Shown here in pieces: positions 1 to 64,000 of a stretch of 64,000 bases of DNA. Within the stretch, counting starts at the first letter, position 1; each line of letters starts with the position of its first letter. A program made the position numbers and the translations under genes. Source of the DNA: Methylophilaceae bacterium. Lineage in GTDB: Bacteria > Pseudomonadota > Gammaproteobacteria > Burkholderiales > Methylophilaceae. The stretch lies in assembly GCA_028351715.1 (NCBI GenBank), contig JAOMKM010000003.1, positions 26,151-90,150 of the forward strand, written 5' to 3'. The notes beneath the pieces were generated by a model. It searched no databases. It saw only the letters and a program-made list of their open reading frames with translations, and was not told the origin of the DNA.

Positions 1-197
1 GGACTAAGGCAGTTATCACAGGTGATATAACTCAAATTGACCTGGCAAAAGGGCAGCAAAGTGGCTTGATTGAGATACAAAAAATTCTTATAAATATAAA
101 AGGGATCGAATTTACTCAATTTAAATCAGATGATGTAGTGAGACATCCATTAGTCCAAAAAATTATTAATGCGTACGAAAAATTTTCAGATAAGTGA
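1..197 (+). CDS. phoH: PhoH-family ATPase, C-terminal end (truncated by window start)
   Basis: Reading frame from base 3: [26 protein letters not shown]...[20 protein letters not shown]; typical PhoH C-terminus, adjacent to ybeY. Confidence 0.85.
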
Positions 198-649
198 TTA
201 TGCCAATAAAATCAAATATGTCACTGAAGGTTCAGGATACTTTAAATAAAAACAAAATAATTAAAGCGAAGGACTGTAAATTATGGTTATCTGAGCTAGC
301 TACAAAAAAAGCATTTATTACCGTTAGAATAGTTTCCGAAAAGAATTCTGCAGAGCTTAATAAGCAATTCAGAAAAATTGATAAGCCCACTAATATTTTA
401 TCTTTCTTAATTAAGGACACCCCATTAATTGGAGATCTTATTTTATGTCACCCAATTATTAAAGAAGAGGCTAAAAAACAAAATAAAGAGATAATTTCGC
501 ATTATGCTCACCTTATTATTCATGGCTATCTTCATCTACTTGGCTATGATCATGAAAATGATAAAGAAGCAATAAAAATGGAAGCTAAAGAAATTCAAGT
601 ATTAGGTAGACTCGGTTTTCCTAATCCATACACTTCAAATATAATCTAA
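194..649 (+). CDS. ybeY: Endoribonuclease YbeY
   Basis: [21 protein letters not shown] = HGxLHLxGYDH metal-binding motif; phoH-ybeY-corC order. Confidence 0.93.
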
Positions 650-652
650 TTA

Positions 653-1483
653 ATGAAAAATAAAAAAAGTCGTATATTAAAGAAAATTAGGAAGCTTTTG
701 TTTAAACCTCAGAATAAGGAGCAAGTCTCAGAGGTAATAAAATCTGCCTTTGATCAGCGAATAATAGATTCAGACTCGCTCACAATGTTAGAGGGAGTCC
801 TTAATGTGTCTGAAATGCAGGTAAGAGATATTATGATTCCAAGATCACAAATAGATTTTATTGACATCACAAAAAAACCTGAAGAATTTATTCCATATGT
901 TATTGAGACTGCTCATTCTCGTTTTCCGGTGACTGAAAATGATGTTAATGATGTTTTGGGTATTTTATTGGCAAAGGACTTACTAAGGTACATAGCTGGA
1001 GATGAATTTGAATTACGTGATAAATTAAGACCCGCTATTTTTGTTCCAGAATCAAAACGACTGAATGTTTTATTAAAAGAATTTCGAAGTAATAGAAATC
1101 ATATTGCTATTGTGGTCGATGAATACGGTGGTGTAAGTGGTATGGTTACAATTGAAGATGTATTAGAACAAATTGTTGGTGATATTGAGGATGAATTCGA
1201 TTATGACGAAACAGAAGATAATATTATCGAAGATAAGGAAGGAGAATTTAGAGTAAAGGCTTCAACTGAAATTGAAGATTTTAATGGCTTCTTTGGAACA
1301 AACTATAGCGACGAGGAATTTTCTACCATTGGAGGATTGGTGACTCATCACTTTGGATACCTACCAAGCAAAGATGAAGTAATTTCGTTTGATGCATTTG
1401 ATATAAGAATACTCCGATCAGATAGCAGACAAATTCATACAATACTTATAAAAATTACTTTTCCAGAAAATAATGAAAGCTAA
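653..1483 (+). CDS. corC: CBS-domain Mg/Co transporter-associated protein CorC/HlyC family
   Basis: DIMIPRSQIDFID, CBS pair, VDEYGGVSGMVTIEDVLEQIVGDIEDEFD. Confidence 0.9.
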   Translation: MKNKKSRILKKIRKLLFKPQNKEQVSEVIKSAFDQRIIDSDSLTMLEGVLNVSEMQVRDIMIPRSQIDFIDITKKPEEFIPYVIETAHSRFPVTENDVNDVLGILLAKDLLRYIAGDEFELRDKLRPAIFVPESKRLNVLLKEFRSNRNHIAIVVDEYGGVSGMVTIEDVLEQIVGDIEDEFDYDETEDNIIEDKEGEFRVKASTEIEDFNGFFGTNYSDEEFSTIGGLVTHHFGYLPSKDEVISFDAFDIRILRSDSRQIHTILIKITFPENNES

Positions 1484-1539
1484 AAATTGAACTAATATGT
1501 TCGTCTATTGCTCCTACAATTTTAAAGGAAAAAAATATT

Positions 1540-1947
1540 ATGCGCCTACTTCTTATTACACTCTTACTACTTTCAAATATAACATTTGCTCAACATCATA
1601 ACGAAACACAGAAGCTTGATGATTCTCCAATAGTAGATAGCCTCCCCTCTGTTTACTATGAGTTTGTAGAGGTAGTAGGTATACTCACAACGGATGAGAT
1701 TATTGCACTCATAGGTGAGCCTGCTAAAAAAATAAATATTAAGATGCAGTCATCTAATAACATTATTGCTAGTACTTGGTATTATCACAATCTAAATACA
1801 GATGAGTCAGGAAAATATTTTCCGACAACAGAGTTAGACATAATTGATGGTTTTGTGGAATCAGTGACATTTATGAATAATATAAATGAATCAAACCTCA
1901 CAGAAGGGACACAGTTCGACGTTAAAAAACAAGACAATATTTTTTAA
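1540..1947 (+). CDS. Secreted hypothetical protein
   Basis: N-terminal signal peptide MRLLLITLLLLSNITFA; no recognised domain. Confidence 0.6.
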   Translation: MRLLLITLLLLSNITFAQHHNETQKLDDSPIVDSLPSVYYEFVEVVGILTTDEIIALIGEPAKKINIKMQSSNNIIASTWYYHNLNTDESGKYFPTTELDIIDGFVESVTFMNNINESNLTEGTQFDVKKQDNIF

Positions 1948-1971
1948 TAGCAATAATAAAAAAATAAAGCA

Positions 1972-3462
1972 ATGTACAATTGCTTTATGGCATTAAGTAG
2001 TTTTCTAGATAAAAAAATACTCTTACCACTTATCCTCTCTTTTTTGTTTGGGGGGTTAAGTGTTTTTTCTTTTGCTCCATTCAATCTTCCTTTTGTTATT
2101 TTTGTCTCTTTTGCTGCCTTATTAGCAATAATAAAAAAATATGATAAGCCTAACTCTCATACTTTAATTTTCGGGCTTGGGTTTTTCTTATCCGGAGTTT
2201 ATTGGCTTGTAATATGCCTGAATCAATATGGGCAAATGAATTTCTTCCTTGCTGTTCTCTTTACGCTTATTCTATGTATCTTTTTATCTTTATTTTTTTT
2301 CCCTATTACTTTTTATAAAAAATATTATACAAGCTTATTTTTTGTGCCAGTTTTTTTTACACTTATTGAATGGTTAAGAGGAATAATTTTTACAGGATTT
2401 CCTTGGTTATCCTTAGGTTACAGCCAAATCCCAGACAGCCCTTTAGCTGGATATGTTTCTATTACAGGAATTCATGGAGTAACTTTTTTAATTCTACTAA
2501 CAATAACAATCACATTAAGAATTTTTAATAAAATCTATTGCCGTGAATCTATGTGGCTTGGTTTATTTTTAATACTTATTTGGGTGTCTGGAGAACTTTT
2601 AAAAAATGTTTCCTGGGTTAATAAAATTAATAGTCCTGTCAAAGTCAGCTTAATCCAAGGTAATATCTCCCAGGATAAAAAATGGGACAGTAAATTCTTA
2701 AATGAAAGTCTCATAAATTACATGGGATTAATAAAAAGCTCTAGCGGCTCACTAATAGTTCTCCCTGAGACATCAATCCCTCTAATGCTTCATCAGATTC
2801 CTAATAGCTACCTTAATGATATAAGAAGTTATGCAATAAAAAATGATGCAGACGTAATTCTTGGAGTAATTGAAAAAGATGAAAAAAAATTTTATAACAG
2901 CGCTATATCAATTGGGGCTTCTCCAATGCAGCGCTACAGAAAATCTCATTTGGTCCCCTTTGGCGAATTTATTCCATTTAATAAAATAATTGGTTACATA
3001 TATAAACATTGGTTAGATATTCCATTCAGTAACTTATCAAGTGGGCAAGAAAAACAACCACTTATAGATTTGAATGGCCAGAGGTTAGGGCTAAATATAT
3101 GCTATGAAGATGTTTTTGGTTATGAAATTATCAAATCTCTTCCAGAAGCAACATTATTAGTAAATATTAGTAATGATGCTTGGTATGGAAAATCAATCGC
3201 TGCTAGTCAGCACCTTCAGATATCACAAGCTAGAGCAATGGAAACTCAAAGAATGATGCTGCGAGCAACAAATACTGGCATAACCGCTATTATTAATACA
3301 GATGGTAACCTCATTAGCTCATTACCACAGCATGAAGTAGGCGTATTAGATGGAATCGTTCAAGGCTACAAAGGTAGCACTCCATTTAGTAAATATGGTA
3401 ACTACCCGGTTATTATTCTGTGCTTATTAAGTCTTTTATTTATTGTTAGATCAAAAAGATAG
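1972..3462 (+). CDS. lnt: Apolipoprotein N-acyltransferase
   Basis: Multi-TM N-terminus plus nitrilase-like domain (LPETSIP, RKSHLVPFGEFIP, NICYEDVFG); follows corC. Confidence 0.92.
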   Translation: MYNCFMALSSFLDKKILLPLILSFLFGGLSVFSFAPFNLPFVIFVSFAALLAIIKKYDKPNSHTLIFGLGFFLSGVYWLVICLNQYGQMNFFLAVLFTLILCIFLSLFFFPITFYKKYYTSLFFVPVFFTLIEWLRGIIFTGFPWLSLGYSQIPDSPLAGYVSITGIHGVTFLILLTITITLRIFNKIYCRESMWLGLFLILIWVSGELLKNVSWVNKINSPVKVSLIQGNISQDKKWDSKFLNESLINYMGLIKSSSGSLIVLPETSIPLMLHQIPNSYLNDIRSYAIKNDADVILGVIEKDEKKFYNSAISIGASPMQRYRKSHLVPFGEFIPFNKIIGYIYKHWLDIPFSNLSSGQEKQPLIDLNGQRLGLNICYEDVFGYEIIKSLPEATLLVNISNDAWYGKSIAASQHLQISQARAMETQRMMLRATNTGITAIINTDGNLISSLPQHEVGVLDGIVQGYKGSTPFSKYGNYPVIILCLLSLLFIVRSKR

Positions 3463-3534
3463 AAGATATATAACCTCACTTTGATGTGGCACAAAAAAAC
3501 AGTAAAATGAACAATTGAAAATATAATTAAGATT

Positions 3535-4449
3535 ATGAAACCAACATTCCAAGAAATCATCCTTAACCTCCAAAAATACTGGGCAGATAAAGGATGTGCG
3601 CTTATCCAACCTTACGATATGGAAGTAGGTGCAGGAACATCGCATACTGCTACCTTTTTAAGGTCATTGGGGCCAGAACCATGGAAAGCTGCCTACGTTC
3701 AGCCTAGCCGTCGACCAAAGGATGGTCGATATGGAGAAAATCCTAATCGTCTGCAGCATTATTATCAATTTCAAGTAGTGCTCAAGCCTTCTCCTGAAAA
3801 TATCGTGGATTTATATATGGGGTCACTTGAGAATTTAGGTTTTAACCTAAAAGAAAATGATGTGAGATTGGTTGAAGATAATTGGGAAAACCCAACATTA
3901 GGTGCCTGGGGTCTGGGATGGGAGGTATGGTTAAATGGTATGGAAATTACACAATTTACTTACTTTCAGCAGGTTGGTGGTATAGCCTGTAAGCCAATAA
4001 CTGGAGAAATCACCTATGGATTAGAAAGATTAGCAATGTACATACAAAATGTTGACAGCATATATGATATTCAATGGACACATAACTTAAAATACGGAGA
4101 TATTTTTCTTCAAAATGAAATAGAACAAAGTGCATATAATTTCGAGCACAGTGATGCCAAATTTCTATTAAGTGCATTCGCTGCATATGAAGAGCAAGCA
4201 AGTAACTTAGTTAGTAAGTCTCTTGCTTTACCAGCATACGAGCAAGTTTTAAAGGCAGCTCATACTTTTAACCTACTTGATGCAAGAGGTGTAATTAGCG
4301 TTACAGAAAGAGCAGACTATATTGCTAAGATTAGAAAAATTTCCCGTGAAGTTGCAGCCTCATACCTTGATAGCAGAAAAAAACTTGGGTTTCCCTTAGC
4401 AAACCCTGTTCACGCGAAAGAAATAACGGATCAACTTGATAATGATTGA
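3535..4449 (+). CDS. glyQ: Glycine--tRNA ligase alpha subunit
   Basis: [47 protein letters not shown]. Confidence 0.97.
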
Positions 4450-6526
4450 AGAAAACTTACTAATAGAGATTGTTACTGAAGAGCTTCCTCCTCAATCACA
4501 AAAAGAACTTGGAGAAAATTTTGGAAAAAGTATTTTTGAAAGCCTGAAGAATCAAAAATTAATTAATGAATCAACATTTGAGGTTTATAGCACCCCACGA
4601 AGACTAGGTGTCAAAATAACCAAAGTCTTATCTGAGGCTACTACAGAAAAAAAACTAATTAAGCTAATGCCAAAAAAAATAGGTTTCGATGTTGGTGGAA
4701 ATGCACAACAAGCATTAATTAAAAAATTAGAATCTATTGGTGAAAAAGAATCATCTCTTTCAGAAATTATAACTAAAGAAGAAATCCTATATATAGAAAA
4801 AGATATTATTGGTAAGAAATTATATGAAATTGTAGAGGGGCTTATTCATGATTGCCTTATTAAGCTTCCTATAAAAAAAGTTATGACTTACCAATTAGAA
4901 GATGGATGGGAAACAGTAAACTTTGTAAGGCCTGCAAAAAACCTAGTAATTCTTCATGGAAGTAAACTTATTAATGCAACTGTTCTTGGGATTAAATCTT
5001 CAAGGACTACAGTTGGGCATAGATTTGAGTCAAAAAATAAAGTGATAGAATTAGTTCATGCTAATGACTATGAGGACAAGCTTCTAAAAGAAGGTTCCGT
5101 CATTGCTAGCTTTGAAAAAAGAAAAAGTGCTATTAAAAACTCTATTAGTATAGCAACACAAGCACTAAAGAAAAATGTTTTAGCTATAAATGATGATAGT
5201 CTCTTAGAAGAGGTAACTGCATTAGTTGAAATGCCAAATATATTAATTGGTAAATTTGAGAGTAAATATCTAGATGTTCCACAAGAATGTTTAATACTTA
5301 CTATGAAATCAAATCAAAAGTATTTCCCAATTGTGGATAATAAAAATAAACTTACTAATCAATTTATAATAGTTTCAAATCTTACTCCAGCTAACCCAAA
5401 AAAAATTATAGAAGGAAATGAAAAGGTAATTCGCCCGAGGCTTGCAGATGCTGAATTCTTCTTTAAGCAGGATAAGAAAAATACTCTACTTGAGATGTCT
5501 AATAAGCTTGATAAAATTATTTACCATAATAAATTAGGCTCCCAGTCAGATAGAGCTAAAAGAGTATCTAAAATACATCGGCATATATACCAAGAGCTCT
5601 CTATTGGAGACTTTAAAGATTTTGAACGAGTTGCGCTTTTGGCAAAAGCAGATTTAGTATGCTTAATGGTTGGAGAATTTCCAGAATTACAAGGAATAAT
5701 GGGAAGATACTATGCACTTAACTCAAATGAAGATATTAGTATTGCTGACACTATAGAAGATCACTACAAACCAAAATTCTCTGGAGATACGCTTCCCAGA
5801 AGCACACTAGGTGTAACATTTGCTCTAGCTGATAAATTTGAAACCTTAATTAGCTTATTTTCAATTGATGAAAAGCCAACAGGTGTTAAGGATCCCTTTG
5901 GGCTAAGAAGAAATGCAATTGGCATAATTAGACTTCTAATTGAAAATAATCTCCCCTTAAATATTAGGCAATTAATTGAAAAATTTATGCCAAAAACATC
6001 TGCGGACAAAGTAACTAACGTGAAGAATTTTATTGATGAAAGACTTATAAATTACCTAAAAGAAAAAAGCTATCTTTCCCAAGAGATTGATGCAGTAATG
6101 TCAAGCAGCCCAGTCTATCTTCATAATATTATAGAAAAGATTGAAGCAATTAGAGCGTTCTCAGCACTAGAAGAAGCTCAAGAGCTAGCAGCAGCAAATA
6201 AGCGTGTCTCTAATATACTTAAAAAATATCAGGTAACCAATAATACGGAAATTATAACTTCCCTCCTAAATGAACCTCAAGAAAAAGAACTCTATAAGTC
6301 ATTAAAAAAACAAATGCCAATCGTTAAAAGATATCTAGGAGACAGTAATTACGTTGATGCCCTAAGAGGTTTAGTAGAGCTAAAAGATCCTATTGATAAT
6401 TTTTTTGATAAAGTTATGGTTAACGATAAGAATATTGATATAAAAAATAATCGCCATAATCTTTTAATACAGCTACATGAAATATTAAATTGTGTAGCCG
6501 ATATCTCAAAAGTCTCAAGTTCATGA
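4442..6526 (+). CDS. glyS: Glycine--tRNA ligase beta subunit
   Basis: [18 protein letters not shown]..., [14 protein letters not shown]; overlaps glyQ. Confidence 0.96.
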
Positions 6527-7062
6527 AGATTGTTATATTAGATCGTGACGGTGTTATCAATCAAGATAATGTTAACCATATCAAGAATCCAAATGAATGG
6601 ATCCCAATTCCTCAAAGCTTAGAGGCTATTACTCTTCTAAACCAGCATGGATTTTATGTCGTTATAGCAACTAATCAATCAGGAATTGGTCGTGGGTTAT
6701 TTGATTTTGATAATCTTAACCTTATTCATGGAAAAATGATTAAGATGCTAGGGCAACTAGGAGGGTCAATTGATGCAATTTTTTACTGCCCCCATACTGA
6801 CGAAGATAATTGTAATTGCAGAAAGCCAGATATTGGAATGTATGAAGAAATTAGTAAAAGATTTTCAATTTCATTAAAAAAAATACCTGCTGTAGGAGAC
6901 TCAATAAGAGACCTTCAGGCATATAAAAAAATTGGAGCTCAGCCTATACTAGTTAAGACTGGGAATGGGGAAGAAACATTACTTCAAAAAAAGTATCCGA
7001 AGAATACCTGGATATTTGATGACTTATTTGAGGCTGCAGAAGCCATAATAGAGAAATATTAA
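6523..7062 (+). CDS. gmhB: D-glycero-beta-D-manno-heptose-1,7-bisphosphate 7-phosphatase (HAD)
   Basis: [46 protein letters not shown]. Confidence 0.9.
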   Translation: MKIVILDRDGVINQDNVNHIKNPNEWIPIPQSLEAITLLNQHGFYVVIATNQSGIGRGLFDFDNLNLIHGKMIKMLGQLGGSIDAIFYCPHTDEDNCNCRKPDIGMYEEISKRFSISLKKIPAVGDSIRDLQAYKKIGAQPILVKTGNGEETLLQKKYPKNTWIFDDLFEAAEAIIEKY

Positions 7063-7067
7063 ATATT

Positions 7068-7779
7068 ATGATGCTAATTATTAGGTCACTAATTTTTCAA
7101 TTAGGCATGTGGTTGTTTACAATACCATTTACGATTTCAATATTATTTATTATTCCATTTAAACCTCAGACTCGATATCAATATATATCATTGTGGGCAA
7201 AAAACAATGCTTTCATGGCTAAAGATAACTTGTAATCTTAATTTTAAGGTTAGTGGTGTAAAAAATATACCGAAACACCCTTCATTGATTCTTTCTAAGC
7301 ATCAATCAGCATGGGAAACTCTAGCTTTCCAAAAAATATTTCCGCCACAGGTATGGGTACTTAAAAGAGAATTGCTTTTAGTACCATTTTTTGGTTGGGG
7401 TTTAGCTATGACATCACCAATTGCAATAGATCGTAAAGCAGGCAAAAAAGCATTAGATCAAATGCTTGTCCAAGGCATTGATCGAATCAAAAAAGGTTTT
7501 TGGATTGTAATATTTCCAGAAGGTACTCGCATAAAACCAGGAGAAGTAGGAAAATATCATATTGGAGGAGCGTGGTTTGCTATAAAATCTGAAACAGATA
7601 TTGTGCCAGTTGCCCATAATGCTGGATTATACTGGCCCAAGAATTCATTCATAAAGAAGCCAGGTGTAATTAAGGTGTCTATAGGAAAACCTATTTCATC
7701 TAAAGGAAAAACTTCTGAACAATTGAATGGTGACGTTAGAAATTGGATAGAAAATGAAATGATAAAATTTAATGCTTAA
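7068..7779 (+). pseudogene. 1-acyl-sn-glycerol-3-phosphate acyltransferase, apparently frameshifted (or +1 sequencing error)
   Basis: ORF 7207-7779 has PlsC motifs (SKHQSAWETLAF; FPEGTRIKPGE) but lacks its N-terminus. Frame from ATG 7068 encodes MMLIIRSLIFQLGMWLFTIPFTISILFIIPFKPQTRYQYISLWAK; removing one A from A6 at 7199-7204 gives ...LWAKTMLSWLKITCNLNFKVSGVKNIP. Confidence 0.8.
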
Positions 7780-8494
7780 AGCTCAATTTAAGTCCACAGA
7801 GACAATAGACTTACTCGATGGTAATTCAATTAGCTATTTATTAATAAGAAAATATAGACGCTCTATTGGTTTAAGAATTACCAAGGATGGATTGATTGTT
7901 AATGCTCCAATATTAGTTTCAAAAAGTCACGTAAAAAAAATTATTATTTCAAAAGAAAAATGGATAAAATCAAAATTAAACCTTATCAAGATGAAGATTC
8001 CTCCATTTACCCTAAGAAATGGTCACGAATTTAATCTCCTTGGAGAAAAATTTACATTCAAAATAACTGAGGGTAAAAAGAAAATATATCTACAGAATAA
8101 TTCATGCTTTATATCTTTTGATGCTATCAGCAAGGAAGATAAATTAAAAGAATATTTTATTGATTGGCTAAAGGAATATGCGCTTGATTTCTTTATTAAA
8201 AGAGTAAATTTTCACTCAAAAAAAAATAATCTTTTTCCAAATAAAGTTTTACTCTCAAATGCAAAAACTAAATGGGGTTCATGTAACAACAAAAAAGAAG
8301 TAAGGCTGAATTGGAGACTTATTCAATCAAGTACTCCAATTATTGATTATGTTATTTGTCACGAACTTTCTCATCTAAAATTCATGGATCATTCGCAACA
8401 ATTTTGGAGTTTAGTTAGTGAAATTTTTCCGGGCTACAAAGAAACACAAAAACAACTTAAATTAGTTGGCTTTCAACTTTATCATCTAGATTGA
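7772..8494 (+). CDS. YgjP/DUF45-like metallopeptidase
   Basis: YVICHELSHLKFMDHSQQFW (HExxH-like HELSH), TKWGSCNNKKEVRLNWRL. Confidence 0.9.
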   Translation: MLKAQFKSTETIDLLDGNSISYLLIRKYRRSIGLRITKDGLIVNAPILVSKSHVKKIIISKEKWIKSKLNLIKMKIPPFTLRNGHEFNLLGEKFTFKITEGKKKIYLQNNSCFISFDAISKEDKLKEYFIDWLKEYALDFFIKRVNFHSKKNNLFPNKVLLSNAKTKWGSCNNKKEVRLNWRLIQSSTPIIDYVICHELSHLKFMDHSQQFWSLVSEIFPGYKETQKQLKLVGFQLYHLD

Positions 8495-9062
8495 TATAAG
8501 CGACCTAATATCTCTGGTAATCATTTCTTGAGATGATCCATATGAGTGGCGTACTCGAATACTTCCTTTTTTATCAATTAAATAGATGGCCGAAGAATGA
8601 TCAATTGTATAATTTTTTCCCTCTCCAACTTTCTTATAAAAAATCTTATATTGACTGGCTATTTTTTTTATATCATCAGCTGAACCTGTTAGACCGATAA
8701 AAGAAGAATCAAATGAAGGCACATAATTCTCCAACAATTTTATAGTATCTCTTTCTGGATCAAGTGACACAAATATAACTTGTAACTTATCCCCATCATC
8801 TCCTAATGAATCTTTTATAGCCTTGAGCTCATACATCGTAGTTGGACAAATATCTGGACAGTATGTAAACCCAAAGAAAATTGCTACCACTTTCCCCCTA
8901 AAGTCCTTTAACTTAGTGCTTTTACCTAAATGAGAAGTCAATATAAAGGAGGAATTTAATCTAGCCTCAGTAATATCTGAGCCATTAAACTTTAAATCAG
9001 GGGCTTTTGAACAAGAAAATAGAAAAAAAAATTAGAGATATAAATAATAAGTAATTACGCAT
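8486..9062 (-). pseudogene. SCO1/SenC-family copper-chaperone lipoprotein, apparent frameshift in signal peptide
   Basis: FGFTYCPDICPTTMYEL (CxxxC) and DHSSAIYLID. Upstream frame reads FLFSCSKAPDLKFNGSDITEARLNSSFI-LTSHLG; its start MRNYLLFISLIFF is off by one across a 9-base homopolymer (9023-9031). Confidence 0.8.
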
Positions 9063-9158
9063 AATGAGTCTCTAAAAAATAATTATTTATTTTATCATGT
9101 TATCTTATGTCAAAATAAAGACTTAAACGAATTGTTAAGAATTATTTAAAGGAAAAAT

Positions 9159-10094
9159 ATGTCAATTCCACAATCAATGGACGATAGAGATGGATTTATT
9201 TGGTTTAATAATAAATTAGTTCCATGGCGCGATGCTAAAACTCACGTTTTAACTCACACCCTTCATTACGGTCTAGGAGTATTTGAAGGTGTAAGAGCCT
9301 ACGAGACAAAAACCGGCACCGCCATATTTAGACTTGAAGATCATACAAAAAGGTTATTCAATTCTGCGCACATTGTTGGTATGAAAATGCCATATGACAA
9401 AGAAACTGTAAATAAAGCTCATAAAACAGCAGTGCAAGAAAATAACTTAAAGTCAGCATATATTAGGCCAATGGCATTTTATGGGTCTGAGGCTATGGGT
9501 ATTTCTGCAACAACACTATCAACCCACCTAATTGTTGCTGCATGGAGCTGGGGTGCATATATGGGTCAAGAAGCCCTAGAAAAAGGAATTACAGTTAAAA
9601 CTTCTTCTTTTTCTAGACATCATATAAATAGCACAATGTGTAAAGCTAAAGCGAATGGTAATTATCTAAACTCAATCCTTGCTCATCAAGAGGCAACTAC
9701 GGATGGTTATGATGAAGCTCTTTTGTTGGACACTCAAGGCTTTGTTGCTGAAGGATCGGGAGAAAATATTTTTATTGTCAAAAATGGAAAGCTTTTAACT
9801 CCATCATTAACTAGTGCACTTGAAGGAATTACTCGAGATTCAGTAATTACAATTGCTAAAGATTTAGGAATTGAAATTACCGAAAGAAATATTACTCGAG
9901 ATGAAATATATACAGCTGATGAAGCATTTTTTACCGGAACAGCTGCAGAAGTAACCCCTATTCGCCAATTAGATAAAAGAGATATTGGAAGTGGAGTTCG
10001 AGGTCAGATTACAAATGAAATTCAATCGATATACTTTGAGGCGGTTAAGGGAAACAACGACAAATACGGTCATTGGTTAAGCCACATTGATTAG
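9159..10094 (+). CDS. ilvE: Branched-chain amino acid aminotransferase
   Basis: LVPWRDAKTHVLTHTLHYGLGVFEGVRAY; GSGENIFIVKNGKLLTP; EAFFTGTAAEVTPI. Confidence 0.95.
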   Translation: MSIPQSMDDRDGFIWFNNKLVPWRDAKTHVLTHTLHYGLGVFEGVRAYETKTGTAIFRLEDHTKRLFNSAHIVGMKMPYDKETVNKAHKTAVQENNLKSAYIRPMAFYGSEAMGISATTLSTHLIVAAWSWGAYMGQEALEKGITVKTSSFSRHHINSTMCKAKANGNYLNSILAHQEATTDGYDEALLLDTQGFVAEGSGENIFIVKNGKLLTPSLTSALEGITRDSVITIAKDLGIEITERNITRDEIYTADEAFFTGTAAEVTPIRQLDKRDIGSGVRGQITNEIQSIYFEAVKGNNDKYGHWLSHID

Positions 10095-10102
10095 CTAAAT
10101 TT

Positions 10103-10906
10103 CTAATACCAATCAGATTGAAAGTCATACAGAAAGTCATAGTCACCTAATAATGACCTTACTATTGAATTCATATTTGAATTTTTGCTGTTGCTGTAAA
10201 CCTTATGCTGACCAACAAGATTATCACTTTCAAGATTAAATTTTTTCAATACTCTTTGGGTTTGCATTGCTACTGCGTCACCAGTTTCAATAATAGTAAT
10301 CTCACTATTAAAAAAATTTTCGACATTTTTTTTAATAAAAATATAGTGAGTACACCCTAAAACAACAACATCAACATTATGCTCTAGTAATGGTGTTAAA
10401 TTTTTGTTTACCAACGAAATTAGTTCATGAGAGTCAATCTGCCCACGCTCAATAAGTTCTACTAGACCAATACAAGGTTGCGTAAAAAACTTTGTGTCAC
10501 CAGAATAAGAGTCGAGAAGTGCTGAGAATTTTGAGCTATTAATTGTTCCCTCTGTTGCCAAAATACCAATTTTTTTTCTTTTAGAAGCTTCATTGGCAGG
10601 CTTTATTGCTGGCTCCATCCCTATAATAGGAAAATCATAAATTTCTCTTAATTTACCTATAGAAGAGGCTGTTGCTGTATTGCAAGCAATAACTAATAAT
10701 TTTATTTGATGGTTTGTAACTAAAAAGTCGACGATAGTAATTGATCGGTCTAATATAAACGAGTCATCTTTGGTTCCATAAGGCGCATTTATTGAATCGG
10801 CTACATAAACTAAGCATTCATTCGATAGTTTAGAATGAATTTTTTGAAGAACAGAAAGCCCCCCAACGCCAGAATCGAAAATACCAATAGGAAAAGATTT
10901 ATTCAT
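10103..10906 (-). CDS. murI: Glutamate racemase
   Basis: PIGIFDSGVGGLSVL; ACNTATASS; VVLGCTHYIF. Confidence 0.95.
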   Translation of the reverse strand: MNKSFPIGIFDSGVGGLSVLQKIHSKLSNECLVYVADSINAPYGTKDDSFILDRSITIVDFLVTNHQIKLLVIACNTATASSIGKLREIYDFPIIGMEPAIKPANEASKRKKIGILATEGTINSSKFSALLDSYSGDTKFFTQPCIGLVELIERGQIDSHELISLVNKNLTPLLEHNVDVVVLGCTHYIFIKKNVENFFNSEITIIETGDAVAMQTQRVLKKFNLESDNLVGQHKVYSNSKNSNMNSIVRSLLGDYDFLYDFQSDWY

Positions 10907-10967
10907 TTTGATTATTATAAAGGCTTTAGATAAAGAAGGTTAATGTACAATAAGTTTAAGGAAAAAT

Positions 10968-11513
10968 ATGGCAAATAGACTAACAAAAATTTATACAAGA
11001 ACTGGTGACGAAGGAAAAACTGGATTAGGTGATGGTTCCAGAATAGATAAATTTAACTCAAGAATTGAAGGTCTGGGTAGTATCGATGAGCTTAATTCTG
11101 TTATTGGGATAATTATTAGTGAGGATATCCCAGCTAAAGAATCAAAATGGCTTAAAAAGATACAACATGATTTATTTGATATAGGTGGAGAACTTTCTAT
11201 CCCTAACTTTAAAAAATTAACAATATCAAAAGTTGAATTTCTGGAGTCTAATATTGATACAATAAATAAAGAGCTACCTCCCTTAAAAGAATTCATCCTA
11301 CCTGGAGGGTCTAAAGTATCTGCTTATACTCATCTTGCCAGAACAATATGTAGAAGAGTAGAAAGGAATTTATTTAAATTAAACCAAAATAATAAAGTAA
11401 ATGAAGTCTCCTTAAAATATATCAATAGATTGTCAGATTTTCTTTTCGTTTTAGCTCGACACTTCAATAAGTCCAAAAATATTAATGATATTTTCTGGAA
11501 AAAAAATATTTAG
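10968..11513 (+). CDS. Cob(I)alamin adenosyltransferase, PduO type
   Basis: KIYTRTGDEGKTGLGDGSRIDK; FILPGGSKVSAYTHLARTICRRVER. Confidence 0.93.
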   Translation: MANRLTKIYTRTGDEGKTGLGDGSRIDKFNSRIEGLGSIDELNSVIGIIISEDIPAKESKWLKKIQHDLFDIGGELSIPNFKKLTISKVEFLESNIDTINKELPPLKEFILPGGSKVSAYTHLARTICRRVERNLFKLNQNNKVNEVSLKYINRLSDFLFVLARHFNKSKNINDIFWKKNI

Positions 11514-11525
11514 TACTAACAATTC

Positions 11526-12725
11526 ATGACCAGTAATTTTCTTAACGTTATTAAAAAAAAGGTAGGGGCCTACTTTAACCCTTCAAGAATTGATCACGAC
11601 TTAATCAGTCCATTTGCAATCGAAATAATTGAAACATTTATAAATAATAAATTTGATGCCTTTATTGTGGGAGGTGCAATTAGAGATATTTTAATTGGAC
11701 AAAAGCCAAAAGATTTTGATATAGCAACAAATGCTACCCCCGAACAAGTTTGTTCAATTTTTAAAAAATCAAGAATTATTGGGCGTAGATTTCAAATTGT
11801 GCATGTCATTAGACATTTTGAAATAATAGAAGTATCTACGTTTAGATCGCCACCTCAAAATAAAATTAAAATGAAGAATGGAGTTTTTAAGGACAACGAA
11901 TTTGGTTCTATAAAAGAAGATGCAGCTAGAAGAGACTTCACCTGCAATGCCTTATATTATGATCCAGTAAGAAAAAAATTAATTGATTTCTATGGTGGAA
12001 TCAAGGACATTCAAAAAAAACAGCTTAATCTAATTGGGGATCCAAAAATTCGATTTGATGAGGATCCGATAAGAATTCTAAGGGCTATTCGGTTTTCAGC
12101 AAAGTTAGGCATGCCCTTAAATAGATCATTAACTGATCATATTAATCAATCACTATCACTCCTAGATAAAGTTCCCTACTCCAGACTATTCGATGAGATT
12201 ATGAAATTATTTTTAACTGGGCATGGAGTTAAGAGTATGACTCTATTCAAGAAATTTTTATTAGCTCATAAATATTTTCCAGCTCTGCTTAATACAGACT
12301 CATATGAATTTATTAACCAAGGACTTGTTAATACTGACTATAGAATATTAAATAATAAATCTATTAATCCAGGCTTTCTTCTAGCAGTTTTTCTATGGCC
12401 AGACGTTAAATTAGTATGGAACAAAAAAGCCAAAAATATTCACCCTTCAACAGCACTAAATGAGGCAATTGATAATATTCTTATCAAGCAATCAAGAATA
12501 TTTCCAATTCAAAAAAGATTTGCTATTACTATGTCTGAAATATGGCGACTTCAACCCCGCTTTGAAAATTTAAGTGCAAAAAGGGTATACCGTCTATCTA
12601 AACATCCTAGATTTAGGGCGGCATATGACTTTTTATTACTTAGAAACTTAAATGATAAAGCACTTAAAAATACAGCTTCTTGGTGGATAAATTTTGTAGA
12701 AGCAGATCAGAATAAAAAAAATTAA
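11526..12725 (+). CDS. pcnB: Poly(A) polymerase / tRNA nucleotidyltransferase-like
   Basis: FIVGGAIRDILIGQKPKDFDIATNATPEQV; DEDPIRILRAIRFSAKLG. Confidence 0.9.
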   Translation: MTSNFLNVIKKKVGAYFNPSRIDHDLISPFAIEIIETFINNKFDAFIVGGAIRDILIGQKPKDFDIATNATPEQVCSIFKKSRIIGRRFQIVHVIRHFEIIEVSTFRSPPQNKIKMKNGVFKDNEFGSIKEDAARRDFTCNALYYDPVRKKLIDFYGGIKDIQKKQLNLIGDPKIRFDEDPIRILRAIRFSAKLGMPLNRSLTDHINQSLSLLDKVPYSRLFDEIMKLFLTGHGVKSMTLFKKFLLAHKYFPALLNTDSYEFINQGLVNTDYRILNNKSINPGFLLAVFLWPDVKLVWNKKAKNIHPSTALNEAIDNILIKQSRIFPIQKRFAITMSEIWRLQPRFENLSAKRVYRLSKHPRFRAAYDFLLLRNLNDKALKNTASWWINFVEADQNKKN

Positions 12726-12729
12726 TTAC

Positions 12730-13233
12730 ATGAACATAAGTTTAAAGAAAATGCATAATATATTTATTGGTTTAGGAAGTAATTTGGATAATCCTCAACA
12801 AAAAATTAAGGATGCTATCGATTTAATTGAAGGAATAGATGATATCAATATTATAGCTACCTCAAGCTTATACGAAACCCCCCCCGTAGGGTTTTTAGAT
12901 CAACCAAACTTTATTAATGCTGTCATACAAATTTCTTCGTCAATAAATTATAATAGTCTACTTATTAAGTTACTTGATATTGAACTTAAATTTGGAAGGA
13001 TTAGAAAAAAAAAGAATGGTCCAAGAACATTAGACCTTGATATCTTGTTGTTTGATGATTTAATATTGAAGAGTGAATCATTAATTATTCCTCACCCAAG
13101 AATGCATGAGAGGTTATTTGTGTTAATACCACTTTTAGAAATTTCACCTGCAATTAAAATACCTAAATATGGTTCTGCTAGTGAACTTATATCTAGACTA
13201 ACAATGCAAAATATTAAAAAGGTAGAAGCTTGA
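12730..13233 (+). CDS. folK: 6-hydroxymethyl-dihydropterin pyrophosphokinase
   Basis: IFIGLGSNLDNP; GPRTLDLDILLFDD; IPHPRMHERLFVLIPL. Confidence 0.95.
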   Translation: MNISLKKMHNIFIGLGSNLDNPQQKIKDAIDLIEGIDDINIIATSSLYETPPVGFLDQPNFINAVIQISSSINYNSLLIKLLDIELKFGRIRKKKNGPRTLDLDILLFDDLILKSESLIIPHPRMHERLFVLIPLLEISPAIKIPKYGSASELISRLTMQNIKKVEA

Positions 13234-13877
13234 GTATTTTTAATAAATATCCATATATTGTTGTTGAAGGCCCAATTGGCTCAGGGAAGTCCACCCTGGC
13301 AAAACTTATAGCAAATCAATTTAATGCTCATATGTTCTCTGAAAAAGCCGAACGAAATCCTTTTTTACCCAAATTCTATGAGGATATGAAACATTACGCA
13401 CTTCCTACGCAACTTTTTTTTCTTTTTCAACGTGCTAACCAGATTAATGAATTAAAACAAAAAGATTTTTTCAGAAGTGGTGTAATTTCAGACTTCTTTT
13501 TACAAAAAGATCCTATCTTTGCAAAGTTAAATCTTGATAATGATGAATATAAACTTTACCATCAGATCTATCAGCACTTAGAGCTTAAGGTTCCTGTCCC
13601 AGATTTAGTAATTTATCTTCAAACACCTGTTGATTTATTGAGATATCGCGTTGAAAAAAGAAACATTAAATATGAACAAAAAATTACAACCGAATACCTA
13701 GAGCGGATTGCAGAGTCATACAGTAATTACTTTCATAATAATCATCACTCGAACGTGTTAATTGTTAATAATCAAGATCTTGATATTTTAGAAGATAAGT
13801 CAGCATTAAACATGTTGATTGAAAGAATAGAACAAATCTCAAGTATCAGGGAATATTTTAATCCAAGATTGCTATGA
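13230..13877 (+). CDS. Deoxynucleoside kinase family protein
   Basis: YIVVEGPIGSGKSTLAKLI P-loop; dNK signature. Confidence 0.88.
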   Translation: MSIFNKYPYIVVEGPIGSGKSTLAKLIANQFNAHMFSEKAERNPFLPKFYEDMKHYALPTQLFFLFQRANQINELKQKDFFRSGVISDFFLQKDPIFAKLNLDNDEYKLYHQIYQHLELKVPVPDLVIYLQTPVDLLRYRVEKRNIKYEQKITTEYLERIAESYSNYFHNNHHSNVLIVNNQDLDILEDKSALNMLIERIEQISSIREYFNPRLL

Positions 13878-14608
13878 ATAGAATAAATACGTTATTAATT
13901 AAGAAGAATATCTCCATAATTACATGTTATGACGCTACATTTTCAAACCTATTGGAACAGTGTAAATGTGATGCAGTGCTAGTTGGAGATTCCTTAGGTA
14001 TTGTTATCAAGGGAGACAAAAATACTAGAAAAGTAGGTATGAATGAAATGATTTACCATACTCAGGCAGTAAGACAAGGTTCGGCGTCTCTCCCAATAAT
14101 TTCAGATATGCCTCTATTAGCATTAGAATCAAAAAATGATGCCCTGATAAATGCAAAAGCTTTAATTAATGCAGGTGCAGATATGATAAAAATAGAGGGT
14201 GGTAGCTCTGCTTTACCTCTAATTAAATTTTTATCTAGAAATAATATAAGGGTTTGTGCGCATATTGGGTATATTCCCCAATCAATGAATGCGCCATTAA
14301 CTAAATCAGACCCAAAAAAAAACTTAGAGATAGCATTGAATCTACAAGAGAATGGGGCTCAGATGATCGTACTTTCAATGATGGGAAGTGATTCAGATAA
14401 ATTAATAACAGAAAATTTAACTATTCCAACTATTGCTTTTAGATCATCAAATTTGTGTAGGGGTAATGTTGAAATTATTTATGATCTAATTGGCGTTACT
14501 TCAAAATTTTTAAAAGTTAAAAAAAATAGGTCAGACAATAAACCTAAGTCTTGTATATCTGCAATTCTAAAATTTATTGAAGCCACTAATAAAAATACTA
14601 ATGATTAA
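13874..14608 (+). CDS. panB: 3-methyl-2-oxobutanoate hydroxymethyltransferase
   Basis: ITCYDATFSNLLEQ...VGDSLGIV; GADMIKIEGG; HIGYIPQS. Confidence 0.95.
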   Translation: MNRINTLLIKKNISIITCYDATFSNLLEQCKCDAVLVGDSLGIVIKGDKNTRKVGMNEMIYHTQAVRQGSASLPIISDMPLLALESKNDALINAKALINAGADMIKIEGGSSALPLIKFLSRNNIRVCAHIGYIPQSMNAPLTKSDPKKNLEIALNLQENGAQMIVLSMMGSDSDKLITENLTIPTIAFRSSNLCRGNVEIIYDLIGVTSKFLKVKKNRSDNKPKSCISAILKFIEATNKNTND

Positions 14609-15446
14609 AGTAGACAGTATTAAAGATATCCGTAAATTGCTTGTCAATGAAAAAAATATTGCATTTGTTCCGACTATGGGAAATCTCCACGAGGGCCACT
14701 TAAGTCTCGTCGATATAGCCTCATCAGCTTCTAAAGCTGTTGTAGTCTCTATCTTTATTAATCCTACTCAGTTTTCATCAAGCAAGGATTTAAAGGACTA
14801 CCCTAAAACTCCTGATAAAGATATTAAGTTACTTAAAAAGTATAAAAATTTAATTATTTTTATGCCGAGTATAGAAGAGATTTATCCTGAAAATACAAAC
14901 AAGAAATACGAGCTTCCTCCAATTGCAAATGAACTCTGTGGAAGAACTAGACCAGGACATTTTAATGGAGTCATCACTATTATCGATAAATTATTTAGTC
15001 TAGTTAATCCACAAATAGTTATTTTCGGTAAAAAGGACTACCAACAACTTTTAATAGTTAAAATGTTTACTAAGAAAAATTATCCAAAAATAAAGGTTAT
15101 CGGAGGGGCCACGATAAGAGATAAGAATGGGCTAGCGCTTAGTTCACGTAACAACTTATACGAAGAAAAACAATTAATTAATGCATCAAACCTCTATAAA
15201 GAATTACAAAATATTGTTAATCAAATAAAATCTAGTCATAATAATAATAATAGTAATATAATTGATAGAAGTACAAGGAAACTAGAAAGTCTAGGTTGGG
15301 AAATTGAATACATTGAAATAAGGAAAGCTTCTGATCTAAGTGAACCATTATCTAAAGATAGTCTGCTTGTAATTCTAGGTGCTGGAAAGTTTAAAGATAT
15401 TCGATTAATTGATAGCATAGAGTTTTGCATAGGCCAGCCTAACTGA
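14600..15446 (+). CDS. panC: Pantothenate synthetase
   Basis: VPTMGNLHEGHLSLV; SIFINPTQF; FGKKDYQQLLIVK; ALSSRNNLY. Confidence 0.95.
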
Positions 15447-15483
15447 CTATAATGATTATCTTTTTTAAAAGAGATTTAAATAT

Positions 15484-15864
15484 ATGCAAAGAGTAATGCT
15501 CAAATCCAAACTCCACCGCGTTACTGTTACGCATTCTGAACTAGAATACGAAGGCTCATGCGCTATTGATATAAAGCTACTTAAAGCTGCAAATATTAAT
15601 GAATATGAACAAATTGATATTTATAATATTACAAATGGCAAACGCTTCACAACTTATGCAATATCTGCAGAAAAAAATTCTGGCATCATTTCTATTAATG
15701 GAGCCGCCGCTCACAAGGCAAACCCTGGTGACATTTTGATTATTGCTACTTATGGAAATTACAACGAACAAGAATTATTAAAATATGAGCCGCTACTTGT
15801 CTACGTAAATAATAAAAATGAGATTACAATCAGCAAACATTCTATTGCAATACAAGCAGCTTAA
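15484..15864 (+). CDS. panD: Aspartate 1-decarboxylase
   Basis: [35 protein letters not shown]. Confidence 0.97.
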
Positions 15865-15873
15865 ACTTTACCT

Positions 15874-16200
15874 TTGGCCTCAGTTAAAAATATACAAAAA
15901 ATAATTATCCTAGCACTGGAAGATATTAAAGCCTTTGATATTATATCAATTGATGTTAAAAAACTTACATCAGTCGCAGATTTCATGATAATTGCTAGCG
16001 CTAGCTCATCGAGACAAACTAAAGCACTTGCAAGGAACGTAGTAGAAAAAATAAAAGAAATTGGTATCGAGGTGATTGGTATTGAAGGTGATCAAGAGGG
16101 AGACTGGGTACTAGTAGACGTAGGTGATATTATTGTACATATTATGACACCCCCCACGCGCGCATATTATAATTTAGAAGAATTATGGTCAGGAAGTTAG
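15874..16200 (+). CDS. rsfS: Ribosome silencing factor RsfS
   Basis: VADFMIIASASSSRQTKALA; EGDWVLVDVGDIIVHIM; TTG start. Confidence 0.93.
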   Translation: MASVKNIQKIIILALEDIKAFDIISIDVKKLTSVADFMIIASASSSRQTKALARNVVEKIKEIGIEVIGIEGDQEGDWVLVDVGDIIVHIMTPPTRAYYNLEELWSGS

Positions 16201-16213
16201 GCATTTAATCCAC

Positions 16214-16675
16214 ATGAAAATAAAAATAGTATCCATAGGAAATAAACCGCCCAAATGGATATCACAATCATTGATAGATTACACATCAAGAATGAAGCAT
16301 CATTGCTCATTGGAGTGGGTTGAAATAAAGTCTGAAACAAAATTTGATTCTATCGTACAAAAAAAGAAACAAGAGGCTAATAAAATACTCCATCATACTA
16401 AAAACACTTACTTAATTACACTCGATGAAGATGGGCATCATTATTCATCCAAAGAATTTTCAAAAAAAATGTCAAGCTGGATAGAAAATTTTTCGTCAAT
16501 TACATTTGTTATTGGTGGTGCAGATGGCCTTGATTTATCTTTAATTAACTCGTCCTCGGCCAATTTAAGTCTATCTAAAATGACTCTCCCCCATCACCTA
16601 GTCAAGATTTTTCTTGCTGAGCAAATTTATCGGTCTCTCTCAATATTAAATAACCACCCATACCATCGTGAATAA
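16214..16675 (+). CDS. rlmH: 23S rRNA (pseudouridine1915-N3)-methyltransferase
   Basis: FVIGGADGLDLSL; SLSKMTLPHHLVKIFLAEQIYRSLSILNNHPYHRE. Confidence 0.95.
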   Translation: MKIKIVSIGNKPPKWISQSLIDYTSRMKHHCSLEWVEIKSETKFDSIVQKKKQEANKILHHTKNTYLITLDEDGHHYSSKEFSKKMSSWIENFSSITFVIGGADGLDLSLINSSSANLSLSKMTLPHHLVKIFLAEQIYRSLSILNNHPYHRE

Positions 16676-18083
16676 ATTTGAAAAAAGTTTGTTTTGGCTA
16701 AGACGGGATCTTCGGTTATACGATAATGCTGCTCTTTACAATGCCCTAAAGGAATCTAACTCTGTTCACTGTGCATTTATTTTTGATTCAAATATATTAG
16801 ATGCACTTAATGATAAACAAGATCGGCGAGTTGAATTTATTTGGGAATCATTATTACAAATTAAAAAACAATTAAATAAATTTGGTTCAGATTTAATTGT
16901 TGAGTATGGAGATCCCAATATAATAATTCCACAGCTTGTAAAAAAATATCAATGTGATGCTATATATATGAATAAAGATTACGAAGCCTATGCAAATAAA
17001 AGAGATACTGAAATACTTAAAAAATTAAAAATTAAAGGCTTTCAGTATAAAGACCAAGTACTTTACGAGGAAAATGAAATTTTAACGCAATCAGGAACCC
17101 CTTATACTGTTTTTACGCCATATAAAAATAACCATCTTAAGAGAATTTTCTTTGAAGGAATTACTCAATTTGATTGTGAATCACTAAGTTCAAATTATGC
17201 AAAAATTGATCCAGTAGCAATGCTAAGTCTGGATGAAATGGGTTTTAAAATATCTAATTTAAAATATTTAGCAATTCCTGTAGGCGAGGCTGGTGGAAAA
17301 TTATTAATTGAAGACTTTAAAAAAAGAATTCATGACTACAAACTTAAAAGAGATTTTCCTTTTACAAAAGGTGTTTCTTACCTATCAGTCCATAATAGAT
17401 TTGGTACAGTTTCCATCAGACAATTGGCGAAGATTGCATTAGAACAACCATCAGAAGGTGCTTCTACTTGGCTAAGTGAGCTAATATGGAGGGACTTTTA
17501 CTTCCAAATTTTATTTAATTTTCCATATATAAATGAAGGGCAGGCATTCAAAGCACAATTTAATAACCTTAAATTTGAAAATAATCCCGACTATTTTATG
17601 GCATGGAAAGAAGGAAGGACTGGCTACCCAATAATTGATGCAGCAATGCGTCAACTAAACCAAACTGGATTTATGCATAATAGATTAAGAATGGTAGCAG
17701 CCTCATTTCTAGTAAAAGACTTATTAATTGATTGGAGGTGGGGAGAGAATTATTTTGCAAATAAATTAATTGATTTTGATTTTTCCGCTAATAATGGCGG
17801 TTGGCAATGGGCAGCATCAACTGGTTGTGATGCCCAACCATGGTTTCGAATATTTAACCCTATTCTACAATCTAAAAAATTTGACTCAGAGGGTCGCTTT
17901 ATTAAGAAGTATGTTCCAGAACTTGATGTATTAACCAAAAATGAAATTCACGAGCCATGGGACAAGCGTAAAAGGGACTTAATTAACGTTAAAATTAATT
18001 TAGGGGTAGATTATCCAATGCCAATTGTTGATCATTCTGAACAAAGATTAAAAGCTTTAGCTATTTATTCAACGAAGAAATAA
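16668..18083 (+). CDS. Cryptochrome/DNA photolyase (CPD class I-like)
   Basis: LFWLRRDLRLYDNAAL; TGYPIIDAAMRQLNQTGFMHNRLRMVAASFLVKDL; GGWQWAASTGCDAQPWFRIFNP. Confidence 0.93.
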   Translation: MNKFEKSLFWLRRDLRLYDNAALYNALKESNSVHCAFIFDSNILDALNDKQDRRVEFIWESLLQIKKQLNKFGSDLIVEYGDPNIIIPQLVKKYQCDAIYMNKDYEAYANKRDTEILKKLKIKGFQYKDQVLYEENEILTQSGTPYTVFTPYKNNHLKRIFFEGITQFDCESLSSNYAKIDPVAMLSLDEMGFKISNLKYLAIPVGEAGGKLLIEDFKKRIHDYKLKRDFPFTKGVSYLSVHNRFGTVSIRQLAKIALEQPSEGASTWLSELIWRDFYFQILFNFPYINEGQAFKAQFNNLKFENNPDYFMAWKEGRTGYPIIDAAMRQLNQTGFMHNRLRMVAASFLVKDLLIDWRWGENYFANKLIDFDFSANNGGWQWAASTGCDAQPWFRIFNPILQSKKFDSEGRFIKKYVPELDVLTKNEIHEPWDKRKRDLINVKINLGVDYPMPIVDHSEQRLKALAIYSTKK

Positions 18084-18176
18084 TGTTGCATAAAAACAAC
18101 AAAATGCAGTAAGTGGAGCTCAAGTTTTTATTACTTATAGACTTAAATACGACACTCAGGGATAATAATACAATAT

Positions 18177-18968
18177 ATGAAAAAAATTATACGATACATA
18201 CTTATATTAGCTTTCTTTATTCCAGCTTTAGGCTTTACTTCAGAAGATAATGATCCTCTTGAAAGTATGAACCGTGCAATCTACGGCTTCAATGAGACAG
18301 TTGATGTGACAATTATTAAACCAGTAGCAAAAGGTTACAAGGCTGTTATGCCTAATTTTGCTGTCAAAGGTGTGAATAATTTCTACAACAATCTTCGTGA
18401 TGTCATTACTGTAGTCAATGATTTACTCCAATTAAAAATAGAACATGCCGTATATGATTCAGGCCGAGTTATATTGAATTCTACTGTAGGTATTTTGGGT
18501 TTTATTGATGTTCACAGTATGTATGGTGGTGATCGAAGAAAAGAAGATTTCGGGCAAACTCTAGGTCATTATGGGATTGGTCACGGGGCATATTTAGTTA
18601 TACCTTTTTTAGGGCCATCGTCTCTTAGAGATGGGGTTGGTCTAGCTACCGATACAGTTTTGTTTGACCCAATTGGGTATGTTAAGGATGTACGAACTCG
18701 GAACCAACTAAGAATCGTTCAGTTTGTAGATAAACGTGCAGAATTACTTCACACAACAGATATTCTAGGAAGCGCTTCATTGGATCCATACGCCTTTCAA
18801 AGAGATGCATACATGCAATACAGACAAGCATTGGTGAATGATAAATCTACTAGCGAAATTAATTACGAGGACTCAGAGAACGCTAGTTTTGAACCTTATA
18901 TTGAGGAAACATTAAGTAATAAGGCTTCAGACAAAAATAATAACGATAAGGTTGTTTTGGTAAACTAA
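18177..18968 (+). CDS. mlaA: MlaA/VacJ family lipid-asymmetry lipoprotein
   Basis: DPLESMNRAIYGFNETVD; GHYGIGHGAYLVIPFLGPSSLRDGVG; LDPYAFQRDAY. Confidence 0.93.
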   Translation: MKKIIRYILILAFFIPALGFTSEDNDPLESMNRAIYGFNETVDVTIIKPVAKGYKAVMPNFAVKGVNNFYNNLRDVITVVNDLLQLKIEHAVYDSGRVILNSTVGILGFIDVHSMYGGDRRKEDFGQTLGHYGIGHGAYLVIPFLGPSSLRDGVGLATDTVLFDPIGYVKDVRTRNQLRIVQFVDKRAELLHTTDILGSASLDPYAFQRDAYMQYRQALVNDKSTSEINYEDSENASFEPYIEETLSNKASDKNNNDKVVLVN

Positions 18969-18976
18969 TTTTTTAA

Positions 18977-20320
18977 CTAATTATTCGAAGCAATCATCAT
19001 TTCATCTATTAAAATAGACCCAGTATATTTAGAGCTATTTTTATAAGTATCATCTCCAATAGCTACCACACTATTAAGCATTGACTTTAAATTTCCTGCG
19101 ATCGTTATCTCTTCAACTGCATGTTTTATTTCTCCTGCTTCAACCCAGAGACCTGCGGCCCCTCGAGAGTAGTCTCCTGTTACCATATTGATTCCATGAC
19201 CAAGAAGTTCTGTGACAAATAGTCCCGTTCCCATATTATCAATTAAACTCTCTAAGTTACCGCCAAAGGGATGAACAATTAGATTATGTGCACCTCCAGC
19301 ATTTCCAGTAGTTTGCATACTTAACCTTCTAGCAGAATAAGTTGATAAAAAATAGCCATTTAACACACCCTTATCAACCAGAATTCTAGGTTCAACTTTA
19401 ACTCCTTCATCATCAAAATAAGTGCTTGCATTACCTTTAAGTAAAAATGGATCTTCTGAAATTGTAAGTGCTTCAGAAGCAATCTTTAAGCCAATAGATC
19501 CCATCAAAAATGATGTTTCACGGTACAAATTTCCTCCAGATATAGCGGATACCAAGCTAGAAATAAATGATGTTGCAATTGGAGCTTCGAAAATAACTGG
19601 GTACTTGCCGGTTTTAATAGGCTTAGAATTAAGTCTTTTTAGAACACGTTGAGCAACCTCATGACCAATTAATGTTGCATCCATAAGATCGTCAAAAGAT
19701 CTAACAGAACTATAAGCACTATCTCTTTGCATTCCTTGATTTTCTTTTGCAACAACAGAGCATCCTAATGAAAATCTTGACGAAGGAAAGCCACCCAAGA
19801 AACCAGATGAGTTTGCATAAACAAACATAGATTCTGAGCTGCTCATCTGAGCACCTTCAGAATTTTCTATCCTCCCATCAAATGAAAGAGCAGCATCTTC
19901 ACAAATTAATGCTTTTTCTATCATTATTGATTCATCCCCCTGCCATCGATGAAATAAATCTAAATCCTTGGTATTAGTTGCAAATTGAGATTTCTCTGGT
20001 AGGCCATATGCACTATCTTCTGCTGTATATTTTGCAATTTGACATGCAGCTTTTACACAGTCGACTATTGCATTACTACTAAAATCAGAAGTTGATGCAA
20101 TACCTCGACGCTGCCCTACATACACAGTTAAAGTTAAGCTTTTGTCATTATTAAGTTCTACCGTCTCAAGATTACCAAGTCGAACAGAAACGTTCTTACC
20201 AGTTGCAACGCTAATATCTACCTCTGCACTAGTAGCACCGTTACTTTTAGCAGCTTTAAGAGCCATATTTACAATGTCTGTTAGCTTTGAGTGATTAAAA
20301 TTTAATATCTGAGTTTGCAT
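18977..20320 (-). CDS. pmbA: Metalloprotease PmbA/TldE
   Basis: ELLGHGINMVTGDYSRGAAGLWVEAGEI; TSDFSSNAIVDCVKAAC. Confidence 0.93.
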   Translation of the reverse strand: MQTQILNFNHSKLTDIVNMALKAAKSNGATSAEVDISVATGKNVSVRLGNLETVELNNDKSLTLTVYVGQRRGIASTSDFSSNAIVDCVKAACQIAKYTAEDSAYGLPEKSQFATNTKDLDLFHRWQGDESIMIEKALICEDAALSFDGRIENSEGAQMSSSESMFVYANSSGFLGGFPSSRFSLGCSVVAKENQGMQRDSAYSSVRSFDDLMDATLIGHEVAQRVLKRLNSKPIKTGKYPVIFEAPIATSFISSLVSAISGGNLYRETSFLMGSIGLKIASEALTISEDPFLLKGNASTYFDDEGVKVEPRILVDKGVLNGYFLSTYSARRLSMQTTGNAGGAHNLIVHPFGGNLESLIDNMGTGLFVTELLGHGINMVTGDYSRGAAGLWVEAGEIKHAVEEITIAGNLKSMLNSVVAIGDDTYKNSSKYTGSILIDEMMIASNN

Positions 20321-20354
20321 AAAAATAAACTATTTAAAAATGATATGATACCGA

Positions 20355-20885
20355 ATGTTAGACGTAAAGAGGTATTTAAACACAAAGATGGATTCACCTG
20401 AAATTAATATCATTAGTAAGACTGAATTAAAAAAAGACTCAAAAAAAATTCAAGCACTTGGTCGATCTATTGCAGAGTTAAGCACTGATGAGATTAAAAA
20501 ATTTAACTTTCCCGCTAATATTCAGCAAGCTATAAAAGAGTTTAAGGCCATCAAATCTAATTCTGCAAAAAACAGGCAGACACAATACTTAGGTAAACTT
20601 TTACGTGCAATTGATTTGACTGAAGCATATATTGTGATGGAGCAATTAAGAACAAACTCTCAAAAAGGGATACAGCTAGATCATTATGTTGAAAAATGGC
20701 GTGATAAACTTATTAGCGACAAGGAAGCAATCACTGAATTTATATCGTTATACCCGTCTTCTGAAAATCAAACCATTAGACAGCTTATTCAAAATAGCAT
20801 AAAAGAGAAAGCTTCAAATAAAACACCTAAATCTTACAGGCAGCTTTTTCAAGTTATTAAACTTATTATTAACAATTTACAATGA
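20355..20885 (+). CDS. Ribosome-associated protein YjgA/DarP (DUF615)
   Basis: SKTELKKDSKKIQALGRSIAEL; LRQLIQ-type C-terminus. Confidence 0.85.
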   Translation: MLDVKRYLNTKMDSPEINIISKTELKKDSKKIQALGRSIAELSTDEIKKFNFPANIQQAIKEFKAIKSNSAKNRQTQYLGKLLRAIDLTEAYIVMEQLRTNSQKGIQLDHYVEKWRDKLISDKEAITEFISLYPSSENQTIRQLIQNSIKEKASNKTPKSYRQLFQVIKLIINNLQ

Positions 20886-21623
20886 CACCGAAACTTTATT
20901 CGACTCTCCACCTCTTTCAAAAGCAACACCAATTGTTTTCCCTTTATTTTTTTGAATAATTTTAATTAGGTCTTCAGGAGAATTAACTACAGTACCGTTT
21001 ATGGAAAGAATATTATCTCCTTTTTTTATTCCAGCAGTTGCAGCAGCAGACTCCTTAATAACTGCAATTACCTGTACACCCTTTATATCATCAACATCTG
21101 ATACTAATTTAATAAAATGTGTACCAAATGTTGGCTTAGGAAGTTTTACCCAGTAGGTTAGATAGAAATCATATTTAGCATTTGAATCAGCCAAATCTTC
21201 GTCGGTTATAGTTATTTCAGTAATTTCACCTTTCTTCTTAATACGTTTAGCTGCTCTTGCCTTTTCTCTCGCTTTTTGGATCTGCGTAGCACGCGTATTT
21301 TCATTTATTTGTCTATCGTAAATTAAAACCATATCTGCTTTAATTTTTTTAGCATGTTTTAACGCTACATTTGGATGGACATTTTGTCCAACAAAGCCAG
21401 AAGTACCCATCAAATCAAATCCATTTTCTAGCATTTTTATATTATCTGTTTCTTTTTTCCACCCCCTCATAACTTTAGGCTGAGGATTTTTGGAAAATGA
21501 TTTAAAGCCTTTTGGACTTTGAGTTTGATAATTTTTCTCAAAAATATTTTCTTCTTCGGCAGCTACTGAAAATGAAATAGCAAACAGAGCAAGAAAAAAA
21601 TATGACGCAATTGATTTAAGCAT
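20877..21623 (-). CDS. Periplasmic PDZ-domain protein
   Basis: Signal peptide; GVQVIAVIKESAAATAGIKKGDNILSINGTVVNSPEDLIKII. Confidence 0.8.
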   Translation of the reverse strand: MLKSIASYFFLALFAISFSVAAEEENIFEKNYQTQSPKGFKSFSKNPQPKVMRGWKKETDNIKMLENGFDLMGTSGFVGQNVHPNVALKHAKKIKADMVLIYDRQINENTRATQIQKAREKARAAKRIKKKGEITEITITDEDLADSNAKYDFYLTYWVKLPKPTFGTHFIKLVSDVDDIKGVQVIAVIKESAAATAGIKKGDNILSINGTVVNSPEDLIKIIQKNKGKTIGVAFERGGESNKVSVSL

Positions 21624-21682
21624 AGTGATCCTTCATGAAGGTGATAAGATTAAATTATTATATATAAATTAGAGACAAAAAA

Positions 21683-22261
21683 TTGAAAAAAAGATTCATT
21701 AAAATTGGTTTAATTTCAATAAGTGATAGAGCTTCAGCAGGTATTTATAAAGATGAAGGAATACCCTCCCTAACTAATTGGCTAAAAAAAGTACTAATTA
21801 ATGAATTTAACCTAGAAACTTCCCTCATTAACGATGATATTGATCTTGTAAAAAAAACTCTGGTTCTGTTTTCGGATGAAAAAAAATGTGACCTTATTTT
21901 TACAACAGGCGGTACTGGTCCATCCTCTAGAGACATTACTCCTGAAGCTACCCTAAGTATCGGTGATAAAGTGATGCTAGGATTTGGCGAACAAATGCGT
22001 CAAATAAGTTTAAATTTTGTCCCTACAGCAATACTTTCAAGACAAACTGCAGTAATTAGAGGAAAAACGTTAATTGTAAATCTCCCTGGGCAACCTAAAT
22101 CAATTGAACAAACACTAGAAGGATTAAAAGATGAAAAAAATAATACAATTGTGCCAGGAATTTTTTCAGCAATCCCATATTGTCTTGATTTAATTGGTGC
22201 TCCATTCATAGAAACAAATGAGTCTGTAGTGAAATCATTTCGGCCAAAAAAAAATAGGTAG
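21683..22261 (+). CDS. mogA: Molybdopterin adenylyltransferase MogA-like
   Basis: IGLISISDRASAGIYKDEG; DLIFTTGGTGPSSRDITPEAT; IVNLPGQPKSIEQ. Confidence 0.88.
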   Translation: MKKRFIKIGLISISDRASAGIYKDEGIPSLTNWLKKVLINEFNLETSLINDDIDLVKKTLVLFSDEKKCDLIFTTGGTGPSSRDITPEATLSIGDKVMLGFGEQMRQISLNFVPTAILSRQTAVIRGKTLIVNLPGQPKSIEQTLEGLKDEKNNTIVPGIFSAIPYCLDLIGAPFIETNESVVKSFRPKKNR

Positions 22262-22264
22262 CTT

Positions 22265-23212
22265 ATGTTAAAAGAATTTGAGATTATTGAAAAAATTTTT
22301 AAAAAAACATCCTCATCAATTTTTTTAGGCATCGGAGATGATGCTGCATTATTCCAAAAAAATAAAAAAGAATTTTGGGTGATATCTCAAGACACACTAA
22401 ATATTGATACCCATTTCCTATCAAATACAGACCCAGAAAATTTAGGATGGAAATCCTTAGCAGTTAATGTTTCTGATATTTTATCTATGGGAGGCAATCC
22501 AAGATACGCCCTTTTATCTATGTCTGTTCCATCGGCTAACCAAGTATGGATAAAAAAGTTTTCAAATGGATTTTTTAAATGTGCTAAAAATTATGGTGTT
22601 GAACTAATCGGTGGGGACACTACAAAGGGTAGTCTATCTATAAGTATTTGTATACTTGGTGAAGCATTACAAAAAAATGTTCTCCTTAGAAGTAATGCCA
22701 AATTAAATGATGATATCTGGGTAACAGGAGAATTAGGTCTTGCTGCCTTAGGCTTAAAGTATATTAAAAAAAAGTTTGATGCTCCTAAAGTATTGATTAA
22801 AAATGCAATAAAAGCATTAGAAAAGCCACAACCAATTGATGTTGATATGAAGAAACTAGCGAAACTATTTAATAGCGCAATTGATTTATCAGATGGACTA
22901 GTTCCTGATTTGAATCATGTTCTAAATAAATCAGCATTAGGTGCTGATATTTTTTTAGAAAGTCTTCCTATGCCTAAATGGATAAGAGAAAATAAAGCTT
23001 ATTCCTTAGTATTAAAAGGAGGTGATGATTATCAGTTACTACTTACAGCTCCAAAAAGTAGCTATAAAAAAATAATTGAATTTTCAATTGTTAATCAAAT
23101 TAAAATGAGCCACATAGGGGCAATGACTAAAACAAAAAAAATAGCTATTATCAAGTCAGATGGGAGGCTTTTAAATTACAAAGAAAAAGGATATGACCAC
23201 TTTGCTGAATAA
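22265..23212 (+). CDS. thiL: Thiamine-monophosphate kinase
   Basis: GIGDDAALFQ; DIDTHF-type motif; SIDLSDGLVPDLNHVLNKSALGADI. Confidence 0.93.
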   Translation: MLKEFEIIEKIFKKTSSSIFLGIGDDAALFQKNKKEFWVISQDTLNIDTHFLSNTDPENLGWKSLAVNVSDILSMGGNPRYALLSMSVPSANQVWIKKFSNGFFKCAKNYGVELIGGDTTKGSLSISICILGEALQKNVLLRSNAKLNDDIWVTGELGLAALGLKYIKKKFDAPKVLIKNAIKALEKPQPIDVDMKKLAKLFNSAIDLSDGLVPDLNHVLNKSALGADIFLESLPMPKWIRENKAYSLVLKGGDDYQLLLTAPKSSYKKIIEFSIVNQIKMSHIGAMTKTKKIAIIKSDGRLLNYKEKGYDHFAE

Positions 23213-23672
23213 AAATTTTCTACTAAAGAATATACATCATATGCTAGCTTTAGGTTTTGGTTCTGGGTTAAATAAAAAAGCCCCTGGCACTCTTGGAACC
23301 CTCGTTGCCATCCCATTTTTTCTAATAATTAATAAAATAGGTATTCTTTTTCAGCTTTTATTTGTTGTTGTAATTTTTATCCTTGGTATTTGGTCATCAA
23401 ATGTAACCAGTAAATCATTAAAACAAAAAGATCCGTCTTGCATTGTAATTGATGAGATAGCTGCTTTTTTATTATTATTAGTTTTAATTAACCCAAATTT
23501 TTACCAGCTAATTTACTTATTTATTTTATTTAGAATCTTTGATATCTGGAAACCATATCCCATCTCATGGCTAGAAGAAAAATATTCTGGTGGTTTTGGA
23601 ATTATGATTGATGATATTGCTGCAGCATTGATGGCATTAATAATTTATTTAATATCAGATTATGTACTTTAA
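23193..23672 (+). CDS. pgpA: Phosphatidylglycerophosphatase A
   Basis: LGFGSGLNKKAPGTLGTL; IVIDEIAAFLL; FRIFDIWKPYPISWLEEKYSGGFGIMIDDIAA. Confidence 0.93.
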   Translation: MTTLLNKNFLLKNIHHMLALGFGSGLNKKAPGTLGTLVAIPFFLIINKIGILFQLLFVVVIFILGIWSSNVTSKSLKQKDPSCIVIDEIAAFLLLLVLINPNFYQLIYLFILFRIFDIWKPYPISWLEEKYSGGFGIMIDDIAAALMALIIYLISDYVL

Positions 23673-24162
23673 AGAAATTTATCCACTCTCAGAGGCGCTT
23701 GGCAAACAATGCATAGAAAATGGGTATTTATTAGTTACAGCTGAATCATGTACTGGGGGTCTACTAGCACAATCATTTACAGATATTCCAGGGAGCTCAC
23801 GCTGGTTTGAGCGAGGATTTGTTACTTATAGTAACCAATCAAAAGTTGATTGTTTAGAAATTAGCCCAATAACGTTAGATACGTATGGTGCAGTCAGTCA
23901 GGAAACAGCAAATGAAATGGCAGTTGGTGCAATTGCTAATGGGTTGGGTAATTTAAGTATTAGTATTAGTGGTATTGCAGGTCCGGATGGTGGATCCAAA
24001 TTAAAACCAGTTGGTACCGTTTTTTTCGCAATTAGTAATAAAAAAAGTATTATTTTTAAATACCATGCAAATTTTCCTGGAGATAGAAGTATGATTAGAA
24101 ACAAAGCAGTTCTATTTGTATTAAATACGCTCTTGAAGCTTACTTTGAACCCTCAAATATGA
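23662..24162 (+). CDS. pncC: Nicotinamide-nucleotide amidase (CinA C-terminal family)
   Basis: TAESCTGGLLAQSFTDIPGSSRWFERGFVTYSNQSK; ISGIAGPDGG; precedes recA. Confidence 0.92.
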   Translation: MYFKEIYPLSEALGKQCIENGYLLVTAESCTGGLLAQSFTDIPGSSRWFERGFVTYSNQSKVDCLEISPITLDTYGAVSQETANEMAVGAIANGLGNLSISISGIAGPDGGSKLKPVGTVFFAISNKKSIIFKYHANFPGDRSMIRNKAVLFVLNTLLKLTLNPQI

Positions 24163-24206
24163 AATAATTAGAAGTTAAATAGCACATAATAAAAGGCACA
24201 TAAGAA

Positions 24207-25256
24207 ATGGATGAAAATAAGAAAAAAGCATTAGATTCAGCATTAGCACAAATCGATAAGCAGTTTGGAAAAGGCTCAGTTATGAGGATGGATGGCACCC
24301 AAGTCGTGCGTGGTATAGAAGCTATATCAACTGGATCCTTAGGTCTTGATATAGCTCTAGGAATTGGGGGATTACCTCGTGGTCGAGTTGTTGAAGTATA
24401 TGGGCCTGAATCATCAGGTAAAACATCCTTAGCATTATCAGTTATCGCAGAACTCCAAAAAACAGGTGGAACAGCAGCATTCATTGATGCAGAGCATGCA
24501 CTTGACACTCAATATGCTGCTAAATTAGGAGTTAATATTGAAGATTTATTAGTTTCTCAGCCAGATACTGGCGAACAAGCCTTAGAAATTACGGAGATGC
24601 TTGTTAGAAGTGGCTCTGTTGATATTATTGTTATCGATTCTGTTGCTGCCCTAACACCTAGAGCTGAAATCGAAGGAGATATGGGTGATTCCCATATGGG
24701 TCTGCAAGCAAGACTGATGTCACAAGCTCTACGAAAGCTAACAGGTACCATTCAAAAAACAAATACTATGCTTATATTTATCAATCAAATTCGAATGAAG
24801 ATTGGAGTAATGTTTGGTAATCCAGAAACTACAACAGGTGGTAATGCTCTTAAATTTTACGCCTCTGTGAGGTTGGACATTCGTCGTATTGGTGCCATCA
24901 AAAAAGGAGATGAGATCATCGGCGCAGAAACACGAGTAAAAGTAGTTAAAAATAAAGTTGCTCCGCCCTTCAGGCAGGCAGTTTTTGATGTGTTATACGG
25001 AGAGGGTATTTCGTTAGAAGGTGAAATTATTGATCAAGGTGTAGATCTTGATCTAATAGAGAAATCGGGCTCCTGGTACGCTTATAAAGGTGAAAAAATT
25101 GGGCAAGGTAAAGATAAGGTTCGTGAATACCTAAAAGAGAATCCGGATGTATCTAATGAAATAGAAGATGCTATTCGTAATAATTCAATATTAACTGGAA
25201 ATGAGGAAGTTACTGAAAAAACAGATGAGGAGAAAATAGAAACTGACGAAACCTAA
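24207..25256 (+). CDS. recA: Recombinase RecA
   Basis: [37 protein letters not shown]; full-length RecA. Confidence 0.99.
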
Positions 25257-25299
25257 TCAACATCCACTAGTTTCCTTAAAAAAAAGAGCAATTTATTAT

Positions 25300-25722
25300 T
25301 TGGGAAAACGAGAATATTCTAGAGCTGAACTAAGAAAAAAGATTTCAGTTTATGCAGAATCTCTTGGTACAGATAGAGACGATATTGAAGACATACTCAA
25401 CGAGCTCGAAAAAGACTCATGGTTATCTGACAAGCGCTTTACTGAACAATTTATTTTTTCAAGGAAAAATAAATTTGGTATTAAGAAGATTGTCTATGAA
25501 TTAAAATTAAAAGGGGTAGACGAACTGATTATAAATCATGCAATTGATTCTATAAAATCTGAAGAGTTTTCACTGGCACGAGAAATATGGAAGAAAAAGT
25601 TCAAAGACCTTCCTATTGATAATCAAGAAAAAGTTAAGCAGGTAAGATTTCTTCAGGGAAGAGGAATTGACCCATTTATTATCCAGAAAATTCTATCTGG
25701 TAAGTCATTTGAATATATATGA
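25300..25722 (+). CDS. recX: Regulatory protein RecX (true start probably a little upstream of 25300)
   Basis: LGKREYSRAELRKKI; frame is open upstream ([24 protein letters not shown]) after recA. Confidence 0.9.
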   Translation: MGKREYSRAELRKKISVYAESLGTDRDDIEDILNELEKDSWLSDKRFTEQFIFSRKNKFGIKKIVYELKLKGVDELIINHAIDSIKSEEFSLAREIWKKKFKDLPIDNQEKVKQVRFLQGRGIDPFIIQKILSGKSFEYI

Positions 25723-28343
25723 AAAAATTAACTAGTCATCAAATAAGATCAACTTTTTTAACCTACTTTAAAGAGCAGGGACATCATATTGTCGAATCTA
25801 GCAGCCTAGTTCCTCAAGAAGATCCAACCCTTCTTTTTACAAATGCAGGAATGAATCAATTTAAAGATACATTTCTTGGTCTAGAAAAAAGAAATTATGC
25901 TAAGGCTGCATCAAGTCAAAAATGTGTACGGGCTGGAGGGAAACATAATGATCTCGAAAATGTTGGTTATACAGCAAGGCACCATACCTTCTTTGAGATG
26001 CTGGGAAATTTTAGTTTTGGCGATTACTTCAAGGAAGAAGCTATAACTTATGCATGGGATCTACTAACTAAAATATATCAAGTTCCTGAAGAAAAATTAC
26101 TAGTAACTATCTACGCAGATGATGAAGATGCCTACAAAATTTGGTCAAATAAAATTGGTTTGAGAGATGAAAAAATTATTCGTATTGGCGATAACAAAGG
26201 AGCCAAATATGCCTCTGATAATTTCTGGATGATGGGAGATACTGGACCGTGTGGACCATGTAGTGAAATATTTTATGATCATGGCAAAGACATTAAAGGA
26301 GGACCTCCGGGTTCGAAGAATGAAGATGGTGATCGTTTTATAGAAATATGGAATCTAGTATTTATGCAATTTAACCGTGACGAAAATGGTGATATGCACC
26401 CATTGCCGAAACCCTCGGTAGATACTGGGATGGGGCTAGAAAGAATTACAGCTATACTTCAGAATGTGCATTCAAACTATGAAATTGATACATTTCAAGT
26501 GCTTATAAAAAATGCAGCTTCAATCACAAATACAAAGGATCTGAACCATCCATCATTAAAAGTTTTAGCTGACCACATTCGTGCGGCTACATACTTAATT
26601 AATGATGGAGTTGTTCCTTCAAATGAAGGTCGAGGGTACGTTTTAAGAAGAATAATTCGCCGAGCAATTAGACATGGGTATAAGTTAAGGATCAGAGATC
26701 CATTCTTTTATAAATTAGTGGCTGTACTAAATTCTACAATGGAGGTTGCCTATCCAATCAAAAAATCAGAATCTCAAAAGATAGAATCTGAAATTAAATT
26801 GGAAGAAGAACGTTTCTTTGAAACAATTGAAAATGGTATGAGTAGCCTTGAAGAAGAAATTAAACATATCACCAGCAAAAAGTTAAAGCTTCTTTCAGGA
26901 GAATTCGCTTTCAAACTTCACGATACTTTCGGATTCCCCTTAGATTTAACAGCTGATATTTGTAGAGAAAAAAATATTATAGTTAATGAAGATGAATTTA
27001 ATGTATCTATGAGCATTCAAAAAAGTCGGGCGCGCGAGGCCGGAAAATTTAAAAATAAAGTTTCCTTAGATTACAGTGGGGAAGCAAATATTTTCGTGGG
27101 CTATGATAAAACAGAATCTAAAGCTAAGGTAAATGCAGCATTCAAAGGTGATGAGCTAGTAACTGAACTCAAAACTAACGAGGAAGGGCTAGTAATTCTG
27201 GATGTAACTCCTTTTTATGCAGAATCCGGTGGGCAAGTTGGTGATATTGGAATACTAGAATCAAAGGCTGGAGCATTTAAAGTTTTAGATACCTATAAAA
27301 TAAAAGAAGGTGTATTTGGACATTGGGGGGAAGTAATTAGAGGAATAATAAAAATTGATGAAACATTACATGCCAAGGTTAATACAGAAAACCGAGATAA
27401 CATTAAAAGAAATCATTCAGCGACCCATTTACTTCATAAGGCACTAAAAATTATTCTAGGTGATCATGTGGAGCAAAAAGGATCGTTGGTATCAGCAGTC
27501 AGAACGCGATTTGATTTTTCTCACCCAAAACCATTATCACTTGATGAAATTAATCAAATTGAAAGCATTGTAAATAATGAAATAATGAAAAATCAAAATA
27601 CTGAAATCAGACTAATGGACATAAAAGAGGCTCAAGAAGAAGGTGCTATGATGCTCTTCGATGAAAAATACGGAGAGAAAGTTCGTGTACTAGATATTGG
27701 AAATAGCAGAGAACTATGCGGTGGGACACACGTCCAAAAAACAGGAGATATTTGCTTATTTAAGATTCAATCTGAGTCAGGAATATCCTCAGGAATTCGT
27801 CGCATCGAAGCTACAACAGGCGTAAATATTTTAAATATGTTAAAAGAAAAGAATCTTGTGATAGAAAGTCTATCAAAAAGCTTAAACACAAGTCCGAATG
27901 AAATTGTAACAAAAACGGAGCAACTTTTAATTCAAATTAAAAACAGTGAAAAATTAATTAATCAATTAAGGTCTAGGCTAGCAAGCTCTGGAGGTGATGA
28001 ATTAATAGGCCAAGCTATAAAAATAAAATCATTTTCTTATTTAGCAAAAACTTTAGATGATCAAGGTCCAAATGAACTCCGAGAAATGATTGATAATTTA
28101 AAGAAAAAACTTGAAACAGCCGTTATAATATTAGCCTCTATTAATGAAGGTAAAGCCACATTTGCTGTAGGTGTAACTGATGATTTAACTAACGAGATTG
28201 ATGCAGGTGAAATTGCAAAATATCTTGGTGAGTCAGTGAGCGGAAAAGGCGGGGGCAGAAAAAATATGGCAATGGCTGGCGGAACTAATATCTCAATGAT
28301 CGACACTGCAATGTCGAATGTTCAAAAAAATCTAAGTAAATAA
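25719..28343 (+). CDS. alaS: Alanine--tRNA ligase
   Basis: LTSHQIRSTFLTYFKEQGH; FTNAGMNQFKDTFLG; C-terminal GKGGGRKNMAMAGG. Confidence 0.98.
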   Translation: MKKLTSHQIRSTFLTYFKEQGHHIVESSSLVPQEDPTLLFTNAGMNQFKDTFLGLEKRNYAKAASSQKCVRAGGKHNDLENVGYTARHHTFFEMLGNFSFGDYFKEEAITYAWDLLTKIYQVPEEKLLVTIYADDEDAYKIWSNKIGLRDEKIIRIGDNKGAKYASDNFWMMGDTGPCGPCSEIFYDHGKDIKGGPPGSKNEDGDRFIEIWNLVFMQFNRDENGDMHPLPKPSVDTGMGLERITAILQNVHSNYEIDTFQVLIKNAASITNTKDLNHPSLKVLADHIRAATYLINDGVVPSNEGRGYVLRRIIRRAIRHGYKLRIRDPFFYKLVAVLNSTMEVAYPIKKSESQKIESEIKLEEERFFETIENGMSSLEEEIKHITSKKLKLLSGEFAFKLHDTFGFPLDLTADICREKNIIVNEDEFNVSMSIQKSRAREAGKFKNKVSLDYSGEANIFVGYDKTESKAKVNAAFKGDELVTELKTNEEGLVILDVTPFYAESGGQVGDIGILESKAGAFKVLDTYKIKEGVFGHWGEVIRGIIKIDETLHAKVNTENRDNIKRNHSATHLLHKALKIILGDHVEQKGSLVSAVRTRFDFSHPKPLSLDEINQIESIVNNEIMKNQNTEIRLMDIKEAQEEGAMMLFDEKYGEKVRVLDIGNSRELCGGTHVQKTGDICLFKIQSESGISSGIRRIEATTGVNILNMLKEKNLVIESLSKSLNTSPNEIVTKTEQLLIQIKNSEKLINQLRSRLASSGGDELIGQAIKIKSFSYLAKTLDDQGPNELREMIDNLKKKLETAVIILASINEGKATFAVGVTDDLTNEIDAGEIAKYLGESVSGKGGGRKNMAMAGGTNISMIDTAMSNVQKNLSK

Positions 28344-28347
28344 ATTT

Positions 28348-29574
28348 ATGTCTTTAATAGTCCAAAAATTTGGTGGTACCTCTGTAGCAAATGTTGATCG
28401 TATTAATGCTGTGGCAGATAGAGTTAAAAAATTTAAAAAAGATGGACACCACATTATTGTGGTGGTGTCAGCAATGTCAGGAGAAACAAACAAATTAATT
28501 GGGCTTGCAGAAGATATGATGGGTGCTCCAGAACCAAGAGAATTAGACGCTATAGTTGCGACAGGCGAGCAGGTAACAGCTGGATTAACTGCCTTAGCCC
28601 TCATAAACATAGGAATACCTGCTAAAAGTTATTCAGGGCACCAAATAAAAATTCTAACGGACAAAGCTCATACTAAAGCAAGAATATTAAAAATTGATGA
28701 AAAAGCCATTAGGCAAGATTTAGATGCTGGCAATGTTGTTGTAATTGCAGGATTTCAAGGGGTTGATGAGCTTGGAAATGTTACCACTCTTGGTAGAGGT
28801 GGCTCAGACACCACAGCAGTAGCAATTGCAGCAGCAATGAAGGCAGACGAATGTCAAATTTATACTGATGTAGATGGAATTTATACTACAGACCCTCGTA
28901 TTGTAAAAGATGCTAGGAGACTAAAGTCTATTACGTTTGAAGAAATGCTTGAGATGGCAAGCTTAGGGTCAAAAGTTTTACAAACGAGGTCTGTCGAATT
29001 TGCCGGAAAGTATAAAGTTAAGCTGCGAGTCCTATCTAGCTTTGACGCATATGGAGAAGGAACAATTATCACTTTTGAGGAAGATGAAAAAATGGAAAAT
29101 CCAATAATTTCAGGTATTGCTTTTAATCGCGATGAAGCAGAAGTAAGTGTGAGAGGATTCCCAGATATACCTGGATCTGCTTATCAAATTCTAGGACCAA
29201 TTGCAGATGCAAATATTGATGTAGATATGATTATTCAAAATGTTGGGGTAAGTGGAGCCAATGATTTTACCTTCACAGTTCATGAACGAGACCTTCAAAA
29301 GAGCATAGAAATAATAAACGATAAGGTCAAAGCGAAGATTAATGCTAGGGAAGTCATAGGAGATTCAAAAATTGCAAAGTTATCATTGGTAGGGGTAGGA
29401 ATGCGATCTCATGCAGGTATCGCAAGTAAGATGTTTAAGGTTTTATCCGATGAAAAAATTAATATAATTACCATATCTACCAGTGAAATTAAGATATCCG
29501 TAATTTTAGAGGAAAAATTTCTCGATGATGCAGTCAGAGCCTTACATAAAGCTTTTGAACTAGAAAAAGCTTAG
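28348..29574 (+). CDS. lysC: Aspartate kinase
   Basis: LIVQKFGGTSVANVDRI; LGRGGSDTTAVAIAAAMKADECQIYTDVDGIYTTDPR. Confidence 0.97.
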   Translation: MSLIVQKFGGTSVANVDRINAVADRVKKFKKDGHHIIVVVSAMSGETNKLIGLAEDMMGAPEPRELDAIVATGEQVTAGLTALALINIGIPAKSYSGHQIKILTDKAHTKARILKIDEKAIRQDLDAGNVVVIAGFQGVDELGNVTTLGRGGSDTTAVAIAAAMKADECQIYTDVDGIYTTDPRIVKDARRLKSITFEEMLEMASLGSKVLQTRSVEFAGKYKVKLRVLSSFDAYGEGTIITFEEDEKMENPIISGIAFNRDEAEVSVRGFPDIPGSAYQILGPIADANIDVDMIIQNVGVSGANDFTFTVHERDLQKSIEIINDKVKAKINAREVIGDSKIAKLSLVGVGMRSHAGIASKMFKVLSDEKINIITISTSEIKISVILEEKFLDDAVRALHKAFELEKA

Positions 29575-29624
29575 TCTCATTGATTTTTAGGATCATTTGA
29601 AGTATCGTTACGCCGTTATAACTA

Positions 29625-29717
29625 GGAGAGCTGGCTGAGTGGTCGAAAGCACATCCCTGCTAAGGATGCATACGGTTTATAACTGTATCGAGGGTTCGAA
29701 TCCCTCGCTCTCCGCCA
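29625..29717 (+). tRNA. tRNA-Ser (anticodon GCT), CCA encoded
   Basis: ggagagc...gctctcc acceptor pair, anticodon loop ctGCTaa, long variable arm, TTCGAATC T-loop, terminal gCCA. Confidence 0.95.
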
Positions 29718-29723
29718 TTTAAT

Positions 29724-29753
29724 AAAAAACCCTTTTATATAAGGGTTTTTTTT
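29724..29753 (+). terminator. Rho-independent terminator after tRNA-Ser
   Basis: aaaaaaccc-ttttatataa-gggttttttttt hairpin plus T-run. Confidence 0.8.
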
Positions 29754-29783
29754 GGCTAATTACCAACTAAGGAGAAGATAAAA

Positions 29784-29861
29784 ATGTTAATGGATATAAA
29801 TATAATTGGAATGATAGTTGCTGTGATAGCTATTATAATATGGTTAATCTTTAAGAAATAA
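29784..29861 (+). CDS. Small (25 aa) single-TM peptide MLMDINIIGMIVAVIAIIIWLIFKK
   Basis: Good Shine-Dalgarno (aaggagaa) before ATG; hydrophobic core ending in KK; below track length cutoff. Confidence 0.5.
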   Translation: MLMDINIIGMIVAVIAIIIWLIFKK

Positions 29862-29865
29862 AAAA

Positions 29866-30849
29866 ATGAGAATTGCTATTATCGGAGCAGGAATTTCATC
29901 CATAACCATTGCTCAAAATTTAAAAAAAGACGCTACCGTATCAATTTTTGAAAAAAGCAAAAGTGTAGGTGGAAGAATGGCTTTCCGTCGCTCTACTCCA
30001 TATGAGTTTGATCATGGTGCCCAATTTTTCACCGCTAAAGGTACAATTTTTAAGAATTTCATCAAGCCATTAATCAAAGAAAATATAATCAAGCGCTGGG
30101 ATGCCCGCTTTGCTGAATTCATAGACAATAAAATATTAAGGACTATCTCTTGGAATGCAGAATATCCGCATTATGTTGGTACTCCTGGGATGAATTCGAT
30201 TGCTGAATATTTGTCTACGGAGCTTAGTATAAAATTAAATACTAAAGTAAATAAAGTAGTTCACAATGCAAATAATTGGGAGTTATTTGATGATGATTCA
30301 AATAATTTAGGTAAATTTGATTGGGTTATATCTACTGCTCCTGCAATACAATCTGCAGAAATTCTCCCGGTCTATTTTAAGTATCATAAAGATTTACTTG
30401 ATAGAAAAATGGTAGGTTGTTTTTCATTAATGCTTGGTTTTAAAAAGCCAATTTCATTATTATGGGATGTTGCTCTTATAAGAAATGCAGATATAAGTTG
30501 GATATCAATTAATAGCTCAAAACCAGACAGAGGAAACTCATTTTCTATGTTAATTAACTCAACAAATGCATGGGCAGAAGATCATTTATCTGATGATTCT
30601 CAAAGCGTCATCTCATATCTACAGAAGGAAACAACAAGAATTATAGGGCATGATACTGGTAATGCAGACCATGTCAGCCTCAAAGCCTGGCACTATGCGA
30701 ATATAAGCAAACAGACCAAATCAGACTTATTAATTGATTATGATAATAAGCTTGCCTCTTGTGGGGACTGGATTACACAAGGGAGAATTGAAAATGCTTT
30801 TGAAGCAGGATTCTTAATGGCACAAGAAATTAATAAAATAATAAAATAA
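29866..30849 (+). CDS. FAD-dependent NAD(P)/FAD oxidoreductase (renalase/amine-oxidase-like)
   Basis: IAIIGAGISSITIAQNL Rossmann; SVGGRMAFRRSTPYEFDHGAQFFTAK; NAFEAGFLMA. Confidence 0.85.
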   Translation: MRIAIIGAGISSITIAQNLKKDATVSIFEKSKSVGGRMAFRRSTPYEFDHGAQFFTAKGTIFKNFIKPLIKENIIKRWDARFAEFIDNKILRTISWNAEYPHYVGTPGMNSIAEYLSTELSIKLNTKVNKVVHNANNWELFDDDSNNLGKFDWVISTAPAIQSAEILPVYFKYHKDLLDRKMVGCFSLMLGFKKPISLLWDVALIRNADISWISINSSKPDRGNSFSMLINSTNAWAEDHLSDDSQSVISYLQKETTRIIGHDTGNADHVSLKAWHYANISKQTKSDLLIDYDNKLASCGDWITQGRIENAFEAGFLMAQEINKIIK

Positions 30850-30850
30850 T

Positions 30851-31735
30851 CTATCTTCTTATAAATTTTAATAAAGAAGGTAAGGTCATATGTGCAATAG
30901 TTAAGGATCCTAAAATAGGAAATATTAAAGAATAAACATCTGCATTCCAATATCTACCATATGTAAATCCGATAAATACTAATACTGGAAGAGTAAAAAT
31001 AATAAGCCATTTAAGGTCGACGTTCCAATTAAAATTAGAATCAATTAAAGAACGAACTCCATGTAACCCACAGAAATAAATTGCAAACCAAACAAATGGA
31101 TGAGTAAAGTAAGAGAGAACAACTAGAGAGGTGAGTTCAAGCAGTAACAAAATATCCTTATTTTTAAACCAAACCACCATCAACATTGAATTACCAATAT
31201 TACTTATAAAGTTCCAATACAGCCTAATAATGCTGAGAATTAAAATGCAATAAATAATAACAATTAAGAAATCAGCTATATTGAATCCGATTAAATTATA
31301 AAAAATTGAATCAACAATATCTCTTTTAAATAAAATTGGTAAGAAAGTCATACTGAAACCCCATGACAGTCTAATATTTATGTCAGATAGTTTAAGGAAT
31401 TTTAAATCAGAATTTCCAAAATGAAAAATTGACATGATAAGTAAAACCAATAATCCAATTGCAGGATAGCTTACCCATAAAGACCAACCTAATATTACTA
31501 AAGATAAATATAGACCAAATAGAATAATTCTTTGGAAATTTTTATTTATTCCTCCCCATATTAATTTTCCATCTAATGCACCATGACTAACCCCAAGTGT
31601 ACTTACAAAAAAAAGAGCTACCCAAATTAAATAATTAAGATAACTATTGATAAAATTAGAGAAAATATTAAAGATCAATATTAATAATGAAAATATAATA
31701 AATATCTGTTGGTGAATAATTACTTTATTTAACAT
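30851..31735 (-). CDS. blh: Beta-carotene 15,15'-dioxygenase, Brp/Blh family
   Basis: Multi-TM, LGVSHGALDGKLIW, SIFHFGNSDL, CGLHGVRSL; adjacent to crt genes and rhodopsins. Confidence 0.9.
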   Translation of the reverse strand: MLNKVIIHQQIFIIFSLLILIFNIFSNFINSYLNYLIWVALFFVSTLGVSHGALDGKLIWGGINKNFQRIILFGLYLSLVILGWSLWVSYPAIGLLVLLIMSIFHFGNSDLKFLKLSDINIRLSWGFSMTFLPILFKRDIVDSIFYNLIGFNIADFLIVIIYCILILSIIRLYWNFISNIGNSMLMVVWFKNKDILLLLELTSLVVLSYFTHPFVWFAIYFCGLHGVRSLIDSNFNWNVDLKWLIIFTLPVLVFIGFTYGRYWNADVYSLIFPILGSLTIAHMTLPSLLKFIRR

Positions 31736-32861
31736 ATTTTTTAATTAAGCCATGAATCATTATTATTTTTGGCATACTTAAGATTATAGATATAATATCT
31801 CTAAATGTTGGAACATCAGACATAAATCTAATAATAGATTTAATATCAGCATTTCTAAACAATCTCATAAATACTATAGGTGCTTTGTGAGGCCACAAAT
31901 AACATACCGTAAGAAAAATACTATCAAACCATTCTAATAGTTTATTTGGTTTAAATTCAAACTGTTTAATATTGCTACTTTCAATTTTATTATTTTCTAT
32001 AGATTTAACCCATTGGGCAATTCTCATCATAGAGTAACCCGTTGATGGTCTAGCCATACCTGCAGACAGGCCAATAGGTATATTATTATTATCTATAAAG
32101 TCTTTAGATAAAATCATAGGTAGGACTCCCCATTCTTTTTTAATAGATCTAAATTTCTTATATTTTGTAAGTAGCTGATTATGTAATTTTTGAATGTGAG
32201 TAAAAGATGGGTTCTTAGTAAATAATGTGGTCTCTACTAATGCATTTTTATTTGAAAAAGGAAGGGTATACGTGAACTCAATATCTTTTTTATTATTAGA
32301 GAACTCCATCAATGTAAGGACGTCAGAATTAAATTTTTCATTTTCAGCTATTATTTCATTACCAATAAAGGCCTGACGAATACTAGGTGCAGATTTATAC
32401 TGTTTTTTTGAAATTTTATTTCGACTATCAATTACATATTTAGTATATATAGAGTCCTTGTTAGTAATAATCTCAATTAAATCCTTATTATTCTTAATTT
32501 TTTTTACATCTAATCCTTGCTTAAATGTAATTTTACCTTTGCATTGATTTAAGAGATTTTTAAGAGTCTCTTTACCATCAAAACATTCATAGGAGTATGG
32601 ACTAATATCTTTATCAACAATTTCATCAGCATATGACACACGAATCTTATTCCAGGCATGTCTTGCTTTTAAATTGTATATTTTTTTTATATCAATTAGA
32701 TCAGGGCCCTGCCAAATACAAAAAGTCTGATTAATATTTTTTTTAATTTTTTTTTCAATCAATAAAATAGACTGATCTTTGTTTTTAATAATATATCTTG
32801 ATAAGAACATTAAACTTGAAAGTCCTGCGCCTATAACTACAATATCAAAACTTTTATTCAA
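31725..32861 (-). CDS. crtY: Lycopene beta-cyclase
   Basis: FDIVVIGAGLSSLMFLSRYI; ARPSTGYSMMRIAQWV; between crtB and blh. Confidence 0.9.
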   Translation of the reverse strand: MNKSFDIVVIGAGLSSLMFLSRYIIKNKDQSILLIEKKIKKNINQTFCIWQGPDLIDIKKIYNLKARHAWNKIRVSYADEIVDKDISPYSYECFDGKETLKNLLNQCKGKITFKQGLDVKKIKNNKDLIEIITNKDSIYTKYVIDSRNKISKKQYKSAPSIRQAFIGNEIIAENEKFNSDVLTLMEFSNNKKDIEFTYTLPFSNKNALVETTLFTKNPSFTHIQKLHNQLLTKYKKFRSIKKEWGVLPMILSKDFIDNNNIPIGLSAGMARPSTGYSMMRIAQWVKSIENNKIESSNIKQFEFKPNKLLEWFDSIFLTVCYLWPHKAPIVFMRLFRNADIKSIIRFMSDVPTFRDIISIILSMPKIIMIHGLIKKYVK

Positions 32862-32862
32862 T

Positions 32863-33720
32863 TTAATGTGCTCCTGGTAAATTCATAATAGAGGTATGTA
32901 ATTTCTTATTATGGACTTTTAGCTCAGCATGATTATTTGTTATTGAAAAAATATTGGCTAAGGTTATTCTTAATTTTTCATATTTAGTAACAAACACCCT
33001 ACCCTTTAAATATGAAACATCCTTATTGATAATCTTTTTACCAATAGCTTGGTAGAGCTTAGATGCTATTTTTATTGCTAGTGGTGTTCTACCTGGCAAA
33101 AAAGGGATTGCCAAATCTGCACTAGCATAATACTTGTCAGCTAATTTTAATAGCGTGTTTTGACATGCTTTAATTTTATTATATGTAGCTTTATTAGGTC
33201 TATTTACCTCATCAGCTACCAACCTTCCAACTAGACTTTTTGGCAAATATACTCTCCCCATTGCTGAATCTTCTTTTATATCTCTGGAAATATTTGTTAA
33301 TTGCATTGCTATACCTAAATCGATTGCATATCGTCTTATATTACTATTCTTTACTTCTAATGCATCACACACCATCAATCCAACAATACCCGCAACTCTA
33401 TAGCAGTAGATAGTTAGTTCATTAATTGACGTTGGTTGTTTATGAGATAAATCACTTTTTTGTCCTAATATAAACTGTCTGGTTATTTCTTTTGAAGGAT
33501 TAAATTTTTTTTCCAGCCCTATAAAGCCTTCTATTTTTTTATAAAAATTTTTTTTAAGATCTATATTTAATTCTTTTTTATTGTTGTCTACTATGTCATC
33601 AATTTTTCTGCAGAAGGCATATATTGAAAATAATCTTAATTTGATCTTTTTTTCAAGAAAAAAAGACGCCCAGTAAAAAGTCTTGCCATATTTTTGGATA
33701 ATATGAGATTGCTTTTTCAT
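32863..33720 (-). CDS. crtB: Phytoene synthase
   Basis: FYWASFFLEKKIKLRLFSIYAFCRKIDDIVDN; GIAMQLTNISRDIKEDSAMGRVYLP. Confidence 0.95.
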   Translation of the reverse strand: MKKQSHIIQKYGKTFYWASFFLEKKIKLRLFSIYAFCRKIDDIVDNNKKELNIDLKKNFYKKIEGFIGLEKKFNPSKEITRQFILGQKSDLSHKQPTSINELTIYCYRVAGIVGLMVCDALEVKNSNIRRYAIDLGIAMQLTNISRDIKEDSAMGRVYLPKSLVGRLVADEVNRPNKATYNKIKACQNTLLKLADKYYASADLAIPFLPGRTPLAIKIASKLYQAIGKKIINKDVSYLKGRVFVTKYEKLRITLANIFSITNNHAELKVHNKKLHTSIMNLPGAH

Positions 33721-35183
33721 GGGTGAATTATATTATCAACTACTTTTGCAGAATTTAATACCCCAGGTATCCCAGCTCCTGGATGAGTCCCGGCACCAAC
33801 ATAATACAAATTTTTATATTTATCGTCTTGGTTGTGTGTCCTAAACCATGCAGATTGAGTCAAAATTGGTGCTATAGAGAAACCACTTCCATAGGGTGTT
33901 CTATAATTATTTTTAAAATCTATTGGAGTCATGCTAAATTTACAAACAGCATTTGTCAAAATTCCTGGCATTATAGTTTTGTCCAATGAGCCTAATATCT
34001 TTTCAGAAAAGCTATCCTTAATTTCATTCCAATTATAATTTCCCTTTAAATTTGGAACTGGGACTAGCGCATAGTATGAATCATGACCTTCTGGAGCAAA
34101 TGAAGAGTCAGTAGCTGTCGGTCTATGAAGATATATAGAGAAATCATCTGCCAAGTGATGTCTGTCAAAAATATCTTCTAGTAGCTCTTTATATCTGGGC
34201 CCCATCCAAATTGTATGGTGCGCAACATTTTTATATTGTTTTTTTGATCCAAAAAATAATACAAATAGACCCATTGAATGTTTAGCATATTTTTTAAGTA
34301 TTTGGTTATGCCATGATATTTTAGTATTTCTAAGAAATTCACTATTTACCTGAATTGGATCAGCATTACTTACAATAATATCGGCTTTTACTTCTTTTCC
34401 ATTTAAAAACTTAATGCTTTTTACTGAATTTATATTGGTAATAAATTCATCAACGTCATGCTCATAATGAATATTTACGCCATGTCTTTCCATGAGATTT
34501 TTTAACTCTTTAACTAGGTGATTAGTTCCTCCCATTGCAAATGATATCCCCCACTTTTGCTCTAATGCATGAATCAAAGCATATATTGAAGATGTCGTAA
34601 AAGGATTGCCTCCAACTAAAAGTGGTTGAATTGAAAATGCTTGCCTTAAATTGGGGTGCTCTAAGTATTTCGAAACAAAACTGTAAACTGATTTGTATCC
34701 TCCTAACCTTATAATATCTGGGCCATACCGTACCATCTTTAGAATCTTATTAAATGGTTCACTAGCAAGCCTCTCGTAACCTAACTCAAATATTTCCTCA
34801 GCTCTTTTAAGCATCTTCAAATAACCATCAACATCTTTTGGGGATATTTGATCAATCTGTTCAAGCATTTTTCTTCTGTCAGGTCCGTAATCAAACCCTG
34901 TTCCATCATTAAAATAAAATCTATACCAAGGATCTAATGGTTTGAATGTTACATAATTATCTATATTTTCATTTAGAAGAGAAAACAATTCTTTGAATAA
35001 GTAAGGTGCTGTTATAACTGTTGGTCCTGCATCGTGAAGGTAGCCATCTTTACTAAATTTTTGAGCGCGTCCACCAAGCTCATCTAATCTTTCATATAAG
35101 GAGACCTCATAACCTCTAGATTTAAACCTAATTGCTGACGCTATTCCACCTAAACCACCACCAATAATTGCTACAGTCTTCAC
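33717..35183 (-). CDS. crtI: Phytoene desaturase
   Basis: VAIIGGGLGGIASAIRFKSRGYEVSLYERLDELGGRAQ; NLYYVGAGTHPGAGIPGVLNSAKV. Confidence 0.96.
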   Translation of the reverse strand: MKTVAIIGGGLGGIASAIRFKSRGYEVSLYERLDELGGRAQKFSKDGYLHDAGPTVITAPYLFKELFSLLNENIDNYVTFKPLDPWYRFYFNDGTGFDYGPDRRKMLEQIDQISPKDVDGYLKMLKRAEEIFELGYERLASEPFNKILKMVRYGPDIIRLGGYKSVYSFVSKYLEHPNLRQAFSIQPLLVGGNPFTTSSIYALIHALEQKWGISFAMGGTNHLVKELKNLMERHGVNIHYEHDVDEFITNINSVKSIKFLNGKEVKADIIVSNADPIQVNSEFLRNTKISWHNQILKKYAKHSMGLFVLFFGSKKQYKNVAHHTIWMGPRYKELLEDIFDRHHLADDFSIYLHRPTATDSSFAPEGHDSYYALVPVPNLKGNYNWNEIKDSFSEKILGSLDKTIMPGILTNAVCKFSMTPIDFKNNYRTPYGSGFSIAPILTQSAWFRTHNQDDKYKNLYYVGAGTHPGAGIPGVLNSAKVVDNIIHP

Positions 35184-36163
35184 TATTTTTCTTCCATAAG
35201 ACTTTCTAGTCTGTCATTAATTTCATCTTCAATTGATACCAAAACAGGCTGAACTACCATAGGAACTCTATGGAATTGATTTCTTGCACCTTCAAGTAAA
35301 TTATTTATATTACTTTTTTGCTCCTGAATAGATTTTTTATTAATATAATTAATTAGTAGTTTTGGCTCTTCTTTTATTTTTAACTTATTCTCTAGATCTA
35401 ACTTTTCTAGAATAGAAATTAGCATCCCATTTGGATGACCTTTATATATATCAGAAAAAATATCTTGGTTAATTCCTACTAAATTTTCAACATCATTCAA
35501 ATACTGATAAGACAAACCTAAATAATTTGATGCTTCTTGAAGCCCATCACATTCATCAATTGAGCATTCTCTACATTTAAACATCCCCATCATTGGTAAT
35601 GCTATAAATGGAGATGTTTTATTAATTACCATTTTCATGTACTCATCCCATGACATATCAAGGACATTAAAACTAACATCTTTAGATTGTCCAAAAATTA
35701 TTTCTTTAACTGAGCAAGATAATAATTTTAGCAAAATTGTTTGATGCCACCCTTCCTCAATTTCAGTAATCTTCCTAAATGACTCCGCAATCAAATAATC
35801 ACCTGTGCAAATAGCTGCAGAAATGCCGTATGCTTTCCAGACACTACTTTGTCCCCTTCTAAGAGAATCTTGATCACATACATCATCATGAAGTAATGAT
35901 GCGCTGTGAATTAATTCACATACTACTGCCCAATTTATAGATGTTTGACTCGATAGACCTAATAAACCACCTGTTGCTAATGCAAGTCTCGCCCGTAGCC
36001 ATTTTCCTTGCGATTCTCCATGATGATTTAACCAAGCAGATAGAAATTTGTCCTCCACCTCAAAGCTTTTGGCAAATTCATTTTTAACAGTATCCAAAAA
36101 TTTATCTGCCTCAGGTGGTATAAATGATTCATCCCAAGAATTTTTTTTCATAATATTATTCAA
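35183..36163 (-). CDS. crtE: Geranylgeranyl diphosphate synthase
   Basis: SASLLHDDVCDQDSLRRGQSSVW (first Asp-rich region); in crt operon. Confidence 0.9.
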   Translation of the reverse strand: MNNIMKKNSWDESFIPPEADKFLDTVKNEFAKSFEVEDKFLSAWLNHHGESQGKWLRARLALATGGLLGLSSQTSINWAVVCELIHSASLLHDDVCDQDSLRRGQSSVWKAYGISAAICTGDYLIAESFRKITEIEEGWHQTILLKLLSCSVKEIIFGQSKDVSFNVLDMSWDEYMKMVINKTSPFIALPMMGMFKCRECSIDECDGLQEASNYLGLSYQYLNDVENLVGINQDIFSDIYKGHPNGMLISILEKLDLENKLKIKEEPKLLINYINKKSIQEQKSNINNLLEGARNQFHRVPMVVQPVLVSIEDEINDRLESLMEEK

Positions 36164-36217
36164 CTATAGAAGCTTTTTTATATAGCTGTCTTTTTTTAAA
36201 AAATAATCTCAAATTAA

Positions 36218-36955
36218 TTACGCCCCTGCATCTGATTTTCGTTGAGCAATCATATAAATCATCACGCCAAACAAACCAATTGAGACTACATCAGCAATTG
36301 TATATCCAACCTGTATGTTTATATAAGATGCATCCGGAGTAATCATTGGTACTAAATATATTATTGGATAAAAAGTCCATGAAATAATAAGTAACCACCT
36401 TGCATTACTTACCAAACCTTGAACATTTTTAGGTTGTTTAGTGATTGAATTTTCGAGTCCCACAACCAAACTATATAGAATGTATAAAAATGGAACCATT
36501 GCTAATAACCAATACATCCAGCGATCACCCAATTGGCTTACATCAACTAGCCCTTCACCAGGGTAACCTAAAATAACCATTAGTATGGCTGCAATAGTAA
36601 GTTTTGTACCTACAGAAAATGTTTCCTCCTTACTTAGTCGCATTACAAGAACTAACTCAAGTAACAACAAAGGAACAGTTAGTAGCCAACCAACATATCG
36701 ATATGCAATGTTAAATTCTAACCCTGTTGCTAGAACTTCTCCATACATTAATGTAAAGGCATCATTAAAACTATCGAACATTCTTAAATAATGATAGAAG
36801 GCTATTAAGCATACCAAGCCTGACAAAGTAAGGGCTGTTTTATATGCTGGGGCGACTTGAGAGCGCTGAGCAAAAAAGAAAACAGTACTCGCACCAAATG
36901 CTGCAATAGCAAAAGACAGCGAGTTATACACTAAGTTGAAATTAACGGCCTCCAT
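36218..36955 (-). CDS. Type-1 opsin-like protein lacking the Schiff-base lysine and the proton-acceptor Asp (lysine-less opsin)
   Basis: Helix C RYVGWLLTVPLLLLE aligns to PR RYVDWLLTVPLxxxE (Gly89 in place of Asp); helix G YTIADVVSIGLFG aligns to YNLADFVNKIAFG (Ile226 codon att at 36280-36278 in place of Lys). Confidence 0.93.
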   Translation of the reverse strand: MEAVNFNLVYNSLSFAIAAFGASTVFFFAQRSQVAPAYKTALTLSGLVCLIAFYHYLRMFDSFNDAFTLMYGEVLATGLEFNIAYRYVGWLLTVPLLLLELVLVMRLSKEETFSVGTKLTIAAILMVILGYPGEGLVDVSQLGDRWMYWLLAMVPFLYILYSLVVGLENSITKQPKNVQGLVSNARWLLIISWTFYPIIYLVPMITPDASYINIQVGYTIADVVSIGLFGVMIYMIAQRKSDAGA

Positions 36956-36980
36956 CTTATCTCCTGGTTTTTACATTAAA

Positions 36981-37010
36981 AAAAAACGCGCCATTTCTGA
37001 CGCGTTTTTT
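36981..37010 (-). terminator. Bidirectional-looking Rho-independent terminator between the two opsin genes
   Basis: aaaaaacgcg-ccatttctga-cgcgtttttt perfect stem with A/T tails. Confidence 0.85.
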
Positions 37011-37038
37011 ACAACTATTATTTCAAGTAACAAAAACT

Positions 37039-37725
37039 TTATCTAGTAGCTTTTGAACCTGATGTTGCTGCTGCCCATATAACTACACCAAATGCGATCT
37101 TATTAACAAAGTCAGCTAAGTTATAGACTAAGTTTAAAGTACCTGCATCTGCACTTCCAGTGTAGCCAAGGTAATATCCTATTGGGTATATAGCCCAACC
37201 AACAGTAACGATAAGTCTTAAAGCATTAAATGCTTTTTTACTTGCTGCTGTACCCTTACTTGCACTAATCTTACTAGCTTCACCTGCGAATACTTCATAG
37301 ATGATGTATAACCAAGCAATCATACCTATAGTGAAACCAGACCAAATACCTACAGTACCAACTTCGCCTAGGTAACCAGCTACTAACATAACTATTGATG
37401 CAATTAATAAACGCCAAAATACTGACATTGCTACAACTGCAATAGCTGCTAGTATTAAGTAAAACTCAACAATTTGTAGTGGCACTGTTAATAGCCAATC
37501 TACGTATCTAAATACTGTTGGTGAAGCACCTGTATCTATCCATACTCCTCTCATGTAGAAATAATGAATCGCTGCTATACCTGTAACCATTGCTGCAACT
37601 GTAAGTGATGTTTTCCATTTACCTTCAGCTCTATCTCTTTCTACCCAGAAAAAAAACGTTGCCGCTACCATTGCCGCAGATAAAAGCCAAAAGCTTACCC
37701 CGACAAAATCATTTGGATCTAACAT
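37039..37725 (-). CDS. Proteorhodopsin, predicted proton pump, blue-absorbing type
   Basis: RYVDWLLTVPLQIVEFYLIL: Asp76, Thr80, Gln84 (tuning site), Glu87; helix G LADFVNKIAFG with Lys209. Confidence 0.96.
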   Translation of the reverse strand: MLDPNDFVGVSFWLLSAAMVAATFFFWVERDRAEGKWKTSLTVAAMVTGIAAIHYFYMRGVWIDTGASPTVFRYVDWLLTVPLQIVEFYLILAAIAVVAMSVFWRLLIASIVMLVAGYLGEVGTVGIWSGFTIGMIAWLYIIYEVFAGEASKISASKGTAASKKAFNALRLIVTVGWAIYPIGYYLGYTGSADAGTLNLVYNLADFVNKIAFGVVIWAAATSGSKATR

Positions 37726-37834
37726 ATGAAACTCTCCCTGTTTAAATTACATAGTTTATAAAAAATTTAAGAGCGTTAAGAAAAGTAAGAATTTTTTTTA
37801 GCGCACTCAATCTATTCGAAGTATGACTTAAATG

Positions 37835-37861
37835 TGTAAATTTAGTTCGTTAAAATTTACA
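37835..37861. promoter_or_regulatory. Candidate operator: 9-bp inverted repeat in the divergent proteorhodopsin/mxaR intergenic region
   Basis: tgtaaattt-agttcgtta-aaatttaca. Confidence 0.4.
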
Positions 37862-37989
37862 TACTTAATTAGCATACCTTCCTCAAGCTTATCTGACAAT
37901 AGATAAATTGTTGTATAGATTAAATCTTTACAGTATAGAATCACATTATAATAATAAATAATTTAAAATATAATCATAGAAAGGCTTAA

Positions 37990-39075
37990 GTGGTGATTGA
38001 AAAAAAAACAGTAAATACCTTACTAACTCCAAGTTATAAACCAGATAGCGAATCAATGTCCAAAATTAACGATTGGCGTGATCATGCTGAAAAAATTCAA
38101 ATAGATGCTAATAACACTATTCTGGGCCAAGAAAAAGCTGTAAAACTTATTATAATTTGTCTATTCGCAAGGGGACATGTATTACTAGAGGGAGGTGTAG
38201 GTGTTGGGAAAACAACTCTCTTACAAATTATAACAAAACTAATTGGTGGGGAGTACGAGCGAGTAGAAGGAACAGTCGATTTAATGCCAAATGACATTAT
38301 TTATCATGCTTCTATAAATAGCGATGGAAAACCAAGCATATCAAATGGTCCTCTCCTTAAAAAAGGCAAAGATTTATCAATATTCTTTTTCAATGAAATT
38401 AATAGGGCAAGACCACAAGTTCATTCTTTACTTCTAAGGGCTATGGCAGAAAAATCGATTAGTGCCTTTAATAAGGATGTTTACTTACCAAATATGGTAG
38501 TTTTTGCAGACCGTAATCAGGTAGAAAAAAATGAAACTTTTGAGCTTCCTGCTGCAGCTAGAGATAGATTTATGATGGAAATCTCAATTCAAGCTCCTAA
38601 AGATAAAGAGTTACGTGATTCAATAATCTTTGACAGTAAATTTCAAAATACTGCTAAGTTAGTAGAAGATATTTCAGTCCCTAAATTTGACTGTAAAGAA
38701 CTAAATGAAGTGTCTGAAGCAATTCAGGCAGCTGTCCAAGCTAGCGATCACATAAAAAAATATGTTGAGAATTTATGGTTGGCTACTGAGGATCCAAATA
38801 AATTTGGTATTAATATCAAAGATGTAGACATGAATGACTTTATTATTGCCGGAGCAAGTCCACGAGGCATGATTATGCTTATTAAAGCAGCTAAAGTTAA
38901 TGCATGGTTAAAGAATAGAACATATATTGAGCCTATTGATATTAATGATATTTTTCATGAAGTGATGGCACACAGGTTAGTGCTTAGTCGAATTTATGAG
39001 AATAATAGAATAGAATTACTTAGGAAATTTTCAAATGAGATTCTATTAAAAGTTCCAACCCCAGAATTAGGATAG
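37990..39075 (+). CDS. mxaR: MoxR-family AAA ATPase (mxaR-like)
   Basis: GHVLLEGGVGVGKTTLLQII Walker A; IFFFNEINRARPQVHSLLLRAMAEKSIS; first gene of six-gene cassette. Confidence 0.88.
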   Translation: MVIEKKTVNTLLTPSYKPDSESMSKINDWRDHAEKIQIDANNTILGQEKAVKLIIICLFARGHVLLEGGVGVGKTTLLQIITKLIGGEYERVEGTVDLMPNDIIYHASINSDGKPSISNGPLLKKGKDLSIFFFNEINRARPQVHSLLLRAMAEKSISAFNKDVYLPNMVVFADRNQVEKNETFELPAAARDRFMMEISIQAPKDKELRDSIIFDSKFQNTAKLVEDISVPKFDCKELNEVSEAIQAAVQASDHIKKYVENLWLATEDPNKFGINIKDVDMNDFIIAGASPRGMIMLIKAAKVNAWLKNRTYIEPIDINDIFHEVMAHRLVLSRIYENNRIELLRKFSNEILLKVPTPELG

Positions 39076-39081
39076 ATAAAA

Positions 39082-39924
39082 TTGAAAACAGCTCAATTTT
39101 CCTACTCTGTGTCCTGGCGCTCAAAGAATAATAGCTACGGAAACAACCTAAGCTCCAAAATAGGTAATGACTTTGAATATAGTGGCTCAAAAAATTTTAA
39201 TGACCACCCTGATTTAACAAGGATCGATATTAAAAATTCAATTACCGACCCCTATGAAAATATATTCGTAAAAACCTACAATTTAAATAACCCAATTAAT
39301 TTGATTGCTCTATGTGATACGTCAAGCTCAATGTCTGTAGTCAAAAAAAATAATCTAATAATTAAAGATTTATCAAAATTAATTGCAGCATCTGCAATAG
39401 AGCAAGCAGATAGATTCAGTATGATTTGTTATAACGATATCATCACAAATAACTTCATGCTTGAACCTGGAAATAATCTTCAATATATCAACCAATGGAT
39501 AGATGAAGTTGAATTGAACTCTAGTAAATCCTCTAGCAGTGCCGCAAAAGAAATAAATAAATACTTACCAAAAGAAAAATCTTTAATATTTTGGATATCT
39601 GATTTCCACTACCCCTTAGATAAAATTGAGAAAATACTCAATGATCTATCAAGCCATCACGTAATTCCATTATTTATTTCTTCTGAAGATGAAATTAAGA
39701 GACTACCAAAATATGGGTTTCGTAAATTCATAGATTCAGAGTTGGACATAGAGCATGAAATATTTCTGAGGCCAAGTATCAAGGACAAAATATTAAATGA
39801 TTATAAAGATACAAAAGATAAAATTTTTCAAGTTTTTTCAAAAAAACAATTGAAACAGATAGTTGTAAATGAGTCCGTTGATATTGAGAGCATAAAAAAA
39901 TACTTCATGAGTGTACATATATGA
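39082..39924 (+). CDS. mxaS: DUF58/VWA-like protein (mxaS-like)
   Basis: NPINLIALCDTSSSMSV; position after mxaR. Confidence 0.8.
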   Translation: MKTAQFSYSVSWRSKNNSYGNNLSSKIGNDFEYSGSKNFNDHPDLTRIDIKNSITDPYENIFVKTYNLNNPINLIALCDTSSSMSVVKKNNLIIKDLSKLIAASAIEQADRFSMICYNDIITNNFMLEPGNNLQYINQWIDEVELNSSKSSSSAAKEINKYLPKEKSLIFWISDFHYPLDKIEKILNDLSSHHVIPLFISSEDEIKRLPKYGFRKFIDSELDIEHEIFLRPSIKDKILNDYKDTKDKIFQVFSKKQLKQIVVNESVDIESIKKYFMSVHI

Positions 39925-40784
39925 AAAATATCTACATTTTTCTTATTTTAATATCACTTAGTTTAATAGCAAACGCAGTATCTTATGAAAAGAATAACTC
40001 AGTTTTAAATATAAAGTATGGTTTTAAGCTAGGCGATCTGATTGAGATACAGGATAAAATAATTACAGACACAAAATATATAAACACCCCAGAGTTAATT
40101 ATAAAAAAAAATAAAGATATAAAATTAATTAGCCAAACAAAGAATATAAGCCGGGAAGCAGATAAGCATATATTTACAAATAAGGTAATTTATCAAATTT
40201 ATATAAAATCAGAGAGTGGTAATTTTGCACTGCCAACTCATGAATATAAAATAAATAATAAAAATATTGTAATGCCCAAAAAAAATTATTGGTTTACAAG
40301 AGTTGCCGAATCAGATCTTAACAATATTTTACTGAACTCTATCAACCAAAAAAAACCCGATCTTACCAAAGTTGAAATGAAATATTTATATATATTATAT
40401 GGGGTTATTTTATTAACAATGCTAATTCTTTTATATAAAAATTTTGACTTTCCCTTATTAGAAAGAATGAATGGGCCTTTTGCAAAAGCCCACAGGAAAA
40501 TAAAAAAATTACACAAGAAGAATGGAAAAGATAACTATATTGAATCAATCTTAATTCTAACTGATGCATTTAATAAGACTTTTAAGAAAAATATAGATAG
40601 CTCAAATTATGAAGAAATAATCGCTAAAAATGGCAAGTATAAAGAGATCAAGGGAGCAATCAAAACTTATATCAATCTTTCTTCAATTGAAATATATTCA
40701 TCAAAGACTTTTTTTACAAAAATAAGATTTAATGAAATTTACAGGTTCACAAAAATTCTTAGAACAATAGAGAGAAAAGTCTAA
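39921..40784 (+). CDS. mxaA: MxaA-like membrane-anchored periplasmic protein
   Basis: Signal peptide, C-terminal TM near residue 160 and cytoplasmic tail; synteny S-A-C. Confidence 0.7.
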   Translation: MKNIYIFLILISLSLIANAVSYEKNNSVLNIKYGFKLGDLIEIQDKIITDTKYINTPELIIKKNKDIKLISQTKNISREADKHIFTNKVIYQIYIKSESGNFALPTHEYKINNKNIVMPKKNYWFTRVAESDLNNILLNSINQKKPDLTKVEMKYLYILYGVILLTMLILLYKNFDFPLLERMNGPFAKAHRKIKKLHKKNGKDNYIESILILTDAFNKTFKKNIDSSNYEEIIAKNGKYKEIKGAIKTYINLSSIEIYSSKTFFTKIRFNEIYRFTKILRTIERKV

Positions 40785-41744
40785 ATGAGCTTTATAGCTC
40801 CATACTGGCTTTTTTTGCTTCCATTAGCTGCCTTGCCTTTTCTAATTTCAGTGTCCGATAAATTTATAATCAGCAACATAAATATATTTCATCATGATAA
40901 TTTCTCTAAAAAAATTAATGTGCTTACTAAAATAATTATGTCCTTAGTTATAGTTATTTTAATCCTAATACTTGCGAATCCATGGGCCAATTCTGCATCC
41001 ATCACGCAGATCGGCAAAGGAGCACAATTAGTTTTTGTTATTGACAGAAGTGTAAGTATGGCAAAGCCTTTTATTGGAGATGATGTTAAAAATAAATCTG
41101 AGATAAAGTCACTTGCCACAAGGCGTATTTTAAAAAGCTTTATTGAAAAAAGACCTCTGGATATGATTGGTGTTGTAGGGTTTTCAAATTCAGCTCTATA
41201 TGGTTCTAAAATAACAAAAAATAGAAGTTACACATACGCAGCGATCGATGCGGCTACCAGATCCTCAGTAAATCAAACAAATATTGGTTCTGGAATTAGT
41301 TCTGGACTATTTATGTTTAGTGAGATCGAAACTACAGGTTCACAGGCATTGGTATTACTATCAGATGGGGCAGGTAAAATTTCCAAGCGAGTAAAAAATA
41401 AAATAGCTACGATTTTTTCTGAAAAAAAAATTAATTTATATTGGATTATTATAAAAGAGCCTAATGATGTGAGTCTATTTTCTGGTAATACCTATCTTGA
41501 GGGCCGAGAACCAACCGTCATTAAATTAGATTCATTTTTTAGGTCTCTTAATACTGAATACAAAGCATATGAAGCCGAGAATCCTGATGCTCTATCTGGG
41601 GCTATAAAAGATATTGATTTCAAAGAGAAAAGACCAATTAAAATTGAAAAAAATATTCCTGGAAAAAACTATAATCCACTGCTTCTAAAAATATTATTAG
41701 CTTTGCTACTCTTATTAATTATAATTAAAAATTTTAGGATATAA
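40785..41744 (+). CDS. mxaC: VWA-domain membrane protein (mxaC-like)
   Basis: LVFVIDRSVSMAKPFIGDD MIDAS; N-terminal TMs; C-terminal TM. Confidence 0.82.
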   Translation: MSFIAPYWLFLLPLAALPFLISVSDKFIISNINIFHHDNFSKKINVLTKIIMSLVIVILILILANPWANSASITQIGKGAQLVFVIDRSVSMAKPFIGDDVKNKSEIKSLATRRILKSFIEKRPLDMIGVVGFSNSALYGSKITKNRSYTYAAIDAATRSSVNQTNIGSGISSGLFMFSEIETTGSQALVLLSDGAGKISKRVKNKIATIFSEKKINLYWIIIKEPNDVSLFSGNTYLEGREPTVIKLDSFFRSLNTEYKAYEAENPDALSGAIKDIDFKEKRPIKIEKNIPGKNYNPLLLKILLALLLLLIIIKNFRI

Positions 41745-41748
41745 CGTT

Positions 41749-42294
41749 ATGTTTATCATTAAAAAAATATTGAATTTAAATAGCGCTGTCTTTATATTTA
41801 TACTAATAATAACAATATTTATTTCAGTAAATGAGCTTATTGAAATAAAAGAATTACGTAAGATTAATAATAAAATAAATAATGACGAGTTAGTAACTAA
41901 TGATAAGTATGAGGAGCTAAGTTTATATTCCTCTGCTTACTTATTAGGAAAGCAAGGTGAGTACGAGAATGCTATAGAAAAATATAATGTACTTTTGAAG
42001 TTATATCCAGGTACCAATATTATTGATGTTATCTATTTTAATATTGGAACAGTCTACCTACAAGATGCACTATCCAAGCCCCTGAGTGACGATGGTAAAT
42101 TAACAATTGAAAACTTTCAAAAGTTACAAAGCGCTATAATATCTTTCGAGAAGGCTCTCGCGATAAACCCCCTTAATGAATTAGCAAAATTTAATTTAAG
42201 TATTTTGTATTCATCTATGCCAAAGGAGCCCTCTAAAGTTATTTCTGAGCAAGCTGTTCAAGAATTAAGTAATATTCCAATTGGACTCCCATGA
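41749..42294 (+). CDS. mxaK: MxaK-like TPR/membrane protein
   Basis: N-terminal TM, TPR-like repeats (YNVLLKLYPGTNIIDVIYFNIGTVY; FEKALAINPLNELAKFNLSILY); synteny. Confidence 0.75.
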   Translation: MFIIKKILNLNSAVFIFILIITIFISVNELIEIKELRKINNKINNDELVTNDKYEELSLYSSAYLLGKQGEYENAIEKYNVLLKLYPGTNIIDVIYFNIGTVYLQDALSKPLSDDGKLTIENFQKLQSAIISFEKALAINPLNELAKFNLSILYSSMPKEPSKVISEQAVQELSNIPIGLP

Positions 42295-43268
42295 AATCAA
42301 AGTTCATTAGCCTAATTAAAAATAAAAAAGAATTACTGGTTCTATTAACTAGCATTCTTCTTTGTCTTGTCGCAATTAATAACCCAATGATTAAGTTAAA
42401 AAAATCTATCACAAGCTATATGCTTTTAGTTGATGTCAGTCAGTCAATGAATGCTGAAGATTTAACTTATACGGATAATAAAATTTCGAGAATTGAATAC
42501 ACTAAATTATTAATAAAAAAAATTATTGACTCTTCTGAATGTGGAAGTTTTTTTAGTATTAATATATTTGCTGCTGATAATGTAGCCTCTATTATCGAGC
42601 CTATAGAAAAATGTAAAAATTATGACGAACTTATAGACACTATTGACAAACTTGAATGGAGGATGGCATGGAAAGGTAACTCAAGAATTACTTTTGGTAT
42701 TAAGTCTGCAGCAAAAATGCAGGATAGCCTTAATTTTCCATCTAAAATTCTTTTCTTTACAGATGGGGATGAAGCACCAAAAGTTAACGCTATTAATAGA
42801 GTGAATTTAGATAATTTTAATTTAGGTGATGAAATAATTTTTATTGGGATTGGGGGGTCTGAGCAGGTTCCTGTTCCAAGATATAACTCAAGAAATATGC
42901 TAGTTGGTTTTTGGGGCTCTGACATCTATGATTCGTTGCCTGGGGCGACAGGGTCAAGAAATATTGATAGCGGAAAAGATGACCCTGACCCTTCTGTTGC
43001 GTCTGCAGAATATGATCGTTATCTATCAAAATTATATGAAGATTATCTTTTAGAAATTACGGGACAAATAAATGCGAAATATCTTAAGGGAGAATTCTCT
43101 AATAGATTTGTAAATTCTATTTTAAAAAATAAACCGAGAAAGAAAATTGAGTCTGAGTTGTTCCTAGAGAAACCAAGTGTATTAATTATATTGATATTGA
43201 TAGTGCTTTTATATACAGAAAGCTCTATTACTAACATTTTGAAAAGATTCGCTGAAAAATACAATTAA
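42291..43268 (+). CDS. mxaL: VWA-domain protein (mxaL-like)
   Basis: YMLLVDVSQSMNAEDL MIDAS; last gene of RSACKL order. Confidence 0.8.
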   Translation: MKSKFISLIKNKKELLVLLTSILLCLVAINNPMIKLKKSITSYMLLVDVSQSMNAEDLTYTDNKISRIEYTKLLIKKIIDSSECGSFFSINIFAADNVASIIEPIEKCKNYDELIDTIDKLEWRMAWKGNSRITFGIKSAAKMQDSLNFPSKILFFTDGDEAPKVNAINRVNLDNFNLGDEIIFIGIGGSEQVPVPRYNSRNMLVGFWGSDIYDSLPGATGSRNIDSGKDDPDPSVASAEYDRYLSKLYEDYLLEITGQINAKYLKGEFSNRFVNSILKNKPRKKIESELFLEKPSVLIILILIVLLYTESSITNILKRFAEKYN

Positions 43269-43287
43269 CAAATCACAATGTTTTGTC

Positions 43288-43315
43288 TTGACATCAAATT
43301 TGCCTCAAGCATAAT
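43288..43315 (+). promoter_or_regulatory. Near-consensus sigma70 promoter upstream of small membrane protein cluster
   Basis: TTGACA-N16-CATAAT, about 80 nt before ATG 43397. Confidence 0.65.
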
Positions 43316-43396
43316 CTTAAACTGATTTAATTAGCATACATAATATTAGTAAGCATTATATTCAATACTTATTATTTACCTAAAGAAAAGGATTAT

Positions 43397-43585
43397 ATGA
43401 AGAGAAAAATTGGGCAGGTTGCAATTTTCCTAGCAATATTAGCGGTAATTTGGCTTGTACTCGGCATGATTGATATAGTCCCATTTTTAATAGAGCTGCC
43501 ACATGAAACAAGTTTAAGAGCGCATGCATCATTAGCAGTGATTCTCTTATTAATAGCTTCGTGGGCTTTTTGGAATGAAGATTAA
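43397..43585 (+). CDS. Small (62 aa) two-TM membrane protein
   Basis: RBS aaagga; MKRKIGQVAIFLAILAVIWLVLGMIDIVPFLIELPHETSLRAHASLAVILLLIASWAFWNED. Confidence 0.75.
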   Translation: MKRKIGQVAIFLAILAVIWLVLGMIDIVPFLIELPHETSLRAHASLAVILLLIASWAFWNED

Positions 43586-43606
43586 TTTTTAAATAAAGGT
43601 TTAATT

Positions 43607-43780
43607 ATGATAAAAACAGCAGACATATGTATTTTAATTTCAGTAGCAGTTGCATTTATAACAACTTCTTATCTTTGGTTTAGTGTAGGCAACAAGGAAG
43701 AAGCATTATTTACAGCAACTTGGATTCCATCAATTTTGACTTTCGCTATTTACTTTAAATTAATAGCAAGGAAGGACTAA
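43607..43780 (+). CDS. Small (57 aa) two-TM membrane protein
   Basis: RBS aaagg; MIKTADICILISVAVAFITTSYLWFSVGNKEEALFTATWIPSILTFAIYFKLIARKD; shorter than ORF-track cutoff. Confidence 0.75.
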   Translation: MIKTADICILISVAVAFITTSYLWFSVGNKEEALFTATWIPSILTFAIYFKLIARKD

Positions 43781-43782
43781 TC

Positions 43783-43896
43783 ATGGAAGATCCATTATTA
43801 TTCTTTGTTGGTTTCTTTTGTTTTGTACTTGCAATAGTCGGTGCTGTAATGACAGTCCTAGAATTTAGAAACATAGAATTAAAAAACAAAAAATAA
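43783..43896 (+). CDS. Small (37 aa) single-TM membrane protein
   Basis: RBS aaggaagg; MEDPLLFFVGFFCFVLAIVGAVMTVLEFRNIELKNKK; 2 nt after previous stop. Confidence 0.7.
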   Translation: MEDPLLFFVGFFCFVLAIVGAVMTVLEFRNIELKNKK

Positions 43897-44081
43897 ATCC
43901 TAGATTTAAAAAATCTACTTAATATTGATTAAATTTACAGGGAAATATCTATAAATAATTTTTCTAGTATCCAAGATTAATTTTAAGCTGCAGGTTCAGG
44001 TGTTGAATTATCCCTGTTAAAATTTGTTATTATCTACTGAAGTTTATTTAACTAAATAAAAAGGAAGTAGTATTTAATAGA

Positions 44082-44978
44082 ATGAAGCTTAATGTTTATT
44101 ATGATTTGAAGTATGTGCCATGCACATTTGATTTTGCAACTTATTTAGTTTTATGTAATGCAATAAGACAGGATATGAATCTTGATTCCATGGCCGTTAA
44201 TATTATCTGCGGTGAATTTAGAAAAAGAACTGCTAGAGATCACAAAACACTAGACTCCCACAAAAATTGGCGTGTACATAACATTCTAAGTAGATTGCCT
44301 TTCTTGATTCCAGAAGTTACAGATCTGGATATAATTAAAAGATCGATAGATAGAATTGAATTTCCTGCTTTCCCAGGTGGCTACCCTTCAGAAGATACAA
44401 ATGCCAGCCACTTTCCAGTTTCTCCTAAAGCCCTTGAGTATTTTGTGAGTAATAAAGCAATCAATCTAAGGCCTTACAGGGCTTCTGAAGAAGCAAAAAA
44501 ACTAATAAATAGTACTTTCGACGATAACGTCATTACAATCACATTAAGAACTTCAAAACATAATCCAATTAGAAACTCGAATCTAGATGAGTGGTATAAA
44601 GTATCTCAAGAATTAAAAAACTCAAATTTTAGGCCAATTATTATCCCTGACTTTGACGATTATATGAATGAACAAGATTTTGCTAAATACGACTGGGAAA
44701 TATATGCACCTGCCATAATAGATTTGGATTTAAGATTAGCACTTTATGAGAAAGCACATGATAATCTTTGCATTAATAACGGAACTTCAGTGTTATTACA
44801 TTATTCCGATTGTAAATATCGTATGTTTAAAGTAATTTGTGACACAGACTCTACTAATCCTGAATTTTATAAAAAGATTACTGGCCTTGAGTTGGAGGGG
44901 AAATATGAATTTGCTACTTCTGATCAGCACTTTATTTGGGAAGATGATTCTGCCGATATAATTTTAAAGCATCTTTAA
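44082..44978 (+). CDS. Putative GT-B-like glycosyltransferase, paralog of 53648-54556
   Basis: YYDLKYVPCTFDFATYLV..., DDNVITITLRTSKHNPIRNSNLDEWYKV, LRLALYEKAHDNLCINNGTSVLL; second-domain layout resembles GT-B sugar-nucleotide domain. Confidence 0.5.
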   Translation: MKLNVYYDLKYVPCTFDFATYLVLCNAIRQDMNLDSMAVNIICGEFRKRTARDHKTLDSHKNWRVHNILSRLPFLIPEVTDLDIIKRSIDRIEFPAFPGGYPSEDTNASHFPVSPKALEYFVSNKAINLRPYRASEEAKKLINSTFDDNVITITLRTSKHNPIRNSNLDEWYKVSQELKNSNFRPIIIPDFDDYMNEQDFAKYDWEIYAPAIIDLDLRLALYEKAHDNLCINNGTSVLLHYSDCKYRMFKVICDTDSTNPEFYKKITGLELEGKYEFATSDQHFIWEDDSADIILKHL

Positions 44979-45099
44979 ATTGATTATTTTAAAGCACTAA
45001 ATATAGAAAACTCTCGTAAAATCCTTCTCCTCAATAATAGGTTCAAATAAGAAATTTTCATTGGTACCCATAGCAAAACAAGACTTGCATAAAGTATTT

Positions 45100-45108
45100 T
45101 GCTATAAT
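45100..45108 (+). promoter_or_regulatory. Extended -10 promoter element upstream of peptide/radical-SAM unit
   Basis: TGcTATAAT, about 35 nt before ATG 45143. Confidence 0.5.
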
Positions 45109-45142
45109 CGCACGTACTTCAAGCAAACCAAAAGATTGGAGT

Positions 45143-45253
45143 ATGGCTAAAATGGTAGAGACGATAAGAATAAAAATAGGTACGTGTAATGGAGATAATA
45201 ATTGCTCCACACAATGTAGTCCTTCCTATCCTTTTTTTCCAATAGGTATCTAA
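45143..45253 (+). CDS. Candidate 36-aa Cys-containing peptide (possible RiPP precursor); alternative start 45152
   Basis: MAKMVETIRIKIGTCNGDNNCSTQCSPSYPFFPIGI*; GGAG at 45138; stop 4 nt before radical SAM ATG at 45258, different frame. Confidence 0.5.
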   Translation: MAKMVETIRIKIGTCNGDNNCSTQCSPSYPFFPIGI

Positions 45254-45257
45254 AACT

Positions 45258-47279
45258 ATGGCAGCGAAAAAACTAATCTATCTTGCAGATCTAACCCATA
45301 AAGGCTTAGTTTTATCCTCTGTCGTATTTCCTCTTTCCATTGGGTTAATTGCTGCTTACTTAATTAATAAGCGTCCAGAAGATTTCGAAATTGAACTATT
45401 TAAATACCCAGACGACCTTAGTTCTGCAATTGAAAAAAGAAAACCAGATGTGGTAGCTTTTGCCAATTATTCATGGAACTTTCATTTGGGATACCAATTC
45501 GCAAAGATAATAAAAAAGCTTTACCCTAAAATAATAACAGTTTTCGGGGGGCCAAATTACGGCCTTGAAAATGAAGAAATTGAAGAATTCTGGAAAACAT
45601 ATAATCTAATCGATTTTTATGTAGTTAAAGAAGGAGAGGAAGCGTTTCTTCAGCTTTTAGAAACCTTACTTTTACACAATTTTTCACCAGAAGAAATTAA
45701 GGCAAATAGGAAAAAGATTTCAAACTGCCATTATGCTGTTGATGGTGAAGTTATTATAGGGGAAAATCTTCCGCGACTGGCTTTAGAGGACATTCCCTCA
45801 CCTTACCTAATGGGTCTGATGGATAAATTCTTTGATGAGAGTTTAGGGCCAATGATTCATACTACTCGTGGTTGTCCTTTTAGCTGTTCTTTTTGCACCG
45901 AAGGAGCACCTTACTACAACATTGTTGAGCAACGAACAGAAACATTAAAACAAGAGCTTCATTATATTGCTAAACGAATACGTGGTCCTAATGATCTATA
46001 TATATCTGATGCTAATTTTGGTATGTTCAAGCAAGATATCCAAAAAGCTGAAATCTTAGTCGGAATGCAGCAGGAATATGATTACCCTAAAAATATTCAC
46101 GTTTCGACAGGAAAAAATCAAAAAGATCGCGTTATTAATATTGCGAAAATGTTAGATGGGGCTTTAAGTATGGCCGCATCACTTCAATCCACTGATCCTA
46201 ATGTACTAGAAAACGTTTCACGGTCAAATATCTCAATTGAAAAGCTAAGTGACGCAGGAAAACTTGCTAACAAAGTTGATGCTGGAACTTACAGTGAGAT
46301 TATTTTAGGTCTTCCCGGTGACAACTTCGAGCGGCATCTCAAAAGCTTAAGAGACTGCGTAGATGCTAATTTCGATAATATCCGAATGTACCAACTAATA
46401 ATGTTGCACCAAACAGAACTCAATACACCCGCAAGTAGAAGAAAATACGCAATAAAATCAAAGCATCGTATTATGCCCCGCTCTTTTGGTCGCTATAGTC
46501 TTTCTGGGAATGACTTTATTGCAGTTGAATCAGAAGAAATATTATACGAACATAACACCCTGCCCTTTGATGATTACATAAGAGCTCGTGAATTAGATTT
46601 TACAGTTGAACTCCTTCATAACGGAAGAGTTTATGAGGAGCTTCAATCATTTTGTGAGATAACTAAGCTGTCATGGTTTGATTTTATTCTTCGTTTTTAT
46701 GAAAATCGACGTAACTATGGAGATGATATTTGCAAAATGTATGATGATTTTAAAGAGGGGCTTACCGACCGTTTATGGAGCACCAGAGAGCAGCTCGAGA
46801 CTCATGCAACTAATAATATTGAGCACCTAATTTCGGACGAAAAAGGTACTAATGAGATGTCAATGGGGAAAGCTACTGGCTTTATGGTTTTGTTCGAGAA
46901 AATAAATGGCATCCTATTTAACGAAATGAAGAGTTGGCTTTCTGAATTAAATATATTAGATTCCGAGTCCGAGAAATACCTAGATGAATCATGCCGTTTT
47001 AGTCACTTGCGTAAAATTAACTTAATGGGTAATGAAAATGAATTTATAGAGAGTTTTAATTTTGATTTTAAAGCGCTTGAACAATCTGGGTTTAAACTAT
47101 TAGCTAAAGAAATAAAACTAAAATCACCTACAAAATTTAAAATAACACATTCCTTTCAGCAACATAAAAAAATCAATTCTTACATTAAGGAATTTGGGAG
47201 GTTACATGATGGCTTGGGAAAAATGTTAATGCGCTACCCACATGTTCATAGAATATTCCGTCAAGTACAATCAGCTTAG
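45258..47279 (+). CDS. B12-binding-domain radical SAM protein
   Basis: N-terminal cobalamin-binding-like fold (DVVAFANYSWNFHLGYQFAKIIKKLYPKIITVFGGPN), TRGCPFSCSFC (CxxxCxxC), GTYSEIILGLPGDNFE. Confidence 0.88.
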   Translation: MAAKKLIYLADLTHKGLVLSSVVFPLSIGLIAAYLINKRPEDFEIELFKYPDDLSSAIEKRKPDVVAFANYSWNFHLGYQFAKIIKKLYPKIITVFGGPNYGLENEEIEEFWKTYNLIDFYVVKEGEEAFLQLLETLLLHNFSPEEIKANRKKISNCHYAVDGEVIIGENLPRLALEDIPSPYLMGLMDKFFDESLGPMIHTTRGCPFSCSFCTEGAPYYNIVEQRTETLKQELHYIAKRIRGPNDLYISDANFGMFKQDIQKAEILVGMQQEYDYPKNIHVSTGKNQKDRVINIAKMLDGALSMAASLQSTDPNVLENVSRSNISIEKLSDAGKLANKVDAGTYSEIILGLPGDNFERHLKSLRDCVDANFDNIRMYQLIMLHQTELNTPASRRKYAIKSKHRIMPRSFGRYSLSGNDFIAVESEEILYEHNTLPFDDYIRARELDFTVELLHNGRVYEELQSFCEITKLSWFDFILRFYENRRNYGDDICKMYDDFKEGLTDRLWSTREQLETHATNNIEHLISDEKGTNEMSMGKATGFMVLFEKINGILFNEMKSWLSELNILDSESEKYLDESCRFSHLRKINLMGNENEFIESFNFDFKALEQSGFKLLAKEIKLKSPTKFKITHSFQQHKKINSYIKEFGRLHDGLGKMLMRYPHVHRIFRQVQSA

Positions 47280-47284
47280 TTAAT

Positions 47285-48460
47285 TTAAAAAACACTAGTT
47301 AAGCCATAAATTCGCCTTGGTTCGTAATTCAATATTTTTTTTATTAATACTCGTGAACTATCTAGAGCAGTTATCAACATAATAGAATCATTTATATCAT
47401 CACCCGAAAATTTTTCAATTCTTGGAGAAATATAAGGAAGATACTTGCCAGTTCTTTCATCATTATCATCATAAATTTTTGAGACCCACTCCAAATTAGA
47501 TTTCATATGATAAGCCAGTATTGGAAGCATTTGAGCGGCCCCAAGTCCAATAACTTGCTCGTCAAACATTCGAATTTGATTTAAAGATTCTTGGAGTTGG
47601 TTTTTGTAAACATTAAAGTTATCAGTGATCACTTTTTCTGAAATTAAGTTGAAAGTTTGTAAAGGCATTCTTTCTTTAATAATTTTACTATTTTTTCTAA
47701 ACCAATATAATGAGCTGCCGCCCCAAAGATGATAATTATATTTATTCCCTATAAATTCGCAACCAATTCGCTCTATAAGGAATCTCATTGATGAATATGA
47801 GAAATACTGTAAATGCTGATGAAAAACCTGATCAAATCTTCTCTGTTTGATTGTAGATTCAAGGCTAGGTACTTCTATAAAAAATAAGCAGTCATCAGAA
47901 GCTAAATCAACTAATTTAATAAATTCCTCATATATCCCATCGATGTGTTCAAAGGTATGTGATGAAACAATTAGGTCTGGCTTTGTATTAAAATCTGTTT
48001 TATCTAATTCGCTTATAAACTTTCCTAGTATGGATATTTTATCGTCACCTTTGAAATTTTTACCTTTCCAAACTGGATCTATTCCGGTCAAATTTTTTGC
48101 TTTATTAGATAATTTATTAATTAGATATACATCATTACACCCAACTTCTAAGACCTGATTAAAAATATTATTTCCAATGACACTCTCTATTGTTTGGTAT
48201 AAAAAGTTATTTGAACAAATAGAAAGATTGCTTCCTGATGTCCTATGAGTATAGCTATCATCGTAGACAACACCTGGATCTAATACATTTTTTAATTGGC
48301 CGTGGCCACAATTTCTACAATAATTAAGACCCTGGTCATACAAATTATTTTCTAGGTCTTTTTCCCTAAGATATAAGCCAGTTAATGGCAATTTTGGCAT
48401 CTCGATCAATTCAATTAAATCATTTTTTGAGCAGATATTACAAGTGACCTTAGTTTTCAT
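47285..48460 (-). CDS. Class I SAM methyltransferase with N-terminal Zn-finger (sugar C-methyltransferase-like)
   Basis: VTCNICSKNDLIEL...LNYCRNCGHGQLKN zinc-ligand pairs; VLEVGCNDVYLINKLS; SSHTFEHIDG. Confidence 0.82.
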   Translation of the reverse strand: MKTKVTCNICSKNDLIELIEMPKLPLTGLYLREKDLENNLYDQGLNYCRNCGHGQLKNVLDPGVVYDDSYTHRTSGSNLSICSNNFLYQTIESVIGNNIFNQVLEVGCNDVYLINKLSNKAKNLTGIDPVWKGKNFKGDDKISILGKFISELDKTDFNTKPDLIVSSHTFEHIDGIYEEFIKLVDLASDDCLFFIEVPSLESTIKQRRFDQVFHQHLQYFSYSSMRFLIERIGCEFIGNKYNYHLWGGSSLYWFRKNSKIIKERMPLQTFNLISEKVITDNFNVYKNQLQESLNQIRMFDEQVIGLGAAQMLPILAYHMKSNLEWVSKIYDDNDERTGKYLPYISPRIEKFSGDDINDSIMLITALDSSRVLIKKILNYEPRRIYGLTSVF

Positions 48461-48539
48461 TGGATACCCTCAATGTCTTCAAAGAAATAATCAACAGCGT
48501 ATGCCATGAATGTTTTTCGCATTGATTGATAAATGAATT

Positions 48540-48785
48540 TTATAATAGTTTTTTAAGGTATGGATGTATATCATACAAGCGGCATTCTATGTCACTCAAA
48601 CAAAGATTGCAATAACGGTCTATCGCGAAATAGTGCTTTAAAAATTTTGATCTACTATATTTGACTAACCTTATATATATTAAAAAAAAATGATCAACTG
48701 ATCTAAACTTGTTAGGGGTATAGCCATATTGTAAGAATTTAAATTGTTTGAAGTTTGCGATAATGATAAGATGGCACTTGATAAA
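48540..48785 (-). pseudogene. Possible 5'-truncated gene remnant (81 sense codons, no ATG)
   Basis: Open frame FIKCHLIIANFKQFKFLQYGYTPNKFRSVDHFFLIYIRLVKYSRSKFLKHYFAIDRYCNLCLSDIECRLYDIHPYLKKLL*, upstream of and co-directional with 47285-48460. Confidence 0.3.
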
Positions 48786-48804
48786 TTAGTAGCTTAAAAT
48801 CATT

Positions 48805-49704
48805 ATGGACTTAACACCATTCCTCGACAGAATAGATGATATCTACAAAAATACAGATGCAGCAGAAATAAAAAGTCAAATCAATGAATTAGATGAAGGG
48901 CTTAGGAATTTAACAAGAACGGTTCCTGTTCATCCAACTGAACTTCAATGGATAAAAGTTAAGCTAGGTTTTATAGAAGAATTTAGCTTTCCAGTATTAA
49001 AACAAGGTAAGACATCAACATTAGAGTTGTTTTGTGCCCCTGATTTAGTTTTATTTTTGTCTTATTATAAAAATAAAATGTCTAAAAATATTTTTATTGA
49101 TATTGGAGCTAATATCGGTCTTCATACTCTTGTGGCAAGACGATGTGGTTTAAAGACTTTTTCATTTGAGCCCGATCATGATACCTACTCAATTGGAAAG
49201 CTATTTCTAGAAAAAAATTCTTGTGGAATGAAATTTGTAGATAGTACTTCAATTTCAAAAAATCATAACTTTTCTATTGAATCAAGTTATATTGAAGCTG
49301 CAGCAACAGAAGGCTTTGGTGAGCAAACCTTTGTAAGATTTTTAGATAACCCCACCGGGAATCATGTTAAGGGATACAAAAAAAATATTTATGGCAATGT
49401 GGAAGAGAAGATAGTCAAGACCATAGATATTAATAGCTTTATAAATAAGTCCTTCACAGCCAAAATAGATGCTGAAGGTGCAGATGCCATTATATTAAAC
49501 AGATTAATAAGCAACCCAAATTTTTACAATTATTCTAATGCCATTCATTTATGTGACTGGAGAGATGAGACACGTATTGATATGTATGAAAGCATTAAAA
49601 ACATTAAAGCGGAAGTTAAAGATGGTATTGGTGGAAACAGAATAGACTCCTTGATTGATACTCCTGCTAATAAATCGTACGATTTTGTTTCAATCTTATC
49701 CTAA
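48805..49704 (+). CDS. FkbM-family methyltransferase
   Basis: NIFIDIGANIGLHTLVARRCGLKTFSFEPD; IDAEGADAIIL. Confidence 0.85.
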   Translation: MDLTPFLDRIDDIYKNTDAAEIKSQINELDEGLRNLTRTVPVHPTELQWIKVKLGFIEEFSFPVLKQGKTSTLELFCAPDLVLFLSYYKNKMSKNIFIDIGANIGLHTLVARRCGLKTFSFEPDHDTYSIGKLFLEKNSCGMKFVDSTSISKNHNFSIESSYIEAAATEGFGEQTFVRFLDNPTGNHVKGYKKNIYGNVEEKIVKTIDINSFINKSFTAKIDAEGADAIILNRLISNPNFYNYSNAIHLCDWRDETRIDMYESIKNIKAEVKDGIGGNRIDSLIDTPANKSYDFVSILS

Positions 49705-49718
49705 CAAAGAGTCAGTGA

Positions 49719-50882
49719 ATGAATAAATTTTCAAAAATATCAGAAAACCTTATTGGCCAAAAAATGTTCCAAATTTTGGCTCAAGCAAAGGAGCTTGAAA
49801 GGCAAGGTAAGGATGTTATTCATTTTGAAATCGGTGATCCTGATTACAAAACTCCACAAAACATAAAGGATGCTGGTTGCAAAGCAATACAGGATGACCA
49901 TACTCATTACACTATTTCTCAGGGCCTTGAAGAATTTAGGTATGAAGCGAGTAAAAAAATAAGTATCTCTAGAAATTTTTTACCTTCAGTGGAGCAAATC
50001 CTGGTGACCCCTGGGGCGAATATTCAGATTTATTTAACATTGTTAGCTGTTGCAGACCCTGGAGACGAAATAATAATTACAGACCCATGCTTTGTGAGTT
50101 ACGTTTCAATCATAAACTTATGTAATTTAGTGCCTATTAAAGTCCCTCTTCTTGAAGAAAATAATTTTAGGTTGTCACCTGATGATTTAAAGAATGCAAT
50201 TACCAAAAAAACAAAGTTAATTATTATAAATTCACCAAATAATCCAACTGGCTCTGTTATCAAAAAAGATGAGATGAAATCTATTTATGAGATTGCTGAA
50301 AAAAATGACATTTATATACTAAGTGATGAAGTGTATTCACGGATGGTCTTCGAAAAAGGTGAGTTCCTATCACCATCGTCATTTGATCGCTGCAACGAAA
50401 GAGTTATTGTTGCACATTCATTTAGCAAGTCTCATGCCATGACTGGCTGGAGGATAGGTGCCGTGATGGGACCAAAAGAACTAATAAGAAGAATGACTTT
50501 AATTCTAGAAACTATTACGTCGTGTGTTTCACCTTTTATACAAATTGCAGCTATTGAGGCGCTGACCGGGCCTCACCCTGAGGTAGATAAGATGATAAAT
50601 ACTTTAATGCATTCAAGAAATACTCTAGTCTCAGGTTTAAATTCAATAGAAGGTATTAGTTGTCTCAGTCCTGGGGGCTCATTCTATGCATTTCCTAATG
50701 TCTCTGAATTAAAAATGAATGGGTTAGAATTTTCTGATTATCTTTTAAAAGAATCTTTTATAGCAACATGTCCAGGAGCTCATTTCGGTGACGCTGGGAA
50801 AAATTATGTTAGATTTTGTTTTGCCACACCAGAAATAAAAATTCGGGAAGCAATAGATAGAATGAGGCTTCTTTTTAATTAA
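49719..50882 (+). CDS. Class I/II pyridoxal-phosphate aminotransferase
   Basis: HFEIGDPDYKTP; INSPNNPTGSV; HSFSKSHAMTGWRIG. Confidence 0.92.
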   Translation: MNKFSKISENLIGQKMFQILAQAKELERQGKDVIHFEIGDPDYKTPQNIKDAGCKAIQDDHTHYTISQGLEEFRYEASKKISISRNFLPSVEQILVTPGANIQIYLTLLAVADPGDEIIITDPCFVSYVSIINLCNLVPIKVPLLEENNFRLSPDDLKNAITKKTKLIIINSPNNPTGSVIKKDEMKSIYEIAEKNDIYILSDEVYSRMVFEKGEFLSPSSFDRCNERVIVAHSFSKSHAMTGWRIGAVMGPKELIRRMTLILETITSCVSPFIQIAAIEALTGPHPEVDKMINTLMHSRNTLVSGLNSIEGISCLSPGGSFYAFPNVSELKMNGLEFSDYLLKESFIATCPGAHFGDAGKNYVRFCFATPEIKIREAIDRMRLLFN

Positions 50883-50999
50883 ACCTTAAATATTAAATTG
50901 CTTTATAAAAAAAATTCTTGGCTGCAATAAACTGATAGACATTACTAAATGACTGTTATTATTATTTTAATTGAGTAATTGTAACCTGAAGGATTTTAT

Positions 51000-51786
51000 G
51001 GACTTAAATATTCAAAATAAATGGGCATTAATTACTGGGGGTGCAAATGGCATCGGCGAGGAGATATCATGCCAGTTAGCAAAAGAAGGCGTCCATATTG
51101 TAGTAACTTCTCGCTCCGAAAAACCAATCAAAAATTTACAGAAGAAGCTTGCACATTTAAACGTTGAAGTTCATGGCATCATAGTAGACTTTTTAGAACC
51201 AAATTGGATAGATAATTTTAAGCATAAAATAAGTAAATTTTCAATCTCAATTCTAATAAACAATGCTGGACATAACCTAAATGTTAACGACCCTTATTGT
51301 TCTATAGATGATTGGCACAAAGTAATGGAATTAAATTTTTATTCTGCTGTAAATCTATGCAATCTATTAATTCCAAAAATGAAAGATAATCAATGGGGTA
51401 GAATCATTAATATAACCTCATGTGCGGGACTAGAAAATAGTGGTCCAGTTACGTATTCTGTTTCTAAATCCTCGTTGACTGTATATACAAGAACAATGGG
51501 AAGAATTCTTGCAACGGAGGGTGGTCATGTAGTTATGTCAGCCATATATCCGGGTGTTATAGTAACTGATGGTGGTCACTGGGATAATGTTCTGAAAAAC
51601 AACCCATCGCATGCTAAAAAATATTTAGATGAAAGATGTCCACTTAAAAGATTTGGATTAGTGAGTGAAATAGCTCCTGTTGTTGTTTTCCAATGCTCTG
51701 ATCTAGCATCATTTTCTCATGGAGCAATAATTCCAGTTGATGGTGGACAGTCACGCCATTACAGTTCCTTTAATTATCTTTCATAA
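51000..51786 (+). CDS. Short-chain dehydrogenase/reductase
   Basis: WALITGGANGIGEEI; NNAG; YSVSK catalytic YxxxK; IIPVDGGQSRHY. Confidence 0.92.
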
Positions 51787-51795
51787 ATAATAATA

Positions 51796-53517
51796 ATGAA
51801 ATTAACAGATTGTTTTGCAAAAATTATTCAAAATGAAAATATTGGATGTGTTTTTGGCTTGCAAGGGGGGGCTGTAGTCCATTTATTCGACTCATTAGAA
51901 AGTAATGGGACTGAGGTTTTATATCTGCATCATGAACAAGCAGTAAGCCTAGCGGCGACATCATATGCTAAAGCAAATAATACGCTGGGTTGCGCAATTG
52001 TCACCTCAGGCCCAGCCTCGACAAATGCAATTACGGGTTTACTTGCAGCTTGGCAAGACTCTGTGCCATGTATTTTTATAAGTGGGCAAGCTAGAACAAA
52101 TCAACTTTCCTATGGTAGAAAAGTAAGACAAGTTGGGGTGCAGGAGGTAAATATAGTTGATATTGTAAAACCAATTACAAAGTTTGCTAAGTGTATTTAT
52201 TCTAAAGATGAATTTGAGACTACAATGATTGAAGCAATCAAAATTGCAAAATCTGGAAGGCCTGGGCCTGTCTGGATTGACTTACCCTTGGACCTTCAAT
52301 GGATGGATGTGAAGTATACTAATAAACCCCATGTAGAAACCACAAAAAATTTAAGTATAGATAAAAAAATGAGTGATGAATTATTTCATCAATCTGTAGA
52401 TTGGATAACTCAATCAAAAAAACCATTATTTGTTCTTGGTTACGGGCTTAGGCTATCGAATACACATGAAAAAATTATAGATATACTAAATAAGGCCAGT
52501 ATACCTTTTGTAACAACATGGAGCGCTGCAGATTATTCAGGGACAGAAAATAAAAATAATATGGGCATTATTGGAATGTGTGGTCAAAGAGGCGCAAATA
52601 AAATAATTTTTGATTCAGACCTGATTGTTTGCTTAGGTACTCACTTGTCAACTGCTCACACAACAGGTCTTTTTGATAGCTATGCAAAAAAAGCAAAAAA
52701 AATTATTGTTAACATTGATAAAGATCAATTAGAAAACTTAAATATCAGCTTTGATCTCATCATTAACACAGACTTAAGAAACTATATAGACTCTTTAAAA
52801 AATATAGATTTAAAGAGTAATACTTTCTGGAGTGACTTGGAAAGCTATAAGAGTTTAAATTGGAGCGAGCCTAATAAAGAAAATAGTATAAATTCTTTTT
52901 CATTTATAAGGCAGCTATCAAATCTTGTTAATGAGACTTGCTGCTATATTATTGATGGAGGTGGAACTGCATTATATGCCGGATTCCAGAGTACTCAACT
53001 TAAAGAAAAAGATAGAATTATTTGTTCTACTGCAATTTCAGCAATGGGAACTGGTCTTGCAGAATCGCTTGGGGTAGCTAAAACAAGAAAATATAATTTG
53101 ATGTTTTGCATTATAGGAGATGGTAGTTTCATAATGAATATTCAAGATTTGCAGAGTATAGCTCAAGAAAAAATTAATTTAAAAATTATTGTAATCAATA
53201 ATAATGGTTATCAAGCCATTAGAAATACGCAAAATGAATTTTTAGAAGGTAGGCTTTACGGTACTCACCCAGACTGGAATCTTAAAATGCCATCGATTGA
53301 GAAGATGGCGACAGGGTTTGAAGTAGATTATATTAAACTAAAAAATCCAGCCAATATCGATGACGACATCAAAAAAATACTTAAGCATAAAGGTCCATTG
53401 ATCATTGAAGTTATTGTCGACGAAAATCAGAAGCCATTATTCAGACAAAAATTTATGAAAAATGATGATGGGACTTTTAGTCCAACTGATTTATCAGATA
53501 TGTTAGTTAATGAATAA
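51796..53517 (+). CDS. TPP-dependent acetolactate-synthase-like enzyme
   Basis: HHEQAVSLAATSYAKA catalytic Glu; SGPASTNAITGLLAAWQDSVP; GDGSFIMNIQDLQSIAQEKINLKIIVINNNGY TPP motif. Confidence 0.9.
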   Translation: MKLTDCFAKIIQNENIGCVFGLQGGAVVHLFDSLESNGTEVLYLHHEQAVSLAATSYAKANNTLGCAIVTSGPASTNAITGLLAAWQDSVPCIFISGQARTNQLSYGRKVRQVGVQEVNIVDIVKPITKFAKCIYSKDEFETTMIEAIKIAKSGRPGPVWIDLPLDLQWMDVKYTNKPHVETTKNLSIDKKMSDELFHQSVDWITQSKKPLFVLGYGLRLSNTHEKIIDILNKASIPFVTTWSAADYSGTENKNNMGIIGMCGQRGANKIIFDSDLIVCLGTHLSTAHTTGLFDSYAKKAKKIIVNIDKDQLENLNISFDLIINTDLRNYIDSLKNIDLKSNTFWSDLESYKSLNWSEPNKENSINSFSFIRQLSNLVNETCCYIIDGGGTALYAGFQSTQLKEKDRIICSTAISAMGTGLAESLGVAKTRKYNLMFCIIGDGSFIMNIQDLQSIAQEKINLKIIVINNNGYQAIRNTQNEFLEGRLYGTHPDWNLKMPSIEKMATGFEVDYIKLKNPANIDDDIKKILKHKGPLIIEVIVDENQKPLFRQKFMKNDDGTFSPTDLSDMLVNE

Positions 53518-53647
53518 ATTTTCATTTTCATGCTGCTGAGAATGAGTGATTTAGATTCTTATAGGTAATTTTAGTTTTATCAACCTAATCCCTTTCAATA
53601 CCAAGTCCTTTATATTATTATTTTAGATTAAATACTAGTGGTGCTAT

Positions 53648-54556
53648 ATGAGTTCAATAAATATTTATTACGATCTAAAGTTTGCACCTACAACATTTGA
53701 TTTTGCAGTTTATTTGGTTGTATCTAATGCTGTAAGACAAGCCAATGGATTCAAAACAATGGGAGTCACTATTGTATGTGATGAATTCAGACGTTGGTCT
53801 GTGAGAGAAAAAGAAAGTAAAGAAGGTGACAGAAGGTGGAGAGTTAATCATATTTTAAGTAAATTGGCCTCTTTAATTCCAGAGGTTAATGGTGTCACCA
53901 TCTCTGAAATACCATTAACTGAGATTAATTTCCCAGCCTTTCCTGATGGCTACCCTCCACCCCCAGGCGCAGATTTTCAATTTCCATACCTCGCACAACA
54001 TTTAAAACAATTTTATAATCAAGGTTTAAATTTACGGCCATTCAAATCTTCTGAGGGTGCCAAAATACTAATAAATAATTTATTCGATGATAATGTAATT
54101 ACAATCTCTCTTAGAAGCTCAAAATTTATACCAGAAAGGAATTCTAATTTGGATGAATGGTATAAAGTTTATCAAGAACTTAAAAAGACAAAATTTAGAC
54201 CGATTGTAATTCCTTGTTTTGAAGATTATATGGGGGACAAAACCTTTGCTAAATATGATTGGGAAATATTTCCTCCGGCTACGATTGACCTTGATTTGAA
54301 ATTGGCACTTTATGAGAAAGCATTTGACAATCTTTGCATCAATAATGGGGCTAGTACACTTTTAATTCTATCCGACTGCCGTTATAAGCATTTTAAGTAT
54401 GTTACTGAGGGTGTTGATAATACTCAGCCAAAGCATCATAAAGCAACTATGGGTATTAATCCAGGCGATAATTTTCTATTTGCTGCAGAATCTGGACAGG
54501 ATCTAATATGGGAAACTGATAATGCAGATATAATCCTTAAGGCGCTTGATTTATAA
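53648..54556 (+). CDS. Putative GT-B-like glycosyltransferase, paralog of 44082-44978
   Basis: YYDLKFAPTTFDFAVYLV...; DDNVITISLRSSKFIPERNSNLDEWYKVYQELK; LKLALYEKAFDNLCINNGAS. Confidence 0.5.
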   Translation: MSSINIYYDLKFAPTTFDFAVYLVVSNAVRQANGFKTMGVTIVCDEFRRWSVREKESKEGDRRWRVNHILSKLASLIPEVNGVTISEIPLTEINFPAFPDGYPPPPGADFQFPYLAQHLKQFYNQGLNLRPFKSSEGAKILINNLFDDNVITISLRSSKFIPERNSNLDEWYKVYQELKKTKFRPIVIPCFEDYMGDKTFAKYDWEIFPPATIDLDLKLALYEKAFDNLCINNGASTLLILSDCRYKHFKYVTEGVDNTQPKHHKATMGINPGDNFLFAAESGQDLIWETDNADIILKALDL

Positions 54557-54579
54557 ATGAATGACATTTTAATTGCTAA

Positions 54580-55302
54580 ATGAAATCTAAAAAATCTAGA
54601 AATGCAGTCATTACAGGCTCGACCCAAGGAATTGGCCTAGCAATTGCCCGTGAATTTCTTGAGCGTGGGCATAATGTATATATTTGTGGTCGAGATGAAA
54701 TAAAATTAAAGAAAGTATTAAAAGACCTATCGGTGCTTTTTGGTAGTGAAAGAGTTCATGGTTCAGTATGTGATGTTAGTTCACTTGTATCAGTAGAGAA
54801 AATGATTAAGGAATCACTGGGTCATTTTGGCAGTATTGATGTTTTAGTAAATAATGCTGGGGTTGGTTTCGTAACTCCTTTTGAAAAAATTACCCCAGAT
54901 CAATGGTCAGAAATTATAAATGTAAATCTCACCGGCGTTTATAATTGTTGTCGTGCTGCATTGCCATGGCTTAAAAAAAACAAAGTTTCGGATATTATTA
55001 ACCTCGGAAGTCGTGCTGGTCGTTATGCCTCTGCTGGGGGTGCTGGTTACAATACAACAAAATTTGGCCTCCAAGGCTTTACTGAAGCATTATTTTTAGA
55101 TTTAAATCAATATGGTGTAAGAGTTAGCTTGGTGGCTCCTGGCAATGTATCCTCTGGCTTTGCTGATATCATTGGAGGGCTAGGATCAGAGGAGTGGTTC
55201 TTGTCTCCTAGTGATGTTGCAAAAGTAGTTGCTGATATCATTGCATCTAATTCAAGAGCAAATGTTAATTGGGTTGAAATTCGTCCCTCAAGACCAGAAT
55301 AA
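54580..55302 (+). CDS. Short-chain dehydrogenase/reductase
   Basis: AVITGSTQGIGLAIAREF; NNAGVGFVTPF; YNTTK. Confidence 0.92.
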   Translation: MKSKKSRNAVITGSTQGIGLAIAREFLERGHNVYICGRDEIKLKKVLKDLSVLFGSERVHGSVCDVSSLVSVEKMIKESLGHFGSIDVLVNNAGVGFVTPFEKITPDQWSEIINVNLTGVYNCCRAALPWLKKNKVSDIINLGSRAGRYASAGGAGYNTTKFGLQGFTEALFLDLNQYGVRVSLVAPGNVSSGFADIIGGLGSEEWFLSPSDVAKVVADIIASNSRANVNWVEIRPSRPE

Positions 55303-55430
55303 ACGAATCTAGTAAATTCAAAATACGCAAATTTATATTGTATAATAATTGCTAGGTATCAACTTCTAAGACTCTCTAACCCATTATAGGATATTTGATG
55401 CGTAAAATTCTAAAAGCAATTAGTTTGTAA

Positions 55431-56417
55431 GTGGATAAAATTTTCATAATAGGAAGCAATTCATTTTCTGGGGCCACTTTTTCAGACTATGCATTAAAAA
55501 ATGGAGCTCATGTTACTGGTATAAGTCGGTCAAAAGAGTCCAATAACGTTTTTTTACCATACAAATCCAATGAACAGAGTAACTTTAATTTTCACTTATT
55601 AGATATAAATAAAAATCTAAAAGAAATTATTGAGCTTATTAATGAAATAAAACCAGCATATGTAATTAATTTTGCTGCTCAAAGTATGGTTGGTGAGAGC
55701 TGGTTACGTCCTACTGATTGGTTTATGACGAATGTAGTTTCAACTATAAACTTACATGATGAGCTCAGAATGTGTGATTTTTTAAAACGTTATGTTCATA
55801 TTTCGACCCCTGAAGTTTATGGTTCTTGCGATGGGTTTGTAGATGAAAATTTTCCTTTTAATCCCAGCACCCCTTATGCAGTTTCAAGAGCTGCAGCAGA
55901 TATGAGCCTACGTACCTTCCATGATGAATATAAATTTCCTGTTGTAACTACTCGTGCAGCTAATGTTTATGGTCCAGGACAGCAACTTTATCGAATTATT
56001 CCTCGCACCATTCTTTACATCTTGCTTGGGAAAAAAATTCAATTACATGGCGGAGGATCCTCTACTCGATCTTTTATTCATATGAATGATGTGTCACGGG
56101 CTACCTGGCAAATTATGCATAAAGGAAAAATTGGGCACACTTACCACATATCCACCAATGAAATAATTTCAATTCGAGAATTAGTTGAATCTATTTGTGT
56201 AAAATTAAATGTGAAATTTAAAAATCATATTGATGTAGTTGGTGAGCGAGCAGGTAAAGATTCAGCATACCAACTTAAGAGTGCTAAGCTAAGAGATGAA
56301 ATGAATTGGCAGGAGGAAATTACCTTAGATCAGGGATTAAATGAATGTATTTCATGGGTCACAAAAAATCTTGATATTTTAAAAAAAGAGGTATTCGATT
56401 ATCAGCATAAACCATAA
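55431..56417 (+). CDS. NAD-dependent epimerase/dehydratase (GDP-mannose/dTDP-glucose 4,6-dehydratase-like)
   Basis: FIIGSNSFSGATFSDYAL; VHISTPEVYGSCDGFVDE; PYAVSRAAADM; RAANVYGPGQQLYRIIPR; GTG start. Confidence 0.88.
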   Translation: MDKIFIIGSNSFSGATFSDYALKNGAHVTGISRSKESNNVFLPYKSNEQSNFNFHLLDINKNLKEIIELINEIKPAYVINFAAQSMVGESWLRPTDWFMTNVVSTINLHDELRMCDFLKRYVHISTPEVYGSCDGFVDENFPFNPSTPYAVSRAAADMSLRTFHDEYKFPVVTTRAANVYGPGQQLYRIIPRTILYILLGKKIQLHGGGSSTRSFIHMNDVSRATWQIMHKGKIGHTYHISTNEIISIRELVESICVKLNVKFKNHIDVVGERAGKDSAYQLKSAKLRDEMNWQEEITLDQGLNECISWVTKNLDILKKEVFDYQHKP

Positions 56418-56431
56418 AAAATAGGAGAGAT

Positions 56432-57091
56432 ATGGGACAAGAAATAGATTTACTAGAAGATTATCCAAAAGCAAAGCGTAATTTAGAAGAGCGACTTGCC
56501 TCTAAAAATGAAGTTGATAGAGCTATAGCTAGAAAATTTGGTCGTGATTTCTTTGATGGTGATAGAAATCATGGTTATGGAGGTTTTAACTATATGCCAC
56601 GTTTTTGGCAGCCAGTGATGCCAACTTTTAAAGAGTATTGGAATTTAACAGAAGATTCATCTTTATTGGATGTAGGTTGTGCTAAAGGTTTTATGTTGCA
56701 TGATCTTTCAAAATTAATTCCAGGTATAAGCGTCAAGGGCGTAGACATTTCTGAATATGCAGTTGAAAATACTATTGATGACATGAAGCCTCATGTTAGC
56801 GTTGCTAATGCAACAAAACTCCCTTTTTCTGATAACAAATTTGATGTAGTAATTTCTATCAATACTATTCACAATCTTGAGCGCGAAGAATGCGGACAAG
56901 CATTACAAGAAATCGAACGAGTTAGTCGGGGAAAATCGTTTGTTACAGTTGATGCCTATCGAAATAATGAAGAAAAAGAGAGGATGTATGCTTGGAACTT
57001 AACTGCAAAAACCATTATGTCGGTTGATGAATGGATCAAATTTTTTAAAGATGTAAATTATAATGGAGACTACTTTTGGTTCATCCCATAG
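56432..57091 (+). CDS. SAM-dependent methyltransferase
   Basis: SSLLDVGCAKGFMLHDLSKL; FDVVISINTIHNL. Confidence 0.85.
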   Translation: MGQEIDLLEDYPKAKRNLEERLASKNEVDRAIARKFGRDFFDGDRNHGYGGFNYMPRFWQPVMPTFKEYWNLTEDSSLLDVGCAKGFMLHDLSKLIPGISVKGVDISEYAVENTIDDMKPHVSVANATKLPFSDNKFDVVISINTIHNLEREECGQALQEIERVSRGKSFVTVDAYRNNEEKERMYAWNLTAKTIMSVDEWIKFFKDVNYNGDYFWFIP

Positions 57092-58080
57092 ATTCTAGCT
57101 CCATTGAAAATTCACTAAGTCTCTTTCATCAAATGTATCGAATAAGGATGGTTGAAGAGGAAATTTCACGTCGGTATCCGGAAGGAAAAATGCGCTGCCC
57201 AGTTCATTTATCTACAGGCCAAGAATCTATTCCAGCTGCATTTGCATTATCAATTAAAAAAAACGATTTTGCGGTTAGTACCCACCGTGGGCATGCTCAT
57301 TACCTTGCAAAAGGTGGTGATTTAAAGGCTATGATCGCTGAAATTTATGGGAAAGCAACTGGCTGCTCTAAGGGTAAGGGTGGCTCAATGCATTTAATTG
57401 ACCTTAATGTAAACTTCATGGGAACCTCAGCAATTGTCGGAAATAGTATACCTGTTGGTGTAGGCCTAGCTCTTTCTGCTCAACTTAAAGGCACGGATCA
57501 AATTAGCTGTATATTTTTAGGTGATGGTGCTGTCGAGGAAGGTGTTTTTTATGAATCAGTCAATTTTGCTGCTGTTAGAAAATTGCCTGTTCTTTTTATT
57601 TGTGAAAATAATTTATACTCCGTCTATAGCCCACTTAGCGTAAGACAACCAAAAGGTAGAAGTATAGCTAATATGGTAGATGCGATAGGAGTTGGAACAG
57701 GAACATGTAATGGGGACGATATTTATTCTAGCCAAAAATTAATGCAGAATGCCGTGAATAAAGTCCGTTCAGGTACAGGGCCATACTTCCTCGAATTCTC
57801 TACTTATCGCTGGCGAGAACATTGCGGTCATGATTTTGATAATGATTTAGGTTATCGCTCTGAAAAAGAATTCTTAGAATGGAAATCTAAAGATCCATTA
57901 ATAAATCTGGAAGAGAGTTTATACAAGACTGGAGTAAAGCTTGGCGAGAAGGTTGATTCAATAAAAGCATCAATTAATTCTGAGATAATATCAGCATTTA
58001 AGTTTGCAGAGACCTCAAAATTTCCAGATCAGATAGAGGCTTATCAGGACGTTTATGCAAAAGAAGAGTTATCAAAATGA
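57076..58080 (+). CDS. TPP-dependent 2-oxoacid dehydrogenase-like E1 alpha
   Basis: YRIRMVEEEISRRYPEGKMRCPVHLSTGQE; GKGGSMH; GDGAVEEGVFYESVNFAAVRKLPVLFICENN; real start may be downstream of 57076. Confidence 0.9.
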   Translation: MVHPIDSSSIENSLSLFHQMYRIRMVEEEISRRYPEGKMRCPVHLSTGQESIPAAFALSIKKNDFAVSTHRGHAHYLAKGGDLKAMIAEIYGKATGCSKGKGGSMHLIDLNVNFMGTSAIVGNSIPVGVGLALSAQLKGTDQISCIFLGDGAVEEGVFYESVNFAAVRKLPVLFICENNLYSVYSPLSVRQPKGRSIANMVDAIGVGTGTCNGDDIYSSQKLMQNAVNKVRSGTGPYFLEFSTYRWREHCGHDFDNDLGYRSEKEFLEWKSKDPLINLEESLYKTGVKLGEKVDSIKASINSEIISAFKFAETSKFPDQIEAYQDVYAKEELSK

Positions 58081-59132
58081 CCAAAAAAACTTTTTCGACC
58101 GCCATTAATGATGCGCTTCATGAAGCTATGCGAATTGACCAGAGTGTTATTTGTTATGGTTTGGGAGTTACAGATCCAAAAGCTGTATTTAACACTACAT
58201 CAAATCTAGAAAAAAAATTTGGTTCAGAACGTGTCTTTGACATGCCAACCTCTGAAAATGCAATGACAGGTGTTGCAATTGGAGCAGCACTTAATGGTAT
58301 TAAGTCTGTCATAACTCACCAACGTATAGATTTTTTTCTTTTAGCAATGGATCAAATTGTTAATGGTGCAGCTAAATGGCATTACATGTATGGCGGGCAA
58401 TCGTCGATACCCATAACTATTCGACTTATCATTGGTCGTGGTTGGGGCCAAGGACCTACACACTCGCAGAATCTCCAAGCTTGGTTTGCTCATATTCCTG
58501 GTCTAAAAGTAGTTATGCCAACTTCCCCGGAGGATGCAAAAGGCATGCTTCTTTCATCTATCTTTGATCCAAATCCAGTAATATTTCTGGAGCATCGCTG
58601 GTTACATGACACATTAGGCGATGTTCCAAGTGGTGATATTAGGGTACCACTAGGTAAAGCTAAAATAGTTAAAGCTGGAACTGATATTACATTAGTAACT
58701 ATGTCCTATATGACAGTAGAGGCAGTACATGCAGCAAATTACCTAGAAGAAAAAGGAATTGTTTGTGAGGTTATTGATTTGCGAACGATTAAACCATTGG
58801 ATTGGAAAACAATAATGGACTCTGTTGCCAAAACTGGTAGGCTGCTAGCACTTGATTCTGGTTTTACTACAGGCTCTGTCTCGGGTGAGGTAGTAGCCCG
58901 AGTAGCAATGGAAAAATTTAGTATTCTTAAATCAGCGCCAACAAGATTAGCAATGCCAGATGTCCCTGAACCAACAAGCCTCGCTCTAACTAAAGGTTTT
59001 TACGTGCGCGCCTCAAATATAGCTGAAAAAGTTATGGATATGTTTGGTAAGAATACTTCAGACATTAAAAAGGACTTACCAGAACCATCACCGCATGATG
59101 TACCAGGAGAATGGTTTAAAGGGCCCTTTTAG
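58077..59132 (+). CDS. TPP-dependent 2-oxoacid dehydrogenase-like E1 beta
   Basis: RVFDMPTSENAMTGVAIGAALNG; GWGQGPTHSQNLQAWFAHIPGLKVVMPTSPEDAKGML. Confidence 0.9.
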   Translation: MTKKTFSTAINDALHEAMRIDQSVICYGLGVTDPKAVFNTTSNLEKKFGSERVFDMPTSENAMTGVAIGAALNGIKSVITHQRIDFFLLAMDQIVNGAAKWHYMYGGQSSIPITIRLIIGRGWGQGPTHSQNLQAWFAHIPGLKVVMPTSPEDAKGMLLSSIFDPNPVIFLEHRWLHDTLGDVPSGDIRVPLGKAKIVKAGTDITLVTMSYMTVEAVHAANYLEEKGIVCEVIDLRTIKPLDWKTIMDSVAKTGRLLALDSGFTTGSVSGEVVARVAMEKFSILKSAPTRLAMPDVPEPTSLALTKGFYVRASNIAEKVMDMFGKNTSDIKKDLPEPSPHDVPGEWFKGPF

Positions 59133-59310
59133 GATTAAATTAAATGAATGAGTAATCACTGAAATCAAACCTCTTTCTGTGCCGACATTAGAATAAGAAA
59201 TCACTTATAATAGTGGGGGTAAAATTGTGTATAAATCAAATTGATTGCTATATAATTTTGCTAATTTAAATCGATTTATTATGAGAAATTCCTAACAAAC
59301 AGGCAAAAAA

Positions 59311-59991
59311 ATGAAAACAAAAGAAGCGCAAAATCAATCACAGGTAGATGATTATAATAATCTTGGGCCATCTACAATGGGTCCATGGACAAGCCATATA
59401 TGGAGAAGCGATCCACGCCATCTAGTATTTTTACTCTCACGCTATAAATTTGTGTCAAAAATGTTAATAGGTAAAAATAAAGTTTTGGAAGTAGGTTGTG
59501 GGGATGCTTTTGGAACGCCGATAGTTGAAAGTACGGTTGACAAACTTCATTGTATAGACTTTGAACCATTAGTTCTTGAAGATGCTATTGAACGGTATAG
59601 TAAATTAAAAAATTATAATGTTTCTTTTTCTGTTCATAACATCTTGGAGAAGCCTCACGAGGATATGTACAATGCTGCTTTTTCACTTGATGTAATTGAA
59701 CATATACCTTCAAATAAAGAAGATTTATTTATCAATAATATTGCGGAATCATTAACTGACAACGGAATACTAATTATAGGTACGCCAAATATAACTGCAG
59801 ACCAGTATGCATCTCCAGCAAGTAAGGCAGGACATATTAATCTAAAATCAGCTGAAACACTCTCAATGCTTCTATCTAAAAAATTTGAAAATGTTTTTAT
59901 TTTTTCAATGAATGATGAGGTTGTACACACTGGATATAGTCCCATGGCACATTATCTCTTCGCTATGGGTGTTGGTATCAAAAAAGACTAA
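59311..59991 (+). CDS. SAM-dependent methyltransferase
   Basis: NKVLEVGCGDAFGTPIVES; AFSLDVIEHIPSNKEDLF. Confidence 0.87.
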   Translation: MKTKEAQNQSQVDDYNNLGPSTMGPWTSHIWRSDPRHLVFLLSRYKFVSKMLIGKNKVLEVGCGDAFGTPIVESTVDKLHCIDFEPLVLEDAIERYSKLKNYNVSFSVHNILEKPHEDMYNAAFSLDVIEHIPSNKEDLFINNIAESLTDNGILIIGTPNITADQYASPASKAGHINLKSAETLSMLLSKKFENVFIFSMNDEVVHTGYSPMAHYLFAMGVGIKKD

Positions 59992-60015
59992 TAAAATTTA
60001 CACACTAGGAAGCTT

Positions 60016-60789
60016 ATGGATTTAAATATAAAAGGTAAACGAGCTTTAATAACTGGTGCTGGACGTGGTTTAGGTCGTGCAATAGCTACTACTCTTAGTA
60101 ATGAAGGAGTAAAAGTTGTTTGTGTATCTCGCACAAAGAAAGATATTGAAGAATTAATTAATAATCTTGGAGGCAATTCTTCTGGTCACTTAGGAATAGC
60201 TATGGATTTAATGCCAAATTCTGCGCCAACTGAATTGATGGTCAAAATTAACGATTTTGGGCCCCTTGATATAGTCATTCATAATGCTGGTGGAACTCTT
60301 GATATTTCAGACCCTTTTTGTTCAATAGAGGATTGGCGAAAGCTCTACCGTTTTAATTTTGAACTTGCGGTTGAACTTAATGGCTTAATTCTACCAGGGA
60401 TGCAGAAACGTCAATGGGGTCGTGTATGCCATATTACTTCAATAGCAGCTATGGAAAATCAAGGGCCTGTGCCCTATTGTTCCTTCAAAGCAGCATTAAC
60501 CGCTTACACTAGAAGCATGGGTGGCATATTGGCACCTGATGGGGTCGTTATGTCAGCAATTTTACCGGGGGCAGTATTTACTGAAGGAGGTTTCTGGGAT
60601 ACAGCATCACGCGAACGCCCAGAACATGTAGAGAAATACTTAACTGAACGACAACGGATTGGTAGATTTGGGAAGCCAGATGAAATAGCTAACTTTGTTG
60701 CTTACCTATGCTCTGATTTAGCGTCGTTTAACACAGGTAGTATTGTTCCCGTAGATGGTGGTCAAGGAAGGGGGTACTTTGGGCAATGA
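60016..60789 (+). CDS. Short-chain dehydrogenase/reductase, close paralog of 51000-51786
   Basis: RALITGAGRGLGRAIA; HNAGG; YCSFK; SIVPVDGGQGRGYFG. Confidence 0.92.
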   Translation: MDLNIKGKRALITGAGRGLGRAIATTLSNEGVKVVCVSRTKKDIEELINNLGGNSSGHLGIAMDLMPNSAPTELMVKINDFGPLDIVIHNAGGTLDISDPFCSIEDWRKLYRFNFELAVELNGLILPGMQKRQWGRVCHITSIAAMENQGPVPYCSFKAALTAYTRSMGGILAPDGVVMSAILPGAVFTEGGFWDTASRERPEHVEKYLTERQRIGRFGKPDEIANFVAYLCSDLASFNTGSIVPVDGGQGRGYFGQ

Positions 60790-61583
60790 CAAATATAAAT
60801 AATAAAACTCTTAATAAAGATTTACGGAGAAAAATAGTTGATATGGTTATTGAAGGACAGGATGGTCATATTCCAAGCGCCTTCTCTATTCTTGACTTAA
60901 TTACATTTTTATATCGTGATATTTTAAAATTTAATTCAAAAAATCCTGAATGGCTTGAACGGGATTACTTTATTTTATCTAAAGGCCATGGTTGTTTGGC
61001 ACTTTACGTTAATCTCCATCGCCATGGCTTTATTACTGACAATGATATCCAAATGTTTTGCAAGCAAGGAGGTATATTAGGTGAGCACCCAGATCGTACA
61101 AAAATTCCTGGCGCTGAGGCTTCAACCGGTTCACTGGGTCATGGTTTAAGCTTTTCTGTAGGTATTGCTTTAGGATTAAAGATACAGGGGAAAAATAATA
61201 GGATGATCACATTACTTGGTGATGGTGAGTGCCAAGAGGGAACGGTATGGGAAGCGGCAAACGTAGCTCGTAATCGTCGACTGGGGAATTTATGTGCAAT
61301 CGTTGATTGGAATAAATCAGGAATGACACTAATGCCTGAGGATGATATGCCAAAAAAATGGGCAGCATTTGGTTGGAATGTAGAAATTATTGATGGTCAT
61401 AATGAGAAAGAAATGGCTCAAGCCTTTGAAAGAATAGAATTCAAGAATGATGGTATTCCTTCGGTAATTATTGCTAATACAATAAAGGGAAAAGGTGTTC
61501 CATTTATCGAAGGACATGGAAAATGGCACCATCGAATTCCAAATCAAGAAGAGTATAAAAAAATAATGGGCACGTTAGTATGA
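60786..61583 (+). CDS. Transketolase N-terminal half (split transketolase)
   Basis: DYFILSKGHGCLALY; GILGEHPDRTKIPGAEASTGSLGHGLSFSVGIALG; GDGECQEGTVWEAANVARNRRLGNL. Confidence 0.93.
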   Translation: MTNINNKTLNKDLRRKIVDMVIEGQDGHIPSAFSILDLITFLYRDILKFNSKNPEWLERDYFILSKGHGCLALYVNLHRHGFITDNDIQMFCKQGGILGEHPDRTKIPGAEASTGSLGHGLSFSVGIALGLKIQGKNNRMITLLGDGECQEGTVWEAANVARNRRLGNLCAIVDWNKSGMTLMPEDDMPKKWAAFGWNVEIIDGHNEKEMAQAFERIEFKNDGIPSVIIANTIKGKGVPFIEGHGKWHHRIPNQEEYKKIMGTLV

Positions 61584-62506
61584 CAAAATCTACCCGACAG
61601 CAATTTGCAGATACAATGCTCGAACTCGGTAAGGAGAATAATGACCTTGTAGTTATGGTTGGTGATATTGGTCACGGAAGTCTACAGCCGTTTGCTAAGG
61701 CTTGTCCTGGACGCTATTATAATATTGGAATTTTAGAACCAACCACGGTGAGTTTAGGTGCAGGATTATCGGCAGTAGGCCTTTGTCCAGTTATTCATAC
61801 TATTGCTCCCTTTCTCATTGAACGCTCATTCGAACAAATTAAATTAGATTTTTGCTATCATGGCCTTGCCGGAAATATCGTCACTGTTGGAAGTGCTTTT
61901 GACTATTCAAATTTAGGGGTCACACATCATTGCTATGGTGATTTTGCAATGTTAAAAACACTACAAAATACTGAGATATGTTTTCCTGCAAGTCCAATAG
62001 AATTTGATCAATTATTTAAGCAATCTTATCAAAATAATCAGCTAACAGTTTATCGTATTGCCGGGCAGTCGCATGGTATTGAGTTTAAATCTGAGGATAT
62101 TGTTTTTGGTAAAGCAATTTGCGTTCAAGAAGGCAGCGATATAACTATTGTTGCTACAGGATCTCAGCTTCGAACAGCACTTGATGCTGCCGAACAATTA
62201 TTATCCAAAAAAATCAAAGCTGAAGTAATTTATGTACATACAATTCGACCACTAGATAATGAACTTATCCGGACTAGCGTTAAAAAAACAAAAAAGATTG
62301 TAGTAATTGAAGAGCACATGCGCTCTGGAGGTTTAGGTGATGATATTCTACGTGCGACTTATGATATCCAAGACTTAAAGTTCCACTCAATTTCTATTCC
62401 AGATAAATTTGTTACTAGCTATGGGTCATATGATCAGCTTTGTGAATCTTGTGGAATTACTCCCAAAGCATTAATAGACTCAACTAAAAATTGGTTTGAT
62501 GGTTAA
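61580..62506 (+). CDS. Transketolase C-terminal half (split transketolase)
   Basis: DIGHGSLQPFAKACPGRYYNIGILEPTTVSLGAGLSAVG; VYVHTIRPLDNELI; overlaps preceding gene. Confidence 0.92.
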   Translation: MTKSTRQQFADTMLELGKENNDLVVMVGDIGHGSLQPFAKACPGRYYNIGILEPTTVSLGAGLSAVGLCPVIHTIAPFLIERSFEQIKLDFCYHGLAGNIVTVGSAFDYSNLGVTHHCYGDFAMLKTLQNTEICFPASPIEFDQLFKQSYQNNQLTVYRIAGQSHGIEFKSEDIVFGKAICVQEGSDITIVATGSQLRTALDAAEQLLSKKIKAEVIYVHTIRPLDNELIRTSVKKTKKIVVIEEHMRSGGLGDDILRATYDIQDLKFHSISIPDKFVTSYGSYDQLCESCGITPKALIDSTKNWFDG

Positions 62507-63479
62507 ACCGAATATTCAATTAGATTTAAAACAATTTAAAAAATCATATCCGAGTATTTTAGGATGCTGGGATAAATCATTACCTGATAACGTCTTTGGA
62601 ACTCTATTAATTTTTCTTGCTGAATCTCAATTGGTGGCTCAGACGAGTAATACTAAAAGCATAGATATTGCACTAGATGCAGCATCACATAATATAAAAA
62701 ATATTTTAGAAGGTGAATTTCGTCTTCTAGATATTAAAGATAGGATTGATTCTTCTTTGAATGCTCTTAATGGGTTCAAAATTATTAAAAATATATATGT
62801 GTGTGGGGGCAGGTCTGGTTTCAAAGCTCTATCAATATCACTAAAAAATACCCATCTGACATGGGGACTAAATGAACGCACATATGATTCAACATTATAT
62901 ATTCAGGAGCTATATAAATTAACAGGAAAATTACAACCACTTAAATTCAAAAGAGATCTACAACAATGGGCACGAAAATTAATACAGGGAGAGTGCGACA
63001 AAACTCCTGTTGTTGGCCTGCATCTCAAGCAATCAATTAACTGGAAAGGTCCACCAATAAGTTTAGCTAATAATTCTGTCTGGTATAAATTTTTATCTTT
63101 AGCTGCCTCCAGATATAAAATTAAATTTCTTGTCCTTGGTGATGATCCACTGGATATAAATATCAAAAAACTTCCTAATATTATTGTTGCAAATGAAATT
63201 GGCTCCGAAACCTTCATACAAAATTTAGCACTACTTTCTGAATGTGTTGGATTCATGGGAATGATGAGCTCTATATGTAACTACGCTCTCTTTTCCAATA
63301 TTCCATATATTATCTTTAAAAATCCTCAGCATCATAAAGAAATGATGGAAAAAGAGCTAAGGGGAGAAAATTATTATTCATTTGCAACAGAATTTCAAAA
63401 AGTTTACCTAATAAATGAAACGGTAGACTTATTATTGTCTGAGTTTACAGATATGCCATTTATTAATGATAGGGGGTAA
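62496..63479 (+). CDS. Putative GT-B-like glycosyltransferase or uncharacterised glycan-biosynthesis protein
   Basis: TPVVGLHLKQSINWKGPPIS; LLSECVGFMGMMSSICNYALFSNIPYIIF; within glycan-type island. Confidence 0.4.
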   Translation: MMVKPNIQLDLKQFKKSYPSILGCWDKSLPDNVFGTLLIFLAESQLVAQTSNTKSIDIALDAASHNIKNILEGEFRLLDIKDRIDSSLNALNGFKIIKNIYVCGGRSGFKALSISLKNTHLTWGLNERTYDSTLYIQELYKLTGKLQPLKFKRDLQQWARKLIQGECDKTPVVGLHLKQSINWKGPPISLANNSVWYKFLSLAASRYKIKFLVLGDDPLDINIKKLPNIIVANEIGSETFIQNLALLSECVGFMGMMSSICNYALFSNIPYIIFKNPQHHKEMMEKELRGENYYSFATEFQKVYLINETVDLLLSEFTDMPFINDRG

Positions 63480-63481
63480 TT

Positions 63482-64000
63482 ATGTCTAATAATTTAAATC
63501 GTTCGTCTAATAAGGTTTGTTTAATTACGGGTGCTGCTCGAGGAATTGGTTTTAACATAGCTCGAGCAATGGGAAAAGAAGGCTTTACCCTTGCCATTTC
63601 TGACGTTAACGAAAAAATGCTTAGCCATGCTAAGGAACGATTAGTAAAAGATGGGTTTATTGTTGAGGTATTTACAGCTGACCTAGCATTAACTAATGAA
63701 CCAGCACGTTTAGTAAATAAAGTAGTTAAAAAATTAGATAGATTGGATGTAGTTATTAATAATGCACGAGCAGGTGAAGGATGTTCTTTTGAGAGTGAGT
63801 CGGAAGAGAACTGGGATTTAGCATTCAACGTAAATCTAAAAGCCGCATTCTTTCTAGCAAAGACTGCTATCGAATTCATGCCTAAAGATGGTTCAATTAT
63901 TACAATCAGCTCAGTATGTGCGTCGTTAATTTCAGAAGAAAGCCCTAGCTACCATATCTCCAAAGCTGGGTTATCACATTTAACTCGCTATTTAGCAGTA
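63482..64000 (+). CDS. Short-chain dehydrogenase/reductase (truncated by window end)
   Basis: VCLITGAARGIGFNIARAMGKEGFTLAISD; NNARAGEG; S..YHISK. Confidence 0.9.
   Translation, partial: MSNNLNRSSNKVCLITGAARGIGFNIARAMGKEGFTLAISDVNEKMLSHAKERLVKDGFIVEVFTADLALTNEPARLVNKVVKKLDRLDVVINNARAGEGCSFESESEENWDLAFNVNLKAAFFLAKTAIEFMPKDGSIITISSVCASLISEESPSYHISKAGLSHLTRYLAV

Follow-up and report, generated by a model that had tools for sequence, protein, structure and literature searches.

A lysine-less xanthorhodopsin-type opsin in tandem with a blue-type proteorhodopsin in marine Methylophilaceae: a candidate non-covalent retinal holder

What can an opsin do once the lysine that carries retinal is gone, and why does it stand next to a proteorhodopsin (PR) that has kept this residue? 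The question is raised by a locus in a 64,000-nucleotide stretch of Methylophilaceae DNA, which we call the window (contig JAOMKM010000003.1 of assembly GCA_028351715.1). The opsin gene (36218–36955, minus strand) encodes 245 amino acids with an ATG start and no internal stop, and a ribosome-binding site, AGGAG (36961–36965, minus strand), lies 5 nt 5′ of the ATG. The product matches the PF01036 profile with 109 bits against a cut-off of 24.6, which identifies it as a type-1 microbial rhodopsin. Codon 226, at the position of the retinal lysine, is ATT (Ile; 36278–36280, minus strand), and codon 89, at the position of the proton-acceptor aspartate, is GGT (Gly; 36689–36691, minus strand). The neighbouring PR gene (37039–37725, minus strand) has Asp and Lys at these two sites, respectively, and also keeps the Glu. 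The original prediction thus held for the two substitutions, for the normal PR at their side and for the intact frame with a good ribosome-binding site. A light-driven proton pump is recognized by a Schiff-base lysine and a carboxylate acceptor in helix C; with Ile226 and Gly89 in these places, neither the usual Schiff base nor canonical pumping is possible, as had been proposed. Only these two type-1 rhodopsins were found in the window's assembly, which is 68% complete.

The AlphaFold2 model of the lysine-less opsin has seven helices with a mean pLDDT of 80, and its first 14 residues are weak. Its closest solved relatives, by sequence and by model fold, are Kin4B8, Gloeobacter rhodopsin (GR), psXR and xanthorhodopsin (XR), and the TM-scores against structures of this type are 0.82–0.89. 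The model also contains a β-turn between helices B and C, with strands at residues 67–70 and 73–76. Both sequence and predicted fold thus place the protein in the xanthorhodopsin/Gloeobacter rhodopsin subfamily. In structural alignments, it shares the fold and 40–48% identity with xanthorhodopsin, Gloeobacter rhodopsin, Kin4B8 and actinorhodopsin (PDB 3DDL, 6NWD, 7YTB and 9HFK), all of which, unlike the window's protein, bind retinal on a lysine. The position of XR Gly156, which forms the fenestration for the carotenoid antenna, is occupied by Trp149 here and by Trp in all sequences compared. Because this side chain fills the window left by Gly156, a xanthorhodopsin-style carotenoid antenna is disfavoured.

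Lysine-less type-1 opsins were already known, as the original prediction had stated. In PMC10308929 and PMC7714340, the Rh-noK proteins of marine betaproteobacteria (Yamauchi et al. 2019, doi 10.1111/php.13114) are described as xanthorhodopsin-related, without the retinal lysine, and in tandem with PR and retinal-synthesis genes. The window's opsin has Ile226 (Ile or Leu in 13/13 members of its clade) and stands in the same kind of tandem in an OM43-type genus of Methylophilaceae; compared by description, it is a further member of the Rh-noK kind. According to a figure cited in PMC7714340, lysine-less opsins in general are common, making up about 600 of 5,558 microbial rhodopsin genes. The haloarchaeal and fungal opsin-related proteins (Becker 2016, PMC4915679) are also type-1 opsins without the lysine. 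However, they have lost the retinal pocket and many stand beside transducer genes, whereas the pocket is intact here and no transducer or kinase gene was seen among the neighbour genes checked. FArhodopsins (PMC10308929) likewise occur in aquatic bacteria with streamlined genomes as a second opsin next to one of a bona fide PR lineage, and their freshwater forms lack the lysine. They belong to a different branch, within the PR family, and have a link to flotillin, for which no gene was seen among the neighbours of the lysine-less opsin.

The genus of the window's genome corresponds to the marine OM43 clade (clade name per PMC6794327), and our genus set comprised 31 Methylophilaceae genomes, with KB13, HTCC2181 and LSUCC strains among the named records. 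PR together with a second opsin is present in 13 of these, a single rhodopsin in another 13 and none in five. The sole rhodopsin of the single-rhodopsin genomes, which lack PR, is a homologue of the window's lysine-less opsin that keeps the lysine; Asp89 is present in the 12 full-length genes, and the thirteenth is truncated where its contig stops. The second opsin of the 13 PR genomes has Ile (12) or Leu (1) at position 226 and Gly (11) or Ser (2) at position 89. PR and the lysine-less opsin stand in tandem in 13/13, neither occurs without the other, and both co-occur with the crt genes. Because 13 distinct homologues from 13 separate assemblies share Ile/Leu226 and Gly/Ser89, we rejected a sequencing error or a private mutation as the origin of these residues. 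The lysine-bearing proteins of OM43 (KB13, HTCC2181 and LSUCC strains) and Ca. Methylopumilus (PMC6794327) are direct homologues of the lysine-less opsin, 55–76% identical, in the same place before crtE-I-B-Y-blh. Unlike it, they keep Lys, Asp89, Trp148 and Asp/Asn83. Marine OM43 has been said to carry only the xantho-like rhodopsin (PMC6794327); in contrast, half of the rhodopsin-bearing OM43 species among the genomes examined have PR and Rh-noK instead.

In a tree calculated with the trait columns left out, the lysine-less proteins form one clade with a support of 100/99, and several independent losses of the lysine were rejected on this ground. In the alanyl-tRNA synthetase tree, the lysine-bearing genomes are spread over several basal branches; a single nested group (93/90) contains the lysine-less genomes together with three rhodopsin-free ones. 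Taken together, the two trees map the lysine loss and the presence of the OM43 PR to one branch. The association is therefore a single event and not a repeated correlation. We also rejected the idea that the presence of PR forces lysine loss, because the freshwater Methylopumilus and two Cellvibrionales-labelled contigs (L019 and L020) have PR beside a paralogue that keeps both Lys and Asp.

Several loci deserve separate mention. In L019 and L020, which bear the label Porticoccus/Cellvibrionales, the cassette is the same; its blue-type PR is 78–80% identical to the window's, and its lysine-bearing paralogue is nested within the OM43 proteins, which points to gene transfer or a binning error. 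The five rhodopsin-free OM43 assemblies also lack crtI; several are incomplete, one is 92% complete, and the whole phototrophy locus may have been lost. In a genome of another Methylophilaceae genus, two PR-type genes stand in tandem, the second with an in-frame TGA. One freshwater lysine-bearing paralogue is split over two frames, by an assembly error or as a broken gene. In one further locus, numerous frame shifts disrupt crtI, crtB, crtY and blh while both opsins are open, probably reflecting a low-accuracy assembly. No relative of the lysine-less opsin was found in a scan of viral contigs.

The tandem opsins also differ in their spectral type. Gln at GPR position 105 is characteristic of blue-absorbing PR. 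It is present in every PR of the lysine-less genomes, including that of the window. All xanthorhodopsin-type proteins compared, with or without the lysine, have Leu at this position, as do the PRs of freshwater Methylophilaceae. Leu at position 105 is the green type (PMC11561045). From these residues, we infer that a blue pump probably replaced a green one in the lysine-less branch; that a change in water colour drove the replacement is a guess.

Downstream of the lysine-less opsin, on the same strand, lie crtE (polyprenyl diphosphate synthase, PF00348; 35183–36163), crtI (phytoene desaturase family, TIGR02734 over cut-off; 33717–35183), crtB (phytoene synthase family, PF00494; 32863–33720), crtY (lycopene cyclase, PF05834; 31725–32861) and blh, the β-carotene 15,15′-dioxygenase that makes retinal (TIGR03753, 135.5 bits, over cut-off; 30851–31735), all on the minus strand. 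These five genes constitute a full retinal route from prenyl diphosphates. Other neighbours at the locus are a MoxR-type AAA ATPase and a DUF58 gene. An intrinsic terminator (36981–37010, minus strand; −16.1 kcal/mol, T9) separates the PR gene from that of the lysine-less opsin, and a strong one is found at this site in 12/12 lysine-less loci examined (−14 to −17 kcal/mol, 8–9 T). The hairpin 3′ of the lysine-less opsin is weak or absent in 11/12 loci. In the lysine-bearing OM43 loci, where the homologue stands without PR, a hairpin of the same sequence type separates the opsin from crtE in 9/9. In either state, the terminator thus stands behind the functional pump. With a terminator after PR and mostly none before crtE, the lysine-less gene is grouped with the retinal-synthesis unit. 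It is presumably made in smaller amounts than PR, judging from this arrangement. In freshwater loci, the lysine-bearing paralogue occupies the same operon position.

Comparison with the lysine-bearing OM43 proteins revealed 27 positions with fixed differences, all in helices C–G and loops. Helices A and B have none at 46 positions, compared with 14/111 in helices C–G (p = 0.011). Three carboxylates are lost in all lysine-less proteins, namely Asp83 (replaced by Val/Ile), Asp89 and Asp162 (replaced by Asn/Ser/Tyr). Glu100 and Asp222 had been predicted to be kept; both are present in the window's protein, and Asp222 is invariant in the clade, whereas Glu100 is replaced by Gln in 3/13. Because Lys(+) and Asp(−) were lost together and Arg86(+), also invariant, and Asp222(−) were kept, the core appears to remain charge-balanced. 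Besides 89 and 226, we took 19 other positions to line the retinal by homology to bacteriorhodopsin. All 19 are invariant in the 13 lysine-less sequences, whereas 57/135 of the other membrane positions vary (permutation p = 0.0001). When only positions invariant in all lysine-bearing relatives were considered, 16/17 pocket positions were kept compared with 42/55 others, which is not significant (p = 0.097). The pocket residues are also core packing residues, and thus the simple test is partly confounded. The pocket is certainly kept, perhaps for a ligand and perhaps for packing. Separately, Leu160, Tyr161, Trp187, Leu189, Leu201, Ser210 and Tyr211 are invariant only in the lysine-less clade; they cluster in the F–G loop and close to where helices E and F end, and may form a new contact face.

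Codon models estimated ω at 0.076 in the lysine-less clade; the lysine-bearing OM43 proteins had 0.033, their lysine-bearing freshwater counterparts 0.064 and the PRs of lysine-less genomes 0.049. A three-class branch model, run with our own script, placed lysine-bearing branches at 0.035, the stem at 0.24 and the interior of the lysine-less clade at 0.077; these values are approximate because synonymous sites are partly saturated. The stem estimate ranged from 0.24 to 0.29. The stem evolved faster than the clade (p = 0.028, or 0.018 without codons 89 and 226), and ω = 1 was not rejected for it (p = 0.12–0.28). Inside the clade, ω = 1 was rejected (2ΔlnL = 1165). A phase of change that gives way to renewed constraint is what marks a gene whose function has changed, and not one in decay. 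With ω of 0.077 and the frame open in all 13 assemblies, a pseudogene was rejected, and the original view that the gene is not decaying is borne out; the outcome that would have counted against it, ω near 1 with disrupted frames, did not occur.

Of the roles proposed originally, binding or transfer of retinal fits these data best. It is quite possible, although at less than even odds, that retinal or a precursor is bound non-covalently by the lysine-less opsin, which would buffer it or deliver it to PR. A more specific form, in which the replaced green pump was recruited as a dedicated non-covalent retinal holder or chaperone for the blue pump that superseded it, is somewhat doubtful. In the broader reading that we favour, a former green-type xanthorhodopsin proton pump of OM43 was probably superseded by the blue-type PR, and pumping chemistry was lost on a single branch with the replacements at 226, 89, 83 and 162. 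Comparison with the lysine-bearing proteins shows that the retinal-pocket residues and the ancestral faces of helices A and B were retained. Retinal or an apocarotenoid precursor would now be held non-covalently in the old pocket, and freshly synthesized PR would receive its retinal from the Crt/Blh enzymes through this low-abundance holder. We count in favour the purifying selection after the stem episode, the 19/19 invariant pocket positions, the restriction of position 226 to Ile/Leu, the joint loss of Lys and Asp with Arg86 and Asp222 kept, the transcriptional grouping with crt/blh, the co-occurrence of PR, opsin and crt genes, and the absence of crtI from rhodopsin-free assemblies. According to PMC10308929, restoration of the lysine turned a betaproteobacterial Rh-noK into a retinal-binding proton pump (Yamauchi 2019), which indicates that the pocket is still usable. 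In proteoopsin that lacks retinal, the pocket is occupied by a placeholder lipid (decanoate; PMC11322631), making non-covalent ligands plausible. On the other hand, PR takes up retinal unaided in E. coli, and a carrier is thus not obviously needed. We also count against this role the lack of significance in the stricter pocket control, the coincidence of lysine loss and PR on one branch only, the lysine-bearing paralogues beside PR in Methylopumilus and in L019 and L020, and the identical operon position of the lysine-bearing paralogue in freshwater loci.

The other role proposed originally, a hetero-oligomer partner that enters PR pentamers and modulates pumping, stability or colour, is unlikely in our view. 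Helices A and B carry much of the pentamer interface. The absence of fixed differences in these helices therefore gives no hint that the protein has adapted to a different partner, even though the strict tandem with PR in all 13 genomes and an invariant His55, at the position of the PR interprotomer His, would suit such a partner. The position of the PR interface residue Trp34 is Ser14 in the lysine-less opsin, the long B–C turn is retained in the model whereas PRs lack it, and the strong terminator after PR makes equal expression unlikely. PMC10308929 attributes this speculation to Yamauchi 2019, and PR and xanthorhodopsin-type pumps are both pentameric (PMC11322631); our literature search found nothing relevant on heteromeric rhodopsins. 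Unchanged helices A and B would also suit a light-independent function kept after PR took over pumping, such as phospholipid scrambling by a homo-pentamer, which we regard as distinctly unlikely. Pentamers of actinorhodopsin, a member of the same subfamily, scramble phospholipids without retinal via an inter-protomer groove (PMC12805836). By constant-offset mapping, six of the seven groove positions (Asn11, Ser14, Phe15, Phe26, Tyr87 and Tyr131) are invariant in the lysine-less clade, and the role, argued by analogy, would require no Lys, no Asp and little protein. However, these six do not discriminate, being just as invariant in pumps that bear the lysine, position 117 varies, and scrambling places little selection on specific residues (PMC12805836). 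It also predicts neither the joint loss of opsin and crt genes in five OM43 assemblies nor the grouping with retinal synthesis.

The clade-specific residues around the F–G loop and the ends of helices E and F could instead provide the docking face of a retinal-free sensor or scaffold that uses a new partner to respond to a different stimulus, a role suggested for the haloarchaeal opsin-related proteins. We consider this improbable, because no transducer, kinase or flotillin gene adjoins the opsin and because those proteins, unlike the lysine-less clade, have lost the pocket (PMC4915679). That the gene is a decaying, functionless remnant of the replaced pump is hardly credible. Lys, the acceptor and other proton-path carboxylates are gone and ω is roughly double the value for the lysine-bearing OM43 homologue, but ω remains far below 1 with every frame open, and the gene has persisted throughout a deep clade whose genomes are streamlined. 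The balance thus returns to non-covalent holding of retinal, for which the frozen pocket, the grouping with crt/blh and the published rescue of pumping speak together.

As far as the cited papers show, four elements add to the literature: the comparison of the two states within OM43, the contrast of blue and green types, the placement of the terminator, and the estimates of selection. Because related OM43 genomes represent the states before and after the loss, the role of an opsin without covalent retinal becomes testable with matched pairs. A retinal holder, if that is what the protein is, would amount to a cofactor chaperone derived from an opsin; if it is a scramblase, two proposed opsin functions would be separated within one cell.
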